Part shown: piece by piece, positions 1 through 64,000 of the stretch
How positions within the stretch are numbered: position 1 is the stretch's first letter
How the letters are laid out: each line of letters begins with the position of its first letter
Origin: Acidiphilium sp.
Lineage (GTDB): Bacteria; Pseudomonadota; Alphaproteobacteria; Acetobacterales; Acetobacteraceae
DNA: 64,000 bases
Assembly: GCA_027449105.1 (NCBI GenBank)
Contig: DAIDMG010000001.1
Span: forward strand, 1-64,000
Reading direction: 5' to 3'
Position numbers and translations under genes: made by a program
The notes under the pieces: generated by a model
What the model was told of the DNA's origin: nothing
The model's database searches: none
What the model saw: the letters and a program-made list of their open reading frames with translations, nothing else

Positions 1-3
1 GGC

Positions 4-1185
4 ATGTGGTTCTCCCACCACGAGATCACGATGAAGGCCACGGGCGAGGCCGTACCCACCGCAGTGCGCTCCCTGGCCCGCTCGATCATGCGCCAGATCA
101 TGCGGCGACATCGCCGCCCTGATCTGTGCCACATCTCCATGCGCCTCGACCACCGCGCCGCCTGCCTCGCCGCCCCAACCAGGGCCGCCCAGGCCGGGCG
201 TGTCGGCTGGTGGGTCAACCTGTCCACGATGGAGCGGGGCAGGAAGATCGCCGTGCCTCTTCTGACCTACGATCACCACCGCAACCGGCGTGGTCAGGTC
301 AGCAACGGCGTGCTCGTGACCGGGGATCGCAACACAGGCAAGCTCCTGTTCGGCGTTGTCACCGACATCGGGGCGGATTGCGCCGCCAGCCGTGCCGCCT
401 ATGAGCCCAGACGGGATGCGATGGCTCTCGACTTCGGTCTGTCTATCCTGTTTGCCGGCGATGACGGCGCGCTGCTTGGCAAGGACTGGCTGAAGGCGCT
501 TCGTGCCTATGATCATCGCATCACGGAGATCGCCAGGGGCATGCAGCGCCGGGGGCGGAAGCCGCGAGAGAGCGCCCGCTACCGCAAGGCGGTGACCGCC
601 CTGCGCGGCTGGATCAGGACCGAGGTGGGGCGCGTCCTGAACGCGCTCGTCACTGCCAGGCGGCCGGCGGCGCTGGTGCTTGAGCGGTTGGACTTCCGGA
701 GCCCGGCGCTGTCGTCCCGGTTGAACCGCATCATCCAGAACTGCGGTCGAGCGGTGATCCGCGCCAAGCTGGCCGATCTCCAGGATCGCTTCGGTGTCAC
801 GTCCGAAGAGGCGAACCCGGCCTACACGTCCCAGACCTGCTCGTGCTGCGGCTATGTGGACAGGCGAAATCGCCCGTCACAAGGCATCTTCCATTGCCTG
901 CGGTGCGGCCAAAGAATGCACGCCGATGTCAATGCGGCACGGAATATCGGGCGACGCCGTGCGTCGCCTATCGGTTCCGTGTTCCAGTCGAAGGCGGCGA
1001 TCCTCGCTGAACTGCTGCGCCGGTTCAACGAGCGAAGGGTGCTCGGCACCCGATCCGGTGGGAGGGGTTCCACCGCCGACCCGCGATTGGCCAATCCCTA
1101 CTTCAGTGGGGAGAAGCCAACAGCAGCCCGGATGTCGAAAGCAAGGCCGCTACCAGATCTGGTGGCGGTTGAGCTAACTCGATAG
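4..1185 (+). CDS. tnpB: TnpB-family RNA-guided endonuclease (IS200/IS605-type), possibly 5'-partial
   Basis: Predicted TnpB nuclease of an IS200/IS605-like element, a family of RNA-guided DNA endonucleases related to Cas12. Numbering from the first visible Met, the split RuvC core is complete: D143 in ALDFG (RuvC-I), E227 in LVLERLDF (RuvC-II) and D308 in HADVNAARNI (RuvC-III). A zinc ribbon is formed by C279/C282 and C298/C301. The frame is open to base 1, so the true N-terminus may lie outside the window; 393 residues are visible, close to the usual family size. The last 45 or so residues are low-complexity and run through a structured guide-RNA scaffold and an end hairpin, as is usual when the RNA overlaps the 3' end of tnpB. 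No tnpA transposase is visible, so mobility would need one in trans or to the left. All catalytic residues are present, so it may be active. Confidence 0.85.
   Translation: MWFSHHEITMKATGEAVPTAVRSLARSIMRQIMRRHRRPDLCHISMRLDHRAACLAAPTRAAQAGRVGWWVNLSTMERGRKIAVPLLTYDHHRNRRGQVSNGVLVTGDRNTGKLLFGVVTDIGADCAASRAAYEPRRDAMALDFGLSILFAGDDGALLGKDWLKALRAYDHRITEIARGMQRRGRKPRESARYRKAVTALRGWIRTEVGRVLNALVTARRPAALVLERLDFRSPALSSRLNRIIQNCGRAVIRAKLADLQDRFGVTSEEANPAYTSQTCSCCGYVDRRNRPSQGIFHCLRCGQRMHADVNAARNIGRRRASPIGSVFQSKAAILAELLRRFNERRVLGTRSGGRGSTADPRLANPYFSGEKPTAARMSKARPLPDLVAVELTR
1023..1111 (+). ncRNA. Putative omega-RNA (reRNA) scaffold and element right-end hairpin
   Basis: The 3' end of tnpB carries the sequence expected for its guide-RNA scaffold. 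A 38-nt block at 1023-1060, ending in CACCCGATCCGGTG, matches the tnpB relic near 40 kb at 33 of 38 positions. It is followed by GGGGTTCC, a palindrome GATTGGCCAATC (1085-1096), and a hairpin CCCTACTTCAGTGGGG (1096-1111) of the CTTCAG type common at the right end of such elements. The guide would be read from sequence just to the right. Boundaries are inferred; expression cannot be seen. Confidence 0.5.
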
Positions 1186-1456
1186 TGCCCACGGCCTCGA
1201 TGCCCATGGACAGGTTTGCGACGGCTCGTCGGCAAGAAGAAAGCGGCGACGTGGATAAGCAGGTTTGGCGTCTTGCCATGAAGTGGGTCGCACCTTCAGG
1301 GTACTGCGTCTTGGTGTCGAGAACGCAAAGATAAGGAAGCCGACCTTTTGCAAAATCGCTTCATTGATTGGAGGGCGTGGCGTTGCAGAGGGGTTGCTCG
1401 GCGGGACTATCGGACTCACCTACAGAATGATGACGGGTCAGGATCGGAGCACCGCC

Positions 1457-2884
1457 ATGACAGTCGTGGAAACTGACGTACCGGCGCGGCTAGACCGGCT
1501 GCCTTGGGCCAGGTTCCATTGGCTGGTTTTGATCGGACTTGGGGTTGCCTGGATCTTGGATGGGCTGGAGGTGACGCTGGTCGGTTCCCTGTCTGGCGCG
1601 ATTGCACAGAGCCCGGTCCTGCACATGTCGGCGTCGCGTGTTGGCGACAGCGCCAGCGCCTATTTGGCGGGCGCTGTCATCGGCGCGCTCGGCTTCGGGT
1701 GGCTTGCCGATCGGCTGGGGCGCAAGCGGCTTTTCGGGGTGACAGTGTTGATTTATCTGAGCGCGACCCTGGCCACCGGGTTTGCCTGGAGTTTCGCATC
1801 GTTCGTCGTATTTCGTGCTCTAACAGGAGCGGGCATCGGAGGGGAGTATACGGCCGTTAACGCGGCGATTCAGGAAATGATCCCCGCGCGGCAGCGTGGA
1901 TTCGCGGATCTCGTGGTAAATGGCTCGTTCTGGATTGGAGCCGCCATCGGAGCCGGCGGCTCGCTCATCGCCCTCGATCCGCACATGATCCCACCCGGAT
2001 TGGGATGGCGGATCGCTTTTGGACTTGGCGGGATCCTGGGCCTCGGTGTGCTGCTGTTACGGCGCTGGATTCCTGAAAGCCCGCGTTGGCTGATGACCCA
2101 CGGCGAGCCGGAGCTAGCCGAGCAGGTGGTACGACAGATCGAGACCAGCGTAGAGGTGCAAAAGGGGCTGCTGCCCCCAGTTCCGCCGGAGCGGTTGCGA
2201 TTGCGAACCGACGTAAAGTCCTGGTTTGGTGCTGGAATGGTCGCATTGGCGACGCGCTACCGACAGCGCACCATGTTGGGGCTGGTCCTTATGGCGAGTC
2301 AGGCGTTCTGCTACAATGCTGTGTTCTTCACATACGCACTGATCCTGACACGGTTCTACGGCGTGAGGGCCGGTGCGGTGGGCTTGTTCATCCTGCCATT
2401 TGCAGTGGGCAATTTTCTTGGCCCGTTGCTTTTGGGGAAGCTGTTCGATGTGCTTGGGCGGCGGGTGATGATCGCGGGAACATACGCGGCGTCCGGTGTG
2501 TTGATGGCAGTGAGCGGCTGGCTTTTCGCACGGCGCGAGTTGTCGGCGATCGGGCAGACTGAAACGTGGACGGCGATCTTCTTCGTTGCTTCAGCGGCGG
2601 CGAGTTCCGCTTATCTGACTGTGGGCGAGAGTTTTCCGCTGGAGATCCGAGCGGTGGCGATCGCGTTGTTCTACGCGTTTGGCACGCTCATCGGTGGTGT
2701 GGGAGGGCCGGCGCTGTTTGGGGCGCTGATCCAGGGCGGGTCGCGAACCGCCCTGATGTGGGGCTACGAGCTCGGCGCGCTCTTGATGCTGGCCGCAGCC
2801 GGGATGGCGTGGGCTCTGGGAATCGCGGCAGAGCGGCGTTCCCTCGAGGCCGTTGCACCGCCGCTGGCCGCAACTCCGGATTAG
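1457..2884 (+). CDS. MFS transporter, sugar/other-solute porter type
   Basis: Inner-membrane major facilitator permease of 475 residues with twelve hydrophobic segments. Family motifs are visible: the loop 2-3 signature DRLGRKR, the GIGGEY motif of helix 4, and PESPRW after helix 6, which is typical of the sugar-porter and aromatic-acid/H+ symporter groups. The substrate cannot be read from sequence. The start is set at the ATG that gives MTVVETDVPARLDRL, preceded by GGAGC. The frame stays open upstream, but that stretch is not transporter-like. It follows the tnpB locus after about 270 bases of sequence with no supported gene and stands alone as a transcription unit. It lacks obvious operon partners. 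Confidence 0.8.
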   Translation: MTVVETDVPARLDRLPWARFHWLVLIGLGVAWILDGLEVTLVGSLSGAIAQSPVLHMSASRVGDSASAYLAGAVIGALGFGWLADRLGRKRLFGVTVLIYLSATLATGFAWSFASFVVFRALTGAGIGGEYTAVNAAIQEMIPARQRGFADLVVNGSFWIGAAIGAGGSLIALDPHMIPPGLGWRIAFGLGGILGLGVLLLRRWIPESPRWLMTHGEPELAEQVVRQIETSVEVQKGLLPPVPPERLRLRTDVKSWFGAGMVALATRYRQRTMLGLVLMASQAFCYNAVFFTYALILTRFYGVRAGAVGLFILPFAVGNFLGPLLLGKLFDVLGRRVMIAGTYAASGVLMAVSGWLFARRELSAIGQTETWTAIFFVASAAASSAYLTVGESFPLEIRAVAIALFYAFGTLIGGVGGPALFGALIQGGSRTALMWGYELGALLMLAAAGMAWALGIAAERRSLEAVAPPLAATPD

Positions 2885-3229
2885 AAATAATTATGCGTTC
2901 AAGTCGTGCAGAGTCCGCAGGCAACATCCGTGTGTTAGAGAATGCACCGGGGCGGCAGGCCAAACCGTCTGCGCGTGTTTTTGGCCGTTGCCGCATGTTC
3001 GTACGTGGTCGGGCTTTTCTCCTCGCTCATGATCTACGTTGATCACGCCAAGCATTTTCCCGGAGATCATTCGGATGGTACATCGCGGCAGGGTGTCGGC
3101 GTCAATGATGCGGCCCACAATGCCATACGGGCCAGCGGTACGGACCAGACAGCATTTATCGAAGCAGGCTGCCCCAGGTTTGTGGGTCTGTCTGGGTGGG
3201 CAAGGACGGGCCGTGCAGTGAACCACGGC
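2885..3229. other. Non-coding stretch with no supported gene
   Basis: This 345-base stretch lies between the MFS gene and the FNR-type promoter. An open frame begins at 2942 with a possible membrane helix (residues about 9-30), but it lacks a clear ribosome binding site, and its C-terminal half is low-quality sequence that runs over the downstream promoter. No strong hairpin or repeat is seen. Confidence 0.4.
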
Positions 3230-3271
3230 TTGACTCAGATCAATGATCAGCCGTCGATGACACCGCATAAT
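3230..3271 (+). promoter_or_regulatory. FNR/FixK-type promoter (class II geometry)
   Basis: TTGACTCAGATCAA at 3230-3243 fits the FNR/FixK dyad TTGAN-N4-NTCAA. Twenty-two bases downstream lies CATAAT (3266-3271), a 5 of 6 match to the -10 hexamer. Box centre to -10 centre is 32 bases, the spacing expected for an activator bound at about -41.5. The predicted start is near 3278, giving a leader of about 150 bases before the SHOCT-domain gene. This suggests induction under low oxygen. Confidence 0.6.
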
Positions 3272-3428
3272 CCGCGTGATCGAGAAAGGGTGCGTAGCCG
3301 CGGAAGCACAAGACTCTTGTCCGCATGCTTCTGAACTGATCTTGTGGCCCCTATTCCGGTGATAGCTTTGAGCAGAGGGCCGTCGGGCCGCGCGACAATG
3401 AACATTCAGGCCAAACGAGGATAACAGC

Positions 3429-3725
3429 ATGATGTGGGGTTACGGACCGGGTTATGGCTACGGCGGCGGGTGGCATGCATGGGGGCCAATGATGCTGTTC
3501 GGGGGATTTTTCGGCTTTGCCTTCCTGCTTTTGGTAATCGTGGCCGGGGCTTGGGCGATTCGCTCGATGGGGCGCGGACACCAGTGCTATCCTTCGGCAC
3601 AAGGTGTACCGCCCCAAACCGAGCGAACCTCGCGCGGTCTTGAAATCCTTGATGAACGTTACGCGCGTGGTGAGCTGGAGCGTGAAGAATATCTCCAGCG
3701 CAAGAAGGACCTTCTCGGGCCTTGA
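3429..3725 (+). CDS. Small membrane protein with C-terminal SHOCT domain
   Basis: A 98-residue protein. The N-terminus is rich in Gly, Tyr, Trp and Met (MMWGYGPGYGYGG), followed by one hydrophobic segment at about residues 23-46. The C-terminal 25 residues form a SHOCT motif with the pattern LEILDERYARGELEREEY. SHOCT domains are short helical modules found at protein ends and thought to mediate oligomer or partner contacts; the biochemical role here is unknown. The start follows GAGGATAACAGC. The gene lies about 150 bases downstream of the predicted FNR/FixK-type promoter and 357 bases ahead of the ClC antiporter gene, so both may respond to oxygen. Similar small proteins often accompany metal or redox stress genes. 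Confidence 0.75.
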   Translation: MMWGYGPGYGYGGGWHAWGPMMLFGGFFGFAFLLLVIVAGAWAIRSMGRGHQCYPSAQGVPPQTERTSRGLEILDERYARGELEREEYLQRKKDLLGP

Positions 3726-4082
3726 TCGTGATTTTGGGGCGCATTTCCGTTTCCCCAAATTAGACCCGGCGCGAGCCACCAGTCCTTCGAATGGGTTGCC
3801 CGATTCTTCCTGGCCGTTGTTGACTTCCATGACGATGTGCGGTGTGGCATGAGCCGGATCGCCATGTCCGTGGAACCATTCGACTAAGCGGGCCCGGCCT
3901 GCACATATGCCACGTTGCACGACCCGACGGTGGGCGGAATGCGCAACGCGGAGCCGACAAGACGAGGCCAGATTTAGGAGCGTTTTCGGGGCTGGAATGA
4001 CGTTTCGGGCGTTCGGCGGCCCGCGCGCGGGATTGCCCCGCAACTCTTTATGGGTTCCAGGTCTTGATCCCCCCGGAAGTCA
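3726..4082. other. Intergenic region, no supported gene
   Basis: 357 bases between the SHOCT-domain gene and the ClC antiporter. A minus-strand frame is open across it, including a protein-like stretch around 3780-3890, but it has no convincing start and continues antisense through the SHOCT gene. No clear terminator with a T tract is visible after 3725. Confidence 0.4.
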
Positions 4083-5462
4083 ATGCTTTTTGGAGCATGG
4101 CACCTTCTCGAGCGTGGTTTCTGGGCAGGTTGGCATCCGGGGAGACGGGTCGCGGTGGAAGCAGCGAAGCAAAATATCATTTTTATTGCGGCCGCAATCA
4201 TAACAGGCGTGATATCGATCGCGTTCGGAATCGGGATAACACGCGCCAGTGCGCTCTTCGCTCACGTCACGGCGCATCGACTGTGGCTCACGCTGCTACT
4301 TTGCCCGATCGGGCTGGCTGGGATCGTGTTTTTGACGCGCACAGTGTTTCCCGGGGCGCAGGGCTCCGGCATTCCGCAGGCCATGGCGGGGATGACCATG
4401 CGAGATCAGGCGAACGTTGATACCGTCCTGTCCCTGCGCATTGCAGTCGGCAAGTTTCTTCTGACTTTGGCCGGCTTTGCGGTGGGCGCCTCGATTGGTA
4501 AGGAAGGACCAGCGGTGCAGATCAGCTGCGCCGTGATGAACGTATGCGGGAGATTGGGGCTTGAGCGCAGCCTTTTACTGCAGCGCCTGCTGATTCTTGC
4601 GGGAGGAGCGGCAGGAATTACCTGCGCATTCAACGCTCCGGTTGCCGGCGTCTTGTTTGCGATCGAGGAGATGGCTGGAAGTTTTTCCAGCCGAGAGGCG
4701 CGCTTGATCATCCTCGCTGCTTTTGGCAGCGGAATTACGCTGTTGCTCCTCCTCGGATATCAGCCCTATTTCGGTTTTTCCCATGCTACCCTGCGACTTG
4801 GGCTTGTCTGGCTACTGGTCCCTGTCTGCGCAGTCATTGGCGGGGTTGCTGGTGGTATATTCGCGCAAGTGCTGGTAACACCGAAACGGTTCATGCCGGG
4901 CCCGATCAACTGGTTGGCCAAGCATCACCCGATTGGTTTCGCTCTGCTCTGTGGCCTGCTCCTGGCCGCGTTGGGTCTGATTTCGCATGGCCAGATCTTC
5001 GATGCGAGCCATCGTGAGGCGCAGGAGGCCTTGACGGAGGGTGTGGTTTTGCCCTTCGGCTTCGCGCCGCTGAAGTTTCTGGCGACACTGATCTCCTATC
5101 TTTCGGGGATTCCGGGCGGTATATTCGCTCCTTCGCTGGCCGTGGGAGTGGGACTTGGCACGATGTTCAGTCATCTCGTGCCAGGCGTGCCGGTGGCCGC
5201 ATTCGCGATGGTGGGAATGGCCGGCTATTTCTCCGGCGTGGTCCAGTCACCGCTGACAGCGACGGCAATTGTGATCGAGATGACCAGCAATCCGGCAATG
5301 ACCGTCCCGGTCGGGATTGCCGCCATTCTCGGCACAATGGCGTCCCGGCTGGTTTGCAAGGAACCCGTCTATCACGCCATGGCACACCAGTTTTTGCGTG
5401 TCGTTGAACGCGAACCGGAACCGACGACGGACGACGATACCACCGGTGCGGAACCCGACTAA
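4083..5462 (+). CDS. clcA: ClC-family chloride/proton antiporter
   Basis: Inner-membrane ClC transporter of 459 residues. The ion-path motifs are present: GSGIPQ (94-99), GKEGP (139-143) with gating glutamate E141, and GGIFAP near residue 344. The FAIEEM segment (E195/E196) aligns with the internal proton glutamate of the E. coli exchanger, so a 2 Cl-/H+ antiporter is more likely than a channel. In the first motif the family's usual Glu is Gln. E. coli ClC antiporters help in extreme acid resistance, which would suit an acidophile. There is no cytoplasmic CBS domain. The start ATG follows CCGGAAG. It may be co-transcribed with the upstream SHOCT gene, though the gap is long. Confidence 0.88.
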   Translation: MLFGAWHLLERGFWAGWHPGRRVAVEAAKQNIIFIAAAIITGVISIAFGIGITRASALFAHVTAHRLWLTLLLCPIGLAGIVFLTRTVFPGAQGSGIPQAMAGMTMRDQANVDTVLSLRIAVGKFLLTLAGFAVGASIGKEGPAVQISCAVMNVCGRLGLERSLLLQRLLILAGGAAGITCAFNAPVAGVLFAIEEMAGSFSSREARLIILAAFGSGITLLLLLGYQPYFGFSHATLRLGLVWLLVPVCAVIGGVAGGIFAQVLVTPKRFMPGPINWLAKHHPIGFALLCGLLLAALGLISHGQIFDASHREAQEALTEGVVLPFGFAPLKFLATLISYLSGIPGGIFAPSLAVGVGLGTMFSHLVPGVPVAAFAMVGMAGYFSGVVQSPLTATAIVIEMTSNPAMTVPVGIAAILGTMASRLVCKEPVYHAMAHQFLRVVEREPEPTTDDDTTGAEPD

Positions 5463-5685
5463 ATGGTTGCCGCAGGCAAGCACACAGGATTGTTACTCGC
5501 GGCTCCGACCATGGCAACTACATTTCGTGACGGTGAGGCCTTGGCCGTGAGAGTCTTGCCTTTTATCTTGGGTGGCTTGGCGGCGCACTGCGACGCGATT
5601 TGATTTGTTGCTGGTGCAAAATAGGATTGTCTTGATGTCTTATACAAAAATGCCGAAAACCGCGACCAGGCGTCGGGCCAACCCG

Positions 5686-6888
5686 ATGAGCAAGCTCGAA
5701 CGGCGTGCAAGCCGCAGCCTTGCGTCGATTTATGGGTTACGAATGCTCGGCCTGTTTCTGATTCTGCCGGTTTTCTCGGTCTACGCGAGATCTCTGCCGG
5801 ATGGGCATGACCGTTTCCTCGTCGGTCTAGCGCTCGGCATTTACGGCCTAACGCAGGCCTGCTTGCAAATTCCTTTTGGCATCGCGAGTGACCGTTACGG
5901 GCGTAAGCCGGTCATGATTCTTGGGCTGGTGATCTTTGCGCTTGGTTCCTTCGTGGCGGGCTTTTCACACACGCTGCCAATGATCATCCTTGGCAGAGCC
6001 GTGCAGGGCGCGGGGGCGATTTCGGCTGCCATTTCGGCAATGATCGCGGATGCCACCAGACCGGAAAACCGTACAAGGGCGATGGCGCTTGTTGGGATGA
6101 CCATCGGCGCAAGCTTCATCATTGCACTCGTTCTTGGGCCGTTGCTCTATCATTCGATATCGGTTCCAGGAATGTTCCTGCTCACTGGCGTTCTCGCGGT
6201 AGGCGCAGTCCTCGTTGTGAAGTTTGTTGTTCCCGATGTGAACATGGGCGCGTTCGATTCTGTCCAGCCAGATGACGAGAGCAGCAGTGTGTTTACTCCT
6301 GCACTCCTCAGGCTGGACTTTTCGATTTTCGCGCTTAATTTCATGCAGGTTGCACTGTTCCTGGTTTTGCCGCTCGCGCTTGTGGATGACCTCGGTATTC
6401 CGGTCGAGGGCAACTGGGTCGTCTATCTTCCGGTGGCCGTGTTCTCATTTATGGTCGCAATTCCGGGAATTATCTGGGCGGAGACCCGCGGCTACATGCG
6501 ACATGGTCTGATCGGCGCGGTCGCGCTGATGGGTCTTTCTATGCTCGGCTTTGCGGCGGGGTATCACAACGCAGTTGCTCTGGTGGCAGCGCTGTTTGCG
6601 TTCTTCGTCGGTTTCAATTTACTGGAAGCGCTGTTACCGTCGCTCGTGTCGCGGACAGCTCCGCCATCACGCAAGGGGCGTGCGCTGGGCGTCTATAATA
6701 CGGCCCAGTCCCTGGGATTGTTCGCTGGTGGAGCGGTCGGTGGTGTTGCCGCTAACGCAGGCGGCAGTGCTGCCGTGTTTCTAACCTGCGCGGCCCTTGG
6801 GCTCGTCTGGCTGGTTGTTGCATCGTTTGTACGGCCTCAAGGGAAGCCCCGCACGGATGAAGCGGAATCGGCGTTGGCCGGCGGGTAA
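5686..6888 (+). CDS. MFS transporter, YajR-like
   Basis: Inner-membrane permease of 400 residues that resembles E. coli YajR over its membrane part: SLASIYGLRMLG at the start, then GIYGLTQACLQIPFG and the loop signature SDRYGRKP. YajR ends in a soluble ferredoxin-like YAM domain; here the protein stops soon after helix 12 (ending AESALAGG), so that domain is absent. The start was placed at the ATG giving MSKLERRASRS because this aligns with the family. The frame stays open to 5572, and an ATG at 5635 is possible. Substrate unknown; YajR-like proteins are usually called drug/proton antiporters. It converges with glnD; the 247 bases between hold no supported gene. Confidence 0.75.
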   Translation: MSKLERRASRSLASIYGLRMLGLFLILPVFSVYARSLPDGHDRFLVGLALGIYGLTQACLQIPFGIASDRYGRKPVMILGLVIFALGSFVAGFSHTLPMIILGRAVQGAGAISAAISAMIADATRPENRTRAMALVGMTIGASFIIALVLGPLLYHSISVPGMFLLTGVLAVGAVLVVKFVVPDVNMGAFDSVQPDDESSSVFTPALLRLDFSIFALNFMQVALFLVLPLALVDDLGIPVEGNWVVYLPVAVFSFMVAIPGIIWAETRGYMRHGLIGAVALMGLSMLGFAAGYHNAVALVAALFAFFVGFNLLEALLPSLVSRTAPPSRKGRALGVYNTAQSLGLFAGGAVGGVAANAGGSAAVFLTCAALGLVWLVVASFVRPQGKPRTDEAESALAGG

Positions 6889-7135
6889 TAGCCGACAAGC
6901 ATTACAAGATACTGAGCGAGCGCGGTTAGAAGATCCTCTGCTGGTTTCGCCTTGCCGACATTTTTGAAGAACTCCACTTTCCTTCTTTCAAAATTCGGCG
7001 GCGATAGTCACGCGGTAGTGTACTCTACGTGGGGCCGTGGCGACATGCCTGATGGGCAGTGTCTCGAAATTGAATTCTTTCCATGCAGGTGCGAAGGATA
7101 TCCAGGACGCGATCTGCCAGGGATGTCGTAAATTG

Positions 7136-9988
7136 CTAACGGAGCTGTTCGGCTTTTGCCGCCGGAATCTCAGCGGAGTTCGTTGGCGGTTCGGCCAGTG
7201 CTTCAATTAGCGCGGCACGCAGTTGCGCGAGTTTGCGTTCGTTTTCGACTTTTAATCCGAACACATCCTTGACGTAGAAAACGTCTACTGCACGGACGCC
7301 ATAGGTCGTGATGTGGGCAGATGCGATCTGGAGTCCCTGTTTGGTGATTGCCGCGGTCACATCGTGGAGAAGACCTGGCCGGTCGCGTCCATTAACCTCG
7401 ATCACGGTATGCCGGTTTGACGCGACGTTATCGATGACCACTCGGGGGGGCACATGAATTGCGCGGGTCCGTGCAGCGGCGATCCCTCGCGCCTGTTTTC
7501 GAATTTCCGCGGCAAGCCGCAACCGCCCGGTCAATGCCTGTTCGATGAGGGTGGCCAGCCTCGTAACCCGGTGCGGCGAGTCAAAGGGACCGCCAGAGGC
7601 ATCTTGAATCCAGAATGTATCCAGCGCCATTCCATTGGTCAGCGTGTGAATCCGTGCGTCAACGATGGAGGCGCCGGCCAGCGCCAAGGCACCTGCAATC
7701 CGGCTGAATAGACCTGAATGATCGGCAGTATAGACGGTCACTTCGGTAACGGCCTGAGCCGGCAATGGTTGTGCGTCTACCAGCAGTTGCATCTGCTCGT
7801 GACGGGCTCGGCGAATCAAACGTGCATGCCTGGCGATACTGTCGGGATCGAAGCCGAGCCAGTATCCTGGATAAAATAGATCGAGAAAATGTGAACGTTC
7901 CTCCTCTGGCCAATCGCCAAGCAGTTCGGCAACCATTTCCTTGACCCTGGCGATCCGGGCGTCGCGTTCCGAGGTTGCCAGTCCTCCCTCCAGGACTTCG
8001 CTCACACGGGCATAGATTTCCCGTAGCAACGTGGCCTTCCAACCGTTCCAAACCTTGGGTGAGACCGAACGTATATCTGCGACGGTCAAAACCAGCAGGA
8101 GTCGCAGCCGCTCGGGAGACTGAACCACATCGGCCACATCGAGGATCGTTTTCGGGTCATCAATGTCTCGGGAAAACCCGGTTTGGCTCAGCAACAAGTG
8201 GTGTAGCACCAACCAGGAAACCATTTCGGTTTCCTCTGGCACAAGACCCAGCGCAGGGCCCAAGGCCAGGGCGATCTCGGCGCCCAGTTCCGAGTGGTCA
8301 CCACCTCGCCCCTTGGCGATGTCGTGCAGGAGCATCGCGACATAAAGGGCCCGCCTGGATTGCACGTGCCGTGCCAGCCCGCTCGCCACGGGCGCCACCT
8401 CGGCAAGTTCACCGCGCTCAATCGCGTTCAGTACGCCGATTGCGTGGATCGTATGCACATCGACCGTAAATACGTGGTAGCTATCAAATTGCATCTGGCC
8501 CACAATCCGTCGCCATTCAGGCAAAAACCGCCCGAGGGCACCGGTTTCGTTCAAAATCGTCAACCACCGTGCACCATCCGTGGTTGGCGTGTCGCTGCCG
8601 CACAACAGGTCCATGAACATCGTCGCTGCGGCAGGGTTGCTCCGCAATTCAGCGGTTCGTCGTGCGCCACGGATCATTGCGCGGAGCGCCAGCGGATGAA
8701 GGGTAAGACCGCGATCCCTGCATGCAATCAGGATCCGGAACAGCTGCAGTGGTTCGGAACTCGGCTCCCGTCCGGGCGCAAAAAGGATGCGGCCATCGGC
8801 CAGAACGAACCCCGCATCGGCGAGCGCCGAATCGGTCGTCGGGGCGACTGCCGGCGGGCCGAGTGCAACCCGGACAAGCGCTGGTTCCAGAACCGCTGTG
8901 ACGCGCGCCACCTCCCGGGCGACGAGGAAATAATGGCGCATGAACCGTTCGACGCCATCCTGTCGCCCGTGCCGTGTGTATCCCATCCGCGCGCCGACCA
9001 CCGGCTGCAGATCGAACGTCAGTCGTTCCTCGGCCCGCCCGGCGACGTAGTGCAGATGAAACCGGACCGTCCAGAGATAGTCCCATGCGCGTTTGCAGGC
9101 GCGCGCCTCGCTTTCCGTCAAAATTCCGCCGCCCGGGGCTGACGTTCCCACGAGTTCGGTCATCGCGAACGTTCCGAATACGTAGCGCGAAAGCCAATAT
9201 AGCGTCTGCAGATCACGCAGGCCGCCCTTGCCTTCCTTGATATTCGGTTCGACCATAAACGGCGTGTCACCGAAACGCCGGTGACGTATCGCGCGCTCGT
9301 CCTGTTTGGCCGCAATATACGCAGCTGGACTTTCGGCCGCGCAATCGGCTCGGAACACCAGCTGGAAATGTGCGAACAATGCCCGGTCTCCGGCAAGGCA
9401 ACGCGCGTCGAGCATCGATGTCCGAACGGTTACATCGCCGGCAGCTTCGGCAAGACAATCCTTGGTCGACCGCGTTGCGTGACCGACTTTCAGACCAAGA
9501 TCCCAGAGAAAATATAACATGAACTCAACGGTGCTGAGCACCGCGACAGACGGTTCATGATCGGTCAGGAAGAGCAGATCGATATCGGAAAATGGCGCAA
9601 GGGTTGCACGACCGTACCCGCCCGTCGCTGCCATCGAAAGGCGGTCCGTACTTACCACGCTTGGTCGCGCCGTTGCATAATCGAACAAGGCTGACAGGAA
9701 CTCATCCATCAGCCCGGCGAGCAATCGCGCTGCCGCTAGCCCACCGAGATGGCCGGCCTCGAAGCGTTCCCGCACGTGGGTTTGCAAGCGAGCCAGCTGC
9801 CGACGAAATACCTCGATAGCAATGTCACGTACCGGGTTCGGATTCTCCCGAAGGAATTCAGCCAAAGTTGACGCAATGCCGGGTCGTTCCAGCGAGTCCT
9901 GCGTTGCGGATGATGACGCAGGCTGAACCGCCCGCGCTGGGTGCGGTTCGGTCAGCGGATCGGAGACTTGTTGCATCTTATTCGTCAT
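7136..9988 (-). CDS. glnD: Bifunctional PII uridylyltransferase/uridylyl-removing enzyme
   Basis: Cytoplasmic nitrogen sensor, 950 residues. It uridylylates PII proteins when glutamine is low and removes UMP when glutamine is high. Domain order matches the family: a nucleotidyltransferase with GGYGRAT and the metal-binding DIDLLF at about residues 121-143, a GlnD helical domain, an HD hydrolase with LLHDIAKGRGGDH near residue 555, and two ACT domains (about 750-830 and 865-935) that bind glutamine. Its start overlaps the end of mutS by 11 bases, so translation is probably coupled. Adjacency of mutS and glnD is common in alphaproteobacteria. No key residue appears to be missing. Confidence 0.95.
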   Translation of the reverse strand: MTNKMQQVSDPLTEPHPARAVQPASSSATQDSLERPGIASTLAEFLRENPNPVRDIAIEVFRRQLARLQTHVRERFEAGHLGGLAAARLLAGLMDEFLSALFDYATARPSVVSTDRLSMAATGGYGRATLAPFSDIDLLFLTDHEPSVAVLSTVEFMLYFLWDLGLKVGHATRSTKDCLAEAAGDVTVRTSMLDARCLAGDRALFAHFQLVFRADCAAESPAAYIAAKQDERAIRHRRFGDTPFMVEPNIKEGKGGLRDLQTLYWLSRYVFGTFAMTELVGTSAPGGGILTESEARACKRAWDYLWTVRFHLHYVAGRAEERLTFDLQPVVGARMGYTRHGRQDGVERFMRHYFLVAREVARVTAVLEPALVRVALGPPAVAPTTDSALADAGFVLADGRILFAPGREPSSEPLQLFRILIACRDRGLTLHPLALRAMIRGARRTAELRSNPAAATMFMDLLCGSDTPTTDGARWLTILNETGALGRFLPEWRRIVGQMQFDSYHVFTVDVHTIHAIGVLNAIERGELAEVAPVASGLARHVQSRRALYVAMLLHDIAKGRGGDHSELGAEIALALGPALGLVPEETEMVSWLVLHHLLLSQTGFSRDIDDPKTILDVADVVQSPERLRLLLVLTVADIRSVSPKVWNGWKATLLREIYARVSEVLEGGLATSERDARIARVKEMVAELLGDWPEEERSHFLDLFYPGYWLGFDPDSIARHARLIRRARHEQMQLLVDAQPLPAQAVTEVTVYTADHSGLFSRIAGALALAGASIVDARIHTLTNGMALDTFWIQDASGGPFDSPHRVTRLATLIEQALTGRLRLAAEIRKQARGIAAARTRAIHVPPRVVIDNVASNRHTVIEVNGRDRPGLLHDVTAAITKQGLQIASAHITTYGVRAVDVFYVKDVFGLKVENERKLAQLRAALIEALAEPPTNSAEIPAAKAEQLR

Positions 9989-12623
9989 CTACCGCGTTCG
10001 CAGGTTCAACGCCAAGAAACTTTCGTCGCAAAGCATAGATTGCAGATAACGCGTCGCGGGGTGTCATCTGGTCGGGATCCATTGCCGCGAGCGCTTCTAT
10101 GACGCGAGAGCCGTCATCAGGCCCAGCGCTTGAGCCGGCCGTTGCGTCGAATAAGGGCAATGGCTGTGCAGTCCTGTCGGAGCGTTCTGCTGCACGCAGT
10201 AAGAATTCTGCGCGCCGAACGACCGAGGCCGGGACACCGGCAAGCTTGGCAACATGCACGCCCCAGCTTCGGGCGGCCGCTCCATCGATCACCTCATGCA
10301 GAAACACGATTTCACCCCGCCATTCCTTCACGCGCATCGTTCGCAAAGATAGCCTTGGAAGCGCCTCTGCCAAAACCGTCAGATCATGAAAATGCGTTGC
10401 AAAAATGGCGCGGCAGCGAATTGTTCCGTGTAAAGCCTCGAGCACCGCCTGGGCGATCGCCAGCCCATCACGCGTTCCAGTGCCACGACCAATCTCGTCA
10501 ATAATCACGAAACTACGTGGCCCGGCCTGGTTTAAGATCGATGCGGTTTCGATCATCTCGACCATGAAGGTTGATCGTCCAGCCGCGAGATCATCGGCAG
10601 CCCCTACCCGCGAGAACAACCGATCCACAAGCCCAATCCTCGCGGAGTCGGCTGGTACGGGAAGCCCCGCCTGTGCCAAGACGACTATCAGTGCGTTTTG
10701 CCGCAGAAACGTTGATTTCCCTGCCATGTTAGGGCCGGTGAGAAGCATCAGCCGGTGATCGGGTGAAAGATCGGCATCGTTCGCGATGAAGCTTTGGCCG
10801 GGAGGCAGGGCAGCTTCCACAACGGGGTGCCTGCCACCCAGGATTTCAAAAGCCGCGTCGCCGGTCAGCTGTGGGACGCACCAGCGCAAACCTGTAACCA
10901 GGCTGGCTGCTGATTGTGCGACGTCAAGGCCGGCGAGGGTTTCCGCGACAGCGCCAAGCCTTTCGGCGTCGGCTACCACCCGGTGGCGCAACATCGCCAG
11001 GATCCAACTCTCCCGTGCGGCCGCTCGGCCGTGCGCCTCGGCGATCCGCTGATCCAGCGCCACCAGCTCCGGATGCGAAAATCGGGCGGCCGAGGCGAGA
11101 CCCTGACGGAGCAAAAGTTCGGGAAATTCGCGCAAGGTATCGATTGCGCTGGAAGGTACCTCAATTACATAACCGAGCTGTGCGTGGTACCGGATTTTGA
11201 GGTTCGGTACGCCGAACTGTCGTGCAAAGGCACTCTGCATTCCTGCGACTACGCGACGCGACTCATCGCGCAGTTGGCGTTCGGAGTCGAGTTCCGCATC
11301 AAATCCGGGACGGATTGACTCCGCATCGCCTGATCGGGCAGGTGGTGTGTCGACCAGCGCTGCCCGCAGTACTGCATGAAGTTCCGTAGGGATCGCAGGC
11401 ATGGTCAACATCGCCGGGAGCGACGCGGAACCTAGCTGCTTCAGCATCTCAGCGGCTCGTTCAGCGACTTCGAGCGCGTCGCGTACTAACCCGAGATCGC
11501 GCGGAGATACGGGACGTACGCGTGCAACCGGATCCTCTTCGGCCAAACCTAATCGGACGAGCGAGCGGGCGAGGTCTGCTGCGCCCCGCAACACGGCGCG
11601 TAGTTCGTCCAGAAGCATCGGGTGATCCGAAAGCATCCGCCACGCTGTCTGCCGTGAAATTAGAGTGGCTTGATCATCAAGAGGATTTACAATCCAGTGA
11701 GCCAAGAGCCGCGCGCCCGCAGCGCTTACGGTATGCTTTACAGTCCGAAGAAGACTACCAGTCTCCTGACCGTTCCGATCATGCACCAGATCCAGGCTGG
11801 CTCGCGTCGCGGCGTCCATCGTTAGAAGTCCGGACTCGAGTGGGCGCTTGGGCCGTGCCAATCGTACCTGGGCAATCCCGTGACAGCGCTCAATATGTCT
11901 CACCGCATGCGCTGCAGCAATGGCTTCTTCGTCGGTGAAGGCGCCAAAAGCTTCGATGGAAGAGACCCCGAAACTTCGGGCGAGAATGTGCCGCGCCGTG
12001 GTTGCGGTCGGCGGGAGTTCCGTGGCGCTCCGCCGGTCTGCAAGACCAGTAAGATCAATTTGATCCGGCGAAAGGATCTCTGCCGGGTCAAGTCTCCCCA
12101 GCAAGCTCGGTAGGTCTCGTGCTAAAATTGATGCAGTTTCGAACAATCCGGTTGAAGCATCGAGCCAGGCTGCGCCAATCCTGTTGTCCTGCGCTGCCAA
12201 TGCAAGAAGCAGTCTGGTGCTCCCCGGCTCCAATAACGCCTCTTCCGTGATTGTGCCCGGTGTGATCAGCCGAACCACCGCTCGGTCGATAGGCGCTTTG
12301 CCGCCTCGCGCCCGTGCTGTTTCAGGGGCTTCCAGCTGCTCGGCGATGGCAACCCGAAAGCCGCGCCTTACTAGTCTGGCCAGAGCCGCATCTCTCTGGC
12401 TAACCGGAACGCCGCACATCGGAATCGGTTGCCCCCGGTGAGTGCCGCGGCTGGTTAAAGCGATATCCAGAGCGGTTGAAGCCGCCTCGGCGTCGTCAAA
12501 AAATAGCTCGTAAAAGTCACCCATTCGAAAAAAAACAAGCGCGTCGGAATAGTCCGACTTTGCCTTGAACCACTGAGCCATGGCGGGGGTCGCGCTGTCA
12601 GCGCCGGAAACCTGCATGATCAT
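9978..12623 (-). CDS. mutS: DNA mismatch repair protein MutS
   Basis: Mismatch recognition ATPase, 881 residues, the normal MutS length. The N-terminal mismatch-binding domain holds the Phe-X-Glu motif within GDFYELFF. The C-terminal ATPase has the Walker A motif GPNMAGKST near residue 630 and Walker B FVIIDEIGRGTG near 705, followed by the helix-turn-helix dimer region. It binds mispairs as a dimer and recruits MutL. It is first in a two-gene minus-strand operon with glnD. Two close in-frame ATGs occur at the start (MIM); the first is given. The AT-rich sequence just upstream (about 12617-12640) may hold the promoter. Confidence 0.95.
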   Translation of the reverse strand: MIMQVSGADSATPAMAQWFKAKSDYSDALVFFRMGDFYELFFDDAEAASTALDIALTSRGTHRGQPIPMCGVPVSQRDAALARLVRRGFRVAIAEQLEAPETARARGGKAPIDRAVVRLITPGTITEEALLEPGSTRLLLALAAQDNRIGAAWLDASTGLFETASILARDLPSLLGRLDPAEILSPDQIDLTGLADRRSATELPPTATTARHILARSFGVSSIEAFGAFTDEEAIAAAHAVRHIERCHGIAQVRLARPKRPLESGLLTMDAATRASLDLVHDRNGQETGSLLRTVKHTVSAAGARLLAHWIVNPLDDQATLISRQTAWRMLSDHPMLLDELRAVLRGAADLARSLVRLGLAEEDPVARVRPVSPRDLGLVRDALEVAERAAEMLKQLGSASLPAMLTMPAIPTELHAVLRAALVDTPPARSGDAESIRPGFDAELDSERQLRDESRRVVAGMQSAFARQFGVPNLKIRYHAQLGYVIEVPSSAIDTLREFPELLLRQGLASAARFSHPELVALDQRIAEAHGRAAARESWILAMLRHRVVADAERLGAVAETLAGLDVAQSAASLVTGLRWCVPQLTGDAAFEILGGRHPVVEAALPPGQSFIANDADLSPDHRLMLLTGPNMAGKSTFLRQNALIVVLAQAGLPVPADSARIGLVDRLFSRVGAADDLAAGRSTFMVEMIETASILNQAGPRSFVIIDEIGRGTGTRDGLAIAQAVLEALHGTIRCRAIFATHFHDLTVLAEALPRLSLRTMRVKEWRGEIVFLHEVIDGAAARSWGVHVAKLAGVPASVVRRAEFLLRAAERSDRTAQPLPLFDATAGSSAGPDDGSRVIEALAAMDPDQMTPRDALSAIYALRRKFLGVEPANAVDDE

Positions 12624-12806
12624 AATCTATAGAAGCTTGGCTGCGGCGCGAAGAGGCGCTTTGCCGCCTGCACGCCCGCTCATTCTTGTGCGGGGATCCA
12701 ACCATAGCCCGGTCATAGGAATTCTGGGCAGGAACAGGGTGTTCGAGGCGGCATGCGAGAAGACCGATGACGACGGCCGTTTGGAGGGTAGTGCGATCGC
12801 TGCTGG

Positions 12807-14231
12807 TCACGACCCCGCTGTTTGTGCCGGTTGTGGTGTCGTGTGGGTGAGGTCGACCACAATCCAGGCTGGGCCGTCGGGGCCGTTGACCAGTAACGAC
12901 GCCTGCTTCCTGCCAGCGAGCTGCTTTTCGAGCTGACCCGGCGTTGTCACGAACACCGGGCCAACGGCCTGGATAACGCTGTTTGCTGCCAAGCCAGCGC
13001 GCTTGGCCGGGCCGTCCGCTGTGATCGCAACGACCAGTACTCCATCTGCTCCGGGGCTGGCGATCACGCTGATGCCGAGTGCTGGAAGATGGTCCGGCTT
13101 CGGCTGGCTTTTCTTGCTATGAGGCAATTTTCCGACCGGCAGCGATTTTGGGGAGGAGACGAGAATGCTTGCCCGGTGGACGATACCGCGGCGAAAAAAA
13201 GTAAGATGCACTTTCTGCCCAACCGCACGCTCGCCAATGGACACTGAAAAACTATGGGCGTCGGTTAACGATCTTCCGTCGATCGCGGTGATCAGGTCTC
13301 CAGGCTTTAGAATACCTGCCGCCGGCCCGTTGGCGACCGCTTCTGCGACAACCACCCCGTCGGTCGACTGCAGATGCCAGGCTTTCTTCATGGCATCCGA
13401 TACATCCTCGATCCGCAGACCAATCCAGCCGCGATCCATTTGGCCATGCGCTATCAATTGTGCTGCCACAGGCTGAACCATGCTCGATGGAATTGCAAAA
13501 CCAACACCAACCGACCCACCCGAGGGCGAGTAAATAGCTGAATCGACGCCGATGACGTGACCGAGCGCGTTGAGCAGCGGTCCACCCGAATTGCCGCGAT
13601 TGATAGCAGCATCGGTCTGGATGAAGTCGTCGTACTTGCCAGAGCCGATGTTACGATGGAGGGCACTAACGATTCCTGCGGAAATCGATGTCCCGAGCCC
13701 AAACGGGTTACCAATGGCCACTACCCAGTCACCAAGTTCCAGCTTGCTGCTTGAGCCGAACTGAAGATAGGGGAATGGGCCGGGGGCCTCAACCTTGAGT
13801 ACTGCCAGGTCGGCTATCTTGTCCACGCCAACTCTTTTGGCATCGTAGACGGAGCCGTTCTGCATGGTTACGGTTATCTGGCTCGCTCCGGCTATGACGT
13901 GATGATTCGTTACGATATAGCCGTTTGGGCTGATGAAGAAACCGGTACCCAATGCCTGGTTAGCTTTCGGTGGTACGATAAGAGTCCCGGTACTCTCTCT
14001 GGTGGAGTCTGCCTGCGCCGAGCCAGCCTCCACGTTGGCGCCCAATCCATGATCGCCCCGCTTCAAGGGATCAATACTCGAGATATCGACGACGGCAGGG
14101 ATTGCATTGTTGGCGATCTGCGAGATCGCCGGCGGCACCGGAATGGCCCATGCGGCGGGGGACAGGGCGGTCAGGGTCGGGAACAGCATCGTACAAGCTG
14201 CGAGAAGAACCAGGAGATGTTTCATGGACAT
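12807..14231 (-). CDS. Periplasmic serine protease of the Do/HtrA family
   Basis: A 474-residue HtrA-type protease. A Sec signal peptide covers residues 1-29 with a likely cut after AAWA. The trypsin-like domain has the catalytic triad H111 (TNHHVI), D141 (ADLAVLK) and S215 (NRGNSGGPL). Two PDZ domains follow, at about 255-345 and 370-460. The family degrades or refolds damaged envelope proteins. The start ATG overlaps the stop of gluQ, so the two are translationally coupled, and this gene ends the minus-strand hslV-hslU-gluQ-htrA unit. The link to HslVU supports a role in proteostasis. About 180 bases without a supported gene separate it from mutS. Confidence 0.93.
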   Translation of the reverse strand: MSMKHLLVLLAACTMLFPTLTALSPAAWAIPVPPAISQIANNAIPAVVDISSIDPLKRGDHGLGANVEAGSAQADSTRESTGTLIVPPKANQALGTGFFISPNGYIVTNHHVIAGASQITVTMQNGSVYDAKRVGVDKIADLAVLKVEAPGPFPYLQFGSSSKLELGDWVVAIGNPFGLGTSISAGIVSALHRNIGSGKYDDFIQTDAAINRGNSGGPLLNALGHVIGVDSAIYSPSGGSVGVGFAIPSSMVQPVAAQLIAHGQMDRGWIGLRIEDVSDAMKKAWHLQSTDGVVVAEAVANGPAAGILKPGDLITAIDGRSLTDAHSFSVSIGERAVGQKVHLTFFRRGIVHRASILVSSPKSLPVGKLPHSKKSQPKPDHLPALGISVIASPGADGVLVVAITADGPAKRAGLAANSVIQAVGPVFVTTPGQLEKQLAGRKQASLLVNGPDGPAWIVVDLTHTTPQPAQTAGS

Positions 14232-15076
14232 AGAGTGATCGCGGTTGAGTAGTCGGGCAAGAGGGCGTCGCGGAGCATCGATGCTTCGGTACCGCCAGCG
14301 CGAAGTGTCCGTAACGCTTCTGCCTCGCCTCGCTTAGCCAAACGTCGCCCGTTCTTGTCTGTAAGCAGGAGATGATGCCGATAACGCGGGATGGGCCAGT
14401 GGAACAATGAGCACAAAAGCACCTGAACATCGGTCAGAGGCTTGAGGTCGATGCCTCGGGTGACGAGCGTAACGTTTTGCAGCGCATCGTCATGCGTAAC
14501 ACAGAGATGATAACTTGCTGGCACGTCCTTGCGTGCGAGCACAACGTCGCCGAACCGCGCGGGTTCCGCAGTGATCCACCCTTGTCCGTCCTCGTACCAG
14601 CGCAAGGCCTGCACATGGCGAAGCGCCGCTGCCATGTCGAGCCGAAACGCATAAGAGGCTGCACCTTCCATTTTTCGCTGTATCTCGCTTCTCGGTAAGC
14701 TGCGACAGGTTCCGGGGTAGGGTGCATCAACCTGGTGTGGCGCACCCAATGCTGCGGCGATTTCCTTGCGGGTGCAAAAGCACGGGTAAAGCAAGCCCAT
14801 CGTTTTCAGCTGCTCGATGCGTGCGCGGTATTCCGGCAGATGCTGCGATTGCACCCGTATGGCTCCATCCCAGTCTATGCCGAGCCACGTCAAGTCCTCA
14901 ACAATGGCCGTTACAAATTCTTCGCGGCATCGCTGCTGATCGATGTCCTCGATACGCAACAGGAACTGTCCACCCGCTTCCCGTGCCAGGCGCCATGCAA
15001 ACAGCGCGGATGCAGCGTGGCCACGGTGCAGGAAGCCGGTTGGGCTGGGAGCAAAGCGTGTAACGACGGTATGCAC
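14222..15076 (-). CDS. gluQ: Glutamyl-Q tRNA(Asp) synthetase
   Basis: A 284-residue paralogue of the glutamyl-tRNA synthetase catalytic domain with no anticodon-binding domain. It attaches glutamate to the queuosine base at position 34 of tRNA(Asp) rather than to the tRNA end. The class I signatures are HRGHA (17-21) and the KMSKS-like loop RRLAKRG with K248. A zinc site is formed by C99, C101 and C124 plus Tyr120. A matching tRNA-Asp with GTC anticodon is encoded near 47.5 kb. It sits between hslU (6-base gap) and htrA (overlap), an association that links a tRNA modifier to protein-quality genes. Confident by motif and length. Confidence 0.9.
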   Translation of the reverse strand: MHTVVTRFAPSPTGFLHRGHAASALFAWRLAREAGGQFLLRIEDIDQQRCREEFVTAIVEDLTWLGIDWDGAIRVQSQHLPEYRARIEQLKTMGLLYPCFCTRKEIAAALGAPHQVDAPYPGTCRSLPRSEIQRKMEGAASYAFRLDMAAALRHVQALRWYEDGQGWITAEPARFGDVVLARKDVPASYHLCVTHDDALQNVTLVTRGIDLKPLTDVQVLLCSLFHWPIPRYRHHLLLTDKNGRRLAKRGEAEALRTLRAGGTEASMLRDALLPDYSTAITLCP

Positions 15077-15082
15077 GTCCAG

Positions 15083-16399
15083 TTACAAGATGAAGCGGCT
15101 GAGGTCACCCTTTGCTGCTAGCGGTGCAACCCGATCCTCGACCATCGCCGCATCCACAATGATCGTTTGTCCAGCACGATCCGTGGCTCCAAAACTGATT
15201 TCCTCAAGCAAGCGCTCAAGGACTGTGGAAAGCCGGCGTGCGCCGATGTTTTCCACCCGCTCGTTGATGTCGGCCGCCAGCTTGGCGATTGCATCGATCG
15301 CGTCGTCGGCAAATTCCAGATCAACTGCTTCAGTGCCCAGAAGGGCACGATACTGCTTGAGCAGCGAATGCTCAGGTTCGGTTAGGATACGTCGGAAATC
15401 CTCACGTGACAGTGACGCAAGCTCGACACGGATTGGCAATCGTCCCTGTAATTCCGGGAGCAGATCCGAGGGTTTGGCCACGTGGAAGGCGCCAGAGGCG
15501 ATGAACAATATGTGGTCGGTCTTGACCGGACCGTATTTGGTCGAGACTGTGGTGCCTTCGATCAGCGGCAGAAGGTCACGCTGCACCCCCTCGCGTGAAA
15601 CGTCGCCGCCGCGGAATCCTGCCTCGGTACGGGCGCAGATCTTGTCTATTTCGTCGATAAAAACGATGCCGTGGTTTTCAGCAAGCAGGCGTGCATTTTC
15701 GGTTAGGGCCTCGTTATCGAGCAGCCGGTCGGCCTCCTCGCGGATCAGGGCTGCGCGTGCGGCCGCGACACTCATCCGCTTGCGCCCATGACCGCGGGCA
15801 AACATCGATTTCATCATGTCGCCCAGATTGATCACACCGCCGGGCGGCACGCCTGGAATATCAAGCTGACCGATTGGCATTCCGTGTTGCTCGTTGAGTT
15901 CGATGTCGATTTCCTTGTCTTCGAGCTCGCCATCGCGCAGCATCCGGCGGAACCGGCTCCTGGTTTCGGCGCCAGACCCCTCGCCTACCAGTGCTGTCAG
16001 GAGCCGTTCTTCCGCTGCCAGTTCCGCTCGTGCCTGCACACCCTTACGACTCCGGTCACGCAGCATTGTGATCGACACCTCGACGAGGTCACGAACAATG
16101 CTTTCAACATCGCGACCGACATAACCGACTTCCGTGAATTTTGTTGCTTCCACCTTGAGAAAGGGAGCTTGAGCGAGCCTGGCGAGCCGCCGGGCGATTT
16201 CGGTCTTGCCACAGCCCGTCGGCCCTATCATCAGGATGTTCTTTGGTACGACTTCTTCGCGCATTTCCTCCGGTAGCTGCTGGCGCCGCCAGCGATTGCG
16301 CAGAGCGATCGCAACTGCACGTTTGGCGTCGTTCTGACCGATGATGAACCGATCGAGTTCAGAGACGATCTCTCGCGGAGTGTAGGTTGGTGCATCCAT
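15083..16399 (-). CDS. hslU: HslU, ATPase subunit of the HslVU protease
   Basis: AAA+ unfoldase, 438 residues, which feeds substrates to the HslV peptidase. The Walker A motif GPTGCGKTE lies at 59-67 and Walker [11 protein letters not shown] near 250; between them is the intermediate I domain. The C-terminal tail ending DLSRFIL is the segment that inserts into HslV and activates it. The ATG overlaps the last base of hslV. It belongs to a minus-strand unit with hslV upstream and gluQ downstream, usually heat-shock controlled; no convincing sigma-32 promoter was found upstream of hslV. Confidence 0.96.
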
Positions 16400-16950
16400 T
16401 AGAGTGCTTCTATGATAATGGAATGGTTGGTGAACACGCAGATGTCCGCAGCAATTTTCATCGACCGCCGGGCAATTTCCTCTGCCCCGAGTCCGTCTAC
16501 GGTGATCAGCGCACGCGCTGCCGCAAGCGCGTAATTACCACCAGAGCCTATGGCAATGATACCGTCTTCGGGCTCCAGCACATCGCCATTACCGGTTAAC
16601 GTGAAGGAATGCTGTTTATCGGCGACGGCCATCATGGCCTCGAGGCGACGCAGGTAGCGATCGGTCCGCCAATCCTTTGCCAATTCGACGCAGGCGCGTT
16701 CCAGCTGGTTGGGGAATCGTTCGAGCTTCGTCTCCAGGCGTTCGAGAAGCGTGAACGCATCTGCCGTTGCACCGGCAAACCCGGCGACGACCGCCCCGTT
16801 GCCAATTCGCCGCACTTTCCTGGCGTTGCTCTTGATAACAGTATTGCCCAGACTCACTTGGCCGTCGCCCGCCATCACCACCGAATCGCCCGCGCGCACG
16901 CATAGGATGGTGGTTCCATGCCAGCCGATCGGGTCATTGCTTTGGTTCAT
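16399..16950 (-). CDS. hslV: HslV, peptidase subunit of the HslVU protease
   Basis: Proteasome-like threonine peptidase, 183 residues from the chosen ATG. The nucleophile should be T13 in WHGTTIL, exposed after removal of a short pro-segment, as in other alphaproteobacterial HslV proteins. The core AGDGQVSLG and NARKVRRIG motifs are intact. A TTG 36 bases upstream extends the frame, but the ATG gives a family-like length. It forms a dodecamer capped by HslU. First gene of the hslV-hslU-gluQ-htrA unit; divergent from the psiE-like gene across about 110 bases. Confidence 0.93.
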
Positions 16951-17060
16951 GATAAGGCAGATGGCATTCCAACGGGGTTCCGACAAGCGCAGCCCGTACC
17001 CATTCCCCGGGTTGCGGGTGTATTTTTCACGCCGCGCGATAGCATTCTGCTACAACTCTC

Positions 17061-17519
17061 TTGAACTTTCTTGCCAGGAGACTCAATGGAGCATCCGGAT
17101 CGATACTCTATAGAAAATTCGAGCGCATCATGGTTGCCGCGTTGACGCTGATGCTCGCGATCATCGTCGTGGCGGCCGTGTTGCATCTCGCGGTGAAGTT
17201 TATCAACGACGTTCTCTTTACCTCGTTCGATCCGACGCAGCCGGCGGTGTTCCAGGATTTGTTCGGCGCCATCTTCACTGTTCTCATGGCCCTTGAGTTC
17301 AAGCGGTCGATTTTGGTTGCCAAGGATGATGATGGAGGTGTGGTCCGTGTAAAAATCGTGATTTTGATCGGGTTGCTCGCGATCGTTCGCAAGGTGATTA
17401 TTCTGGATCTCGGTACAGCGCCCGCGCTGCAGATTATCGGCCTGTCGGCAGCATTGCTTGCACTTGGAATCGTCTACTGGCTGGTGCGCGACGGTGACCG
17501 ATACCATGGAACGACGTGA
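17061..17519 (+). CDS. PsiE-like (phosphate-starvation-inducible E) membrane protein
   Basis: A 152-residue protein with four predicted transmembrane helices: MVAALTLMLAIIVVAAVL, a helix around FQDLFGAIFTVLMAL, one around VKIVILIGLLAIV, and one around IIGLSAALLALGIVYW. The pattern FERIMVAAL near the start and the tail VRDGDR resemble the PsiE family, whose function is unknown. The start is uncertain. The in-frame upstream start is a TTG at 17061 without a good ribosome site, while the only strong site (CAGGAG at 17075-17080) precedes an ATG at 17086 that is out of frame and stops after 19 codons. An internal ATG also exists within FERIM. A small indel near 17090-17115 could explain this. Confidence 0.65.
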   Translation: MNFLARRLNGASGSILYRKFERIMVAALTLMLAIIVVAAVLHLAVKFINDVLFTSFDPTQPAVFQDLFGAIFTVLMALEFKRSILVAKDDDGGVVRVKIVILIGLLAIVRKVIILDLGTAPALQIIGLSAALLALGIVYWLVRDGDRYHGTT

Positions 17520-17570
17520 GCGTCTGATCAAGCCGTGCGCTGCGACGTCGGTTGTCGGCGGACGCCGGTG

Positions 17571-18722
17571 CTAACGGATCAGCGCCGCGAGCAACGCATC
17601 AAGGCGTTTTCGGCCCTCATGCGTTGCAACCAGCCGATCAGGCGTTGCTGCGAGGTATCCTGCCAGAATCGCATCCTTAACAATGCCTGGATCGACTGCC
17701 GCGTACAGCGGAGTACCTGTCCGCGCCGCGAACGCGCCCGCGTGGATCCCGTCGCAGAGACGCAGTCCCATCAACAGGGCTTCACGGGCACGCTCATCGG
17801 GAGGGATCGGTGTTTCGTCGACGCTGCCGTGAGCACGCGCCTCAACTCGTTTGGCCCACTCTTCAGGGCTGCGGTGCCGACGCGTCGCAAGCAATGTTTC
17901 ACCGATCGTGATTCGTCCATGGGCCCCCGGTCCTACGCCCGCATAATCCTGGTAACGCCAGTAGGCGAGATTATGGCGCGATTCGTAGCCGGGTTTTGCA
18001 TAGTTGGAGATTTCGTACGCCGCCAGACCGAAGCGTGCCGCGACTTGGTTCGTCACGTCGTACAGGATTGCCGCTTCCTCATTGTCGGGAAGGAGGAGTT
18101 CCCCGCGTTGGTGGCGAGTATAGAACTTGGTTCCTGGCTCGATGGTGAGCTGATAGAGCGACAGGTGATCAGTACCCACAGAGAGTGCGCGAGCCAGTTC
18201 GCGCTGCCAGGATAGCGGGTTTTGGCCGGGCCTTGCATAGATCAGGTCGAAACTGACCCGGGGAAAGATCGAGCGAGCCAACTCGATGGCTGTCAGGGCC
18301 TCGTCTGCGGAGTGTTCGCGGCCAAGGAACCGCAGGCTCTCATCATCAAGGCTCTGAACACCGATTGAGATGCGATTCACCCCGGCTTCGCGATACCCCC
18401 GGAATCGCTCGATCTCGATGCTGGTTGGGTTGGCTTCCAGCGTGATTTCGACATCCGCATCGGCAACAAAGGCCGATCGGGCGTCCTGGATCAGTGAAGC
18501 CACGCTATCTGGGGCCATCAGACTGGGGGTGCCGCCGCCAAAGAAGATCGAGCCAAGGGCGCGCCGGCCCAGACGCGCAGCTTCGAAAGCGAGTTCTGCC
18601 CGGAGCGCTTTGAGGATCCGCGCTTCCGGAATGTGTTCGCGGACGTGCGAATTGAAGTCGCAGTAGGGGCATTTGGACCGGCAAAACGGCCAGTGAATGT
18701 AGAGTGCCAGACTTTGTCGCAT
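17571..18722 (-). CDS. hemW: HemW-like radical SAM heme chaperone
   Basis: Radical SAM protein, 383 residues, of the HemW group (long annotated as coproporphyrinogen III oxidase-like). The cluster motif is C14-x3-C18-x2-C21 (CRSKCPYC). FFGGGTPS and the later NLAYW pattern are typical of the HemN/HemW superfamily. The HemW C-terminal domain is present. HemW binds heme and is thought to deliver it to respiratory proteins rather than to oxidise porphyrinogen. The ATG at 18722 is preferred over a GTG at 18731 because AAAGGG lies at a workable distance only from the ATG. It is convergent with the psiE-like gene. Confidence 0.88.
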   Translation of the reverse strand: MRQSLALYIHWPFCRSKCPYCDFNSHVREHIPEARILKALRAELAFEAARLGRRALGSIFFGGGTPSLMAPDSVASLIQDARSAFVADADVEITLEANPTSIEIERFRGYREAGVNRISIGVQSLDDESLRFLGREHSADEALTAIELARSIFPRVSFDLIYARPGQNPLSWQRELARALSVGTDHLSLYQLTIEPGTKFYTRHQRGELLLPDNEEAAILYDVTNQVAARFGLAAYEISNYAKPGYESRHNLAYWRYQDYAGVGPGAHGRITIGETLLATRRHRSPEEWAKRVEARAHGSVDETPIPPDERAREALLMGLRLCDGIHAGAFAARTGTPLYAAVDPGIVKDAILAGYLAATPDRLVATHEGRKRLDALLAALIR

Positions 18723-18744
18723 GAATGCCACCCTTTACCACACC

Positions 18745-18919
18745 TTGCATCGCCTGGGCATCTGCGTCATATCGCCTCGATCGGCCCCAAAACCGATAAT
18801 TCGCACACGAAGCGCCTTCCCCGGCATGCTGATGTCGGGTCCGGTGCCTATTGGCTCTGCTTCGTGGAGGTTTAACCGGACGGCCCATAACCGGGGCCAT
18901 TTTGAAAGGATCATGCATC
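18745..18919 (+). promoter_or_regulatory. Putative promoter and leader of rpsB
   Basis: TTGCAT (18745-18750) and TCATAT (18767-18772), 16 bases apart, could form a sigma-70-type promoter. The leader contains a short stem GGCCC/GGGCC (18882-18898) just before the AAAGGA ribosome site. Ribosomal protein S2 commonly represses its own mRNA through the leader; whether this stem is involved is inference. Confidence 0.3.
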
Positions 18920-19708
18920 ATGGCGATGCCAGAAGTTTCGCTGCGGCAGTTGCTCGAATCCGGTGTTCATTTCGGTCACAATACGCGCCGCTGGAACCCC
19001 CACATGGCGCCGTTCTTGTTCGGCGTACGCAACCAGGTTCATATTATCGATCTGCAGCAGACGGTTCCGCTGATGGAACGGGCGCTGCGTGAGATTCGCA
19101 ACGTGACCGCCGCAGGTGGTCGGGTTTTGTTTGTTGGAACCAAGCGGGCAGCAGCTGACCACGTTGCCGACGCTGCCAAACGTTGCGGTCAGTACTATGT
19201 GAATCATCGCTGGCTTGGCGGGATGCTGACCAACTGGAAAACGATCACCAATTCGATCCGCAAGTTGCGCCAACTTGAAGAGATGCTGACAGGCGAGGCT
19301 CAGGGGCTGACGAAAAAGGAGCGACTGAACCTGTCGCGTGAACGCGACAAACTTGATCGGGCGCTTGGTGGTATCAAAGACATGGGCGGCTTGCCTGACA
19401 TTCTGTTTATCATCGATACCAACAAGGAAAAACTGGCAGTTGAGGAGGCGAACAAGCTCGGCATTCCGGTAGTCGCGGTGCTGGATTCGAATTCTGATCC
19501 TGAAGGCATTACCCATCCGATTCCGGGGAATGACGACGCGATCCGTGCGATCACGCTCTATTGCGATCTGGTGGCCGGTGCGGTGCTCGACGGCATCAGC
19601 GCCGAGCTGGCCGCGACCGGAGCGGACATCGGTGCTATGGAGGAGTTGCCGGACGCCGGCGCCGCCGATAGTGCGACTGATACCGACAGCGCGCCCGTTG
19701 CGGTGTAA
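18920..19708 (+). CDS. rpsB: 30S ribosomal protein S2
   Basis: S2 protein of 262 residues, beginning [20 protein letters not shown] with the conserved [10 protein letters not shown] and [10 protein letters not shown] segments. It joins the small subunit late, at the neck near S1. The ATG at 18920 is chosen over the longer open frame because it matches the family start and follows AAAGGA. The C-terminus has an Ala/Asp-rich tail of about 25 residues. It is followed 29 bases later by tsf, the standard pairing. Confidence 0.98.
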
Positions 19709-19737
19709 CCCGCCCGTTTTTCAAAGGAGATGTGCTG

Positions 19738-20649
19738 ATGGCCGAGATCACCGCAGGAATGGTGAAGGATCTGCGCGAGAAAACTGGCGCAGGCATGATG
19801 GATTGCAAGAAGGCGCTTACGGAGACGGGCGGCGAGATGGAAGCTGCGATCGACTGGCTGCGCAAGAAAGGTCTCGCAGCGGCGGCAAAGAAGTCCGGGC
19901 GGGTAACCGCCGAGGGCTTGGTTGGCGTGGCCCAGGAATCGAATGTGGCAGCCATGGTCGAAGTGAACGCGGAAACAGACTTTGTTGCCCGCAATGAGGC
20001 CTTCCAGAATTTTGTCGAGGCCGTTGCCAGACTTGCGTTGCAAACCGGCGATGACCTGGATGCGCTGAAAGCGGCTGCCTTTCCGGGGACTGGGCGAACG
20101 GTTGCCGAGGAGCTCACGCATCTCGTCGCAACCGTAGGAGAAAATATGACGATCCGCCGGGTTGCGGCGCTTCGCGTGCACAATGGTGCGGTCACGTCCT
20201 ATGTGCACGGCGCCCTCAGGCCGGGGTTGGGCAAGATCGGTGTCATCGTCGCATTGGAAGGGCGCGCCGACGAGGCCATCTATGCTCTGGGGAGGCAAAT
20301 CGGGATGCATGTCGCCGCAACGCGGCCTGACGCCCTGAACATCGCCGATGTTGATCCGGCGGCGCTTGAGCGCGAGAAAGCCATATTGGTTGAGCAAGCC
20401 CGCGCCTCCGGCAAGCCGGACGCGATTATTGCGAAGATGGTCGAAGGGCGGGTGAAGAAATATTATGAGGACGTGGTTCTCCTGGAGCAAACCTGGGTCC
20501 ACGATGGAGAAAGCAAGGTTCGGAACATCCTTGCGAATGCAGGGGCGACACTGACAGGCTTTGTACGGTTTGCTCTCGGAGAAGGAGTTGAAAAGGAAGC
20601 AACCGATTTTGCTGCCGAAGTCGCCGCGGCAGCAGGGGTCGCCGCATAG
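19738..20649 (+). CDS. tsf: Elongation factor Ts
   Basis: Guanine nucleotide exchange factor for EF-Tu, 303 residues. The N-terminal UBA-like domain reads [20 protein letters not shown], followed by the EF-Tu-contacting TDFVARN motif (about residues 80-86) and a two-part core domain. The start follows AAAGGAGA at 8 bases. It forms an operon with rpsB. In many bacteria pyrH and frr follow; here the next gene is mscL, so the usual string is broken after tsf. Confidence 0.98.
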
Positions 20650-20790
20650 CTGCTCCGGTCAGGCGGAGCCTCGTCGCCCCGTATGCGAGGCGCATCTCCC
20701 ATTGCGTCCAGGGTCCACACTTTTTCTTGACGAAAACGTGAGATCCGGCCTGAAATCGTTTGCCTCATAACAACGTGATGGGAGAAAGCG

Positions 20791-21249
20791 ATGGCGAAAC
20801 GCGCAATGCCCGGAAAGCCGGCTTGGGTGGGGGATTTCACTTCTTTTCTGATGCGGGGCAACGTCGTGGATCTGGCGGTTGCCGTCGTCATTGGCGCCGC
20901 CTTTACCAAGATCGTCAATTCTTTGGTGGGCGATCTGATCAATCCGATCATCGGGTTGATCACTGGTGGCGTAGACTTCTCCAATCATTTCGTGACGCTT
21001 ACCGGAAAGGTGGAACCAACTCTGGAAGCGGCGAAAAAGGCGGGTGCCGTAACGCTTAATTACGGCGTCTTCGTCAATGCCCTTGTGAACTTTGTGATCG
21101 TCGGCTTCGCGATTTTCTGGCTGGTGCGGACGGTGCAGAAGCTCCACGCGAAGCCGGCGCCAGCGCCAGCGGCGCCAACGGCGACCGAGGCGTTGCTTGC
21201 CGAGATTCGTGACCTGTTGAAGGAACAACATGGTCGTTCGGCCGGCTGA
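20791..21249 (+). CDS. mscL: Large-conductance mechanosensitive channel
   Basis: Inner-membrane pentameric safety valve that opens under osmotic downshock. 152 residues, with the pore-lining first helix in FLMRGNVVDLAVAVVIG, a periplasmic loop, and the second helix around NALVNFVIVGFAIFWLV. A short Ala/Pro linker precedes the C-terminal amphipathic helix. The ATG follows GGGAGAAAGCG. It lies 141 bases after tsf and is probably transcribed separately. Confidence 0.95.
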   Translation: MAKRAMPGKPAWVGDFTSFLMRGNVVDLAVAVVIGAAFTKIVNSLVGDLINPIIGLITGGVDFSNHFVTLTGKVEPTLEAAKKAGAVTLNYGVFVNALVNFVIVGFAIFWLVRTVQKLHAKPAPAPAAPTATEALLAEIRDLLKEQHGRSAG

Positions 21250-21368
21250 CGATCGTGGCATGCGGCATAAATGCGTATCAGTCGGTTCCCGAATGCTGGC
21301 GTTTGGCTGGACATCCGAGTCTGCGACGGTCGCTTGCTGTTCTTTTTGGGATCAAAGGAAAAGTACTT

Positions 21369-21719
21369 ATGACTCATATTCTCCGCACGGACGCCGATTC
21401 GATTCTTTCCAAAGTGGTCGAATATCATGGATTTATCTTTACACAGGGCTTGGTAGCCCGTGATCTTTCCGGCGATGTCGCCGCCCAGACTGCAGATATT
21501 CTCGAGCAGATCGATCATCTGCTCGAGGTGCACCGTACCGACAAAACGCGGCTGCTGCAGGCGCAAATATGGCTTGCGGTGATCGATGATCGGGCGGCGA
21601 TGAACAAGGTGTGGGCCGCGTGGTTGCCCGAGGGGGGCGCCCCGACTCGTGCATGCGTCGAAGCAAAATTGTCTGATCCGAGGATGCGGGTCGAGATCAT
21701 GATCACTGCTTGTCGATGA
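21369..21719 (+). CDS. RidA/YjgF-family protein
   Basis: A 116-residue RidA-like protein. The family deaminates reactive enamine/imine intermediates made by PLP enzymes, though many paralogues have other roles. The C-terminal VEAKLSDPRMRVEIMITA matches the family signature in which an Arg before the VEI strand is the key residue; that Arg appears to be present. The start is the ATG giving MTHILRTDADSILS, preceded by AAAGGAA; longer open frames begin upstream but lack support. It is monocistronic, between mscL and an AT-rich intergenic region. Confidence 0.82.
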   Translation: MTHILRTDADSILSKVVEYHGFIFTQGLVARDLSGDVAAQTADILEQIDHLLEVHRTDKTRLLQAQIWLAVIDDRAAMNKVWAAWLPEGGAPTRACVEAKLSDPRMRVEIMITACR

Positions 21720-22010
21720 TCGTCGGCCATGCAGGGCGTCGCATTAGGAACTCAGTCATAAAACGCCCGATCGAAATTTCTCCAGAATCAAAAACTTTTT
21801 AGATGTGATATTTTTATCGCAATCATGCCTTGCCTAGATTGCAACGCCGCCTTAACAGCGACGCATCGGTAGAAGCTTGGGGGGCTTGCCGATGAGCAGA
21901 AGATTCCGGTCCGCTGTTGCACCCATCCCGGAGACTTCTGTGCGTAAGTGATTGGTCAGGCAGGCTTCTTCAACTGATGTCCATGCTGACTCGTCTGGGA
22001 AGGGATTTGG
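21720..22010. promoter_or_regulatory. Intergenic region with AT-rich promoter-like segment
   Basis: 291 bases between the RidA-like gene and the CHAP-domain gene. The stretch 21775-21840 is markedly AT-rich compared with its surroundings and probably holds the promoter of the downstream gene. No specific operator is assigned. Confidence 0.35.
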
Positions 22011-22844
22011 ATGGCTTCGAGCCGGATCGCAAAACGACTGCGTCCCTGGGCGGTTTTTGGGATAGGCATGCTGCTGTGTGCGCGTATCGGTCATGCAGAA
22101 ATGACGGCACGCAATGATGCTCACCCCCTGCATCGTGTCACGGCTCGGGTAACCGCGCGAAAAGGCGCGGTCCATCACTGGGTGCCCCGTGCCCACATCG
22201 CCAGTGCAGTGGAGCAGCGACTTCTTGCAAGAGTCGCGGTCAGGGATCGTGGACCGCGGCAGCGGGCTGATGGCCTTGTTGGCGACCGCAAGGCTGTATA
22301 CAGGCGCCCTGAAAACTACGCGACAGATATCCAGATGCCGCGGGCCGTCGATCGGCGTTATGCCCCGGCCGGTCAGTATCTCTGGTGCGTTCCCTACGCC
22401 CGGGATGTGTCGCACATTGACCTTGTCGGTGATGCTTTCCTGTGGTGGGCCGAGGCTGCAGGGCGCTATGCGCGCGGCATTCGACCCAGTCGCGGTGCCG
22501 TTCTCGTTTTTCGATCGAGCAGCAGGATTCGGCTTGGCCATGTTGCTGTGGTCGCGGCTGTTCTAAACAGCCGGGAAATTCTGGTTGACCAGGCCAATTG
22601 GCTACCGGATCGTGTAAGTCTGGATGTGCCGGTCATCGATGTCTCGCCCGAGAATAACTGGAGCGAGGTACGTGTTGCTTTGGGAAACGGAGGGTTCGGC
22701 GCGCCTTATCGCACATACGGTTTCATCTATGATCGGGCCCCGGGAACGCTGACCGTTGCCGATCGGTCCGCCCGGACCGAGGTGGCCATGGCGCCGAGCG
22801 TCAACCCGATCCGGTTGACGGCCCCCTATCGTCAGCTGCGCTAA
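22011..22844 (+). CDS. Secreted CHAP-domain protein (putative peptidoglycan hydrolase)
   Basis: A 277-residue protein with an N-terminal signal peptide (hydrophobic core about 12-24, likely cut after GHA). A basic linker follows, then a CHAP-like cysteine peptidase/amidase domain: C126 in QYLWCVPYAR as nucleophile, H177 in RLGHVAVV as base, and a polar residue in VDQANW (about 192-197). CHAP domains cleave peptidoglycan amide bonds or trypanothione-like amides. The C-terminal 50 residues are unassigned. The ATG follows GGGAAGGGATTTGG. It ends 10 bases before the end of the convergent gloB. The substrate is not known. Confidence 0.78.
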   Translation: MASSRIAKRLRPWAVFGIGMLLCARIGHAEMTARNDAHPLHRVTARVTARKGAVHHWVPRAHIASAVEQRLLARVAVRDRGPRQRADGLVGDRKAVYRRPENYATDIQMPRAVDRRYAPAGQYLWCVPYARDVSHIDLVGDAFLWWAEAAGRYARGIRPSRGAVLVFRSSSRIRLGHVAVVAAVLNSREILVDQANWLPDRVSLDVPVIDVSPENNWSEVRVALGNGGFGAPYRTYGFIYDRAPGTLTVADRSARTEVAMAPSVNPIRLTAPYRQLR

Positions 22845-22854
22845 AGCCTGCACA

Positions 22855-23577
22855 TCAGAATTTGTCCTTGGCTGCCCGCAACCGGGCAAAGGCTGCGGGG
22901 CTTTCGGCCCGAAGAAACGGGTTCGTCGCGAGTTCATCCCTGAGCAGGACTGGCAAGGTTGGTTGACCTGCGGCACGCAGCCGTTCGACCTCCCCTGCTC
23001 GAGCTTGCAACGCGGCATTGGTCGGGTCGACTGACAGGGCGAACGCAGCATTCGACAGCGTGTATTCGTGGCCGCAAAGTAGGGTTGTGGCGGGATCGAG
23101 AGCGGCCAGCTTGTGCAAGCTGGCAAAAAACTGTGAGGGCGTTCCTTCGAACATCCGACCGCACCCCAGACTGAACAATGTGTCGCCGCAGGCCGCGATC
23201 GTGTCGCCAATAAGATACGCTACGTGGCCCACGGTATGACCGGGGGTATCGATCATGCGAATTTGGCTGGCGCCGAAGGGAATGGTTTCACCATCGCGCA
23301 AGGCGATGCTGAGTTTGGGAAGGCGTCGGGCATCCGCGCCATTGCCAACTATTTTTGCGCCGTACGTTTCGGCGAGCGCTGAAGCACCGGCAATGTGGTC
23401 GTCATGATGGTGAGTCAGAAGCACAAGGTCGAGACGCCCACCGGCCCGATCGATGGCTGCGGCCGCCGGTTCAGCTTCGGCGGGATCGACAATGGCGATC
23501 GCGCCGCTTGACGACTCTGTGAGCCTCCAGGAGTAGTTGTCGGCGAGCATCGGGATACGTTCGATGGCGATGGTCAT
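22855..23577 (-). CDS. gloB: Hydroxyacylglutathione hydrolase (glyoxalase II)
   Basis: Metallo-beta-lactamase-fold thioesterase, 240 residues, which hydrolyses S-D-lactoylglutathione to lactate and glutathione and so completes methylglyoxal detoxification. Metal ligands are in THHHDDH (H56, H58, D60, H61), DTPGHTVGH, CGDTLF and CGHEY. The C-terminal glutathione-binding helical part ends in the usual FLRAESP-like pattern. The start follows AAGGATGACGCC. It is divergent from the methyltransferase gene across 57 bases, a pairing frequent in alphaproteobacteria. Confidence 0.93.
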   Translation of the reverse strand: MTIAIERIPMLADNYSWRLTESSSGAIAIVDPAEAEPAAAAIDRAGGRLDLVLLTHHHDDHIAGASALAETYGAKIVGNGADARRLPKLSIALRDGETIPFGASQIRMIDTPGHTVGHVAYLIGDTIAACGDTLFSLGCGRMFEGTPSQFFASLHKLAALDPATTLLCGHEYTLSNAAFALSVDPTNAALQARAGEVERLRAAGQPTLPVLLRDELATNPFLRAESPAAFARLRAAKDKF

Positions 23578-23634
23578 GGCGTCATCCTTACTTTGACTCG
23601 TTAGTTTCGTTCATGTCGGTGCTATAGCAATGTC

Positions 23635-24390
23635 ATGACGGCAAATGCGACCGACTTCGCGGACTTCTACCGCAGCGCCCTCGGAATTGCGACCTCGCGA
23701 CTGGTCCGGAGAAAGCTGCGCGAGTTTTGGCCAGCGCTCGCGACAGAGAATCTTCTGGGGCTGGGCTATCCGAACCCGTATCTCGATCTGTGGCGGCTGC
23801 AGGCGACTCGCACGATTTCAATCATACCCTCACAATTATGGCACGCGCATAGGCCGCGCTACGGTGCCACCATAACAGCGACAGCCGACGAAGATGCCCT
23901 GCCGATCGCCGATCTCAGCGTTGACCGGGTCCTGGTTGTCCATGGTCTGGAACACGCCGACTCCGCCCGCCGGATGTTACGCGAAATATGGCGTATCTTG
24001 GCGCCAGCGGGGCGGCTGGTCGTGATTGTGCCGAATCGGGCTTCGATATGGGCTTACCTGCAACGTACACCATTCGGGTATGGTCAGCCGTATACCGCGC
24101 CGCAGCTTGAAGACCTGCTAAAGGCTGTGATGTTCCAGGTTGAGCGGCGCGGCTCGGCCGTGTACGTCCCACCGCTCCGGTTTCGTCCCCTGCTGCGCGG
24201 CGCTGAAGTGATGGAGCGCGTTGGTCAAAGGGCTTTGCCGGGAATGAGCGGCGTGATCATGATCGAGGCTGCAAAAGATGTTGCCGGCCTGATCCCGACA
24301 ATCCAGACCCGCCGGCGGGTCATTGTTGAATCTTATCCGCATGGCCTCCACCGCCAGACGGGGGGCGCAAATTTCAGCTCCAGACAGTGA
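23635..24390 (+). CDS. Class I SAM-dependent methyltransferase
   Basis: A 251-residue methyltransferase-like protein. The N-terminal part is helical; the Rossmann-like part begins near ENLLGLGYPNPY, and DRVLVVHGLEHAD plus LREIWRILAPAGRLVVIVPN match the later strands of the Methyltransf_11 fold. The classic glycine-rich SAM loop is degenerate (GLGYPNP). Substrate unknown. It is divergent from gloB, a conserved neighbourhood that hints at glyoxal or thiol metabolism, but this is weak evidence. Its 3' end overlaps the convergent small membrane gene by 17 bases. Confidence 0.72.
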   Translation: MTANATDFADFYRSALGIATSRLVRRKLREFWPALATENLLGLGYPNPYLDLWRLQATRTISIIPSQLWHAHRPRYGATITATADEDALPIADLSVDRVLVVHGLEHADSARRMLREIWRILAPAGRLVVIVPNRASIWAYLQRTPFGYGQPYTAPQLEDLLKAVMFQVERRGSAVYVPPLRFRPLLRGAEVMERVGQRALPGMSGVIMIEAAKDVAGLIPTIQTRRRVIVESYPHGLHRQTGGANFSSRQ

Positions 24391-24538
24391 AAGCGGCGAT
24401 CAGGAGGAGAGTGACGACCAGAACAATCGTCGTGATCACGATGAAGCGCGTAAAGACGCTCCATGACTGCTGGCGATCTGTGTCCAGTTCTTCAAGAACG
24501 ATTGGCGTTTTATTTGGGGACTCGGTCTCAGCCATCAT
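24374..24538 (-). CDS. Small single-helix membrane protein, aa3-type oxidase subunit IV-like
   Basis: A 54-residue protein with a polar N-terminus and one transmembrane helix (about residues 28-51) preceded by WSVFTRF. This layout matches the short alphaproteobacterial aa3 cytochrome c oxidase subunit IV family, whose exact role is unclear. The ATG at 24538 follows AAAGGGCGGAT; the longer frame from 24586 has no better site. No other oxidase gene is nearby, so the assignment rests on shape and short motif only. Alternatively it is an unrelated membrane peptide. Confidence 0.55.
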   Translation of the reverse strand: MMAETESPNKTPIVLEELDTDRQQSWSVFTRFIVITTIVLVVTLLLIAAFTVWS

Positions 24539-24642
24539 ATCCGTCCGCCCTTTTTTTGCTTGTTTCGTTGCCCCATTCACGACCACGGAATTTTATACAT
24601 GAGAAATACACGGGAACGTGAACGCGTTATCAATATGGCGGC

Positions 24643-25272
24643 TTAACAGGAAATGCAAGGGTTGATCAGCGACCTGACTTTATTTGGCGGTGGCAACGGT
24701 TTTCCGGAGGCATGACAGGCCAGCGCCGTCGGGTAGATTTTGTGTTCCAGTGCCAGTACGCGCTCGGCGAGCGATGCTTCGGTGTCATCCGGCAAGACGG
24801 GTGTTGCCGCCTGCGCGAGAATCGGCCCTTCGTCCATCATTTCGGTGACCAGATGCACCGTACATCCATGAATCTTGACGCCGGCCGCAAGTGCTCGAGC
24901 GTGAGTGTTGAGACCGCGAAATGCGGGCAGTAGCGAGGGATGGATGTTTAGCATGCTGCCTTCCCAGCGGCGGACAAAGAAAGGCGTTAGCAAGCGCATA
25001 TAGCCGGCGAGGCAGACCGTCGTGCAATCAGCATTGCGTAGCGCGGTATCAATCGCTGCCTCGTGTGCACCACGGTCGCCCCCGTAAGCAGCGTTCGCAA
25101 TTACCTCAACGCAAATTCCGTACTTGCGTGCGATGGCGAGCCCAGGAGCATCGGGGTGGTTCGAAATTACAATCGCGATCTCCGCAGGGTAGTTCGGCTG
25201 CCCGGCAGCATGAATCAGCGATGCCATGTTGGATCCGCGACCGGAGATGAGAATGCCGGTCCGGGTTTTCAT
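24643..25272 (-). CDS. purN: Phosphoribosylglycinamide formyltransferase
   Basis: Third step of de novo purine synthesis: transfer of a formyl group from 10-formyl-THF to GAR. 209 residues. Phosphate-binding GRGSN is at 11-15; the catalytic Asn-His pair is N109 and H111 in LNIHPSLLPAFRG, and the catalytic Asp is in MMDEGPI. The start overlaps the purM stop by four bases (ATGA), so the two are translationally coupled. The C-terminus ends in a short Pro/Lys-rich tail. Confidence 0.95.
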   Translation of the reverse strand: MKTRTGILISGRGSNMASLIHAAGQPNYPAEIAIVISNHPDAPGLAIARKYGICVEVIANAAYGGDRGAHEAAIDTALRNADCTTVCLAGYMRLLTPFFVRRWEGSMLNIHPSLLPAFRGLNTHARALAAGVKIHGCTVHLVTEMMDEGPILAQAATPVLPDDTEASLAERVLALEHKIYPTALACHASGKPLPPPNKVRSLINPCISC

Positions 25273-26339
25273 CGGAACAACCCGGCGGCGTTCGGAATAT
25301 GGACGGCGGCAGAGCCATGGCGATCCGCGACACGACCAAGCGTGACGGGTGGGAAGCCCTCGCTCTCAAGAATCGCGGTGGAGGCAGCGACATCCGTGCC
25401 GCGAATAACCAGCACCATGCCAATACCGCAGTTGAAAACCCGCAGCATTTCCATGCTGTCGACGCAGCCGGCCTGCGCCAGCCAATGGAATATTTGGGGC
25501 ACAGGCCACGACTCCGTGAGTTCCGCAGCGCACGAGCCGGGCAAGACTCGCGGGAGATTACCAGGCAGGCCGCCGCCGGTAATGTGCGCTGCTGCACGCA
25601 ACAAGCCTGCGCGGGCGAGTGCGAGAACAGGGCGAACGTAGAGCGCTGTCGGTTGCATGAACGCCGCGCCAAGAGTCTGGTTGGGCGAAAACGGTGCGGA
25701 GTCGTCGAGGTTCAGACCTGCTGCGTCGATGATGCGACGGACCAGGGAGAAGCCGTTGGAATGAACGCCTGTGCTCGGCAGTCCAAGTAATATATCGCCA
25801 GGCAGTACCCGGTCGGGAAGAATCTTACCGCGTTCGACGGCGCCGACCGCAAAGCCTGCCAGATCATAATCGTTGCCGCGATACATGCCTGGCATCTCCG
25901 CAGTTTCCCCGCCACTGAGAGTGCATCCCACTTGGCGGCAGGCCTCTGAGATACCGGCGATCACCCGCGTTGCGATAGCTCGATCAAGATGGCCCGTCGC
26001 AAAATAATCCAGAAAGAAGAGGGGTTCTGCGCCCTGTACGATGAGATCGTTAACGCACATCGCAACCAGATCGATGCCGACGGTGTCGTGGATTCCGGTT
26101 TCGATGGCAAGACGAAGTTTCGTCCCGACGCCATCTGTGGTCGCAACCAGGATTGGGTCAGTAAAGCCGGCTGCTCGAGGGTCAAAAAGGGAGCCGAACC
26201 CGCCCAGGCTGCCGATCGCGCCGCGACGTATCGTTGCCCTTGCCAAAGGCTTGATCGCCTCTACCAGCGCGTCGCCAGCCTCAATGTCAACGCCGGAATC
26301 GCGGTAGGTAAGCCCTCCCGGGTCCTCGCTGCTGGTCAT
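25269..26339 (-). CDS. purM: Phosphoribosylformylglycinamidine cyclo-ligase
   Basis: AIR synthase, 356 residues, fifth step of purine synthesis: ATP-dependent closure of the imidazole ring. Recognised by LTYRDSGVDIEAGDALVEAIK at the start, the GVGTKLRLA segment, and the PurM-fold motifs SGGETAEMPGMY and HITGGGLPGNLPRVL. It leads a two-gene minus-strand operon with purN and is divergent from the CDP-alcohol phosphatidyltransferase gene across 156 bases, which must hold both promoters. Confidence 0.96.
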   Translation of the reverse strand: MTSSEDPGGLTYRDSGVDIEAGDALVEAIKPLARATIRRGAIGSLGGFGSLFDPRAAGFTDPILVATTDGVGTKLRLAIETGIHDTVGIDLVAMCVNDLIVQGAEPLFFLDYFATGHLDRAIATRVIAGISEACRQVGCTLSGGETAEMPGMYRGNDYDLAGFAVGAVERGKILPDRVLPGDILLGLPSTGVHSNGFSLVRRIIDAAGLNLDDSAPFSPNQTLGAAFMQPTALYVRPVLALARAGLLRAAAHITGGGLPGNLPRVLPGSCAAELTESWPVPQIFHWLAQAGCVDSMEMLRVFNCGIGMVLVIRGTDVAASTAILESEGFPPVTLGRVADRHGSAAVHIPNAAGLFR

Positions 26340-26495
26340 GCGTGCCTCCGATGCGCTATTGCCAGATCTTATGGGATCCGCGCCGCTGTCATTTTTGAGA
26401 AATGCCGCTACACGGGTTGCCGTTCACACCTGTCTATCACCATGGCTCGCCGAGCGGTGCAACTGCACCCATTTTAGACACCCGAAAGTACGTGG

Positions 26496-27086
26496 ATGCC
26501 AGAAGGTCTGAATGCCACGCCTGTTTCGCGGACGATCGCGGGTGACGTGATCAACTTGCCGAACGCACTGACATTCGGAAGGATCTGCGCGGTGCCGGTG
26601 GCGGTCTGGCTGGTGTTGCGGCATGCCTTGGGAATGGCGGCTGCCCTGTTCATCATAGCGGGACTGACCGATGCACTGGACGGCGCCTTGGCGCGAAAGC
26701 GAGGGGTATCGGCTCTTGGTACTGTGCTTGATCCGGTCGCGGACAAACTGCTGTTGATCTCGATGTTCGTAACACTGGCCGCAATCGGCCGGCTGCCTGT
26801 TTGGTTGTCGATTTTGGTGGTGTTTCGCGATCTCATCATTGTAGGCGGCATTGTCGTCTTGCGGCTCCTTGGCCGGTCAGTAATCATTAAGCCGCTGCTG
26901 ATCTCGAAACTGAACACCGTGGCCCAGCTCATACTGGTGGCGGTTGCGATGCTTGACGCCAACAGGCTGTTCCATGACTCGATGCCATGGCTCGCCGAAG
27001 CGGTCCAGGTCTGCGTCGTTTTCGTCGCCGCCACCACGATGATTTCGGGGGCAGGGTATGTGCTAAGGGGAGCGCGTCTTGCCTGA
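26496..27086 (+). CDS. CDP-alcohol phosphatidyltransferase family protein (PgsA-like)
   Basis: Inner-membrane phospholipid synthase, 196 residues. The family signature is complete: D59, D62-G63, A66-R67, G75, D79 and D83 in DALDGALARK...LDPVADK. These aspartates bind Mg2+ and CDP-diacylglycerol. Size and the ITKPLLISK-like segment suggest phosphatidylglycerophosphate synthase or a cardiolipin-type synthase; the acceptor alcohol cannot be told from sequence. It is followed with overlap or near-contact by the AI-2E permease gene and then hdaA and ppk, probably one transcript. Confidence 0.85.
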   Translation: MPEGLNATPVSRTIAGDVINLPNALTFGRICAVPVAVWLVLRHALGMAAALFIIAGLTDALDGALARKRGVSALGTVLDPVADKLLLISMFVTLAAIGRLPVWLSILVVFRDLIIVGGIVVLRLLGRSVIIKPLLISKLNTVAQLILVAVAMLDANRLFHDSMPWLAEAVQVCVVFVAATTMISGAGYVLRGARLA

Positions 27087-27099
27087 AAGGGACCCCAGT

Positions 27100-28233
27100 A
27101 TGACCGAACCGACACGAACGGTCGCGCAGCCGCCAGCGGTTTCAGCAATTCCGCACAGTGTGCCGTCTTGGCAGCGCGTGGCAGCAATTCTGGCCGGATT
27201 GTTTGCCGTGTGGCTATTCCTGCGCCTGTTTGCCGGCATTTTGCTCCCTTTTGTCGTGGCTGCCGGAATAGCCTATTTTCTTGACCCGCCGGTCTCGACG
27301 TTGGCACGACTTGGTGTGCCGCGGTGGCTCGGAGCGATCCTGATGCTGGTCGCTCTCCTGACCTTCATCCTGCTGAGCCTGCTGTTGCTTTATCCGCTCG
27401 CCTCTGCCCAGATTCGCCTGCTTTCCTCGCAGGTGCCGCAGATGGTTGCCGGACTCCAGAGTTTCGCGGTGCACGAGATTGGCGTGCTGCAAAAGATTCT
27501 CGGCCCTGGCATGATTTCAAACAAGCTTCAGGCCCTAGTCGCGGACGAGGCTGGAGCCGCAATGGGGTTCATCGCTGATACCGCCCGACGTTTGCTCGGC
27601 ACGGGATTTGCCCTGTTCAATATTCTCACGCTCGTGATTGTCACGCCTATCATCGGGTTCTATTTGTTGCGCGACTGGCCGCTGGCAATGGCGCGTCTGG
27701 ACTCCTTGCTCCCTCGGGCCCAGGAAGCGGTCGTCCGCGGGCTTGCGAACGAAATCAGCCGCATCCTCAATGCGTGGCTGCGCGGACAGGCGATTTGCTG
27801 CCTGTTTCTTGCAGCCTTCTATTCGATTGCGCTGAGCGTGGCGGGGCTCAATCTGGGGCTCGTGCTCGGGCTTGTAGCCGGGATTCTGTCATTCATCCCT
27901 TACGTGGGTACCATTGTGGGAGCGATCTCGTCCATCGTGCTTGCTATCGGGCAGTTCAACGGGATCGATCACGTACTGATCATTGGACTGATTTTCGTGG
28001 CCGGTCAGCTGTTGAACGACTACGTGGTGGCGCCGCGCTTTCTCGGCGACCGGCTCGGCCTATCGGCAGCTTGGGTCATTTTCGCGCTCTTTGCTGGCGC
28101 GGAGGCGTTTGGTTTTCTCGGTATTCTTCTGGCAGTGCCCGTCACAGCGACACTCGGCGTACTCGTGCGGTTCTGGATCAGGCGTTACCAGCAGAGCTCG
28201 CTTTACCTTGACCCCCCACGCGTGTCGTTGTGA
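27100..28233 (+). CDS. AI-2E family transporter/PerM-like permease
   Basis: Membrane protein of 377 residues. Hydrophobic segments cluster at the N-terminus (about 30-100) and C-terminus (about 175-360) around a soluble central region, the layout of the PF01594 family. GLNLGLVLGLVAGILSFIPYVG is the typical core. Members have been linked to autoinducer-2 export or Na+/H+ antiport; the function here is unknown. The ATG at 27100 follows AAAGGGA; an upstream TTG overlaps the previous gene. Located between a lipid synthase and hdaA, as in related genomes. Confidence 0.85.
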   Translation: MTEPTRTVAQPPAVSAIPHSVPSWQRVAAILAGLFAVWLFLRLFAGILLPFVVAAGIAYFLDPPVSTLARLGVPRWLGAILMLVALLTFILLSLLLLYPLASAQIRLLSSQVPQMVAGLQSFAVHEIGVLQKILGPGMISNKLQALVADEAGAAMGFIADTARRLLGTGFALFNILTLVIVTPIIGFYLLRDWPLAMARLDSLLPRAQEAVVRGLANEISRILNAWLRGQAICCLFLAAFYSIALSVAGLNLGLVLGLVAGILSFIPYVGTIVGAISSIVLAIGQFNGIDHVLIIGLIFVAGQLLNDYVVAPRFLGDRLGLSAAWVIFALFAGAEAFGFLGILLAVPVTATLGVLVRFWIRRYQQSSLYLDPPRVSL

Positions 28234-28251
28234 GCGACCGGGGGTGATCAG

Positions 28252-28998
28252 GTGTCGATGATCCGGACGATAACGAGGGCGCGGCAGCTGATTCTGCCAT
28301 TCGCGGAGCCGGAGGTTTTTGCGCACGAGGATTTCATTGAGGCTGGGTCGAATGCGATGGCTCGCGCGGCCTTGGCGAATCCTGAAATCTGGGTCAACGG
28401 GCGGCTTGTTCTCTGGGGGGGGGAAGGCAGCGGTAAATCGCACCTGGCCGCGGTCTGGTCGGCAACGCGAGGCGCGCTGCTGTTGTCTGCCACAACGTTG
28501 CGGACGCCGATCGACCCGCCGGCATGCGATATCGTTATTGAGGATATCGACGCGATCATCGATCCGCTGGCATTGCTTTCCAGCCTCAACCTTGCCCAGG
28601 CGCTGGGCCGGATGACTCTCTTGACGTGCCGAACGCCGCCGGCACGGCTGGGTATTGGGCCACCCGATCTTGCCAGCCGGCTGCATGCAAGCCTCACGAT
28701 TGGCATCGGGTCACCGGAAGATGCGCTGCTCGATGCATTGTTCCAGCGACTCGCGGCGGCTCGGCAGATAACGTTCAGCGATGGTTTGCGCCGCTACCTG
28801 CTGGCACGCCTGCCACGTCGACCAGGCGTGCTGCGTGAGGCGATTGCGCGACTCGACCGAACGACGATGGCGCATGCGGCACGACCAACACGCCGCCTCG
28901 CCGAGGCCGCCCTCGGCGATCTTTTCGAGCTAGGTAACGCACCGGGGTGCGACCAGCCGGGTGAATGCTCTGCAAGCGACGCGCAATTACCTCTGTAA
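28252..28998 (+). CDS. hdaA: HdaA, regulator of DnaA inactivation
   Basis: AAA+ protein of 248 residues resembling the DnaA ATPase domain without the DNA-binding domain. The N-terminal QLILPF (12-17) is the sliding-clamp binding motif that lets Hda act on clamp-bound complexes. The Walker A motif is GGEGSGKS (56-63); the Walker B region reads DIVIEDID. With the clamp it stimulates ATP hydrolysis by DnaA and prevents re-initiation. The C-terminal tail is longer and more polar than usual. The start may be GTG 28252 or ATG 28258. It lies 18 bases after the permease gene and 29 before ppk. Confidence 0.85.
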   Translation: MSMIRTITRARQLILPFAEPEVFAHEDFIEAGSNAMARAALANPEIWVNGRLVLWGGEGSGKSHLAAVWSATRGALLLSATTLRTPIDPPACDIVIEDIDAIIDPLALLSSLNLAQALGRMTLLTCRTPPARLGIGPPDLASRLHASLTIGIGSPEDALLDALFQRLAAARQITFSDGLRRYLLARLPRRPGVLREAIARLDRTTMAHAARPTRRLAEAALGDLFELGNAPGCDQPGECSASDAQLPL

Positions 28999-29027
28999 AC
29001 GCTTGCAGATTGCTGTAAGATCTGGCC

Positions 29028-31235
29028 ATGGACCAGGACGCTGTTCCACTCACTGCAGTGATCGAAGGAGCTGAGCCGGCGATTCGCCATGAGTCAGGCC
29101 GGTTTCTCAACCGTGAGCTTTCCTGGCTTGATTTCAATGCTCGTGTCGTGGCTGCGGCTGAGGATGAGCGGTTTCCCTTGCTTGAGCGCCTGCGCTTTGT
29201 TTCGATCAGCGCGTCCAACCTGGACGAGTTTTATTCTGTTCGTGTTGCGGGGCTGATCGGGCAGGTGCGGGCCGGTGTGGCTGCCCTCTCCTCCGATGGC
29301 CTGACGCCGGGTCAGCAGCTAGCCGCCGTGAATGCCCGGGCCCGTGATCTGCTTGCCGGGCAACAGCGTGCCGTTACAAAGCTGCGGCGTGAGCTGGATG
29401 CAATCGGGATCAGCATCGTAACGCCAGCCGAGCTGACGCAAGAAGAGCGAGGCTTTCTCGATTATTACTTCATGGAGCGGGTGTTCCCGGTACTGACGCC
29501 GCTCGCGATCGACCCGGCCCATCCGTTTCCCTTTGTTCCGAACATGGGATTGGTGCTCGCACTCCGGCTGGTGCGGGAGGCAGATGGCGGTGCAATGCGC
29601 GGACTTATCCCCTTGCCCGCGCAGATTCGACGCTTCATTCGGCTGCCTCCGCCGACGCAGGCAAGCGGCCCGGCGCCGATCCGTTTCGTGCTGCTGGAAG
29701 ATCTGGTCGAGCTGTTCCTTGACCATCTGTTCCCTGGTTTTCAGCTGGCCGGTTCGGGCCTTTTCCGGGTGATCCGCGATACCGATGTGGAGTTCGAGGA
29801 GGAAGCCGAGGATTTGGTGCAGTCCTATGAATCGGCACTGAAACGCAGACGGCGAGGCGTTGTCATTCAATTGACGCTGGCGGCAGGAATGCCTGACAGC
29901 CTTCGTGCTCTTGTCATCGAAGAGGTTGAGGCACCTGACGACGAGACAATTGTCGAAGCTGGATTCCTTGGCCTGGTCGACTTGAAGGAGATGATTGTCG
30001 AGGATCGGCCCGATCTCCTGTTCCCCGTGTATACGCCGCGTTTTCCCGAGCGGATTCGCGACTTCGGGGGTGATTGCTTTGCAGCGATCCGCAACAAGGA
30101 CATCATCGTCCATCACCCGTTTGAGAGTTTCGACGTGGTTGTCCAGTTCCTGCGCCAGGCGGCCGCTGATCCGAATGTGGTCGCAATCAAGCAAACGCTG
30201 TACCGAACCAGTCGGGATTCACCGATCGTTGGTGCGCTGATCGAGGCAGCAGAAGCTGGAAAAAGCGTGATGGCGATGGTCGAACTGCGGGCACGCTTTG
30301 ACGAGGAGGCAAACATCCGCCTTGCGAGGACACTGGAAGCAGCAGGTGTTCAGGTGGTCTACGGTTTTCTTGGCTTGAAGACACATGCGAAGCTGTCATT
30401 AATTGTTCGCCGTGAGGGTAATGCCATGCGCGCCTATGCGCATTTTGGCACCGGCAATTACCACCCGATTACCGCACGAACCTATACCGATCTATCATTT
30501 TTCACCACAGATCCGGAGCTTACGCGCGACGCAGCGCGATTGTTCAATTACATGACCGGCTACGCCCGGCCGGAGCGGATGGAACAGCTTGCTTTCAGCC
30601 CGCTGACAACACGTAAGACGATCGAGGCGCTCATCGATGCGGAAATTGCTGCGGCACGGAGCGGGCGGCCGTCGGGGATCTGGCTGAAGCTGAATTCGCT
30701 CGTCGATGAACAGTTAATCGACCGCCTTTACGAAGCGTCATGCGCCGGTGTGCCCATCCACGCTGTGGTCCGGGGCATCTGCTGCCTTCGTCCAGGGGTC
30801 CCGGGGCTGTCACAGAACATCGCGGTCAAGTCCATCATTGGACGCTTCCTTGAGCATGCACGGATCGCCGTTTTCGCGAACGAGGCAAAAATGCCATCGC
30901 GGAATAACAAGGTGTTTATATCAAGCGCCGATTGGATGGTCCGTAATCTCGATTGGCGAATCGAGACCTTTGTACCAATCCATAATCCCACCGTCCACGC
31001 CCAGGTTCTGGACCAGATTATGGTTGTCAATCTGCAGGATAACACGAACGCGTGGACGCTCGACGGTGACGGTCGCTGGTACAAGCAACACCATGGACGC
31101 AAGGCAATCTCCGCTCATGATTATTTCATGACCAATCCGTCATTGTCGGGTCGGGGATCGGCGCTACGCGGTCCACCGGGTAACGCTCGGCGGGAGCAAA
31201 CGCGCTTCCGGAAGACTTTTCTGATCGAAGAATAA
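29028..31235 (+). CDS. ppk: Polyphosphate kinase 1
   Basis: Ppk1, 735 residues, which reversibly makes long-chain polyphosphate from ATP. All four domains are present, starting RFLNRELSWLDFNARV. The autophosphorylated histidine is H472 in YAHFGTGNYH, and the second conserved histidine is H610 in FLEHARI; GICCLRPGVPG precedes it. Polyphosphate supports stress survival, acid and metal tolerance. It is last in the plus-strand run with hdaA; the exopolyphosphatase gene ppx, which often follows, is not here. Confidence 0.96.
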   Translation: MDQDAVPLTAVIEGAEPAIRHESGRFLNRELSWLDFNARVVAAAEDERFPLLERLRFVSISASNLDEFYSVRVAGLIGQVRAGVAALSSDGLTPGQQLAAVNARARDLLAGQQRAVTKLRRELDAIGISIVTPAELTQEERGFLDYYFMERVFPVLTPLAIDPAHPFPFVPNMGLVLALRLVREADGGAMRGLIPLPAQIRRFIRLPPPTQASGPAPIRFVLLEDLVELFLDHLFPGFQLAGSGLFRVIRDTDVEFEEEAEDLVQSYESALKRRRRGVVIQLTLAAGMPDSLRALVIEEVEAPDDETIVEAGFLGLVDLKEMIVEDRPDLLFPVYTPRFPERIRDFGGDCFAAIRNKDIIVHHPFESFDVVVQFLRQAAADPNVVAIKQTLYRTSRDSPIVGALIEAAEAGKSVMAMVELRARFDEEANIRLARTLEAAGVQVVYGFLGLKTHAKLSLIVRREGNAMRAYAHFGTGNYHPITARTYTDLSFFTTDPELTRDAARLFNYMTGYARPERMEQLAFSPLTTRKTIEALIDAEIAAARSGRPSGIWLKLNSLVDEQLIDRLYEASCAGVPIHAVVRGICCLRPGVPGLSQNIAVKSIIGRFLEHARIAVFANEAKMPSRNNKVFISSADWMVRNLDWRIETFVPIHNPTVHAQVLDQIMVVNLQDNTNAWTLDGDGRWYKQHHGRKAISAHDYFMTNPSLSGRGSALRGPPGNARREQTRFRKTFLIEE

Positions 31236-31357
31236 CCGATGCGTTGCGTGCACCAGACCGCTTTCCTGGGAGCCCAAGCTGTGCGTACAGGTAGAAAGCG
31301 AGAGGGGAGTCTTGTCTCACGCCGGATGTTCGCCGGGACTTACGCTGGCGCCGAAAG

Positions 31358-31615
31358 TTATTGCAGCGTCATAGTGGTACCGTGGCGGCATTCGCCGGGC
31401 GTAATCAGATCTACCGACGCGACGCGCACCGAGTGAAGACGCCCGTCGAGGCTTCGGGACCAGAAATCCAGAAAACGATGGAGTACAGGATAGGAGGGCG
31501 CCAAATCCAGATCTTGCCAGATATATGTTTGCAAAACACCGGGATGGTCCGGCAGGTGATATAGAATCTCAGCGGTTGTTAGCCGATAGTCCCGAATTTG
31601 GCGTCCAAGCTCCAT
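31358..31615 (-). CDS. usg: Usg-family protein
   Basis: An 85-residue protein of the small alphaproteobacterial Usg family, named for a gene next to a tryptophan synthesis operon and of unknown function. The recognisable core is YRLTTAEILYHLPDHP followed by LQTYIWQDLDLAP and LHRFLDFW. The ATG at 31615 (MELGRQIRDY) matches the family start; an open frame extends 19 codons further. Here it is not near trp genes but lies convergent to ppk and divergent from groES. A 31-base dyad (31665-31695) lies just upstream of it. Confidence 0.8.
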   Translation of the reverse strand: MELGRQIRDYRLTTAEILYHLPDHPGVLQTYIWQDLDLAPSYPVLHRFLDFWSRSLDGRLHSVRVASVDLITPGECRHGTTMTLQ

Positions 31616-31664
31616 CGTGCATCCCGTCGGTTTGATTGACTCCAGGTTGAGCGGCGGCGAACCG

Positions 31665-31695
31665 CTTGGCACTAAGATGGCACCATCTTGCCAAG
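31665..31695. repeat. Inverted repeat between usg and groES
   Basis: Two 13-base arms, CTTGGC plus AAGATGG on the left and CCATCTTGCCAAG on the right, separated by CA, with a 3-base bulge (act) in the left arm. No T tract follows on the plus strand; the right side is A-rich. Position 50 bases upstream of usg and about 230 upstream of groES fits an operator better than a terminator. Confidence 0.5.
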
Positions 31696-31761
31696 ATAAT
31701 TCAATAAAAAAATCATCGATTTCAGCACTTTATCACTCGACAAACCGATCTGCTGCTGAAT

Positions 31762-31790
31762 CTTGACTCGGCGGCCCGGCAATTCTATTT
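31762..31790 (+). promoter_or_regulatory. Putative heat-shock promoter of groESL
   Basis: CTTGACT at 31762-31768 and CTATTT at 31785-31790 resemble the alphaproteobacterial sigma-32 pattern (CTTG, about 18 bases, then a TAT-type -10). It sits immediately upstream of the CIRCE operator, as in other groESL operons, so control by both RpoH and HrcA is likely. Confidence 0.45.
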
Positions 31791-31792
31791 GA

Positions 31793-31819
31793 GTGGCACT
31801 CTCTGGGTGAGAGTGCTAG
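31793..31819 (+). promoter_or_regulatory. CIRCE element, HrcA operator of groESL
   Basis: GTGGCACTC, nine spacer bases, then GAGTGCTAG. This matches the CIRCE consensus TTAGCACTC-N9-GAGTGCTAA at 15 of 18 arm positions with exact spacing. HrcA bound here represses groESL until heat shock titrates GroEL. The element is 78 bases upstream of the groES start. Confidence 0.88.
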
Positions 31820-31896
31820 CAGCGCCCGGTGCCGCTTTCGGGTCGGTCGCTGCTGAGTCTTATTCTTGTAACAGACTAATGTCAGGAGCGATCCAG

Positions 31897-32211
31897 ATGA
31901 AATTCCGTCCTCTGCACGACCGTGTGGTGGTTCGTCGGCTGAATGCCGAAGAAAAAACCGCCGGCGGCATCATCATCCCCGACACTGCCAAAGAAAAGCC
32001 GATGGAAGGCGAAGTTATTGCTGTGGGCCCGGGCGCCCGCAATGAGCAGGGTCAGCTCGTGACGCTCGACGTCAAGGCTGGGGATCATATTCTTTTCGGA
32101 AAATGGTCCGGCACTGAAGTCAAAATTGACGGCGAAGAGCTGCTGATCATGAAAGAGTCCGACATCATGGGCATCATCGAGGGTAGTGCGGCCAAAAAGA
32201 AGGCCGCCTGA
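31897..32211 (+). CDS. groES: Co-chaperonin GroES
   Basis: 10-kDa chaperonin lid, 104 residues, starting [14 protein letters not shown]. The mobile loop lies within [18 protein letters not shown] (about residues 16-34), which docks on GroEL. It forms a heptamer. The ATG follows AGGAG; the frame is open further upstream through the CIRCE element but that is leader sequence. First gene of the CIRCE-controlled groESL operon, 44 bases ahead of groEL. Confidence 0.98.
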
Positions 32212-32243
32212 TCCTTCGTCGAACCCCCATCCGATTTCGTTAA

Positions 32244-33899
<1,656 letters not shown>

Positions 33900-33930
33900 A
33901 CCACGGTCGCTTGGCTGTGAATTTCGAAGA

Positions 33931-33957
33931 GGCCGTGGATTTGTCCACGGCCTTTTT
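33931..33957 (+). terminator. Rho-independent terminator of groESL
   Basis: Perfect 9-bp stem GGCCGTGGA/TCCACGGCC with a TTTG loop followed by TTTTT, 31 bases after the groEL1 stop. Confidence 0.92.
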
Positions 33958-34255
33958 GCTTGAAAAAAGCGGCAATCACGCTCAGCCCCTTGATACGTAA
34001 TCAACAGGCGCTGGTTGCCCTGGTCGCGCAACAGGCCACCGATCTGCTACTCGGCCCTCGCAGGTCGTACAGCTCCCCAAGATGGGCCCCGCTCAACGGA
34101 AAACGCGCAACCTTTAAGGAGCAGTCGGCAGACAGACAAGCCATGAGAGGCGGTGTCCGCGATCTGGAAAGGAAAGCTGCTATTTGCCAGCGGCACCCGA
34201 TGCCTGCGTTGACGTCAGGCGCCGCTGCGCAGACTGCCGCAAGGAAATCCGCGGG
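33958..34255. other. Intergenic region, no supported gene
   Basis: About 300 bases between the groESL terminator and the end of the convergent acyltransferase fusion gene. A plus-strand frame is open here and continues antisense into that gene, but its sequence is not protein-like and has no ribosome site. No clear terminator for the minus-strand gene was found. Confidence 0.4.
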
Positions 34256-36907
34256 TCAAGGTTCGTCCGGGTCCGGTTCAAGGCTCGCAACAGCCTCGCG
34301 GATAACATTCGCGATGTGCTGCTGGCCCGCACGGCCCGCCGGACCGCCAGCCAGCCGGGCAGGGTCAATTGGTTTTCCGAAGCGGATCGTGATTTGCGTT
34401 CGCCGGGGGAAGCGTGCGCCCGGCGGCAACGCGACGTTTGTGCCGCTGATGAAGACCGGGACGACGGCGACCGGATGCTCGAGCCACAAGGCGCCGATTC
34501 CAGGCAGGAAGGTTTGCAAGGAACCATCGGGGCTGAGCCCACCTTCGGCAAACCAGATGAGGGTTCGCTGGCGAGCCAGCACGGATGCGCCCAAGGCAAG
34601 GGCCTGGGCTACGTTCCGGTCGGGATCAATGGGTACGATCTGCGCAGCTCGGCTGAAAAGGCGTCGCAAAGGAGTATTGAACAAAAGCCCTGTCCATCCC
34701 GCCCAGTATGCATCCTGAAGCTGTTGATGTGACAGCGCGGCCGAGAGCGCGAAAGGATCAAGATAGCTTACGTGATTGGGACAGAGGAGGAAGGGTCTGG
34801 GTGGCAGTGACTCCTCCCCAACCACGCGCAGCCTGAAAAAGGAACGCATCACGGCACGCACAGACGCTTCGCCCACGCTGCGGAGAGCATGAACACCGAG
34901 CCCATAATCCGCGAGCCAGCGCTTTTCGCTTTCGACCATGACCGGCGGGATTTCCGAGGTCGCAGGCGCCTGGGTCGCCTCCCGAAGCAAGTCGCGCAAG
35001 GTTACAACGCGCGCAATCTGCCGTTCGGTAAGAGAAATGCCGCATTCGCGTTGGAGTGCTAACGTAAGATCGATCCATCCCAGCGAATCAATTCCAAGAT
35101 CGAGTTGTGGGCTCGTTTCAAGATCAATCGAATGATCGGGAAAACGGCTTTGTAGCCATCGCCATAACCGGGCGCTCCTTGCGTCGTCCAGCAACGCCTT
35201 GTCCACTGGCGCCATTGGGGTGCCTTCCTGCCTGGATGGTGGGCTATGGGCGACAGTGTAGAGCGCCGGCAATAAATGCCTCCGAAGCTTGCCAAGCTGG
35301 GTCCGTGGCAGCGGCGAACGCGTGACCGAAAAGCCGGTCAGTCTGAGGTGGGGAGGCAAAGTTCTCGCGCGCTTGTTCAGAGCGTCCCTGATCAATCCTT
35401 CCAGCCGGATTGCCCCGGCATCACGGGCAATTTCTTCGTTCGGAACAACCAGCGCGACCAGGCCCCGCTTCATCCCCAACAGAGCGATTTCCCGGATCAA
35501 CGGATTTTCCGAATATGCGGCTTCCACGATCTCCGGATAGATCTTCTTTCCATTTGATAGCACGATCGTTTCGGTTCGGCGCGCAATAACAAATAGATAG
35601 GAGTCGCGATCAAGCCGGCCGAGATCGCCCGTCCGAAACCATCCGTCCGACGTGAAAGCCGCCTGCGTTGCTGCGTCATCAGGGAAGTAACCAGAAAACA
35701 CGCTGCTGCCACACGCCTCGATTTCGCCGACACCGGATGGGTCTGCATCGGCTATACGGACACTAACACCAGGCAACGCCTGGCCGGCAGAGCCGGCACG
35801 AGCGTAGCCAATGCGGCTGAATGTAAGTATAGGTGACGTTTCCGTCAGTCCATACCCCGTTAGCACCTGCCAGCCAAACGCCGTGAGGCCTGTCTCGATA
35901 TCTGTCGGCAGCGCCGCTCCGCCACAAACCATCAGCCGCAGGTGGCCGCCAAATTGCCGGTGCACGGAACGAAGCAGCCAACGACCGAGTGGCCACCCCA
36001 GCCGATGTTGAGCAAGGCGGGATAGAGACAACAAGGCCGAGAATATAGATTGCGTCAAAGGCGGCCGAGCAGCGGCGGCGCGGAGGATTCCGTCAACGAG
36101 CGCAGTGTACAGGCGTGGGACGCCCAAAAGAACGGTTACACGGTACCGCTGCAGTGCCGTCACCAGTTCCGGTCCACTCAGACCAGCCGGAAGCACGATG
36201 CCGGCTCCACAAGAGGAAACCGTCAGAAGTCCTACCGTAAGGGGGTAGATGTGGTGAAGCGGCAAAGGTATCAACACACGGTCATTTTCACTAATAAAAC
36301 CTTCGTGTGACAGAGCATTGACATTCGAAAGAAGGTTCGCATGGGTGAGAGGAACTGCTTTGGGCAAACCCGTCGTTCCTGACGTAAAGGCGAGAATTGC
36401 GACATCTCCGGGCCGGGACAGAGGCGGTTGCGGCGTCCAGAGTACGCGCACCCGATCCCGCCGTTGCGCGATCTCGGACGCGACTGCGTCGAGATCAATG
36501 ACCTTGAGAGCCTTATGGATGGCCTGGATGCCTTCGACCCGAAAGCCGGGTGTCAGGATAACGTCACAATTGGCGACCTCCATCATGTGCGCGATGTCAT
36601 CGTGACTTGCGTGCCAATCAATCGGCATAACAGCCAGTCCTGCTCCGATGATGCCCCAAAACGCCTGGATCCAGGCCAAACTGTTCGGCGCGAGCAGGCC
36701 GACGACTTTGCGTTGCGTGGATGGATGTTCTCTTAAGTGCTCCGCAAACGTTTGGGCGGCCATCGACAGTTCCGCGAACGTTGTTCGGGCTTCCCCATTC
36801 TGCTCCACCATCTGAAGGACCGCAGGAGTGTCCCCAAATCTGTCCATTTGGCCGAGAACATCCTGAAGCGTGACGAGGTGGGCGGATAGATCGGCATCAC
36901 GCGGCAT
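34256..36907 (-). CDS. Three-domain acyl-activating enzyme, acyl carrier domain and PlsC-type acyltransferase
   Basis: An 883-residue multidomain protein. Residues 1-550 form an AMP-binding acyl-activating enzyme: P-loop FTSGTTGLPK near 175, GYGLTETSP near 347, GWFRTGDLG, and the catalytic A10 lysine in PRTQLGKLRR near 535. Residues about 575-650 form an acyl carrier domain with the phosphopantetheine serine in LGIDSLGW (about 605). The C-terminal 230 residues are a PlsC-type glycerolipid acyltransferase with NHVSYLD (HX4D) near 708 and an EGGLS motif near 783. The likely path is activation of a free fatty acid, loading on the built-in carrier, and transfer to a lysolipid, comparable to E. 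coli Aas but with another order and its own ACP. It lies 57 bases after an 82-residue protein gene. Confidence 0.85.
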   Translation of the reverse strand: MPRDADLSAHLVTLQDVLGQMDRFGDTPAVLQMVEQNGEARTTFAELSMAAQTFAEHLREHPSTQRKVVGLLAPNSLAWIQAFWGIIGAGLAVMPIDWHASHDDIAHMMEVANCDVILTPGFRVEGIQAIHKALKVIDLDAVASEIAQRRDRVRVLWTPQPPLSRPGDVAILAFTSGTTGLPKAVPLTHANLLSNVNALSHEGFISENDRVLIPLPLHHIYPLTVGLLTVSSCGAGIVLPAGLSGPELVTALQRYRVTVLLGVPRLYTALVDGILRAAAARPPLTQSIFSALLSLSRLAQHRLGWPLGRWLLRSVHRQFGGHLRLMVCGGAALPTDIETGLTAFGWQVLTGYGLTETSPILTFSRIGYARAGSAGQALPGVSVRIADADPSGVGEIEACGSSVFSGYFPDDAATQAAFTSDGWFRTGDLGRLDRDSYLFVIARRTETIVLSNGKKIYPEIVEAAYSENPLIREIALLGMKRGLVALVVPNEEIARDAGAIRLEGLIRDALNKRARTLPPHLRLTGFSVTRSPLPRTQLGKLRRHLLPALYTVAHSPPSRQEGTPMAPVDKALLDDARSARLWRWLQSRFPDHSIDLETSPQLDLGIDSLGWIDLTLALQRECGISLTERQIARVVTLRDLLREATQAPATSEIPPVMVESEKRWLADYGLGVHALRSVGEASVRAVMRSFFRLRVVGEESLPPRPFLLCPNHVSYLDPFALSAALSHQQLQDAYWAGWTGLLFNTPLRRLFSRAAQIVPIDPDRNVAQALALGASVLARQRTLIWFAEGGLSPDGSLQTFLPGIGALWLEHPVAVVPVFISGTNVALPPGARFPRRTQITIRFGKPIDPARLAGGPAGRAGQQHIANVIREAVASLEPDPDEP

Positions 36908-36964
36908 GTCAGAATTCCCAGGAAATCGCCGACGGTAGCGGTCGCGGAAATGAGTTGCCGGCCA

Positions 36965-37213
36965 TCAACGGCGCTCTGGTTCCGGCAATGCGCTTTCGAG
37001 GATCTCGAAGATTTGAGCTGCCCGGCCACTAGGCGAGCGATGCAGTCTGCGATGCAAATAGTCATCCGACGTCAGCCACGTGTACGCTTCGAGAACTTCG
37101 TCATACGTTCCGCCCACGCCAAGAATTTGCATGACAAGATCGTCGTCGCATTGACCGATTATCGTCCGAATTTCAGTTGAATTGGCAGCTTTGACATCTC
37201 CGGATTCATTCAT
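36965..37213 (-). CDS. Conserved-looking 82-residue acidic protein
   Basis: Unrecognised small soluble protein, 82 residues, starting MNESGDVKAANST. The sequence is coherent and acidic, with a predicted helical core around IRTIIGQCDDDLVMQIL and the segment YDEVLEAYTWLTSDD, and a C-terminus ending LPEPERR. The ATG at 37213 follows GGAG at 6 bases, a strong start; the frame extends 23 codons upstream without support. It sits between the solo groEL2 (251 bases upstream, same strand) and the acyl-activating/acyltransferase gene (57 bases downstream). The context suggests a role in the same stress or lipid response. Its function is unknown. Confidence 0.6.
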   Translation of the reverse strand: MNESGDVKAANSTEIRTIIGQCDDDLVMQILGVGGTYDEVLEAYTWLTSDDYLHRRLHRSPSGRAAQIFEILESALPEPERR

Positions 37214-37464
37214 ATTCCACTCCGTTGTCCAGGCGGGCCTAACGCGCCGGAAATGGTTGGCGGTCGCCCGGCACGCGTCCATGGCATTGTCTTGCCCTCT
37301 TCAGCAGGGATCGTGGGTGCCACCCGGATCGTATTTCTGAGGCAATAACCATTGGACGGAAAGAAACAGCAAACACAATTGAGGTCCAGGCAAAATTGCG
37401 TGGCCGCATGTTCGGGCAGAAAGGCTGTTTCTCAGGCAGTGAATAAGTTCGAACTAACACGGCG

Positions 37465-39090
37465 TTATACCCCGATCCCGGCTTCGGGGGACGCCGGCTC
37501 TGCTTTAGCCTCGGGAATCTCCGTCATCGTCGCTTCCGTCAGCAGCAAGGTGCTGGCAACCGACACGGCATTTTCGAGCGCTACGCGTACGACCTTGGTG
37601 GGATCAATGATGCCCGCCTCGAAGAGATCGACAAATTCCTTGCGGCCAGCGTCAAAGCCGTGGTTGCCGATGCCTTCCATCATGCGGGCGACGACCACTC
37701 CCCCGTCCGCAGCTGAGTTTTCGGCGATTTGGCGCGTTGGCGCCTCGAGCGCGCGCTTCAAGATCTGTACGCCGGTCCGTTCATCACCGTCACATTTGGC
37801 TTCTTCCTGTGCGACGGCCGCAATGCCACGTAACAGTGCGAGGCCACCACCCGGAACGATACCCTCGGAAACAGCCGCCTTGGTAGCGCTGATGGCATCG
37901 TCGAAAGCTTCCTTTTTGGATTTCATTTCGGCTTCTGATGGCGCTCCCACGCGAATGACGGCGACACCACCAGCCAGCTTTGCCAGCCGCTCCTGCAGTT
38001 TCTCCCGATCATAATCACTCGTGCTCTTGTCGATTTCGCGACGGATCTGCTCAACCCGTGCGCTGATTTGCGCGCGGTCGCCGGCACCGCCAATAATGGT
38101 TGTATTGTCCTTGTCGACGACAACCCGTCGTGCTCTCCCCAGCTGCGCTAACGTCGCATGATCAAGCTTGAGACCCAGGTCCTCCGAAATCACCTGGCCA
38201 CCCGTTAGCGTCGCGATATCCTGGAGCATCGCTTTCCGCCGATCGCCGAAACCTGGAGCGCGGACTGCGCAACTCTTGAGTACACCACGAATTTGGTTCA
38301 CGATGAGCGTAGCCAGCGCTTCGCCTTCGATATCCTCGGCCACGACGAGAAGTGGCTTTCCCGACTTTGCAATCTGTTCCAGCAAGGGGAGCGTGTCACT
38401 CAGCGCGCTGATCTTCCTGTCGCAAAGCAAGATGGTGCAATCCTCCATGACAGCTTCCATTGCTTCGGCATTGGTAATAAAATAGGGTGATTGAAAGCCG
38501 CGGTCAAATTGCATGCCTTCCACGACGTCGAGGACCGTTTCGGTTGTCTTGGATTCTTCGACCGTGATGACGCCTTCGTTGCCAACCTTGTCCATTGCAT
38601 CGGCTACCAGCTCGCCTATCACCGGGTCATTGTGTGCCGAGATTGCACCGACCTGGCTCTTTTCCTTTCGGGTTGCCACTGGTCGCGACAAGCCGTGCAA
38701 GGATTGAATGGCTGCCTTTGCGGCCCGATCGAGACCCCGCTTGATGTCTATCGCGCTCGCTCCAGCCACGACGTTGCGAACCCCGTCCGCAAAGATTGCG
38801 TGCGCAAGGATCGTCGATGTGCTCGTGCCGTCGCCCACCATGTCACCAGTTTTCTCGGCGGCTTGACGAAGCATGCGTGCGCCAAGATTCTCTTCGGGAT
38901 CCTTGAGATCGAATTCCTTGGCGATCGTGACTCCGTCGTTGCAAACGATGGGGACACCCCACTTTTTCTCGATCAGGACGGACTTGGATCGCGGTCCCAG
39001 GGTTACACGCACGGCATCGGCGAGTTGCGTCGCCCCTCGCAGTATTTTTTCACGGGCGGCGGAGCGGAAGAGAACCTGCTTGTGGGCCAT
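37465..39090 (-). CDS. groEL2: Second chaperonin GroEL, without adjacent groES
   Basis: A 541-residue GroEL paralogue starting [17 protein letters not shown]. ATPase motifs are kept: GDGTSTST (D87 equivalent) and [14 protein letters not shown]. The apical site reads [10 protein letters not shown], so two hydrophobic-site positions differ from groEL1 ([10 protein letters not shown]). The C-terminus is Pro/Glu-rich ([11 protein letters not shown]) and lacks the Gly-Met tail, as in specialised paralogues. No groES accompanies it; it would use the groES at 31.9 kb. It is divergent from hsp20, and an FNR/FixK-type box lies between them, so low-oxygen induction is likely. Such extra chaperonins in other alphaproteobacteria serve special conditions. 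Confidence 0.93.
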
Positions 39091-39197
39091 GCAACCATTA
39101 CCTCTTGCGTCAGAGTTGCCGGGAACAGCCCGCGGGAAGTGTGAAAAACTCCCGAAACCTCCAGCGAATGTTGATAGCGACGGCGCTGAGAAATTCC

Positions 39198-39211
39198 TTG
39201 ATCTGGGTCAA
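39198..39211. promoter_or_regulatory. FNR/FixK-type box between groEL2 and hsp20
   Basis: TTGATCTGGGTCAA is a near-perfect FNR/FixK dyad (TTGAT-N4-GTCAA). On the minus strand, TATCAA (39171-39176) lies 21 bases from the box, close to class II spacing, which points to groEL2. On the plus side the -10 position (around 39232-39239) is weak. One box could serve both genes. It is 62 bases before hsp20 and 108 before groEL2. Confidence 0.65.
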
Positions 39212-39272
39212 GGCAGTGTCGCCGCGCGTGGTTCAGTTTGGCAGCGCTCGCATTCTTGGAAGGAGGTTTGCT

Positions 39273-39809
39273 ATGCCTGAACCATCAAGAAAAGTTGCTG
39301 TTAAGGCGGGAAGCGGGGGCACGCCATCGGCGCCTCAACTCTGGCGGCCGTTCGACGCCCTCCGTCAAGAGATTGACCGGCTGTTCGATGATTTCGATGG
39401 CGGCTCGTGGCTAAGACCATGGCGGCGATCGCTTTTAAATGTCGAGCCATTTTGGCGGCGCGAGGCTGAGTGGTCTGCAGAACCGGCCGTCGACATCGTG
39501 GAAAAGGAGGCGGCGTACGAGATTACCGCGGAACTGCCAGGGTTCGATGAAAAGAACGTCGAAGTCAGTTTGGCTAACGGCGGTCTCGTGATCAAAGGCG
39601 AAAAATCCGCGGAGAAAGAGGAGAAGGAGAAGAACTATCACCTTCACGAGCGCCGCTTCGGCTCTTTCGAACGGTATTTCGGCCTCCCGGAAGGCACGGA
39701 CGCCGACAAGATCGAAGCAAGTTTCAAAAAAGGCGTCCTTACAGTGACGCTGCCGAAAAAGCCCGAGGCCCGAAAACCCGAAAAGAAAATCGCGATCAAG
39801 AGCTCTTGA
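39273..39809 (+). CDS. Small heat-shock protein of the Hsp20/alpha-crystallin family
   Basis: A 178-residue holdase. The Pro/Arg-rich N-terminal arm holds WRPFDALRQEIDRLFDDF; the alpha-crystallin domain runs from about residue 70 to 165, with YEITAELPGFDEKNVEV at its start and the GVLTVTLPK motif near the end; a Lys-rich tail follows (KPEKKIAIKSS). It binds unfolding proteins without ATP. The ATG follows AAGGAGGT, an unusually strong ribosome site; longer frames upstream run through the regulatory region. It is divergent from groEL2 and probably shares oxygen or stress control with it. Confidence 0.93.
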   Translation: MPEPSRKVAVKAGSGGTPSAPQLWRPFDALRQEIDRLFDDFDGGSWLRPWRRSLLNVEPFWRREAEWSAEPAVDIVEKEAAYEITAELPGFDEKNVEVSLANGGLVIKGEKSAEKEEKEKNYHLHERRFGSFERYFGLPEGTDADKIEASFKKGVLTVTLPKKPEARKPEKKIAIKSS

Positions 39810-39844
39810 TCGTTGCGGGGTGCGATCGAGTTCGTTCATTCGGC

Positions 39845-39858
39845 TACCCGATCGGGTA
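39845..39858. repeat. 14-bp perfect palindrome after hsp20
   Basis: TACCCGATCGGGTA, 36 bases after the hsp20 stop and next to the tnpB relic. It has no T tract, so terminator activity is doubtful; it may be an end structure of the decayed element or a protein site. Confidence 0.4.
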
Positions 39859-39899
39859 AAGGCGTTGTCCCCGCTCTCCGAGGCGCAAGTGGCGTCGCG

Positions 39900-40215
39900 C
39901 GCGGGTAGGGAGCGCTCCATGGTGGATTGGAGGCGGAACCCCTTTTACACCGGATCGGGTGCTGAATACTCTTCGCTCGCTGAACCGAGCGCACCCGTTC
40001 AGCGAAGACTGACGGCTTCGCCTGGAAAAACCGAACCGATCAGCGACGGACGGGCAGCCGATGTTGCGTACCGCGTTGCCATCGGCGTGCATCCTGTTGC
40101 CGTACCCGCGTGACAGGCAGGGGAATTTGTCTGCGACGGGGCGCCTGTCCACGCAGCCGCAGTCCGCGAAGGTCTGTGACGAGTAGGCCAGGGGTTGATG
40201 GGCTGTCTCGGGCGC
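39900..40215 (-). pseudogene. Decayed tnpB 3' end with scaffold remnant
   Basis: Minus-strand relic of a second TnpB gene. In shifted frames it shows the zinc ribbon and RuvC-III region: YSSQT near 40185, CGCVDRR, then NRMHADGNAVRNIG, matching the intact copy's YTSQT, CGYVDRR and QRMHADVNAARNIG. Zinc cysteines are partly lost. At 39948-39985 the guide-RNA scaffold block matches the intact locus at 33 of 38 positions, including CACCCGATCCGGTG, followed by GGGGTTCC and CCCTAC at equal spacing. The CTTCAG end hairpin of the intact copy is missing. Upstream sequence to about 40400 may be further decayed coding DNA. Confidence 0.75.
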
Positions 40216-40480
40216 CGCCTCGCTGCCGTTTGCTCACAGGCGCTCGTTAGGGGCTGCCAACCTGATAGCGGGAATCGCTCGTTGAAATGGCTGCGGCAGC
40301 GATCTAATCTCGTTGCGGGTAAAGGACAGTTGGTCCGGGATGGCAACGGAGTTTCGGAACCCACCCGACGCGGCGGGTGGCAGGTTGTGCTTGCCCGGCC
40401 CGGCAATCCGCGCTAGTCCCCGCCGGACAGCGGCGCAAGCGACCTGTGCGTGATGCCTTGCGGCACGTCGATGTCTTGGC

Positions 40481-40562
<82 letters not shown>

Positions 40563-40611
40563 GGCCCGCTACCAGTTGAACGAATACGAGTAGATAAGGA
40601 TTTCCTTGGCG

Positions 40612-41943
40612 ATGCAGGTTACCGAAACCCTGACCAACGGGCTGAAACGCGGCTTTACCGTGACTGTTCCGGGTGCCGACCTCCAGGAACGGCGCGACAA
40701 GCGCCTCTCGGAGTTGACCAAGACAATGCGCATCCCGGGATTTCGCCCCGGCAAGGTGCCGCTGAACCTGGTTCGCAAGCGTTTTGGGGAGGCGGTCGAC
40801 GCTGAGGTCATCCAGGAATCGGTGAACGAGGCGACAGACAGGGTTTTATCCGAGCGAAATCTGCGGCCTGCCGTTTCACCCAAGGTCGAGGTGACGCAGC
40901 AGGGAAACGGATCCGACCTAGAGTTCAAGGTCGAGATGGAAGTGCTTCCCGATATCGTGATTCCTGATTTGACCGTTGTGACGTTGGTGCGGCTTAAGGC
41001 TCCTGTAACTGAGCAGGAAGTTCAGGAGGCTCTCGAAGGCTTTGCTAAGCAGCGTGCAACGGCGGAGCTGATCGATGAGACGCGCCCGGTCGCAGAGGGC
41101 GAGGTCATTACCGTGGATTTCGCCGGGTCGATAGGAGGCGAGGCATTCGAGGGGGGGACCGCTACGGACGTCGATATCGAGATTGGTGCAGCCGGGTTCA
41201 TTCCCGGGTTCGTTGAGCAGATCGCCGGTATCTCGCCTGGCGAACATCGGACGGTCTCGGTAACGTTTCCCGAGAATTATCAGGCCGCGCATCTTGCTGG
41301 AAAAGCAGCCGAATTCGCGGTCACTGCGAAAGCGCTGAAGCGGAAGCGCATGCCGGATCTGAACGATGTGTTTGCCGAAGAACTTGGTTTCGAGTCGCTG
41401 GCAGAGGTGAAGAAATTCTTCCGCGAACGGCTTGAGGGCGTTCGCGCCGGGGCGAGCAGGATGAAGCTGAAGCGCGCTCTGCTCGATCAACTCGCGGAGC
41501 AGGCCAAGTTCCCTGTCCCGGAAGGTCTCGTGGAAGCAGAATTCTCGGAAATCTGGCGGCAGGTGGAAGCAGAACGTCAAGCGGGCCGATCCGATGCGGA
41601 AGACGCGGGAAAAGACGAAGCGACCTTGCGCAGCGAGTATCGGGCAATCGCGGATCGGCGGGTTCGGCTCGGGCTCCTGGTTGCCGAAATTGGTCGGCTG
41701 AACAAGATTGAGGTCAGCGAGTCGGATGTGCGACGGGCAATGATGGCGGAGCTGCAGCGCTATCCGGGTCAGGAAAAGCAGATCATGGATTTCTATCAGA
41801 AAAACCCTCGCGCATTGGACCGGCTGCGCGGCCCTATTTTCGAGGATAAAGTGGTTGATTATGTTGTCGAGCGTGCGCAGGTGACGGAGACGGAGGTCAC
41901 GTTCGCCGAACTTATGGAAGATGTGGACGATCAAGGGGCGTGA
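40612..41943 (+). CDS. tig: Trigger factor
   Basis: Ribosome-bound chaperone with peptidyl-prolyl isomerase activity, 443 residues from the ATG. The N-terminal ribosome-binding domain carries the signature RIPGFRPGKVP (about residues 41-51). The FKBP-type domain lies at about 155-245 (EVITVDFAGSIGGEAFEGG), and the C-terminal helical arms follow. The start is ATG 40612; a TTG two codons earlier is closer to the AAGGA site and is possible. It precedes clpP, clpX and lon, the standard proteostasis cluster. Confidence 0.96.
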   Translation: MQVTETLTNGLKRGFTVTVPGADLQERRDKRLSELTKTMRIPGFRPGKVPLNLVRKRFGEAVDAEVIQESVNEATDRVLSERNLRPAVSPKVEVTQQGNGSDLEFKVEMEVLPDIVIPDLTVVTLVRLKAPVTEQEVQEALEGFAKQRATAELIDETRPVAEGEVITVDFAGSIGGEAFEGGTATDVDIEIGAAGFIPGFVEQIAGISPGEHRTVSVTFPENYQAAHLAGKAAEFAVTAKALKRKRMPDLNDVFAEELGFESLAEVKKFFRERLEGVRAGASRMKLKRALLDQLAEQAKFPVPEGLVEAEFSEIWRQVEAERQAGRSDAEDAGKDEATLRSEYRAIADRRVRLGLLVAEIGRLNKIEVSESDVRRAMMAELQRYPGQEKQIMDFYQKNPRALDRLRGPIFEDKVVDYVVERAQVTETEVTFAELMEDVDDQGA

Positions 41944-42067
41944 CGGGGTATTACAGGACAGGGCTGGACGGCAGCCGGAACAGCGCTACAGTGGTGAGAC
42001 GAATGGCATTGCACGACACGTGCTGCGAGGCGCGGCGAAGCGACGCCATTTGATTGGGAGTGGTTGA

Positions 42068-42721
42068 ATGGATCGGGATCCGGTCGATTTCTACATGAGC
42101 AACCTCGTGCCGATGGTGGTCGAACAGACCGCGCGCGGTGAGCGGGCATACGATATCTATTCGCGACTCCTTAAGGAGCGGATCATTTTTTTGACGGGCC
42201 CGGTGTTCGACCAGGTGGCATCCCTGATATCCGCCCAGTTGCTGTTTCTGGAGAGCGAGAACCCGACCAAGGACATCGCCTTTTATATCAATAGCCCTGG
42301 TGGCGTGGTGTCATCTGGCCTCGCGATCTACGATACCATGCAATATGTTCGGTGCGCGGTTTCGACGGTGTGCATTGGTCAAGCGGCGTCAATGGGCAGC
42401 CTGCTGCTGGCCGCCGGAGAAAAAGGCAAGCGCTTCGCCTTGCCGAATTCGCGGATCATGGTGCATCAGCCGTCCGGCGGTGCACAGGGTCAAGCGGCCG
42501 ATATCGAAATACAGGCGCGCGAAATACTCACGCTCCGACAGCGATTAAATGAGATCTATGTTGCTCATACGGGACAGACGCTCGAGACGATCGAGCGTGC
42601 TCTGGAGCGCGACAGGTTCATGTCAGCTGTAGAAGCACAGCAATTTGGGATAGTTGACGAAGTTGTCATTCGCAATCCGGCGTCCGGTGAGACCAGGGGC
42701 GCCGGCATGGCAGCAGCATAG
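42068..42721 (+). CDS. clpP: ClpP, proteolytic subunit of Clp protease
   Basis: Serine peptidase of 217 residues forming two stacked heptamers. The nucleophile is S108 in [10 protein letters not shown] and the base is H133 in [10 protein letters not shown]; the acidic residue lies near D182. The N-terminal loop [14 protein letters not shown] is intact. It degrades proteins unfolded by ClpX, encoded 180 bases downstream. ATG follows GGGAGTGGTTG. Confidence 0.97.
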
Positions 42722-42901
42722 AAGTCGGCGATACCGGCTCTCGGCTTGATCATCAGTGCGGCGCCTGCCGCAGGTATCGGCGGACATTGGCGGACGTTCA
42801 CGAAATGACGCCTGTGAATTGGCGCTTGTATGATTAGCCCCCGGGGTTTAGGTTGATTATCATGGAGTGTGTCCGATCGACGGGCGGCCGTTGGAGCGCG
42901 T

Positions 42902-44158
42902 ATGAGCAGTAAGTCTGGAGAACCAAAGAACACGTTGTATTGCTCGTTCTGTGGGAAGTCACAGCACGAGGTCCGCAAGTTGATTGCAGGTCCAACCGTG
43001 TTTATCTGCGACGAGTGTGTCGAACTCTGCATGGACATTATCCGTGAGGAGCATCGCACGCATCTGGTCAAGTCCCGCGATGGCGTGCCCACACCCCGTG
43101 AGATTTGCAAGGTTCTGGATGATTACGTGATTGGACAGGATCTGGCCAAGAAGGTGCTCAGTGTAGCCGTACACAACCACTACAAGCGCCTGGCGCATGC
43201 GCAAAAGAACAACGATATCGAGATTGCGAAGTCCAACATCCTTCTTGTAGGACCAACCGGTTCCGGCAAAACGCTGCTGGCACAGACGCTTGCACGAATC
43301 CTGGACGTGCCGTTCACGATGGCCGATGCGACAACACTGACCGAGGCCGGCTATGTTGGTGAGGATGTCGAAAACATCATCCTCAAATTGTTGCAGGCGG
43401 CCGATTACAATGTCGAGCGCGCACAACGAGGCATTGTCTATATCGACGAGGTCGACAAGATCAGCCGCAAATCTGACAACCCATCAATCACGCGCGACGT
43501 GTCCGGCGAGGGCGTTCAGCAGGCGTTATTGAAGATCATGGAAGGGACCATTGCTTCGGTGCCGCCGCAGGGTGGCCGGAAACATCCGCAGCAGGAGTTT
43601 CTTCAGGTCGATACCACCAACATTCTCTTTATCTGCGGTGGAGCGTTCTCGGGGCTGGAGAAGATCATCGCGCAACGCGGCAAGGGTTCGGCGGTCGGTT
43701 TCGGCGCTGTTGTGCGCAGCCCGGAAGAGCGGCGTACGGGCGAGGTTCTGCGCGAAGTCGAGCCCGAGGATTTGCTTAAATTTGGCCTGATACCCGAGTT
43801 CATTGGCAGGTTGCCCGTGGTGGCGACGCTGGATGATCTTGATGAAGGCGCGTTGATCGAAATTCTGACAAAACCAAAGAACGCGCTGGTTAAGCAATAT
43901 GGCCGACTTTTTGAAATGGAAGGCGTCAAGCTTAATTTTACCGAAGACGCGTTGCGCGTAGTGGCGGCAAGGGCCATCCAGCGAAAAACCGGTGCGCGGG
44001 GATTGCGCTCGATAATGGAACAAATCTTGATCAACACAATGTTCGATCTTCCCGGACTGGACGGCGTTGAGGAAGTCGTGATCAACGGCGAAATCGCCGA
44101 AGGGCGCGCCAATCCATTGTTCCTTTATGGCAAAGAACGCGCCGAGGCAGGGTCCTGA
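42902..44158 (+). CDS. clpX: ClpX, ATPase subunit of Clp protease
   Basis: AAA+ unfoldase, 418 residues. The N-terminal zinc-binding domain uses C14, C17, C36 and C39 (YCSFCGKS and FICDEC). The Walker A motif GPTGSGKT is near residue 118 and Walker [10 protein letters not shown] follows. The IGF-type loop for ClpP docking is expected in the region [12 protein letters not shown] 42902 follows GGAGCGCG and gives the family start [11 protein letters not shown]. Confidence 0.97.
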
Positions 44159-44210
44159 CCCGAGAGAGGTCTGCGTCGGACGCATTGCCTTGCGACGTGT
44201 GCCAGGTCCA

Positions 44211-44238
44211 TTGTCAAGCCTTCTCAGCGATCCCATAT
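44211..44238 (+). promoter_or_regulatory. Putative sigma-32-like promoter of lon
   Basis: TTGTCAA and CCCATAT are separated by about 14 bases, similar to the heat-shock pattern CTTGAAA-N14-CCCATnT. The site is 84 bases upstream of the lon start in the clpX-lon gap. lon is a known heat-shock gene in proteobacteria; this match is only moderate. Confidence 0.35.
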
Positions 44239-44321
44239 CCTCATCGTTGCCGGGCGTCCCGGAACCGCAATCTGTGCCGCGTTCGGGCAGATCGCGTTGT
44301 TGAAGGAAGGTAAGAAATATT

Positions 44322-46760
44322 ATGTCAGAGACCAGTCGGCCTCCCAGTTCCGTAATCGTGGCGCCGTCACCCCCAAGTGGTGCGCTGCCGGTATTGCCAT
44401 TACGTGATATTGTCGTTTTTCCGCACATGATCGTGCCGTTGTTTGTTGGCCGTGAGAAGTCCGTGCGCGCTCTCGAAGGTGTCATGAAGGACGACAAGCA
44501 GATTCTGCTGGTCGCTCAGAAGAACGCGCAGCAGGATGATCCGCTGGCAGATGATCTCTATGATGTTGGGACCATTTCGACCGTGCTCCAGCTGCTCAAG
44601 CTGCCCGATGGCACGGTAAAAGTATTGGTGGAGGGTGTTCGGCGGGCGCGACTTACGGGCTTCAAGGAGATCGACAGCCACTTTGAAGCGTATGCCGTGC
44701 CTCTTGATGACGATATCGTCACGGGTGCCAAGGAGATAGAAGCGCTTTCGCGCACCGTGGTGGGGCAGTTTGAGCAATACATCAAACTGAACAAGAAAAT
44801 TGCCCCGGAGGTGCTGGTTTCGATCAACCAGATCGATGACCCCTCAAAACTGGCGGATACCGTGGCGAGCCATCTGGCATTGAAAATTGCCGACAAGCAG
44901 GAACTGCTGGCGACGGTGCCGGTTGCGGAGCGGCTGGAGCGGGTCTTTGCTCACATGGAAGCAGAGATCGGCGTCTTGCAGGTCGAGAAGCGGATCCGTA
45001 GCCGGGTCAAGCGGCAGATGGAGAAAACCCAGCGCGAATACTACCTCAATGAGCAGCTCAAAGCGATCCAGAAGGAACTCGGTGAGGGTGAGGAGGGCAA
45101 GGACGAGACCGCCGAGCTGGAAGAGAAGATCAAGGCAACCAAGTTGTCCAAGGAGGCGCGGGACAAGGCTATCGCTGAGCTCAAGAAGCTGAAGACGATG
45201 AGCCCGATGAGTGCTGAGGCCACGGTCGTGCGCAATTATCTTGACTGGGTTCTTGGCATCCCGTGGAAGAAGCGAAGCAAGGTCAAGAACGACATTGTCG
45301 AGGCTGAGGCGGTCCTGAACGCCGACCATTATGGTCTTGACAAGGTCAAGGAGCGAATTCTGGAGTATCTCGCGGTGCAGGCGCGGAGCCCGAAATTGCG
45401 TGGTCCGATCCTGTGTTTGGTGGGACCTCCGGGAGTTGGCAAGACTTCGCTTGGCAAGTCGGTCGCTCGGGCCACCGGGCGCAATTTCGTTCGCATGTCG
45501 TTGGGTGGGGTTCGCGACGAAGCGGAGATCCGGGGGCACAGGCGCACCTACATTGGGTCGATGCCCGGCAAGGTGATTCAGGGCATGAAGAAGGCGAAGA
45601 CCTCGAATCCGCTGTTTCTCCTTGATGAAATCGACAAGCTGGGCGCGGATTGGCGCGGCGATCCGACGTCGGCGCTGCTTGAGGTGCTCGATCCCGAGCA
45701 GAATGCAAACTTCAACGATCACTACCTTGAGGTAGACTACGATCTGTCTGATGTGATGTTCGTGACCACCGCAAACAGCCTCAACATGCCGCAGCCCTTG
45801 CTCGACCGGATGGAGATCATTCGTATCCCGGGATACACGGAGGACGAGAAGATCGAGATTGCCAAGCGGCATTTGATGAAGAAGCAGGCCCAGGCGCATG
45901 GTCTAAAGCCGAACGAATGGCTCGTGTCTGACGACGCGCTGCGAGAACTGATCCGCACGTACACGCGTGAGGCCGGCGTTCGGAATCTGGAACGCGAGCT
46001 GGCAAATCTTGCCCGCAAGGCGGTCAAGGAAATCGTGACCAACAAGATCTCCAAAGTCGAGATCACTACGAAGAATCTGGAGAAGTTCGCGGGCGTGCCG
46101 CGCTTCAGATTCGGTGAGACCGAGGCGGAGGACATGGTAGGCGTTGTGACCGGGCTTGCGTGGACAGAGGTCGGCGGCGAAATTTTAACGATCGAGAGCG
46201 TTCTGCTGCCGGGCAAGGGAAATGTGAAGCAGACCGGCAAGCTTGGCGACGTGATGCAGGAAAGCGTTGCGGCGGCAATTTCATATGTGCGGTCGCGCTC
46301 GCTTCAGTTCGGGATCAAGCCCACGCTGTTCGAGAAGCGCGACATCCACGTGCATGTGCCTGAGGGAGCGACGCCGAAGGATGGGCCTTCGGCGGGAATC
46401 GCAATGGCGACGTCGATTGTTTCCGTGCTGACGGGAATCCCGGTACGTAAGGATATTGCGATGACCGGAGAGATTACGCTTCGCGGGCGCGTATTGCCGA
46501 TTGGCGGCTTGAAGGAAAAGCTGCTGGCAGCTCTTCGGGCGGGAATCGTGACGGTTCTGATTCCCAAGGACAATGAGAAGGATCTGGCGGAAATTCCCGA
46601 TAATGTGAAACAAGCATTGAAAATCGTGCCGGTCTCCCATGTTGATCAGGTTATCACGCAGGCATTGGTGCGAGCGCCGGAACCGATCGCGTGGGAGGAG
46701 CCTGCTGAGGACATAGCAGCTCATGTAACCCCACCGGAGGCGCCCGCTTTGCCTCACTGA
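44322..46760 (+). CDS. lon: ATP-dependent protease Lon
   Basis: LonA-type protease, 812 residues, single chain. The N-terminal substrate-binding domain starts ALPVLPLRDIVVFPHMIVPL. The AAA+ module has the Walker A motif GPPGVGKTS near 368 and Walker B FLLDEIDK. The protease domain has the catalytic Ser-Lys pair S690 (PKDGPSAG) and K733 (GGLKEKLL). It degrades damaged and regulatory proteins. ATG follows AAGGAAGGTAAG. It ends ahead of a 12-bp hairpin and the HU gene. Confidence 0.97.
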   Translation: MSETSRPPSSVIVAPSPPSGALPVLPLRDIVVFPHMIVPLFVGREKSVRALEGVMKDDKQILLVAQKNAQQDDPLADDLYDVGTISTVLQLLKLPDGTVKVLVEGVRRARLTGFKEIDSHFEAYAVPLDDDIVTGAKEIEALSRTVVGQFEQYIKLNKKIAPEVLVSINQIDDPSKLADTVASHLALKIADKQELLATVPVAERLERVFAHMEAEIGVLQVEKRIRSRVKRQMEKTQREYYLNEQLKAIQKELGEGEEGKDETAELEEKIKATKLSKEARDKAIAELKKLKTMSPMSAEATVVRNYLDWVLGIPWKKRSKVKNDIVEAEAVLNADHYGLDKVKERILEYLAVQARSPKLRGPILCLVGPPGVGKTSLGKSVARATGRNFVRMSLGGVRDEAEIRGHRRTYIGSMPGKVIQGMKKAKTSNPLFLLDEIDKLGADWRGDPTSALLEVLDPEQNANFNDHYLEVDYDLSDVMFVTTANSLNMPQPLLDRMEIIRIPGYTEDEKIEIAKRHLMKKQAQAHGLKPNEWLVSDDALRELIRTYTREAGVRNLERELANLARKAVKEIVTNKISKVEITTKNLEKFAGVPRFRFGETEAEDMVGVVTGLAWTEVGGEILTIESVLLPGKGNVKQTGKLGDVMQESVAAAISYVRSRSLQFGIKPTLFEKRDIHVHVPEGATPKDGPSAGIAMATSIVSVLTGIPVRKDIAMTGEITLRGRVLPIGGLKEKLLAALRAGIVTVLIPKDNEKDLAEIPDNVKQALKIVPVSHVDQVITQALVRAPEPIAWEEPAEDIAAHVTPPEAPALPH

Positions 46761-46789
46761 CCCGGTTTTTGTTAAATTGTGTGCAATTT

Positions 46790-46822
46790 CGAACGGCGCG
46801 CGTGGGATTTGCGCGCCGTTCG
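46790..46822 (+). terminator. Hairpin downstream of lon
   Basis: Perfect 12-bp stem CGAACGGCGCGC/GCGCGCCGTTCG around a nine-base loop, 30 bases after the lon stop. It has no T tract, so it may be a weak or mRNA-stabilising element rather than a full terminator. Confidence 0.55.
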
Positions 46823-46946
46823 CGTTGACGAAGGGGAATCAGGGCCTCTACTGTACCGCCGCAGTCGGAGAGACTTTCCGGGCTGCTCGCAGATGCGGGG
46901 GCGAGGATAAGGGGCTCGCGACTTCGTTATATTTGGGAGACTCAAA

Positions 46947-47219
46947 GTGAACAAAATGGATCTTGTCGCCGATGTGGCGGAGCAGGTGGATCTTTCAAAG
47001 GCGAAGGCCGCCGAAGTGGTTGATGCGGTATTCGCGGCCATCGAGAGCGCTCTCAAGAAGAAGCAGGAAGTCCGCCTCGTTGGCTTTGGAACGTTCGCGA
47101 CAGCAACGCGTAAGGCTGGCACGGGCCGCAATCCGCGGACCGGGGAGGAAATCAAGATTCCGGCATCGACGTCTGTTCGGTTTAAGCCCGGGAAGACCCT
47201 CAAGGACGCGGTAAACTGA
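46947..47219 (+). CDS. hup: DNA-binding protein HU
   Basis: Histone-like nucleoid protein, 90 residues, starting MNKMDLVADVAEQV. The DNA-gripping beta arm carries the usual GRNPRTGEEIKIPA. It bends DNA as a homodimer. ATG follows GGGAGACTCAAAG. Its place after lon is the common proteobacterial order. A clear terminator follows at 47265-47295. Confidence 0.96.
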   Translation: MNKMDLVADVAEQVDLSKAKAAEVVDAVFAAIESALKKKQEVRLVGFGTFATATRKAGTGRNPRTGEEIKIPASTSVRFKPGKTLKDAVN

Positions 47220-47264
47220 TTTTGTAGCCGCGCGACGATGCGCGGCGCATGGCGGCATTAGAGC

Positions 47265-47295
47265 CCCGAATTGCTGTAGTAATTCGGGAGTTTTT
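47265..47295 (+). terminator. Rho-independent terminator of hup
   Basis: 8-bp stem CCCGAATT/AATTCGGG with an eight-base loop, then AG and TTTTT, 46 bases after the HU stop and 20 bases before tRNA-Val. Confidence 0.88.
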
Positions 47296-47314
47296 CCCAC
47301 GTCTGATTGCTTTT

Positions 47315-47386
47315 GGGCGGTTAGCTCAGCGGTAGAGCGTCTCGTTTACACCGAGAGGGTCGGCGGTTCGAATCCGTCACCGCCCA
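47315..47386 (+). tRNA. tRNA-Val (anticodon TAC)
   Basis: Acceptor arms GGGCGGT/ACCGCCC, discriminator A at 47386. Anticodon stem TCTCG/CGAGA encloses TTTACAC, giving TAC. The T arm contains GGTTCGAATCC. CCA is not encoded. It is followed 65 bases later by tRNA-Asp. Confidence 0.95.
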
Positions 47387-47451
47387 TTCAATTTCGGCAG
47401 ATCGGCTGGCTTGACGGCATGGGGGGTGCGATCTACTAGCCTTCGCATCGC

Positions 47452-47528
<77 letters not shown>

Positions 47529-47558
47529 TCGCGAATAAGAAAAGACGTGCGGCCGGTT

Positions 47559-47575
47559 GTTCGGAATGTCCGAAC
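47559..47575. repeat. Short perfect hairpin upstream of the nuo operon
   Basis: GTTCGGA, loop ATG, TCCGAAC, 31 bases after tRNA-Asp and about 140 bases before nuoA. Without a T tract it could be a tRNA processing/termination aid or an operator in the nuo promoter region. Confidence 0.4.
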
Positions 47576-47715
47576 GAGGTATCGTGCAGGGGTGGATCGT
47601 CGCGGCAGGCTGGTTTTGTCGCGCCATGTGGATGTGCGGTGGGGGAAGCAATTGTACCGGCGCTTACGTCCGGTGTCGCTTCTGAGGCGTTACTCAGATT
47701 GAGGAGTGATGAGCG

Positions 47716-48081
47716 GTGCAACCCATCTTGGACCAATATTTTCCAATCCTCGTGTTTTTCGCTATCGCTGCGGGGATAGGGTTCGCCTTCGTTTTGGGTT
47801 CGTTCCTGGCGGCGCGGCAGAATCCGTATGCCGCCAAGCTGTCCGCCTATGAGTGTGGCTTTCCGGCGTTTGATGACGCTCGTCGACGCTTTGATGTCCG
47901 CTACTATCTGGTGGCCATTCTGTTTATCATTTTTGACGTCGAGATTGCGTTTCTGTTTCCGTGGGCGGTCAGCCTGTCGCACATCGGCATGTTCGGGTTT
48001 TGGACGATGATCGGTTTCCTGGCGATCCTGGCAATCGGGTTTGTTTATGAGTGGCGGAAAGGCGCTCTGGATTGGAGTTGA
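47716..48081 (+). CDS. nuoA: NADH-quinone oxidoreductase subunit A
   Basis: Membrane subunit of respiratory complex I, 121 residues, three transmembrane helices. The loop [20 protein letters not shown] contains the conserved cysteine involved in the quinone-site region, followed by [10 protein letters not shown]-like sequence. The start is a GTG at 47716 preceded by GAGGAG; an ATG seven bases upstream is out of frame. First gene of the 14-subunit nuo operon. Confidence 0.96.
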
Positions 48082-48122
48082 GATCAGTGCGTTCTGGGGC
48101 CGAAGCAGGATTGAGGAGCACG

Positions 48123-48680
48123 ATGAAAATGGACGGTGCGCAACTTGCGTGGAACACGCAACAGCTTGAGCCGGGGGAAGAGCAGGAAGCGGTGGTCCGC
48201 GCGATCACTGGAGAAATTGCCGGCAAGGGCTTCGTGGTTGCCAATCTCGACCGCGTTGTGAACTGGGCGCGTACGGGCAGTCTCTGGCCGATGACTTTTG
48301 GCTTGGCCTGCTGCGCGATCGAGATGATCCACGCATACATGCCTCGCTGGGACCTTGATCGACTCGGAATTATCCCCCGCAATTCGCCCCGCCAGAGCGA
48401 CGTGATGATCGTTGCTGGGACTCTGACCAACAAGATGGCGCCAGCCTTGCGGCGCGTTTACGATCAGATGCCGGAACCGCGCTGGGTGATTTCGATGGGG
48501 AGTTGTGCCAATGGCGGCGGCTATTACCATTACTCCTATTCGGTCGTTCGTGGCTGTGATCGGGTTGTTCCCGTCGATATCTACGTGCCAGGGTGCCCGC
48601 CCACTGCGGAGGCGCTGGTCTACGGGATTCTGCAGTTACAGAAGAAGATTCGCCGGACCGGGACAATCATTCGTGGCTGA
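48123..48680 (+). CDS. nuoB: NADH-quinone oxidoreductase subunit B
   Basis: Peripheral-arm subunit, 185 residues, which holds the terminal cluster N2 next to the quinone site. Ligands are the adjacent cysteines in GLACCAIEM and those in [10 protein letters not shown] and PGCPP. ATG 48123 follows GAGGAGCACG. The frame extends upstream into the end of nuoA but that part is not family-like. 41 bases after nuoA. Confidence 0.96.
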
Positions 48681-48689
48681 GTAAGAATA

Positions 48690-49328
48690 ATGAGCGAACA
48701 ACAAGAGGCCGGGATGGCTGGCTCTACCGCTGATCCCTTCAATGATGTGCTGCTTTCGCTGACGGGGGTGACGAAGGTCCTCATGGAACGGGACGAGCGG
48801 GTCGCGCATGTTGACCGTGCCAGGCTGCTCTCCGTGATGGAGATTTTGAAGACGGATCCCAGGTTTTCATATGAGCAGTGCATGGACGTGTGCGGTGTCG
48901 ATTGGCCTGACCGGACTGAACGTTTCGATGTCGTCTATCAGCTGTTGTCGCTAACGCGCAACGATCGGTTGCGCGTAATTGTTACCACTGATGAAGAACA
49001 GCTCGTACCGAGCGTGACACCTATTTGGTCAGGCGCTTGCTGGTGGGAACGCGAGGTTTGGGATCTGTTTGGCGTGCGATTCGATGGACTTGTGGACCAT
49101 CGCCGCATCCTTACGGATTACGGATTTGAAGGGCACCCGTTGCGTAAGGATTTCCCGCTCACGGGCCACGTCGAGGTGCGGTACGACGAGGATGAGAAGC
49201 GGGTGGTTTATGATCGCGTTGCGTTAACGCAGGAGTTTCGGCAGTTTGACTTTCTTTCGCCTTGGGAGGCGGTCACGACCCTGCCGGGCGACGAAAAAGC
49301 CATACGCAAGGCAGGTTCTTCGTCATGA
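48690..49328 (+). CDS. nuoC: NADH-quinone oxidoreductase subunit C
   Basis: Peripheral-arm subunit, 212 residues, containing the 30-kDa subunit signature [22 protein letters not shown] and a [14 protein letters not shown] segment. Separate from nuoD, unlike the fused NuoCD of E. coli. It packs against NuoD and NuoB. Its stop overlaps the nuoD start (ATGA). Confidence 0.96.
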
Positions 49329-50536
49329 GCAATGTTTCGGAACAATCGACCCCGGCGTACGATTTTGCGGTAACGGACCGGCATACGGTTAACTTCGGCC
49401 CACAGCACCCGTCGACGCATGGTGTTCTGCGGTTGATCATGGAACTTGATGGTGAGACCGTGGAGCGTGCCGACCCGCATATTGGCCTGCTGCACCGTGG
49501 CACTGAAAAGCTGATCGAATACAAATCCTATCTTCAGGCCGTGCCGTATTTCGATCGACTTGATTACGTATCTGCAATGAATTGTGAATATGCGTTCGCG
49601 CTTGCAACGGAAAAGCTTCTGGATGTCGTTGCGCCGGATCGTGCGCAATGGATCCGCGTGATGTTTTCGGAAATTACGCGCATTCTGAATCATATTCAGA
49701 ACACGGTGCATCTAGCGCTCGATATTGGTGCCCAGACTCCAAGCCTTTGGGGTTACGAAGAGCGCGAAAAGCTGCTTGAGTTCTACGAAGCGGTTTCTGG
49801 CGCGCGATTTCATGCAAACTATTTTCGTCCGGGTGGTGTGGCAAAAGATCTTCCCGATGGACTCGCCGAAAGAATTTGGGATTGGACCGAGAAATTCCCG
49901 AAATTCGTTGATGACGTGGAAGGGTTGCTGACCGAAAATCGTATCGTCAAACAGCGACTCGTGGATATCGGAGTCATTTCAGTTTCCGATGCGCTCGGCA
50001 TGGGGTTTGCGGGGCCGAATTTACGGGCTTGCGGTGTGCCCTGGGATCTGCGTCGGTCGCGACCCTATGACAAATATTCGGAGGTCGATTTCGCGATTCC
50101 TGTCGGAAAGCACGGAGATTGCTACGATCGCTATCTCGTGCGCATTCACGAAATGCGAGAAAGCGCGAAGATCATTCGCCAGGCTCTCCAGAAATTGCCG
50201 GTGGGTCCGGTGAAGATCCAGGACAGCAAGATTGCGTCACCCAAGCGGTCGGAGATGAAACGTTCGATGGAAGCAATGATCCATCATTTCAAACTATACT
50301 CCGAGGGTTTTCATGTGCCGGCTGGCGCCACGTATACCGCCGTGGAGGCGTCAAAGGGTGAGTTTGGTGTCTATCTGATCGCCGACGGGACGAATCATCC
50401 ATATCGGTGTAAAATCAGGCCGACCGGATTTGGTCATCTGCAGGCAATGGACTTGCTTACAAGGGGACATATGCTTGCTGATGCAATCGCAATTCTTGGA
50501 TCGATCGACGTCGTATTTGGTGAAGTGGATCGTTGA
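49325..50536 (+). CDS. nuoD: NADH-quinone oxidoreductase subunit D
   Basis: 49-kDa subunit, 403 residues, which forms the quinone pocket with NuoB. Conserved [14 protein letters not shown] near the start (His and the following loop line the quinone site), [12 protein letters not shown], and the C-terminal DVVFGEVDR ending. The frame extends upstream, but the ATG at 49325 overlapping the nuoC stop gives the family start MSNVSEQ. Confidence 0.97.
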
Positions 50537-50538
50537 CG

Positions 50539-51147
50539 ATGAGTGTGCCTGTGCAACCCGACCAATTCGCATTCGACGAAAAAAGCAGCGCGGAGATTCC
50601 GTCAATTATGGCGCGGTATCCCCAGGGTAAACAGGCAAGTGCGGTGATGCCCCTACTTGACCTGGCGCAAAGGCAGATGGCCCGTGTTACCGGGCGCGCT
50701 TGGGTGCCGCGCGTGGCAATGGATGCGGTCGCTGATCTGATCGGTGTCCCCAAGATTCGCGTCTACGAAATTGCAAGCTTCTACACGATGTTTCATCTCG
50801 GGCCGGTCGGTCCAAATCATCTTCAGGTTTGCACGACGACACCGTGTTGGCTGCGAGGATCGGATGCCGTGCATGCAGCGTGCCGCGCCGCTGCCGATAC
50901 CGACCCCGATCTGTTTACTGTTGAAGAAGTCGAATGCCTTGGCGCGTGCGTCAATGCGCCAGTGCTCATGATCAATGATCAGCTTTACGAGGATCTTGAT
51001 GGGGAGCGGACGGAGGCGGTGCTGAACGCGATCCGTCGCGGTGAAAAGCCGGAACCCGGCTCCACCGCCGGTCGCCACGGGTCGGCGCCGGAGGGCGGCC
51101 CCACGACCTTGTTTGCCACTGATGCCAGCGAACGGACCGACGCCTGA
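50539..51147 (+). CDS. nuoE: NADH-quinone oxidoreductase subunit E
   Basis: 24-kDa subunit with thioredoxin-like fold, 202 residues, carrying the [2Fe-2S] cluster N1a. Ligands are in CTTTPC and [10 protein letters not shown]. The C-terminal 40 residues are a low-complexity Gly/Pro/Arg tail. It docks on NuoF in the NADH-oxidising module. It starts two bases after nuoD and overlaps nuoF by one base. Confidence 0.95.
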
Positions 51148-52442
51148 TGTTAAGCGATAAGGATAGGATTTTCACGAACCTCTACGGGCTGCACGATTGG
51201 AGGCTTCGGGGCGCCCGAGCGCGCGGCGACTGGGACGGCACGGCGGCGATCATCGCGCGTGGCCGCGATGCGATTGTGGAGGAGGTTAAGGCGTCCGGCC
51301 TGCGCGGTCGCGGGGGGGCTGGTTTCCCCACCGGCCTGAAATGGTCCTTTATGCCGAAGCAAAGCGATGGGCGACCAAGCTACCTCGTCATCAATGCGGA
51401 TGAGGGCGAGCCGGGGACGTGCAAGGACCGCGACATTCTTCGGTACGATCCACACAAGCTGATAGAAGGGTGTCTGCTTGCCGGCGCTGGCATGGGCGCT
51501 AACGCGGCATACATCTACGTTCGAGGCGAGTTTCACCAGGAATATCGCAACCTGCAGGCGGCGATCGATGAAGCCTACCAGGCGGGTTTGATTGGCACAA
51601 ACGCCTGCCGTTCGGGTTTCGACTTTGATATTCACGTGCATCGCGGTGCCGGCGCTTATATTTGTGGCGAGGAATCCGCACTGCTGGAGAGCATTGAGGG
51701 CAAAAAGGGAATGCCCCGGATGAAGCCGCCATTTCCGGCGGCGATCGGCCTGTATGGCTGCCCAACAACGGTCAACAACGTTGAAACGATCGCCGTAGTT
51801 CCGACAATTCTGCGACGCGGCGCAGCATGGTTTTCGGCGCTCGGCCGGCCGAAGAATACGGGAACCAAGATTTTCTGCATTTCGGGGCATGTCAACAGGC
51901 CGTGTAACGTGGAGGAAGAGATGGGTATTCCTCTACGGGACTTGATCGAGAAACATGCCGGCGGAGTCCGGGGAGGTTGGGACAATCTGCTGGCCATCAT
52001 CCCTGGGGGCTCGTCCGTACCGGTCCTGCCAAAGTCCATCTGCGATTCGGTTTTGATGGATTACGACAGCTTGCGTGACGCGCGCAGCGGATTGGGAACG
52101 GCGGCGGTTATCGTGATGGATCGATCAACTGACTTGATACGCGCCATTGCGCGCCTCTCCGCTTTTTATAAGCACGAAAGCTGTGGCCAGTGCACACCAT
52201 GCCGCGAAGGTACCGGATGGATGATGAGGGTCATGAATCGATTGGTTGAAGGGCGTGCCGAGATCGCAGAAATCGACCTTCTGGAGCAAGTGACGCGGCA
52301 GGTCGAAGGTCACACGATTTGTGCCTTGGGCGACGCTGCGGCGTGGCCGATCCAAGGACTCCTGCGTCATTTTAGGCCGATGGTAGAAGTGCGTATCGCC
52401 AACTACCACAGTCGGGACACGCGCCGCGTGGCAGCGGAGTGA
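51147..52442 (+). CDS. nuoF: NADH-quinone oxidoreductase subunit F
   Basis: NADH- and FMN-binding subunit, 431 residues. [13 protein letters not shown] and the [15 protein letters not shown] segment form the FMN/NADH pocket; the [4Fe-4S] cluster N3 uses [14 protein letters not shown] plus a later Cys in GHTICALGD. It receives hydride from NADH. A 162-base gap with a small coupled reading frame separates it from nuoG. Confidence 0.97.
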
Positions 52443-52455
52443 CGAGGTAGCACAA

Positions 52456-52605
52456 ATGCGGTGTACGGAACTTGGCAAGGGCTCGCGGACTGCCCGCTTC
52501 GGTCTCCTTGGCTTTGATTTTGTCAAAGCGAAGCGAGGGTGCGCAGCCTCGGCTGAATCCGCAGTGAAGGGCCGCTTTATTGACACCAACAGGAAGCAAG
52601 GCTGA
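52456..52605 (+). CDS. 49-residue small protein between nuoF and nuoG
   Basis: A reading frame of 49 codons, starting MRCTELGKGSRTARFG and ending DTNRKQG. The ATG follows GAGG at eight bases, and the stop TGA overlaps the nuoG ATG (TGATG), the same coupling seen elsewhere in this operon. The product is strongly basic, with two cysteines and no membrane helix. It is not a recognised family. It could be a complex I assembly or accessory peptide, a translation-coupling leader for nuoG, or chance. The position, site and coupling make chance less likely, but conservation is unknown. Confidence 0.5.
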   Translation: MRCTELGKGSRTARFGLLGFDFVKAKRGCAASAESAVKGRFIDTNRKQG

Positions 52606-54665
52606 TGGCGAAGGTCACGATCGACGGCATCGAAATTGAGGTACCGAACGGTTTCACAGTGCTGCAGGCTGCGGAAGCGGCAGGGCGCGAAATTCCCCGC
52701 TTCTGCTACCATGACCGGCTTTCCATCGCCGGAAATTGCCGAATGTGCCTCGTCGAGATCGAGAAAATGCCAAAGCCCGTGGCCTCCTGTGGTCAGCCCG
52801 TCGCGGATGGCATGGTGATCTCCACCGACTCCGAGAAGATTCGCGAGGCCCGCCGCGGAGTGATGGAGTTCCTGCTTATTAATCATCCGCTCGATTGCCC
52901 GATCTGCGACCAGGGTGGCGAATGCGATTTGCAGGACGAAGCGCTAGGGTATGGGAGAAGTTACTCGCGCTATCACGAGCCTAAACGAGCGGTTAGCGAA
53001 AAATATCTTGGCCCGCTGGTCAAGACCGTTATGACGCGGTGTATCCACTGCACGCGTTGTGTCCGCTTTCTTGCGGAAATTGCCGGGGTGCCCGAGCTTG
53101 GCGCGGTGTCGCGCGGCGAGTCCATGGAAATCACCAACTACATCGAGCGGGGACTGAGCTCGGAACTCTCGGGAAACATTATTGACCTTTGTCCCGTGGG
53201 CGCATTGACATCAAAACCCTACGCGTTCACGGCCCGAGCCTGGGAGCTAAACAAGGTCGACAGTATCGATGTTTTGGACGCCATCGGGACCAATATTCGC
53301 GTTGACTCGAGGGGAGGCGAGGTTCTGCGGATACTGCCGCGCCTCAATGACGGGGTGAACGAAGAATGGCTGGCGGACAAGGGTCGTTTTGCCATCGACG
53401 GGAACAAGCGCCGGCGCCTGGACCGGCCGTGGGTCCGTGAGGCGGGCAAGCTCCGCCCGGCGACTTGGCAGGAAGCGTTTGCGGCTATCGCGCGACGGCT
53501 CGAGGGTCTGACCGGTGACCGTATTGGCGCAATCGCCGGCGATCTTTGCGACGCTGAAAGCATGTTTGCGTTGAAGACGCTGATGCAATCGTTGGGATCG
53601 CGAAACTTGGATTGCCGTCAGGACGGGGCTTTTCTCGACCCGTCGAGGCGGGCATTCTATTTGTTCAATACGACGATCGCCGGTCTGGATGAAGCTGACG
53701 CGTTGCTCATTATTGGAGCGAACCCGCGTCGGGAAGCGCCGGTTCTGAATGCGAGAATACGGCGGCGGTGGATGGAACTAAGCCAGTTCGAAGTCGGGCT
53801 GATCGGTGCCGACGTCGATTTGACCTATCCTGCCGAGCGGCTTGGATCTGATCCATCCGTCATTGCGGCTCTGCGCACAGGGAGTGTGGATTTTGCCCGG
53901 AAGCTTGAAGCTGCCAAGAAACCAGCGGTGATTCTCGGGTATTCTGCTTTAATGCGACCGGATGGCGCGGCGCTTCTTGCCGCTGCCTGGCGGCTTGCCC
54001 TGCATTTCAACATGATCAGGGCCGACTGGAATGGCTTCAATGTCTTGCATCGGGCAGCGGCTCGAGTTGGTGGTCTTGATTTGGGCTTTGTTCCGCAGGA
54101 GGGTGGGCAGAGCGCCTCGCAGATGCTGGTTGGAGGGGTCGATGCGCTGTGGTTGCTCGGGGCAGACGAAATCGATGCGGCCAAAATACCTGCCAATACC
54201 TACGTGATTTACCAGGGGCACCACGGTGACCGCGGCGCGGCACGTGCCGACGTGATCTTGCCAGGATCGACCTATCTCGAGAAGCCCGGGCTTTACGTCA
54301 ACCTCGAGGGACGGGTGCAGGAAGCTGCGCGGGCGATCTTTCCGCCAGGGGAGGCGCGCGAGGATTGGGCCATTATTCGGGCTTTCAGCGATGTTGTGGG
54401 GAAGACGCTACCTTTCAATGACATGAAGGAGGCGCGTGAATCGCTGGTAAACGCCTGTCCGGTCTTTGGAGAGATTGGCACCTTACGCCGGCTTGCAACG
54501 CTCGACACGACGCCTCCTGCGGGAGACCCTGATGCGGTTTCGTCAGAGCCGCTGGTGGAGCCGTTTGAGAACTACTACCAGACTGATCCGATCAGTAGGG
54601 CAAGCCCGACGATGGCGCGCTGTGTTGACGAGATCCTGTCGCCTGGCCGCGCTGCGGCGGAGTAA
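52605..54665 (+). CDS. nuoG: NADH-quinone oxidoreductase subunit G
   Basis: Largest peripheral subunit, 686 residues. The N-terminal ferredoxin domain binds [2Fe-2S] through C34, C45, C48 and C62. The His/Cys-liganded cluster motif is [19 protein letters not shown], and a further [4Fe-4S] motif is [10 protein letters not shown]. The rest is a molybdopterin-oxidoreductase-like domain without a cofactor. The length is normal for alphaproteobacteria. It carries electrons from NuoF/E towards NuoI. Confidence 0.96.
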
Positions 54666-54669
54666 AATC

Positions 54670-55686
54670 ATGTCGGCAAGCTTCTTCTCAAGCGATTTCG
54701 GCTTCCTCGTGATTACGCTGTTGAAGGCATTAGCGCTGCTTGTGCCTCTTCTGATTGGAGTTGCCTATCTTACCTACGCCGAGCGCAAAGTTCTGGCAGC
54801 GATGCAGTTGCGGCGCGGCCCGAACGTGGTTGGACCTTTCGGGCTTTGGCAGCCGTTTGCTGACGCGATCAAGATGCTGTTCAAGGAGACGATCGTTCCG
54901 GACGGCTCTAACCGCCTATTATTCTTGGTCGCCCCGATGATCACTTTTGGTCTTGCTGTGATGGCCTGGGCCGTGATCCCGGTGAACGATCATTGGGCTA
55001 TTGCCAATATCAACGTCGGCATCCTGTATTTGTTCGCGATTTCTTCGCTTGGTGTCTACGGGGTTATTATCGCCGGCTGGGCGAGTAACTCGAAGTTTGC
55101 CTTTCTAGGCGCGATGCGCAGTGCCGCACAAATGGTCAGTTACGAGGTGTCCATCGGCGTGGTGATTTTGACCGTGCTGGTTTGCGTAGGCAGTCTCAAT
55201 TTAAATGATATTGTGATGGCGCAACGGCATATTTGGTTTGCAATTCCGTTGCTGCCTATGCTGGTCGTTTTTTTCATTTCCACGCTTGCAGAAACAAATC
55301 GTGCTCCATTTGATCTTCCGGAGGGCGAGAGCGAGATCGTTGCGGGATTCTTTGTCGAATACAGCGCAATGAGCTTTGCTCTCTTTTTCCTTGGCGAGTA
55401 TGCCAACATGATTTTGATGAGTGCGATGACAACGATCCTGTTTCTTGGTGGTTGGCTTGCGCCGGCACCTTTGGTGCTCTTTACCTGGATTCCGGGGCCG
55501 ATTTGGTTTGTAGCCAAGGTTGCGGCGTGCCTGTTCGTGTTCCTGTGGGTGCGGGCGACGCTGCCACGATTTCGCTACGATCAGCTGATGCAGCTTGGCT
55601 GGAAGGTCTTTCTTCCACTTTCCCTGGTTTGGCTGGTTCTAACGGCGGGAGCGCTGGAGTTGTTCGGCTGGTTACCTCATGCATGA
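54670..55686 (+). CDS. nuoH: NADH-quinone oxidoreductase subunit H
   Basis: Membrane subunit, 338 residues with eight or so helices, linking the quinone site to the proton path. Conserved [19 protein letters not shown] near the N-terminus and [14 protein letters not shown] in the middle. ATG 54670 lies four bases after nuoG; the open frame upstream is antiphase nuoG sequence. Confidence 0.96.
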
Positions 55687-55701
55687 CCGGGAGAAATACT
55701 G

Positions 55702-56190
55702 ATGGCGAGACTTGACCGGTTCGCGCGAGGACTGATCCTTGCGGAAATCCTCTCAGGAATGGGTCTGACGTTGCGGTACTTTTTCAAACCGAAGGCAACG
55801 CTCAACTATCCCTATGAAAAGAACCCTCTTAGTCCGCGCTTCAAGGGTGAGCATGCCCTGCGGCGTTATCCGAATGGCGAAGAGCGTTGCATTGCGTGCA
55901 AACTATGCGAGGCCATCTGCCCGGCCCAAGCGATTACCATCGAAGCTGAGCCGCGTGAGGACGGCTCACGGCGAACAACGCGCTACGACATTGATATGAG
56001 CAAGTGCATCTATTGCGGTTTGTGCGAGGAAGCCTGTCCGGTTGACGCGATTGTCGAGGGGCCGAATTTTGAATTTGCGACCGAGACCCGTGAGGAATTG
56101 ATGTACAACAAGCAGCGCTTGCTTGCGAACGGCGATCGCTGGGAGTCTGAACTCGCCAAGCGGCTTGAGCTTGACGCGCCATACCGCTGA
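55702..56190 (+). CDS. nuoI: NADH-quinone oxidoreductase subunit I
   Basis: Ferredoxin-like subunit, 162 residues, carrying clusters N6a and N6b. Ligands are C63, C66, C69, C73 ([12 protein letters not shown]) and C102, C105, C108, C112 ([12 protein letters not shown]). It passes electrons to N2 in NuoB. An N-terminal amphipathic helix lies on the membrane. ATG 15 bases after nuoH. Confidence 0.97.
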
Positions 56191-56200
56191 GGAGGCCATG

Positions 56201-56839
56201 ATGATCCCAACGATCTTCTTCTACTTGTTCTCCGTAATCCTCCTCGCATCAGCATGCATGGTTATTACGGCGCGGAACCCGGTTCATTCCGTCCTGTTTC
56301 TGATCGTTTGTTTTCTTAATGCCGCAGCATTGTTTGTGATGGCCGGCGCAGAATTTCTGGCAATGGTTTTGGTTATCGTGTACGTTGGTGCCGTCGCCGT
56401 CCTGTTCCTCTTTGTGGTGATGATGCTCGATGTGGATTTCATCGCGCTACGCGAGGGCTTCCAACGTTACATGCCCCTCGGCCTAACGGTTGGCATGATT
56501 CTGATGGTAGAAGTTGGCCTGACGGTTGGTGGTTTTGAATACGCCGGCGTCGGCCACGGAGATCACGCGACGGTCATGCTTCCGGGAAGCACAGACGCAA
56601 GTGCTCTCGGCAATCTGATCTACACTCATTATGCCTACGTGTTTGAGTTGTCAGGCCTTCTGCTCCTTATTGCAATGATTGGCGCTATCGTGCTGACATT
56701 GGTGGAACGGACGCCACCACGGCGGCAAGACATATCGCGCCAACATGCAAGAAGCGTCGCCGGGACCCTGACGATGGTGAAGGCCGAACTTGGTGCTGGC
56801 GTGACCCTGCCTGAGCCGCGCGAGAGGGAAATCGTATGA
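56201..56839 (+). CDS. nuoJ: NADH-quinone oxidoreductase subunit J
   Basis: Membrane subunit, 212 residues with five helices. The third helix holds the pi-bulge region [26 protein letters not shown]. Two ATGs occur together; 56201 is five bases from AGGAGG and is preferred over 56198. Its stop overlaps the nuoK start. Confidence 0.95.
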
Positions 56840-57150
56840 TACTTCCTGCTGGACTCAACGCCTATCTGGTTGTGGCGGCGTTACTGCTGGTCATCGGAAT
56901 TTTTGGCATTTTCCTTAATCGCAAAAACGTCATTGTCATCATGATGTCGATTGAGCTGATTCTGCTTGCCGCCAACCTCAACTTTGTTGCCTTTTCCGGG
57001 GCTCTGCACGACATGGCGGGGCAGGTTTTTACCATGTTCGTGCTTGCCGTCGCCGCGGCAGAAGCCGCAGTCGGACTTGCGATTGTTGTTGTTTATTTCC
57101 GTAACCGCGGTTCGATCGAGGTCGAAGACGTTACGCTGATGAAGGGCTGA
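56836..57150 (+). CDS. nuoK: NADH-quinone oxidoreductase subunit K
   Basis: Membrane subunit of 104 residues with three helices, an MrpC-like part of the proton path. The two conserved membrane glutamates are in [13 protein letters not shown] and [11 protein letters not shown]. It overlaps nuoJ by four bases and precedes nuoL by two. Confidence 0.96.
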
Positions 57151-57152
57151 TC

Positions 57153-59081
57153 ATGATGCTCGCGATCGCCGTTTTTGCACCTTTGGCGGGAACCATCCTC
57201 GCCGCACTTCTTCGCCCGACCGCCGGGAACAGACCCGCAATCGGCGCCAGTCTTCTTGGAATGGCCGTTTCTGCCTTCGCCGCAGTGTCAAGCTTGATCC
57301 GCCACGTGCATGATGGGGTGCCGATGCATCCAATTGCGCTCGGTTCATGGATTTCCGTTGGGCAGTTTTCTGCGCGCTGGGCGCTGCGCGAAGATACGCT
57401 CTCGCTGGTGGTGACCGCGATGGTAAGCGTGGTCTCGGCAATTATCCATTTGTACAGCGTCGGTTATATGGCGCACGACCGCACCAAGACGCGGTTTTTC
57501 GTTTATATCTCGCTGTTCACGTTTGCCATGCTGATGCTTGTGACGGCGAATAACCTTCTGCAGTTGTTTTTCGGATGGGAGGGCGTTGGTCTCGTATCCT
57601 ATCTGCTCATCGGATACTGGTATGATCGAGACAGCGCGAACGCTGCCGCGATCAAGGCATTCGTCGTAAACCGCGTTGGTGATTTATTCTTTCTAATCGG
57701 TACTGTTCTAATCTACGTGCAGTTTGGCACGATGGATTTTGACGCGATCTTCCGTGCCGTGCCGTCGATGTTGCACACTCGATATCATCTCGCCGGCTTC
57801 AACCTGCCTGTTTTGGAGCTTATCTCGGTCCTGTTGTTCATCGGTGCGATGGGCAAATCTGCGCAAATATTCCTGCACACGTGGCTACCTGATGCCATGG
57901 AAGGGCCAACGCCGATTTCCGCGCTGATTCATGCGGCGACGATGGTTGCTGCCGGTGTGTACATGGTTGTACGCATGTCACCGCTGATAAGCCACGCGCC
58001 CGTGGCAATGGCCACAATAACAATAATTGGAGGATTCACGGCTTTTTTTGCGGGCACCATTGGCTGCGTACAGAACGATATCAAACGGATTATCGCCTAC
58101 TCCACCTGCTCTCAGCTTGGATACATGTTTCTTGGTGCCGGCGTCGGCGCGAATCAGGCGGCCATCTTTCACATGTTAATGCACGCCTTCTTCAAAGCGC
58201 TCCTGTTCCTGGCGGCTGGTTCTGTGATTCATGCGCTGGCCGACGAACAGGATGTTCGGCAGATGGGTGGACTTTGGCGGAAATTGCCGCTCACCTATGT
58301 GACAATGGCCGTCGGCGGACTGGCGTTGGCGGCCATACCGCCGTTTTCGGGATATTACTCCAAGGATGCGATTCTGGGAGCGGCATTTGCAAACGGTGGC
58401 GCCCCGGCCACCTTCGGTTGGGTTTGTGGGGTCCTGGGTGCCGGCCTGACCGCCTTCTATACTGCACGTTTGGTTTTGCTGACATTCCACGGCACCTATC
58501 GTGGTCCTCGCCAGACTTACGAGCACGCTCACGAAAGTGGTTGGACAATGGCGGTGCCGCTGGTTCTGCTCGCGATAGGGGCCTTCGCGGGGGGGTACGT
58601 GCTGCAAGGGACGCTGATTGGTCCCGGTAACAACGCTTTCTGGGGTGCGAGCATTGTCGATCCGGCAGGATTGCATGTGTTGCGAGAGGCGCGACTGAAC
58701 CCGGCTTGGGCCGATCACTTGCCGCTCGCGCTTGCGCTGGTAGGTTTCGGGATCGCCTATTTGTTCTATGTTGTCAGGCCGACGATGGCCTCGTCTCTAG
58801 CCACGGCCTTTCCCGGAACGTACCGGTTTCTCCTGAACAAGTGGTATTTCGATGAACTCTATGACTGGTTATTTGTCCGGTCGGCACGACGATTGGCCCG
58901 ACTCGTGTGGCATGGCGGTGACGAGACAGTAATCGACGGTGTGCCAACCGGGCTGGCACGGTGGACGGCCGAGCTTTCGGGAGGGCTTGGGCGACTGCAA
59001 AATGGCTCTCTCGCTGCATATAGTTTTGTCATGCTGATTGGACTCATGGCGCTGGTCAGCCTGTTCCTGGTGCTGCGCTAA
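57153..59081 (+). CDS. nuoL: NADH-quinone oxidoreductase subunit L
   Basis: Antiporter-like proton-pumping subunit, 642 residues with about 16 helices and the long lateral amphipathic helix at the C-terminus. Conserved FFGWEGVGLVSYLLIGYW (essential Glu), HTWLPDAMEGPTPISALIHAATMV (Lys/His path) and NDIKRIIAYSTCSQLGYM. Its last base overlaps the nuoM start. Confidence 0.97.
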   Translation: MMLAIAVFAPLAGTILAALLRPTAGNRPAIGASLLGMAVSAFAAVSSLIRHVHDGVPMHPIALGSWISVGQFSARWALREDTLSLVVTAMVSVVSAIIHLYSVGYMAHDRTKTRFFVYISLFTFAMLMLVTANNLLQLFFGWEGVGLVSYLLIGYWYDRDSANAAAIKAFVVNRVGDLFFLIGTVLIYVQFGTMDFDAIFRAVPSMLHTRYHLAGFNLPVLELISVLLFIGAMGKSAQIFLHTWLPDAMEGPTPISALIHAATMVAAGVYMVVRMSPLISHAPVAMATITIIGGFTAFFAGTIGCVQNDIKRIIAYSTCSQLGYMFLGAGVGANQAAIFHMLMHAFFKALLFLAAGSVIHALADEQDVRQMGGLWRKLPLTYVTMAVGGLALAAIPPFSGYYSKDAILGAAFANGGAPATFGWVCGVLGAGLTAFYTARLVLLTFHGTYRGPRQTYEHAHESGWTMAVPLVLLAIGAFAGGYVLQGTLIGPGNNAFWGASIVDPAGLHVLREARLNPAWADHLPLALALVGFGIAYLFYVVRPTMASSLATAFPGTYRFLLNKWYFDELYDWLFVRSARRLARLVWHGGDETVIDGVPTGLARWTAELSGGLGRLQNGSLAAYSFVMLIGLMALVSLFLVLR

Positions 59082-60610
59082 TGAACAATGTTTTCGTCAA
59101 TATGCCGATTCTTTCGGTTTTAATCTGGTTGCCCATTCTGGGCGCAGTCATCATTCTAGCTGGGGACAGTGACCGCGACTCCGATGGATCCCGGAGTCGA
59201 TGGATAGCACTCGGGGTGAGCACCGTCGAATTGGTGCTTGCGATCGCCCTGCTTGCGGCCTTCAACCCGCACGCCAGCGGATTTCAGTTCGTCGAAATTA
59301 TGGATTGGCTCCCTGCTTACGGGGTCAGTTACCACCTGGGAATCGATGGGATAAGCCTGTTTTTCGTGATCTTAACCGCGTTGCTGACGCCGGTGGTGAT
59401 CTTGGCAAGCTGGCGGGAGCATCGTCGCATACGGACCTATATGGCCGCATTCCTGCTGATGGAAGCCTTGACCATCGGTATGTTTGAATCTCTCGACTTC
59501 CTGTTGTTTTATATCTTTTTCGAAGGCGTCCTGATCCCGATGTACCTCATTATCGGTATTTGGGGCGGAGAGAGGCGAGTTCATGCGGCGCTGAAGTTCT
59601 TCCTGTTCACCTTGGCCGGTTCCCTGCCGATGCTTCTTGCCCTCGTCTGGATGTGGCAGCACGCGGGCACGACGAATATGGTGACACTGGCGCACATGCC
59701 AATTCCGGCGTCAGTGCAGGATTGGCTCTTTATCGCGTTTCTTGCGTCCTTCGGTGTCAAGGCAGCGGTTTGGCCCATGCATATTTGGCTTCCGGAGGTT
59801 TATGGAGAAGCTCCTTTGCCTGGAACTGTCATGCTGGCGGCTGTACTGTCCAAGATGGGGGCCTATGGTTTCCTGCGGTTCAGTTTGCCGATGCTGCCCG
59901 AAGCATCGGCCTATTTTGCCCCGCTGATGTTTGTTCTGGGCGTCGTTGCCGTCATCTACATTTCGCTTGCTGCCCTTGCGCAGAGAGACATCAAGCGAAT
60001 GGTTGCGTATTCCTCCGCAGCGCACATGGGCCTCATCGTTGTTGGCATTTTTACACTTTCGATCGTTGGAATCGAGGGCGCATTGTTCCAGATGGTGTCC
60101 CATGGTCTGGTGATCGCGGCTCTGTTCCTGTGCATTGGCGTGCTGCTGTCACGCGGGCAGTCGCGAATGCTTGACCAGCTTGGCGGGTTAGCGGCGCGCA
60201 TGCCCGTTTTTGCGACGTTTCTTATGCTGTTTGTGCTTGCGAATGTTGGATTGCCGGGAACTTCGGGGTTTGTCGGTGAAGTTCTTGTCCTTGCGGGTGC
60301 AATCAAGGTTAATTTCTGGGTAGCGCTGCTGACTGGTACGGGCATGATTCTGAGTGTTGCATACATGCTTGTACTGACCCGACGGGTTCTCTTCGATAAC
60401 GCTCGGTATTCATCAAACGTAGCAACGAATGACCTTAACGGGAGGGAATGGCTTATGCTGGCGCCTATCGCTGTTCTCGTGCTTTTTCTGGGAATTTATC
60501 CTGATGCCCTGACCGTGCCGTTCAGTCATGCGGTGCAGACTCTGGTTCATGAGACGTTGGCGGCGGGAAGAGCAGTTCCGTCTGGCAGACTTGCGATGGT
60601 GACACGATGA
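59081..60610 (+). CDS. nuoM: NADH-quinone oxidoreductase subunit M
   Basis: Antiporter-like subunit, 509 residues with 14 helices. LLFYIFFEGVLIPMYLIIG carries the conserved glutamate; HIWLPEVYGEAPLPGTVML and QRDIKRMVAYSSAAHMGL are the family signatures. It overlaps nuoN by four bases. Confidence 0.97.
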   Translation: MNNVFVNMPILSVLIWLPILGAVIILAGDSDRDSDGSRSRWIALGVSTVELVLAIALLAAFNPHASGFQFVEIMDWLPAYGVSYHLGIDGISLFFVILTALLTPVVILASWREHRRIRTYMAAFLLMEALTIGMFESLDFLLFYIFFEGVLIPMYLIIGIWGGERRVHAALKFFLFTLAGSLPMLLALVWMWQHAGTTNMVTLAHMPIPASVQDWLFIAFLASFGVKAAVWPMHIWLPEVYGEAPLPGTVMLAAVLSKMGAYGFLRFSLPMLPEASAYFAPLMFVLGVVAVIYISLAALAQRDIKRMVAYSSAAHMGLIVVGIFTLSIVGIEGALFQMVSHGLVIAALFLCIGVLLSRGQSRMLDQLGGLAARMPVFATFLMLFVLANVGLPGTSGFVGEVLVLAGAIKVNFWVALLTGTGMILSVAYMLVLTRRVLFDNARYSSNVATNDLNGREWLMLAPIAVLVLFLGIYPDALTVPFSHAVQTLVHETLAAGRAVPSGRLAMVTR

Positions 60611-62052
60611 TAAACGAATCAGGCATGTTCTCGCTCGCACTGCCTATAGTGGCGATCGCCGCAAGCGCGCTTGTCATGCTCCTTGCTGGAATTCTGTCCA
60701 AACGCGATCACGCCTTTGCCATTACCGGAGCTGCAATTTTTGTCTTTGCCATCGTGGGCCGCCTCGTGTTTGTCGCGCCAACAGGCGTCGGATTTCACGG
60801 GATGCTGATTACCAATGCATTTACCAGATTCGCCGACATTCTGGTCCTTCTTGGGGCAATCGGTGCGCTCGTTCTATCCGCCTCTTTCAACCAAAGAGTC
60901 GGAATTGCGCGCTTTGAGTATCCTTTGCTTGTCATGTTTGCTGTGATCGGCATGCTTGTTTTGATCGGTGCTGACAATTTGCTCAGCCTGTATGTCGGTT
61001 TCGAAATTCAATCGCTGTCGCTTTATGTTCTGGCGGCGGTTGCGCGCGACAATCTCCGGTCGGCCGAAGCAGGGCTAAAATATTTTGTTCTCGGCGCGCT
61101 GTCCTCGGGGCTGTTACTGTATGGTATTTCGTTAGTGTACGGTTTTGCGGGCACACTCGATTTTGCGGGAATTGCGCGCGCGGCGTCGGGAGCCGCGGGG
61201 GCCAGGCTGGGTTCAATGGTTGGTCTTGTGTTTGTTTTGGTGGGACTCGCCTTCAAAGTCTCGGCGGCACCATTCCACATGTGGACGCCTGATGTCTATG
61301 AAGGTTCACCAACTTCGGTGACATCTTTTTTTGCGACGGCACCGAAAGTGGCAACAATGGCGCTGCTGGCTCGCGTGCTGTTTGTCCCATTTGGACCTAT
61401 GCTGCCTCACTGGCAACTGCTCGTGGAGATCATCGCGGCTTTATCAATGATAGTTGGCGCAATTGGTGCGGTCCGACAGACCAACATCAAGCGGCTCTTG
61501 GGGTATTCAGCCGTAGGCCATATGGGCTACGCTCTGATTGGCATTGCCGCGGGGACGGCGGCCGGGATACGCGGAACACTTATCTATATAGCGATTTACG
61601 TTGTGATGTCGCTTGGCACCTTTGGTTGTGTCACCGCGATGAGCCGTAAAGGAAAGCCTGTTGAGCGGATTGAGGATCTCGCCGGCATGGCTGCCGAGGA
61701 TCCACGCTATGCCCTGGCTCTAGCCATCTTCATGTGGTCGATGGCCGGGATTCCGCCACTCGCTGGGTTCTTTGGGAAACTTTATGTGTTTCTTGCTGCG
61801 ATCCATGCCGGGTTGGACGTTCTCGCCGTGATCGCGATTGCGACGAGTGTTATTGCGGCATTCTATTATCTGCGTGTCATTAAAGTGATGTATTTTGATC
61901 GCGGTGCTCCGGGCTTTGATCCGCGCAGTATAGGCATGAATGTGGTTATCTATGCGAGCGCGATTGGCTTGGTGTTATTCATCTTCGTGCCGGGATCCGT
62001 TACGGTCGCTTCGGCTCAGGCGGCCCACGTTCTGCTTGGTTCGGGATTTTGA
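60607..62052 (+). CDS. nuoN: NADH-quinone oxidoreductase subunit N
   Basis: Antiporter-like subunit, 481 residues with 14 helices. YVGFEIQSLSLYVLAA, PFHMWTPDVYEGSPTSVTSFF and NIKRLLGYSAVGHMGY match the family. It completes the A-N set, so all 14 subunits of complex I are encoded here in the canonical order. Its stop overlaps the TTG start of the biotin ligase gene. Confidence 0.97.
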   Translation: MINESGMFSLALPIVAIAASALVMLLAGILSKRDHAFAITGAAIFVFAIVGRLVFVAPTGVGFHGMLITNAFTRFADILVLLGAIGALVLSASFNQRVGIARFEYPLLVMFAVIGMLVLIGADNLLSLYVGFEIQSLSLYVLAAVARDNLRSAEAGLKYFVLGALSSGLLLYGISLVYGFAGTLDFAGIARAASGAAGARLGSMVGLVFVLVGLAFKVSAAPFHMWTPDVYEGSPTSVTSFFATAPKVATMALLARVLFVPFGPMLPHWQLLVEIIAALSMIVGAIGAVRQTNIKRLLGYSAVGHMGYALIGIAAGTAAGIRGTLIYIAIYVVMSLGTFGCVTAMSRKGKPVERIEDLAGMAAEDPRYALALAIFMWSMAGIPPLAGFFGKLYVFLAAIHAGLDVLAVIAIATSVIAAFYYLRVIKVMYFDRGAPGFDPRSIGMNVVIYASAIGLVLFIFVPGSVTVASAQAAHVLLGSGF

Positions 62053-62816
62053 CGCGCGCAAGTTCTCCGTGGCGCGTTGAGCATTTTCCAACGATCGGTT
62101 CTACTTCGGACCTTTGTATCGAACGGGCTCGGACGACCGGCCACGACCGATTGGCAGTCACGGCCGACGTACAAACGGCCGGCCGGGGACGCGCCGGAAG
62201 GACTTGGACTTCGCTGCAAGGAAATCTTTTTTGTTCCATGCTTGTGCGGCCTTCGATTGCTGCAGCGTGTGGCCCGCTGTTTGCTTTGCTGGCCGGTCTG
62301 GCTTTTTGCGAAGCAATCGAAATGGTTTGCGAATCGGTGCCGGAACTCGCGCTCAAGTGGCCAAATGACGTGATGATTGGAGAGGCGAAACTTGGCGGAA
62401 TTTTACTTGATGCAGAGATTAGCGGTGACCGAATCGACTGGCTGGTGATTGGTTGCGGAGCCAATCTCGTGCATGCGCCGGAGATACCAGGCCGACAGTC
62501 AGTTGCGCTTGGGGATTTCATTACGCCGCCTTCACCCGGTGACCTGATGCCTGTACTTTTGTCGCGTGTCGATTATTGGCGGTCCAAGCTCGAATCCGGT
62601 CACGGGGCGATGCTGCGCGCTGCTTGGCTCCTGCGTGCACATCCAGCTGGAACAAAGCTTGGCGTAGACGCGGGACGGATTCACGGAGCATTTGTGGGTA
62701 TTGATGACAACGGCGCTTTGCGGCTTGCGGACAATTCGGGGCGTATCGCCACGATCCGAAGCGGTGATGTGGAGTTGCTGCGGGTAGTAGCGGAACGCGG
62801 GAGACAAGAGCGATGA
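62049..62816 (+). CDS. birA: Biotin--[acetyl-CoA-carboxylase] ligase, without a DNA-binding domain
   Basis: Biotin-protein ligase, 255 residues, class I (no N-terminal helix-turn-helix, so not the repressor type). The biotinyl-AMP loop GRGRAGRTW is at about residues 47-55 and KWPNDVMIG near 104. A C-terminal SH3-like domain ends in GDVELLRVV. It biotinylates the BCCP subunit of acetyl-CoA carboxylase. The start is a TTG overlapping the nuoN stop (TTGA); no ATG gives a full domain. It is part of the nuoN-birA-coaX-rnj string. Confidence 0.92.
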
Positions 62817-62823
62817 TCACGCG

Positions 62824-63624
62824 ATGTTGTTGGTGATCGATGCCGGTAATACAAATATCGTTTTCGCCGTCCATGACGGTACGCGATGGCGCGGTATTTG
62901 GCGGATTGCGACGGATTCGCAACGCACCTCAGATGAATATGGTGTGTGGCTCGGCGCGCTTCTCGCCCGGCAAGGTCTTCGAATCGAGGACTTGACGCGT
63001 GCGGTCATTGGCACTGTGGTGCCGGCGGCGCTCTACCATCTTCGGCGCCTTTGTCGGGATTGGTTCTCGATTGAACCACTGATTACCCAGTCCAACCTTG
63101 ATTGGGGTTTTACGATCAAGGTGGACAACCCCAGCGAGGTTGGAGCAGACCGGCTACTTAATGCGCTGGCCGCGCAGCAAAGCTACGGAGGTCCGCTTAT
63201 TGTTGTTGACTTTGGAACGGCGACCACATTTGACGTAGTGGACCAAACCGGCGCGTACATCGGCGGTGCGATTGCTCCGGGAATCAATCTTTCGGTCGAG
63301 GCGCTGCACCAAGCTGCTGCACGTCTGCCGCGCATCGGCATTGGGCGTCCTCAAGCCGTGATCGGGCGATCCACGATCCCGGCCATGCGCTCGGGAATCT
63401 ACTGGGGGTATGTCGGGCTAGTGGAGGGTATGATTGCCCGCATCGAAGCGGAGTTCGGTCAACGAATGAAGACCGTAGCAACCGGCGGATTGGCGCCACT
63501 GATCGCGGAAGGCACCCCTCGGATCGAGCGCACTGATCCGGACTTGACCCTGGAAGGCTTGCGATTGCTGTCAGAGCGTAATTCAGCGCCGCATTTCCGT
63601 AGCCGCGAGGCGGATGGGGATTGA
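62824..63624 (+). CDS. coaX: Type III pantothenate kinase
   Basis: CoaX, 266 residues, an ASKHA-fold kinase for the first step of coenzyme A synthesis, insensitive to CoA feedback in known members. The N-terminal phosphate-binding motif is [11 protein letters not shown] (6-16); [11 protein letters not shown] and [13 protein letters not shown] are the substrate and second phosphate motifs. It lies seven bases after the biotin ligase gene. It needs a monovalent cation such as K+ or NH4+ in known members. Confidence 0.95.
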
Positions 63625-63656
63625 TACGCGGACATTTCATAGAGAGCAGAACATCA

Positions 63657-64000
63657 ATGAACGATTTTGGTTCCGGTCTCTTTTTTGTGCCTTTGGGGGG
63701 CACGGGCGAGATCGGCATGAACCTCAACGCCTATGCGTTGGACGGCACCTTTCTTGCGGTAGACTGCGGGATGGGTTTCGCCCACCCGGATACGCCGGAA
63801 GCGGACTTACTTGTAGCGGATGCCAGTTTTTTCGCTGAGCGCCGGGAGCGGTTGGCGGGTCTGGTGATCACGCACGCCCACGAAGATCATATCGGAGGTA
63901 TTGTCTGGCATTGGCGGGCCCTCCAATGCCCGATCTTTGCGACCGCATTCGCTGCGACCTTGATCCGGTTTCGCTTGGCGGAGGCGGGGTTGCTGAACAA
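63657..64000 (+). CDS. rnj: Ribonuclease J, 5' part (cut by window end)
   Basis: First 114 codons of a metallo-beta-lactamase/beta-CASP ribonuclease. It starts MNDFGSGLFFVPLGGTGEIG; the metal motif THAHEDHIGG gives H73, H75, D77 and H78. The protein normally has about 550 residues, so most lies outside the window. RNase J acts as a 5' exonuclease and endonuclease in RNA turnover and rRNA maturation. 32 bases after coaX, with AGAGAGCAG as ribosome site. Confidence 0.92.
   Translation, partial: MNDFGSGLFFVPLGGTGEIGMNLNAYALDGTFLAVDCGMGFAHPDTPEADLLVADASFFAERRERLAGLVITHAHEDHIGGIVWHWRALQCPIFATAFAATLIRFRLAEAGLLN

What the first reader, a model, noticed from the sequence alone, without database searches (positions are those of the whole stretch)
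4..1150. Apparently complete TnpB nuclease with an overlapping guide-RNA scaffold at the left edge
All RuvC acidic residues and the zinc ribbon are present, and the gene's 3' end carries a structured block shared with a relic copy plus a CTTCAG-type end hairpin. TnpB proteins are RNA-guided nucleases (established for the family), so this locus may be an active programmable nuclease whose guide is read from about 1112 onwards.
Basis: partly seen in the sequence, partly recalled or inferred. Interest (0 to 1): 0.55.

Follow-up and report, generated by a model that had tools for sequence, protein, structure and literature searches.

The report
TnpB nuclease inside a DDE transposon
The gene at the window's edge is the back part of an RNA-guided DNA cutter (TnpB) that rides in an ordinary 'cut-and-paste' bacterial transposon (IS1595 type) rather than in the two transposon families to which such cutters were said to be confined, which gives bacteria a counterpart of the eukaryotic Fanzor transposons and a testable guide RNA and target motif.

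Summary
Window 1-1185 encodes the last 394 residues of a TnpB-family protein with all three RuvC acids, a zinc ribbon and a strongly structured 3' end. It is not complete: the contig starts inside the gene, about 124 N-terminal residues are missing, and the assembly does not hold them. The guide would not start at ~1112: the scaffold and the element run on to 1190. Full-length relatives show that this is not an IS200/IS605 element. tnpB follows, with a 1-nt overlap, an IS1595-family DDE transposase, inside one element with terminal inverted repeats and exact 8-bp target-site duplications (Acidocella-type genomes, Indioceanicola, Salipiger). A 2023 paper states that TnpBs occur only with IS200/605 and IS607. 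IS1595 transposons captured TnpB at least twice. The last ~190 nt show covariation, z = -4.2 and halved synonymous divergence, as expected of a guide-RNA scaffold that includes the terminal repeat. 31 of 35 left ends have RTA directly before the duplication, with no equally strong motif on the right: a candidate TAM. Guide RNA, TAM and cleavage are inferred, not shown; a transposase target preference is the main rival for the motif.

The parts
1..1185 (+). tnpB, 3' part (C-terminal 394 codons + stop; the ~124 N-terminal codons lie beyond the contig edge)
424..438 (+). RuvC-I motif ALDFG (catalytic D144, nt 430-432)
673..696 (+). RuvC-II motif LVLERLDF (catalytic E228, nt 682-684)
838..909 (+). 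zinc ribbon CSCCG...CLRCG (Cas12f1-like TNB domain)
919..945 (+). RuvC-III motif HADVNAARN (catalytic D309, nt 925-927)
1001..1190 (+). predicted reRNA scaffold: hairpins 1001-1035, 1037-1051, 1056-1075, 1076-1131 and a terminal stem 1133-1184 that pairs TGTCGA with the terminal repeat
   Evidence: fold z -4.2; covariation on 33 right ends; synonymous divergence about halved over codons 446-514
1176..1190 (-). right terminal inverted repeat GGGCACTATCGAGTT (element end at 1190)
   Evidence: partner left repeat CGGAACT.. in relatives
1191..1198 (.). presumed 8-bp target-site duplication ACGGCCTC; predicted guide would be read from here into the flank. The matching left end of this copy is not in the assembly
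   Evidence: the same 8-mer precedes a left end in related genome G008 (L062)
39905..40192 (-). relic of the same element family (right-end and tnpB C-terminal remnant, 74% DNA identity)

Best explanation
The locus is the right half of an IS1595-family (DDE, cut-and-paste) transposon that carries a TnpB nuclease in one operon with its transposase. SHOWN in relatives: order is left repeat, zinc-ribbon/DDE transposase, tnpB overlapping its stop codon (TGATG), right repeat, with exact 8-bp target duplications. SHOWN here: right half of tnpB, right repeat, structured 3' end. INFERRED: the 3' end of the transcript is made into a guide RNA whose scaffold (~1001-1190) includes the terminal repeat and whose guide is the flank from 1191 (the duplication and what follows). 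INFERRED: TnpB recognises the same sequence in an emptied donor site next to a 5' RTA(W) motif, cuts it, and so makes repair from a sister copy put the transposon back. This would counter loss by excision, as proposed for IS605/IS607 TnpB (own knowledge).
For: Linkage: the gene upstream of tnpB in L081 matches PF12762 DDE_Tnp_IS1595 E 2.3e-32 and PF12760 Zn_ribbon_IS1595, with a 1-nt gene overlap; the homologous transposase lies directly upstream in L083 (Acidocella aminolytica isolate) and L084. Salipiger profundus plasmid: annotated IS1595 transposase then a TnpB-like protein 47% identical to that of L081. Ends: L081 ATCCGAGA, L157 TTCTCCAT and L159 ACGGCAGG flank both repeats exactly; six more exact pairs: G002:C64, G002:C196 and G008:C177 in one piece, and C5/C19, C171/C66, C8/C51 split between contigs of the window's own genome. 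Recent movement: five right ends in the genome 97-100% alike with five different flanks. TnpB selection: pN ~0.1-0.2 against pS ~0.4-0.7 over codons 125-445. RNA: fold z -4.2; 33 pairs with two-sided changes (shuffles 23.4 +/- 2.6); covariation score 0.187 against 0.134 +/- 0.005 shuffled and at most 0.091 slid; pS drops to 0.19-0.39 over the scaffold while pN rises, in all comparisons within the acidophile group. Motif: RTA at -11..-9 in 31 of 35 left ends and in 9 of 9 with exact duplications, background 1.3% per site; right side much weaker.
Against: The window itself shows neither transposase nor left end. No RNA, TAM or cleavage data. Two TnpB-less IS1595 targets also have ATA (L263; the ISRm32 hot spot), and position +10 on the right is A in 20 of 39, so part of the motif may be the transposase's. 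The outer part of the terminal stem (helix 10) pairs in only 44% of cells, and the Indioceanicola comparisons show no drop in synonymous change; the Salipiger right end was not folded.
Confidence: 0.76

Rival explanations
1. The IS1595-TnpB element is real, but RTA(W) is only the transposase's target preference and TnpB does no RNA-guided homing (for example it regulates transposition, or is a passenger).
For: Related TnpB-less IS1595 elements hit ATA sites too (L263; ISRm32 hot spot). Weak mirror-image A at +10. All TnpB-bearing elements with the motif have related transposases. The one example of the second TnpB lineage with a duplication has GCA, not RTA.
Against: A DDE transposase acting as a symmetric dimer should give a two-sided motif. 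A at -9 is 27/27 but T at +9 only 9/39 (p 8e-11), W at -8 27/27 but W at +8 20/39. 9/9 against 2/6 same-clade controls, p 0.011. Catalytic residues and purifying selection are kept.
Confidence: 0.22
2. The conserved 3' block is DNA only: transposase-binding sites and repeat, not an RNA scaffold.
For: It lies at the transposon end and ends in the terminal repeat. Relics keep it.
Against: It reaches ~190 nt inward, far beyond a 15-25 nt repeat. Paired changes hold the hairpins and slid controls fail. No such block is seen at the left end, where only ~20 nt are shared between subfamilies before the transposase gene.
Confidence: 0.1
3. A standard IS200/IS605 or IS1341-type TnpB element; the IS1595 gene upstream in relatives is chance nesting.
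For: TnpB is classically in such elements, and the window shows no transposase.
Against: The same gene order in L081, L083, L084 and L159, one shared pair of ends, and 8-bp duplications flanking transposase+tnpB as one unit; IS200/605 insertions make no duplication (general knowledge). The nearest non-IS1595 relatives sit beside IS607 TnpA, not Y1.
Confidence: 0.02

Closest known systems
TnpB of IS607 elements (Thermus pTthSNM7-6b, Bifidobacterium longum plasmid; 34-35% identity)
   Same: RuvC/zinc-ribbon protein of 480-530 aa, overlapping an upstream transposase gene; same TnpB clade, 100/100 split from IS605-like TnpB
   Different: IS607 uses a serine transposase without target duplication; here an IS1595 DDE transposase with inverted repeats and 8-bp duplications
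IS1595 family (for example ISPepr2, ISRm32)
   Same: DDE_Tnp_IS1595 + Zn_ribbon_IS1595 transposase, terminal repeats, 8-bp duplications
   Different: the named members looked at here have the transposase alone; here a TnpB and a structured right end are added
Eukaryotic Fanzor1 / Fanzor2* transposons (PMC10711439)
   Same: a TnpB-family nuclease inside cut-and-paste transposons with TIRs and TSDs; TIR/TSD said to be part of the reRNA scaffold
   Different: bacterial hosts, IS1595-type transposase; relation to the pro-Fanzor TnpBs not tested
IS200/IS605 TnpB (ISDra2)
   Same: fold family, RuvC triad, scaffold overlapping the 3' end of the ORF, guide expected in the flank
   Different: no Y1 transposase; inverted repeats and target duplication present; longer protein (514 against ~400 aa)

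Membership tests
TnpB (RNA-guided endonuclease family) | RuvC-like core with D...E...D and C-terminal zinc ribbon | tested here: met
   NCBIfam guided_TnpB hit is below its curated cut-off (74.6 against 100 bits) with the cut-off fragment
TnpB (RNA-guided endonuclease family) | complete protein with N-terminal WED/REC part | tested here: inconclusive
   present in relatives (514-519 aa); off the contig for the window copy, not found in the assembly; AlphaFold model useless, pLDDT 40
TnpB (RNA-guided endonuclease family) | guide RNA from the right end, scaffold overlapping the ORF end | tested here: inconclusive
   supported by structure, covariation and reduced synonymous change; the RNA itself was not observed
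TnpB (RNA-guided endonuclease family) | RNA-guided cleavage next to a TAM | not testable with these tools
   candidate TAM RTA(W)
IS1595 family | DDE_Tnp_IS1595 transposase between the element's ends | tested here: met
   relatives L081, L159; in the window's own genome the transposase is found at left ends paired to right ends by the duplication (C5/C19), not in the window
IS1595 family | terminal inverted repeats and 8-bp target duplication | tested here: met
   (relatives); for the window copy only the right repeat is present
IS200/IS605 | Y1 (HUH) transposase, no terminal inverted repeats, no target duplication | tested here: not met
IS607 | serine-recombinase TnpA | tested here: not met
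   the TnpB protein itself is nearest to IS607 TnpBs

The most novel reading that the evidence does not exclude
TnpB helps to choose the insertion site: TAM (RTAW) recognition by TnpB directs or licenses the IS1595 transposase, so that a DDE transposon inserts in one orientation beside a TAM, which would explain why a symmetric transposase leaves a one-sided motif.
Probability: 0.08. Interest if true: 0.93.

Novelty: new variant of a known kind. Interest (0 to 1): 0.72.

Why it matters
A 2023 analysis (PMC10711439) asks why TnpBs are found only with IS200/605 and IS607 while eukaryotic Fanzors spread into many transposon families, DDE types among them. Here bacterial DDE transposons carry TnpB, from two unrelated TnpB lineages in one transposase clade, so the question can be studied in bacteria with simple genetics. 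The elements give a defined RNA scaffold, a candidate TAM and natural insertions to test whether RNA-guided cutting helps a double-strand cut-and-paste transposon persist. They are also new compact nucleases to characterise.

Tried and rejected
Rfam: only tRNAs in the window. Viral contigs: no relative. Class-wide profile search at E <= 1e-60: no other hit in 386 Alphaproteobacteria, so the family is rare; among 398 sampled Acetobacteraceae-level family genomes, 6 hold it. AlphaFold2 on the 8-sequence alignment: pLDDT 40, discarded; no fold search run. Empty site for the window insertion: in the 12 other genus genomes no orthologous flank aligned up to the insertion point. ACGGCCTC occurs as left duplication in G008 L062, whose right flank is different; possibly the same ancestral insertion recombined, not provable. 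First TnpB tree had a misframed row, replaced. Literature: no paper in the held open-access library was found that puts IS1595 or ISXO2 and TnpB in one element (some papers hold both words, none by title or abstract about such an element, and only PMC10711439 and PMC9956272 were opened); subscription papers were not searchable, so priority is not certain.

Full report
WHAT IS IN THE WINDOW. Window base 1 is base 1 of contig C1 of a fragmented genome (2.77 Mb, 388 contigs). Frame +1 is open from base 1 to the stop at 1183-1185. The 394 residues match Cas12f1-like_TNB (E 2.4e-17), guided_TnpB (E 8.7e-21, below the curated cut-off) and Cas12f/TnpB structures. D144, E228, D309 and the four zinc-ribbon cysteines are present. 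Relatives of the same gene have 514-519 residues and begin about 124 residues earlier. Those residues are not in the assembly, so this copy cannot be called complete or broken.

WHERE THE ELEMENT ENDS. Copies in the same genome (C55, C66, C19, C119) are 97-100% identical to the window up to 1190/1191 and then differ. The end reads ..AACTCGATAGTGCCC|. Five near-identical right ends with five different flanks point to recent movement.

WHAT CARRIES IT. In L081 (MAG JA2.bin15) tnpB (2629-4173) starts inside the stop codon (TGATG) of a 319-aa gene (1670-2629) that is an IS1595-family transposase: PF12762 E 2.3e-32 and PF12760 E 6.5e-11. Both lie between inverted repeats 1623.. and ..4190, flanked by the exact 8-bp duplication ATCCGAGA. 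The same order is found in the isolate Acidocella aminolytica DSM 11237 (L083, the transposase cut at its contig start) and on complete plasmid pTPRO6 of Salipiger profundus (L159: repeats 2412 and 5149, duplication ACGGCAGG), so it is no binning artefact. Indioceanicola profundi (L157) keeps ends, duplication TTCTCCAT and full tnpB, with only a 136-aa stub of transposase. In the window's own genome the left ends with transposase lie on other contigs and can be paired to right ends by their duplications: C5/C19 AAACAGAT, C171/C66 AGGGGCTT, C8/C51 TTTTGTTT. The partner left end of C1 was not found.

RNA SCAFFOLD. Window 991-1190 folds at -97.2 kcal/mol, z -4.2; L081 z -3.3. On 33 right ends the structure of the window pairs 77.6% of cells (slid controls 28-48%), has 33 pairs with changes on both sides (shuffles 23.4 +/- 2.6) and a covariation score of 0.187 (shuffles 0.134 +/- 0.005; slid at most 0.091). 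The structure came from one of these sequences, which favours it over the slid controls, and relatedness inflates shuffle tests. One helix pairs TGTC(G/A) inside the element with (C/T)GATA of the terminal repeat, A-U in 14 and G-C in 10 right ends. An independent sign: among the acidophile copies, synonymous divergence is ~0.4-0.7 over codons 125-445 but 0.19-0.39 over codons 446-514, where protein change is higher. The constraint thus moves from protein to nucleotide over the scaffold.

INSERTION SITES. Of 35 distinct left-end flanks, 31 have RTA immediately before the duplication position, and all 9 elements with an exact duplication do: L081, L157, L159, C5/C19, C171/C66, C8/C51, G002:C64, G002:C196, G008:C177. 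Background is 1.3% per site. In the 27 with a clean tip, -9 is A 27/27, -10 T 25/27, -11 R 27/27, -8 W 27/27. On the right side the mirror positions are much weaker: T at +9 9/39, A at +10 20/39, W at +8 20/39. This is where a TAM must lie if the guide starts at the duplication. Controls without TnpB in the same transposase clade with exact duplications: RTA in 2 of 6 targets (L263 and the ISRm32 hot spot, which is hit in both orientations), none in 6 from other clades; Fisher p 0.011 (against the 6) and 0.0002 (against all 12). The controls are few, so a transposase preference remains possible.

TWO CAPTURES. Two other genomes of the same family (L233, L234) have a related IS1595 transposase (44-49%) directly followed by a different TnpB; in L234 it has the OrfB_IS605 and TNB domains. 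L234 has duplication TTAAAAGT and left flank GCA. In the TnpB tree the window's lineage groups with IS607-associated TnpBs (Thermus, Bifidobacterium), L233/L234 with IS605-like TnpBs (100/100); one origin for all IS1595 TnpBs is rejected (p-AU 0.0002). The transposases of both kinds lie in one clade with TnpB-less ones (95/97), and a single clade of the TnpB bearers is not rejected (p-AU 0.49).

MECHANISM. Shown: composite DDE transposon (in relatives), signs of recent mobility in this genome, selection on the nuclease, structured right end, one-sided target motif. Inferred: processing of the 3' transcript to a guide RNA, TAM recognition, cutting of the emptied donor site and restoration of the element by repair.

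KNOWN OR NEW. [quoted passage not shown] PMC9956272 sorts TnpB elements of six species into IS605, IS607 and IS1341. No paper found in the held library describes TnpB in IS1595. Protein family and transposon family are both known; the combination appears new, hence 'new variant of a known kind'.

Noticed in passing
L233 (G049:C48) and L234 (G122:C649): A second, unrelated TnpB lineage (OrfB_IS605 type) coupled to an IS1595 transposase; L234 has duplication TTAAAAGT and left flank GCA.
   Followed up: partly
L157 3064-3474 and L181 (reverse strand, ~979-1482 of the reverse complement): Elements that lost the DDE core of the transposase (136-168 aa left) but keep a long TnpB frame, as if the nuclease outlives its transposase.
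   Followed up: no
G000 C74:5965-7023, C5:47820-48515, C39:291-740, C17:12438-12991: Internal-deletion derivatives that join the transposase N-terminal part to the TnpB C-terminal part, some in one open frame (364 aa in C74); they keep most or all of the structured right end.
   Followed up: no
L237 (2405-3361) and L246 (2399-3361): Other IS1595 elements with near-perfect repeats and exact duplications carry a different ~320-aa cargo gene (MPKDKIIEP.. / MPDKNIIEP..).
   Followed up: no
L278, L279, L280, L282, L284: ISRm32-type IS1595 copies in Sinorhizobium plasmids repeatedly sit in the same short target GCATA-ATGTATCR, in both orientations: a target hot spot.
   Followed up: partly
G000 contigs C5, C7, C8, C14, C18, C30, C36, C69, C106, C171, C184: At least five subfamilies of these left ends lie at contig ends, many 77 bases in: the assembly breaks at these repeats, so the copy number is higher than counted.
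   Followed up: partly
G000:C119 ~7100-7592, G000:C189 and G008:C177: An old copy (site GTA|TTTGATTA/G) is shared by two genomes and in G000 seems to be interrupted by a young copy with flank ACTTCATA.
   Followed up: partly
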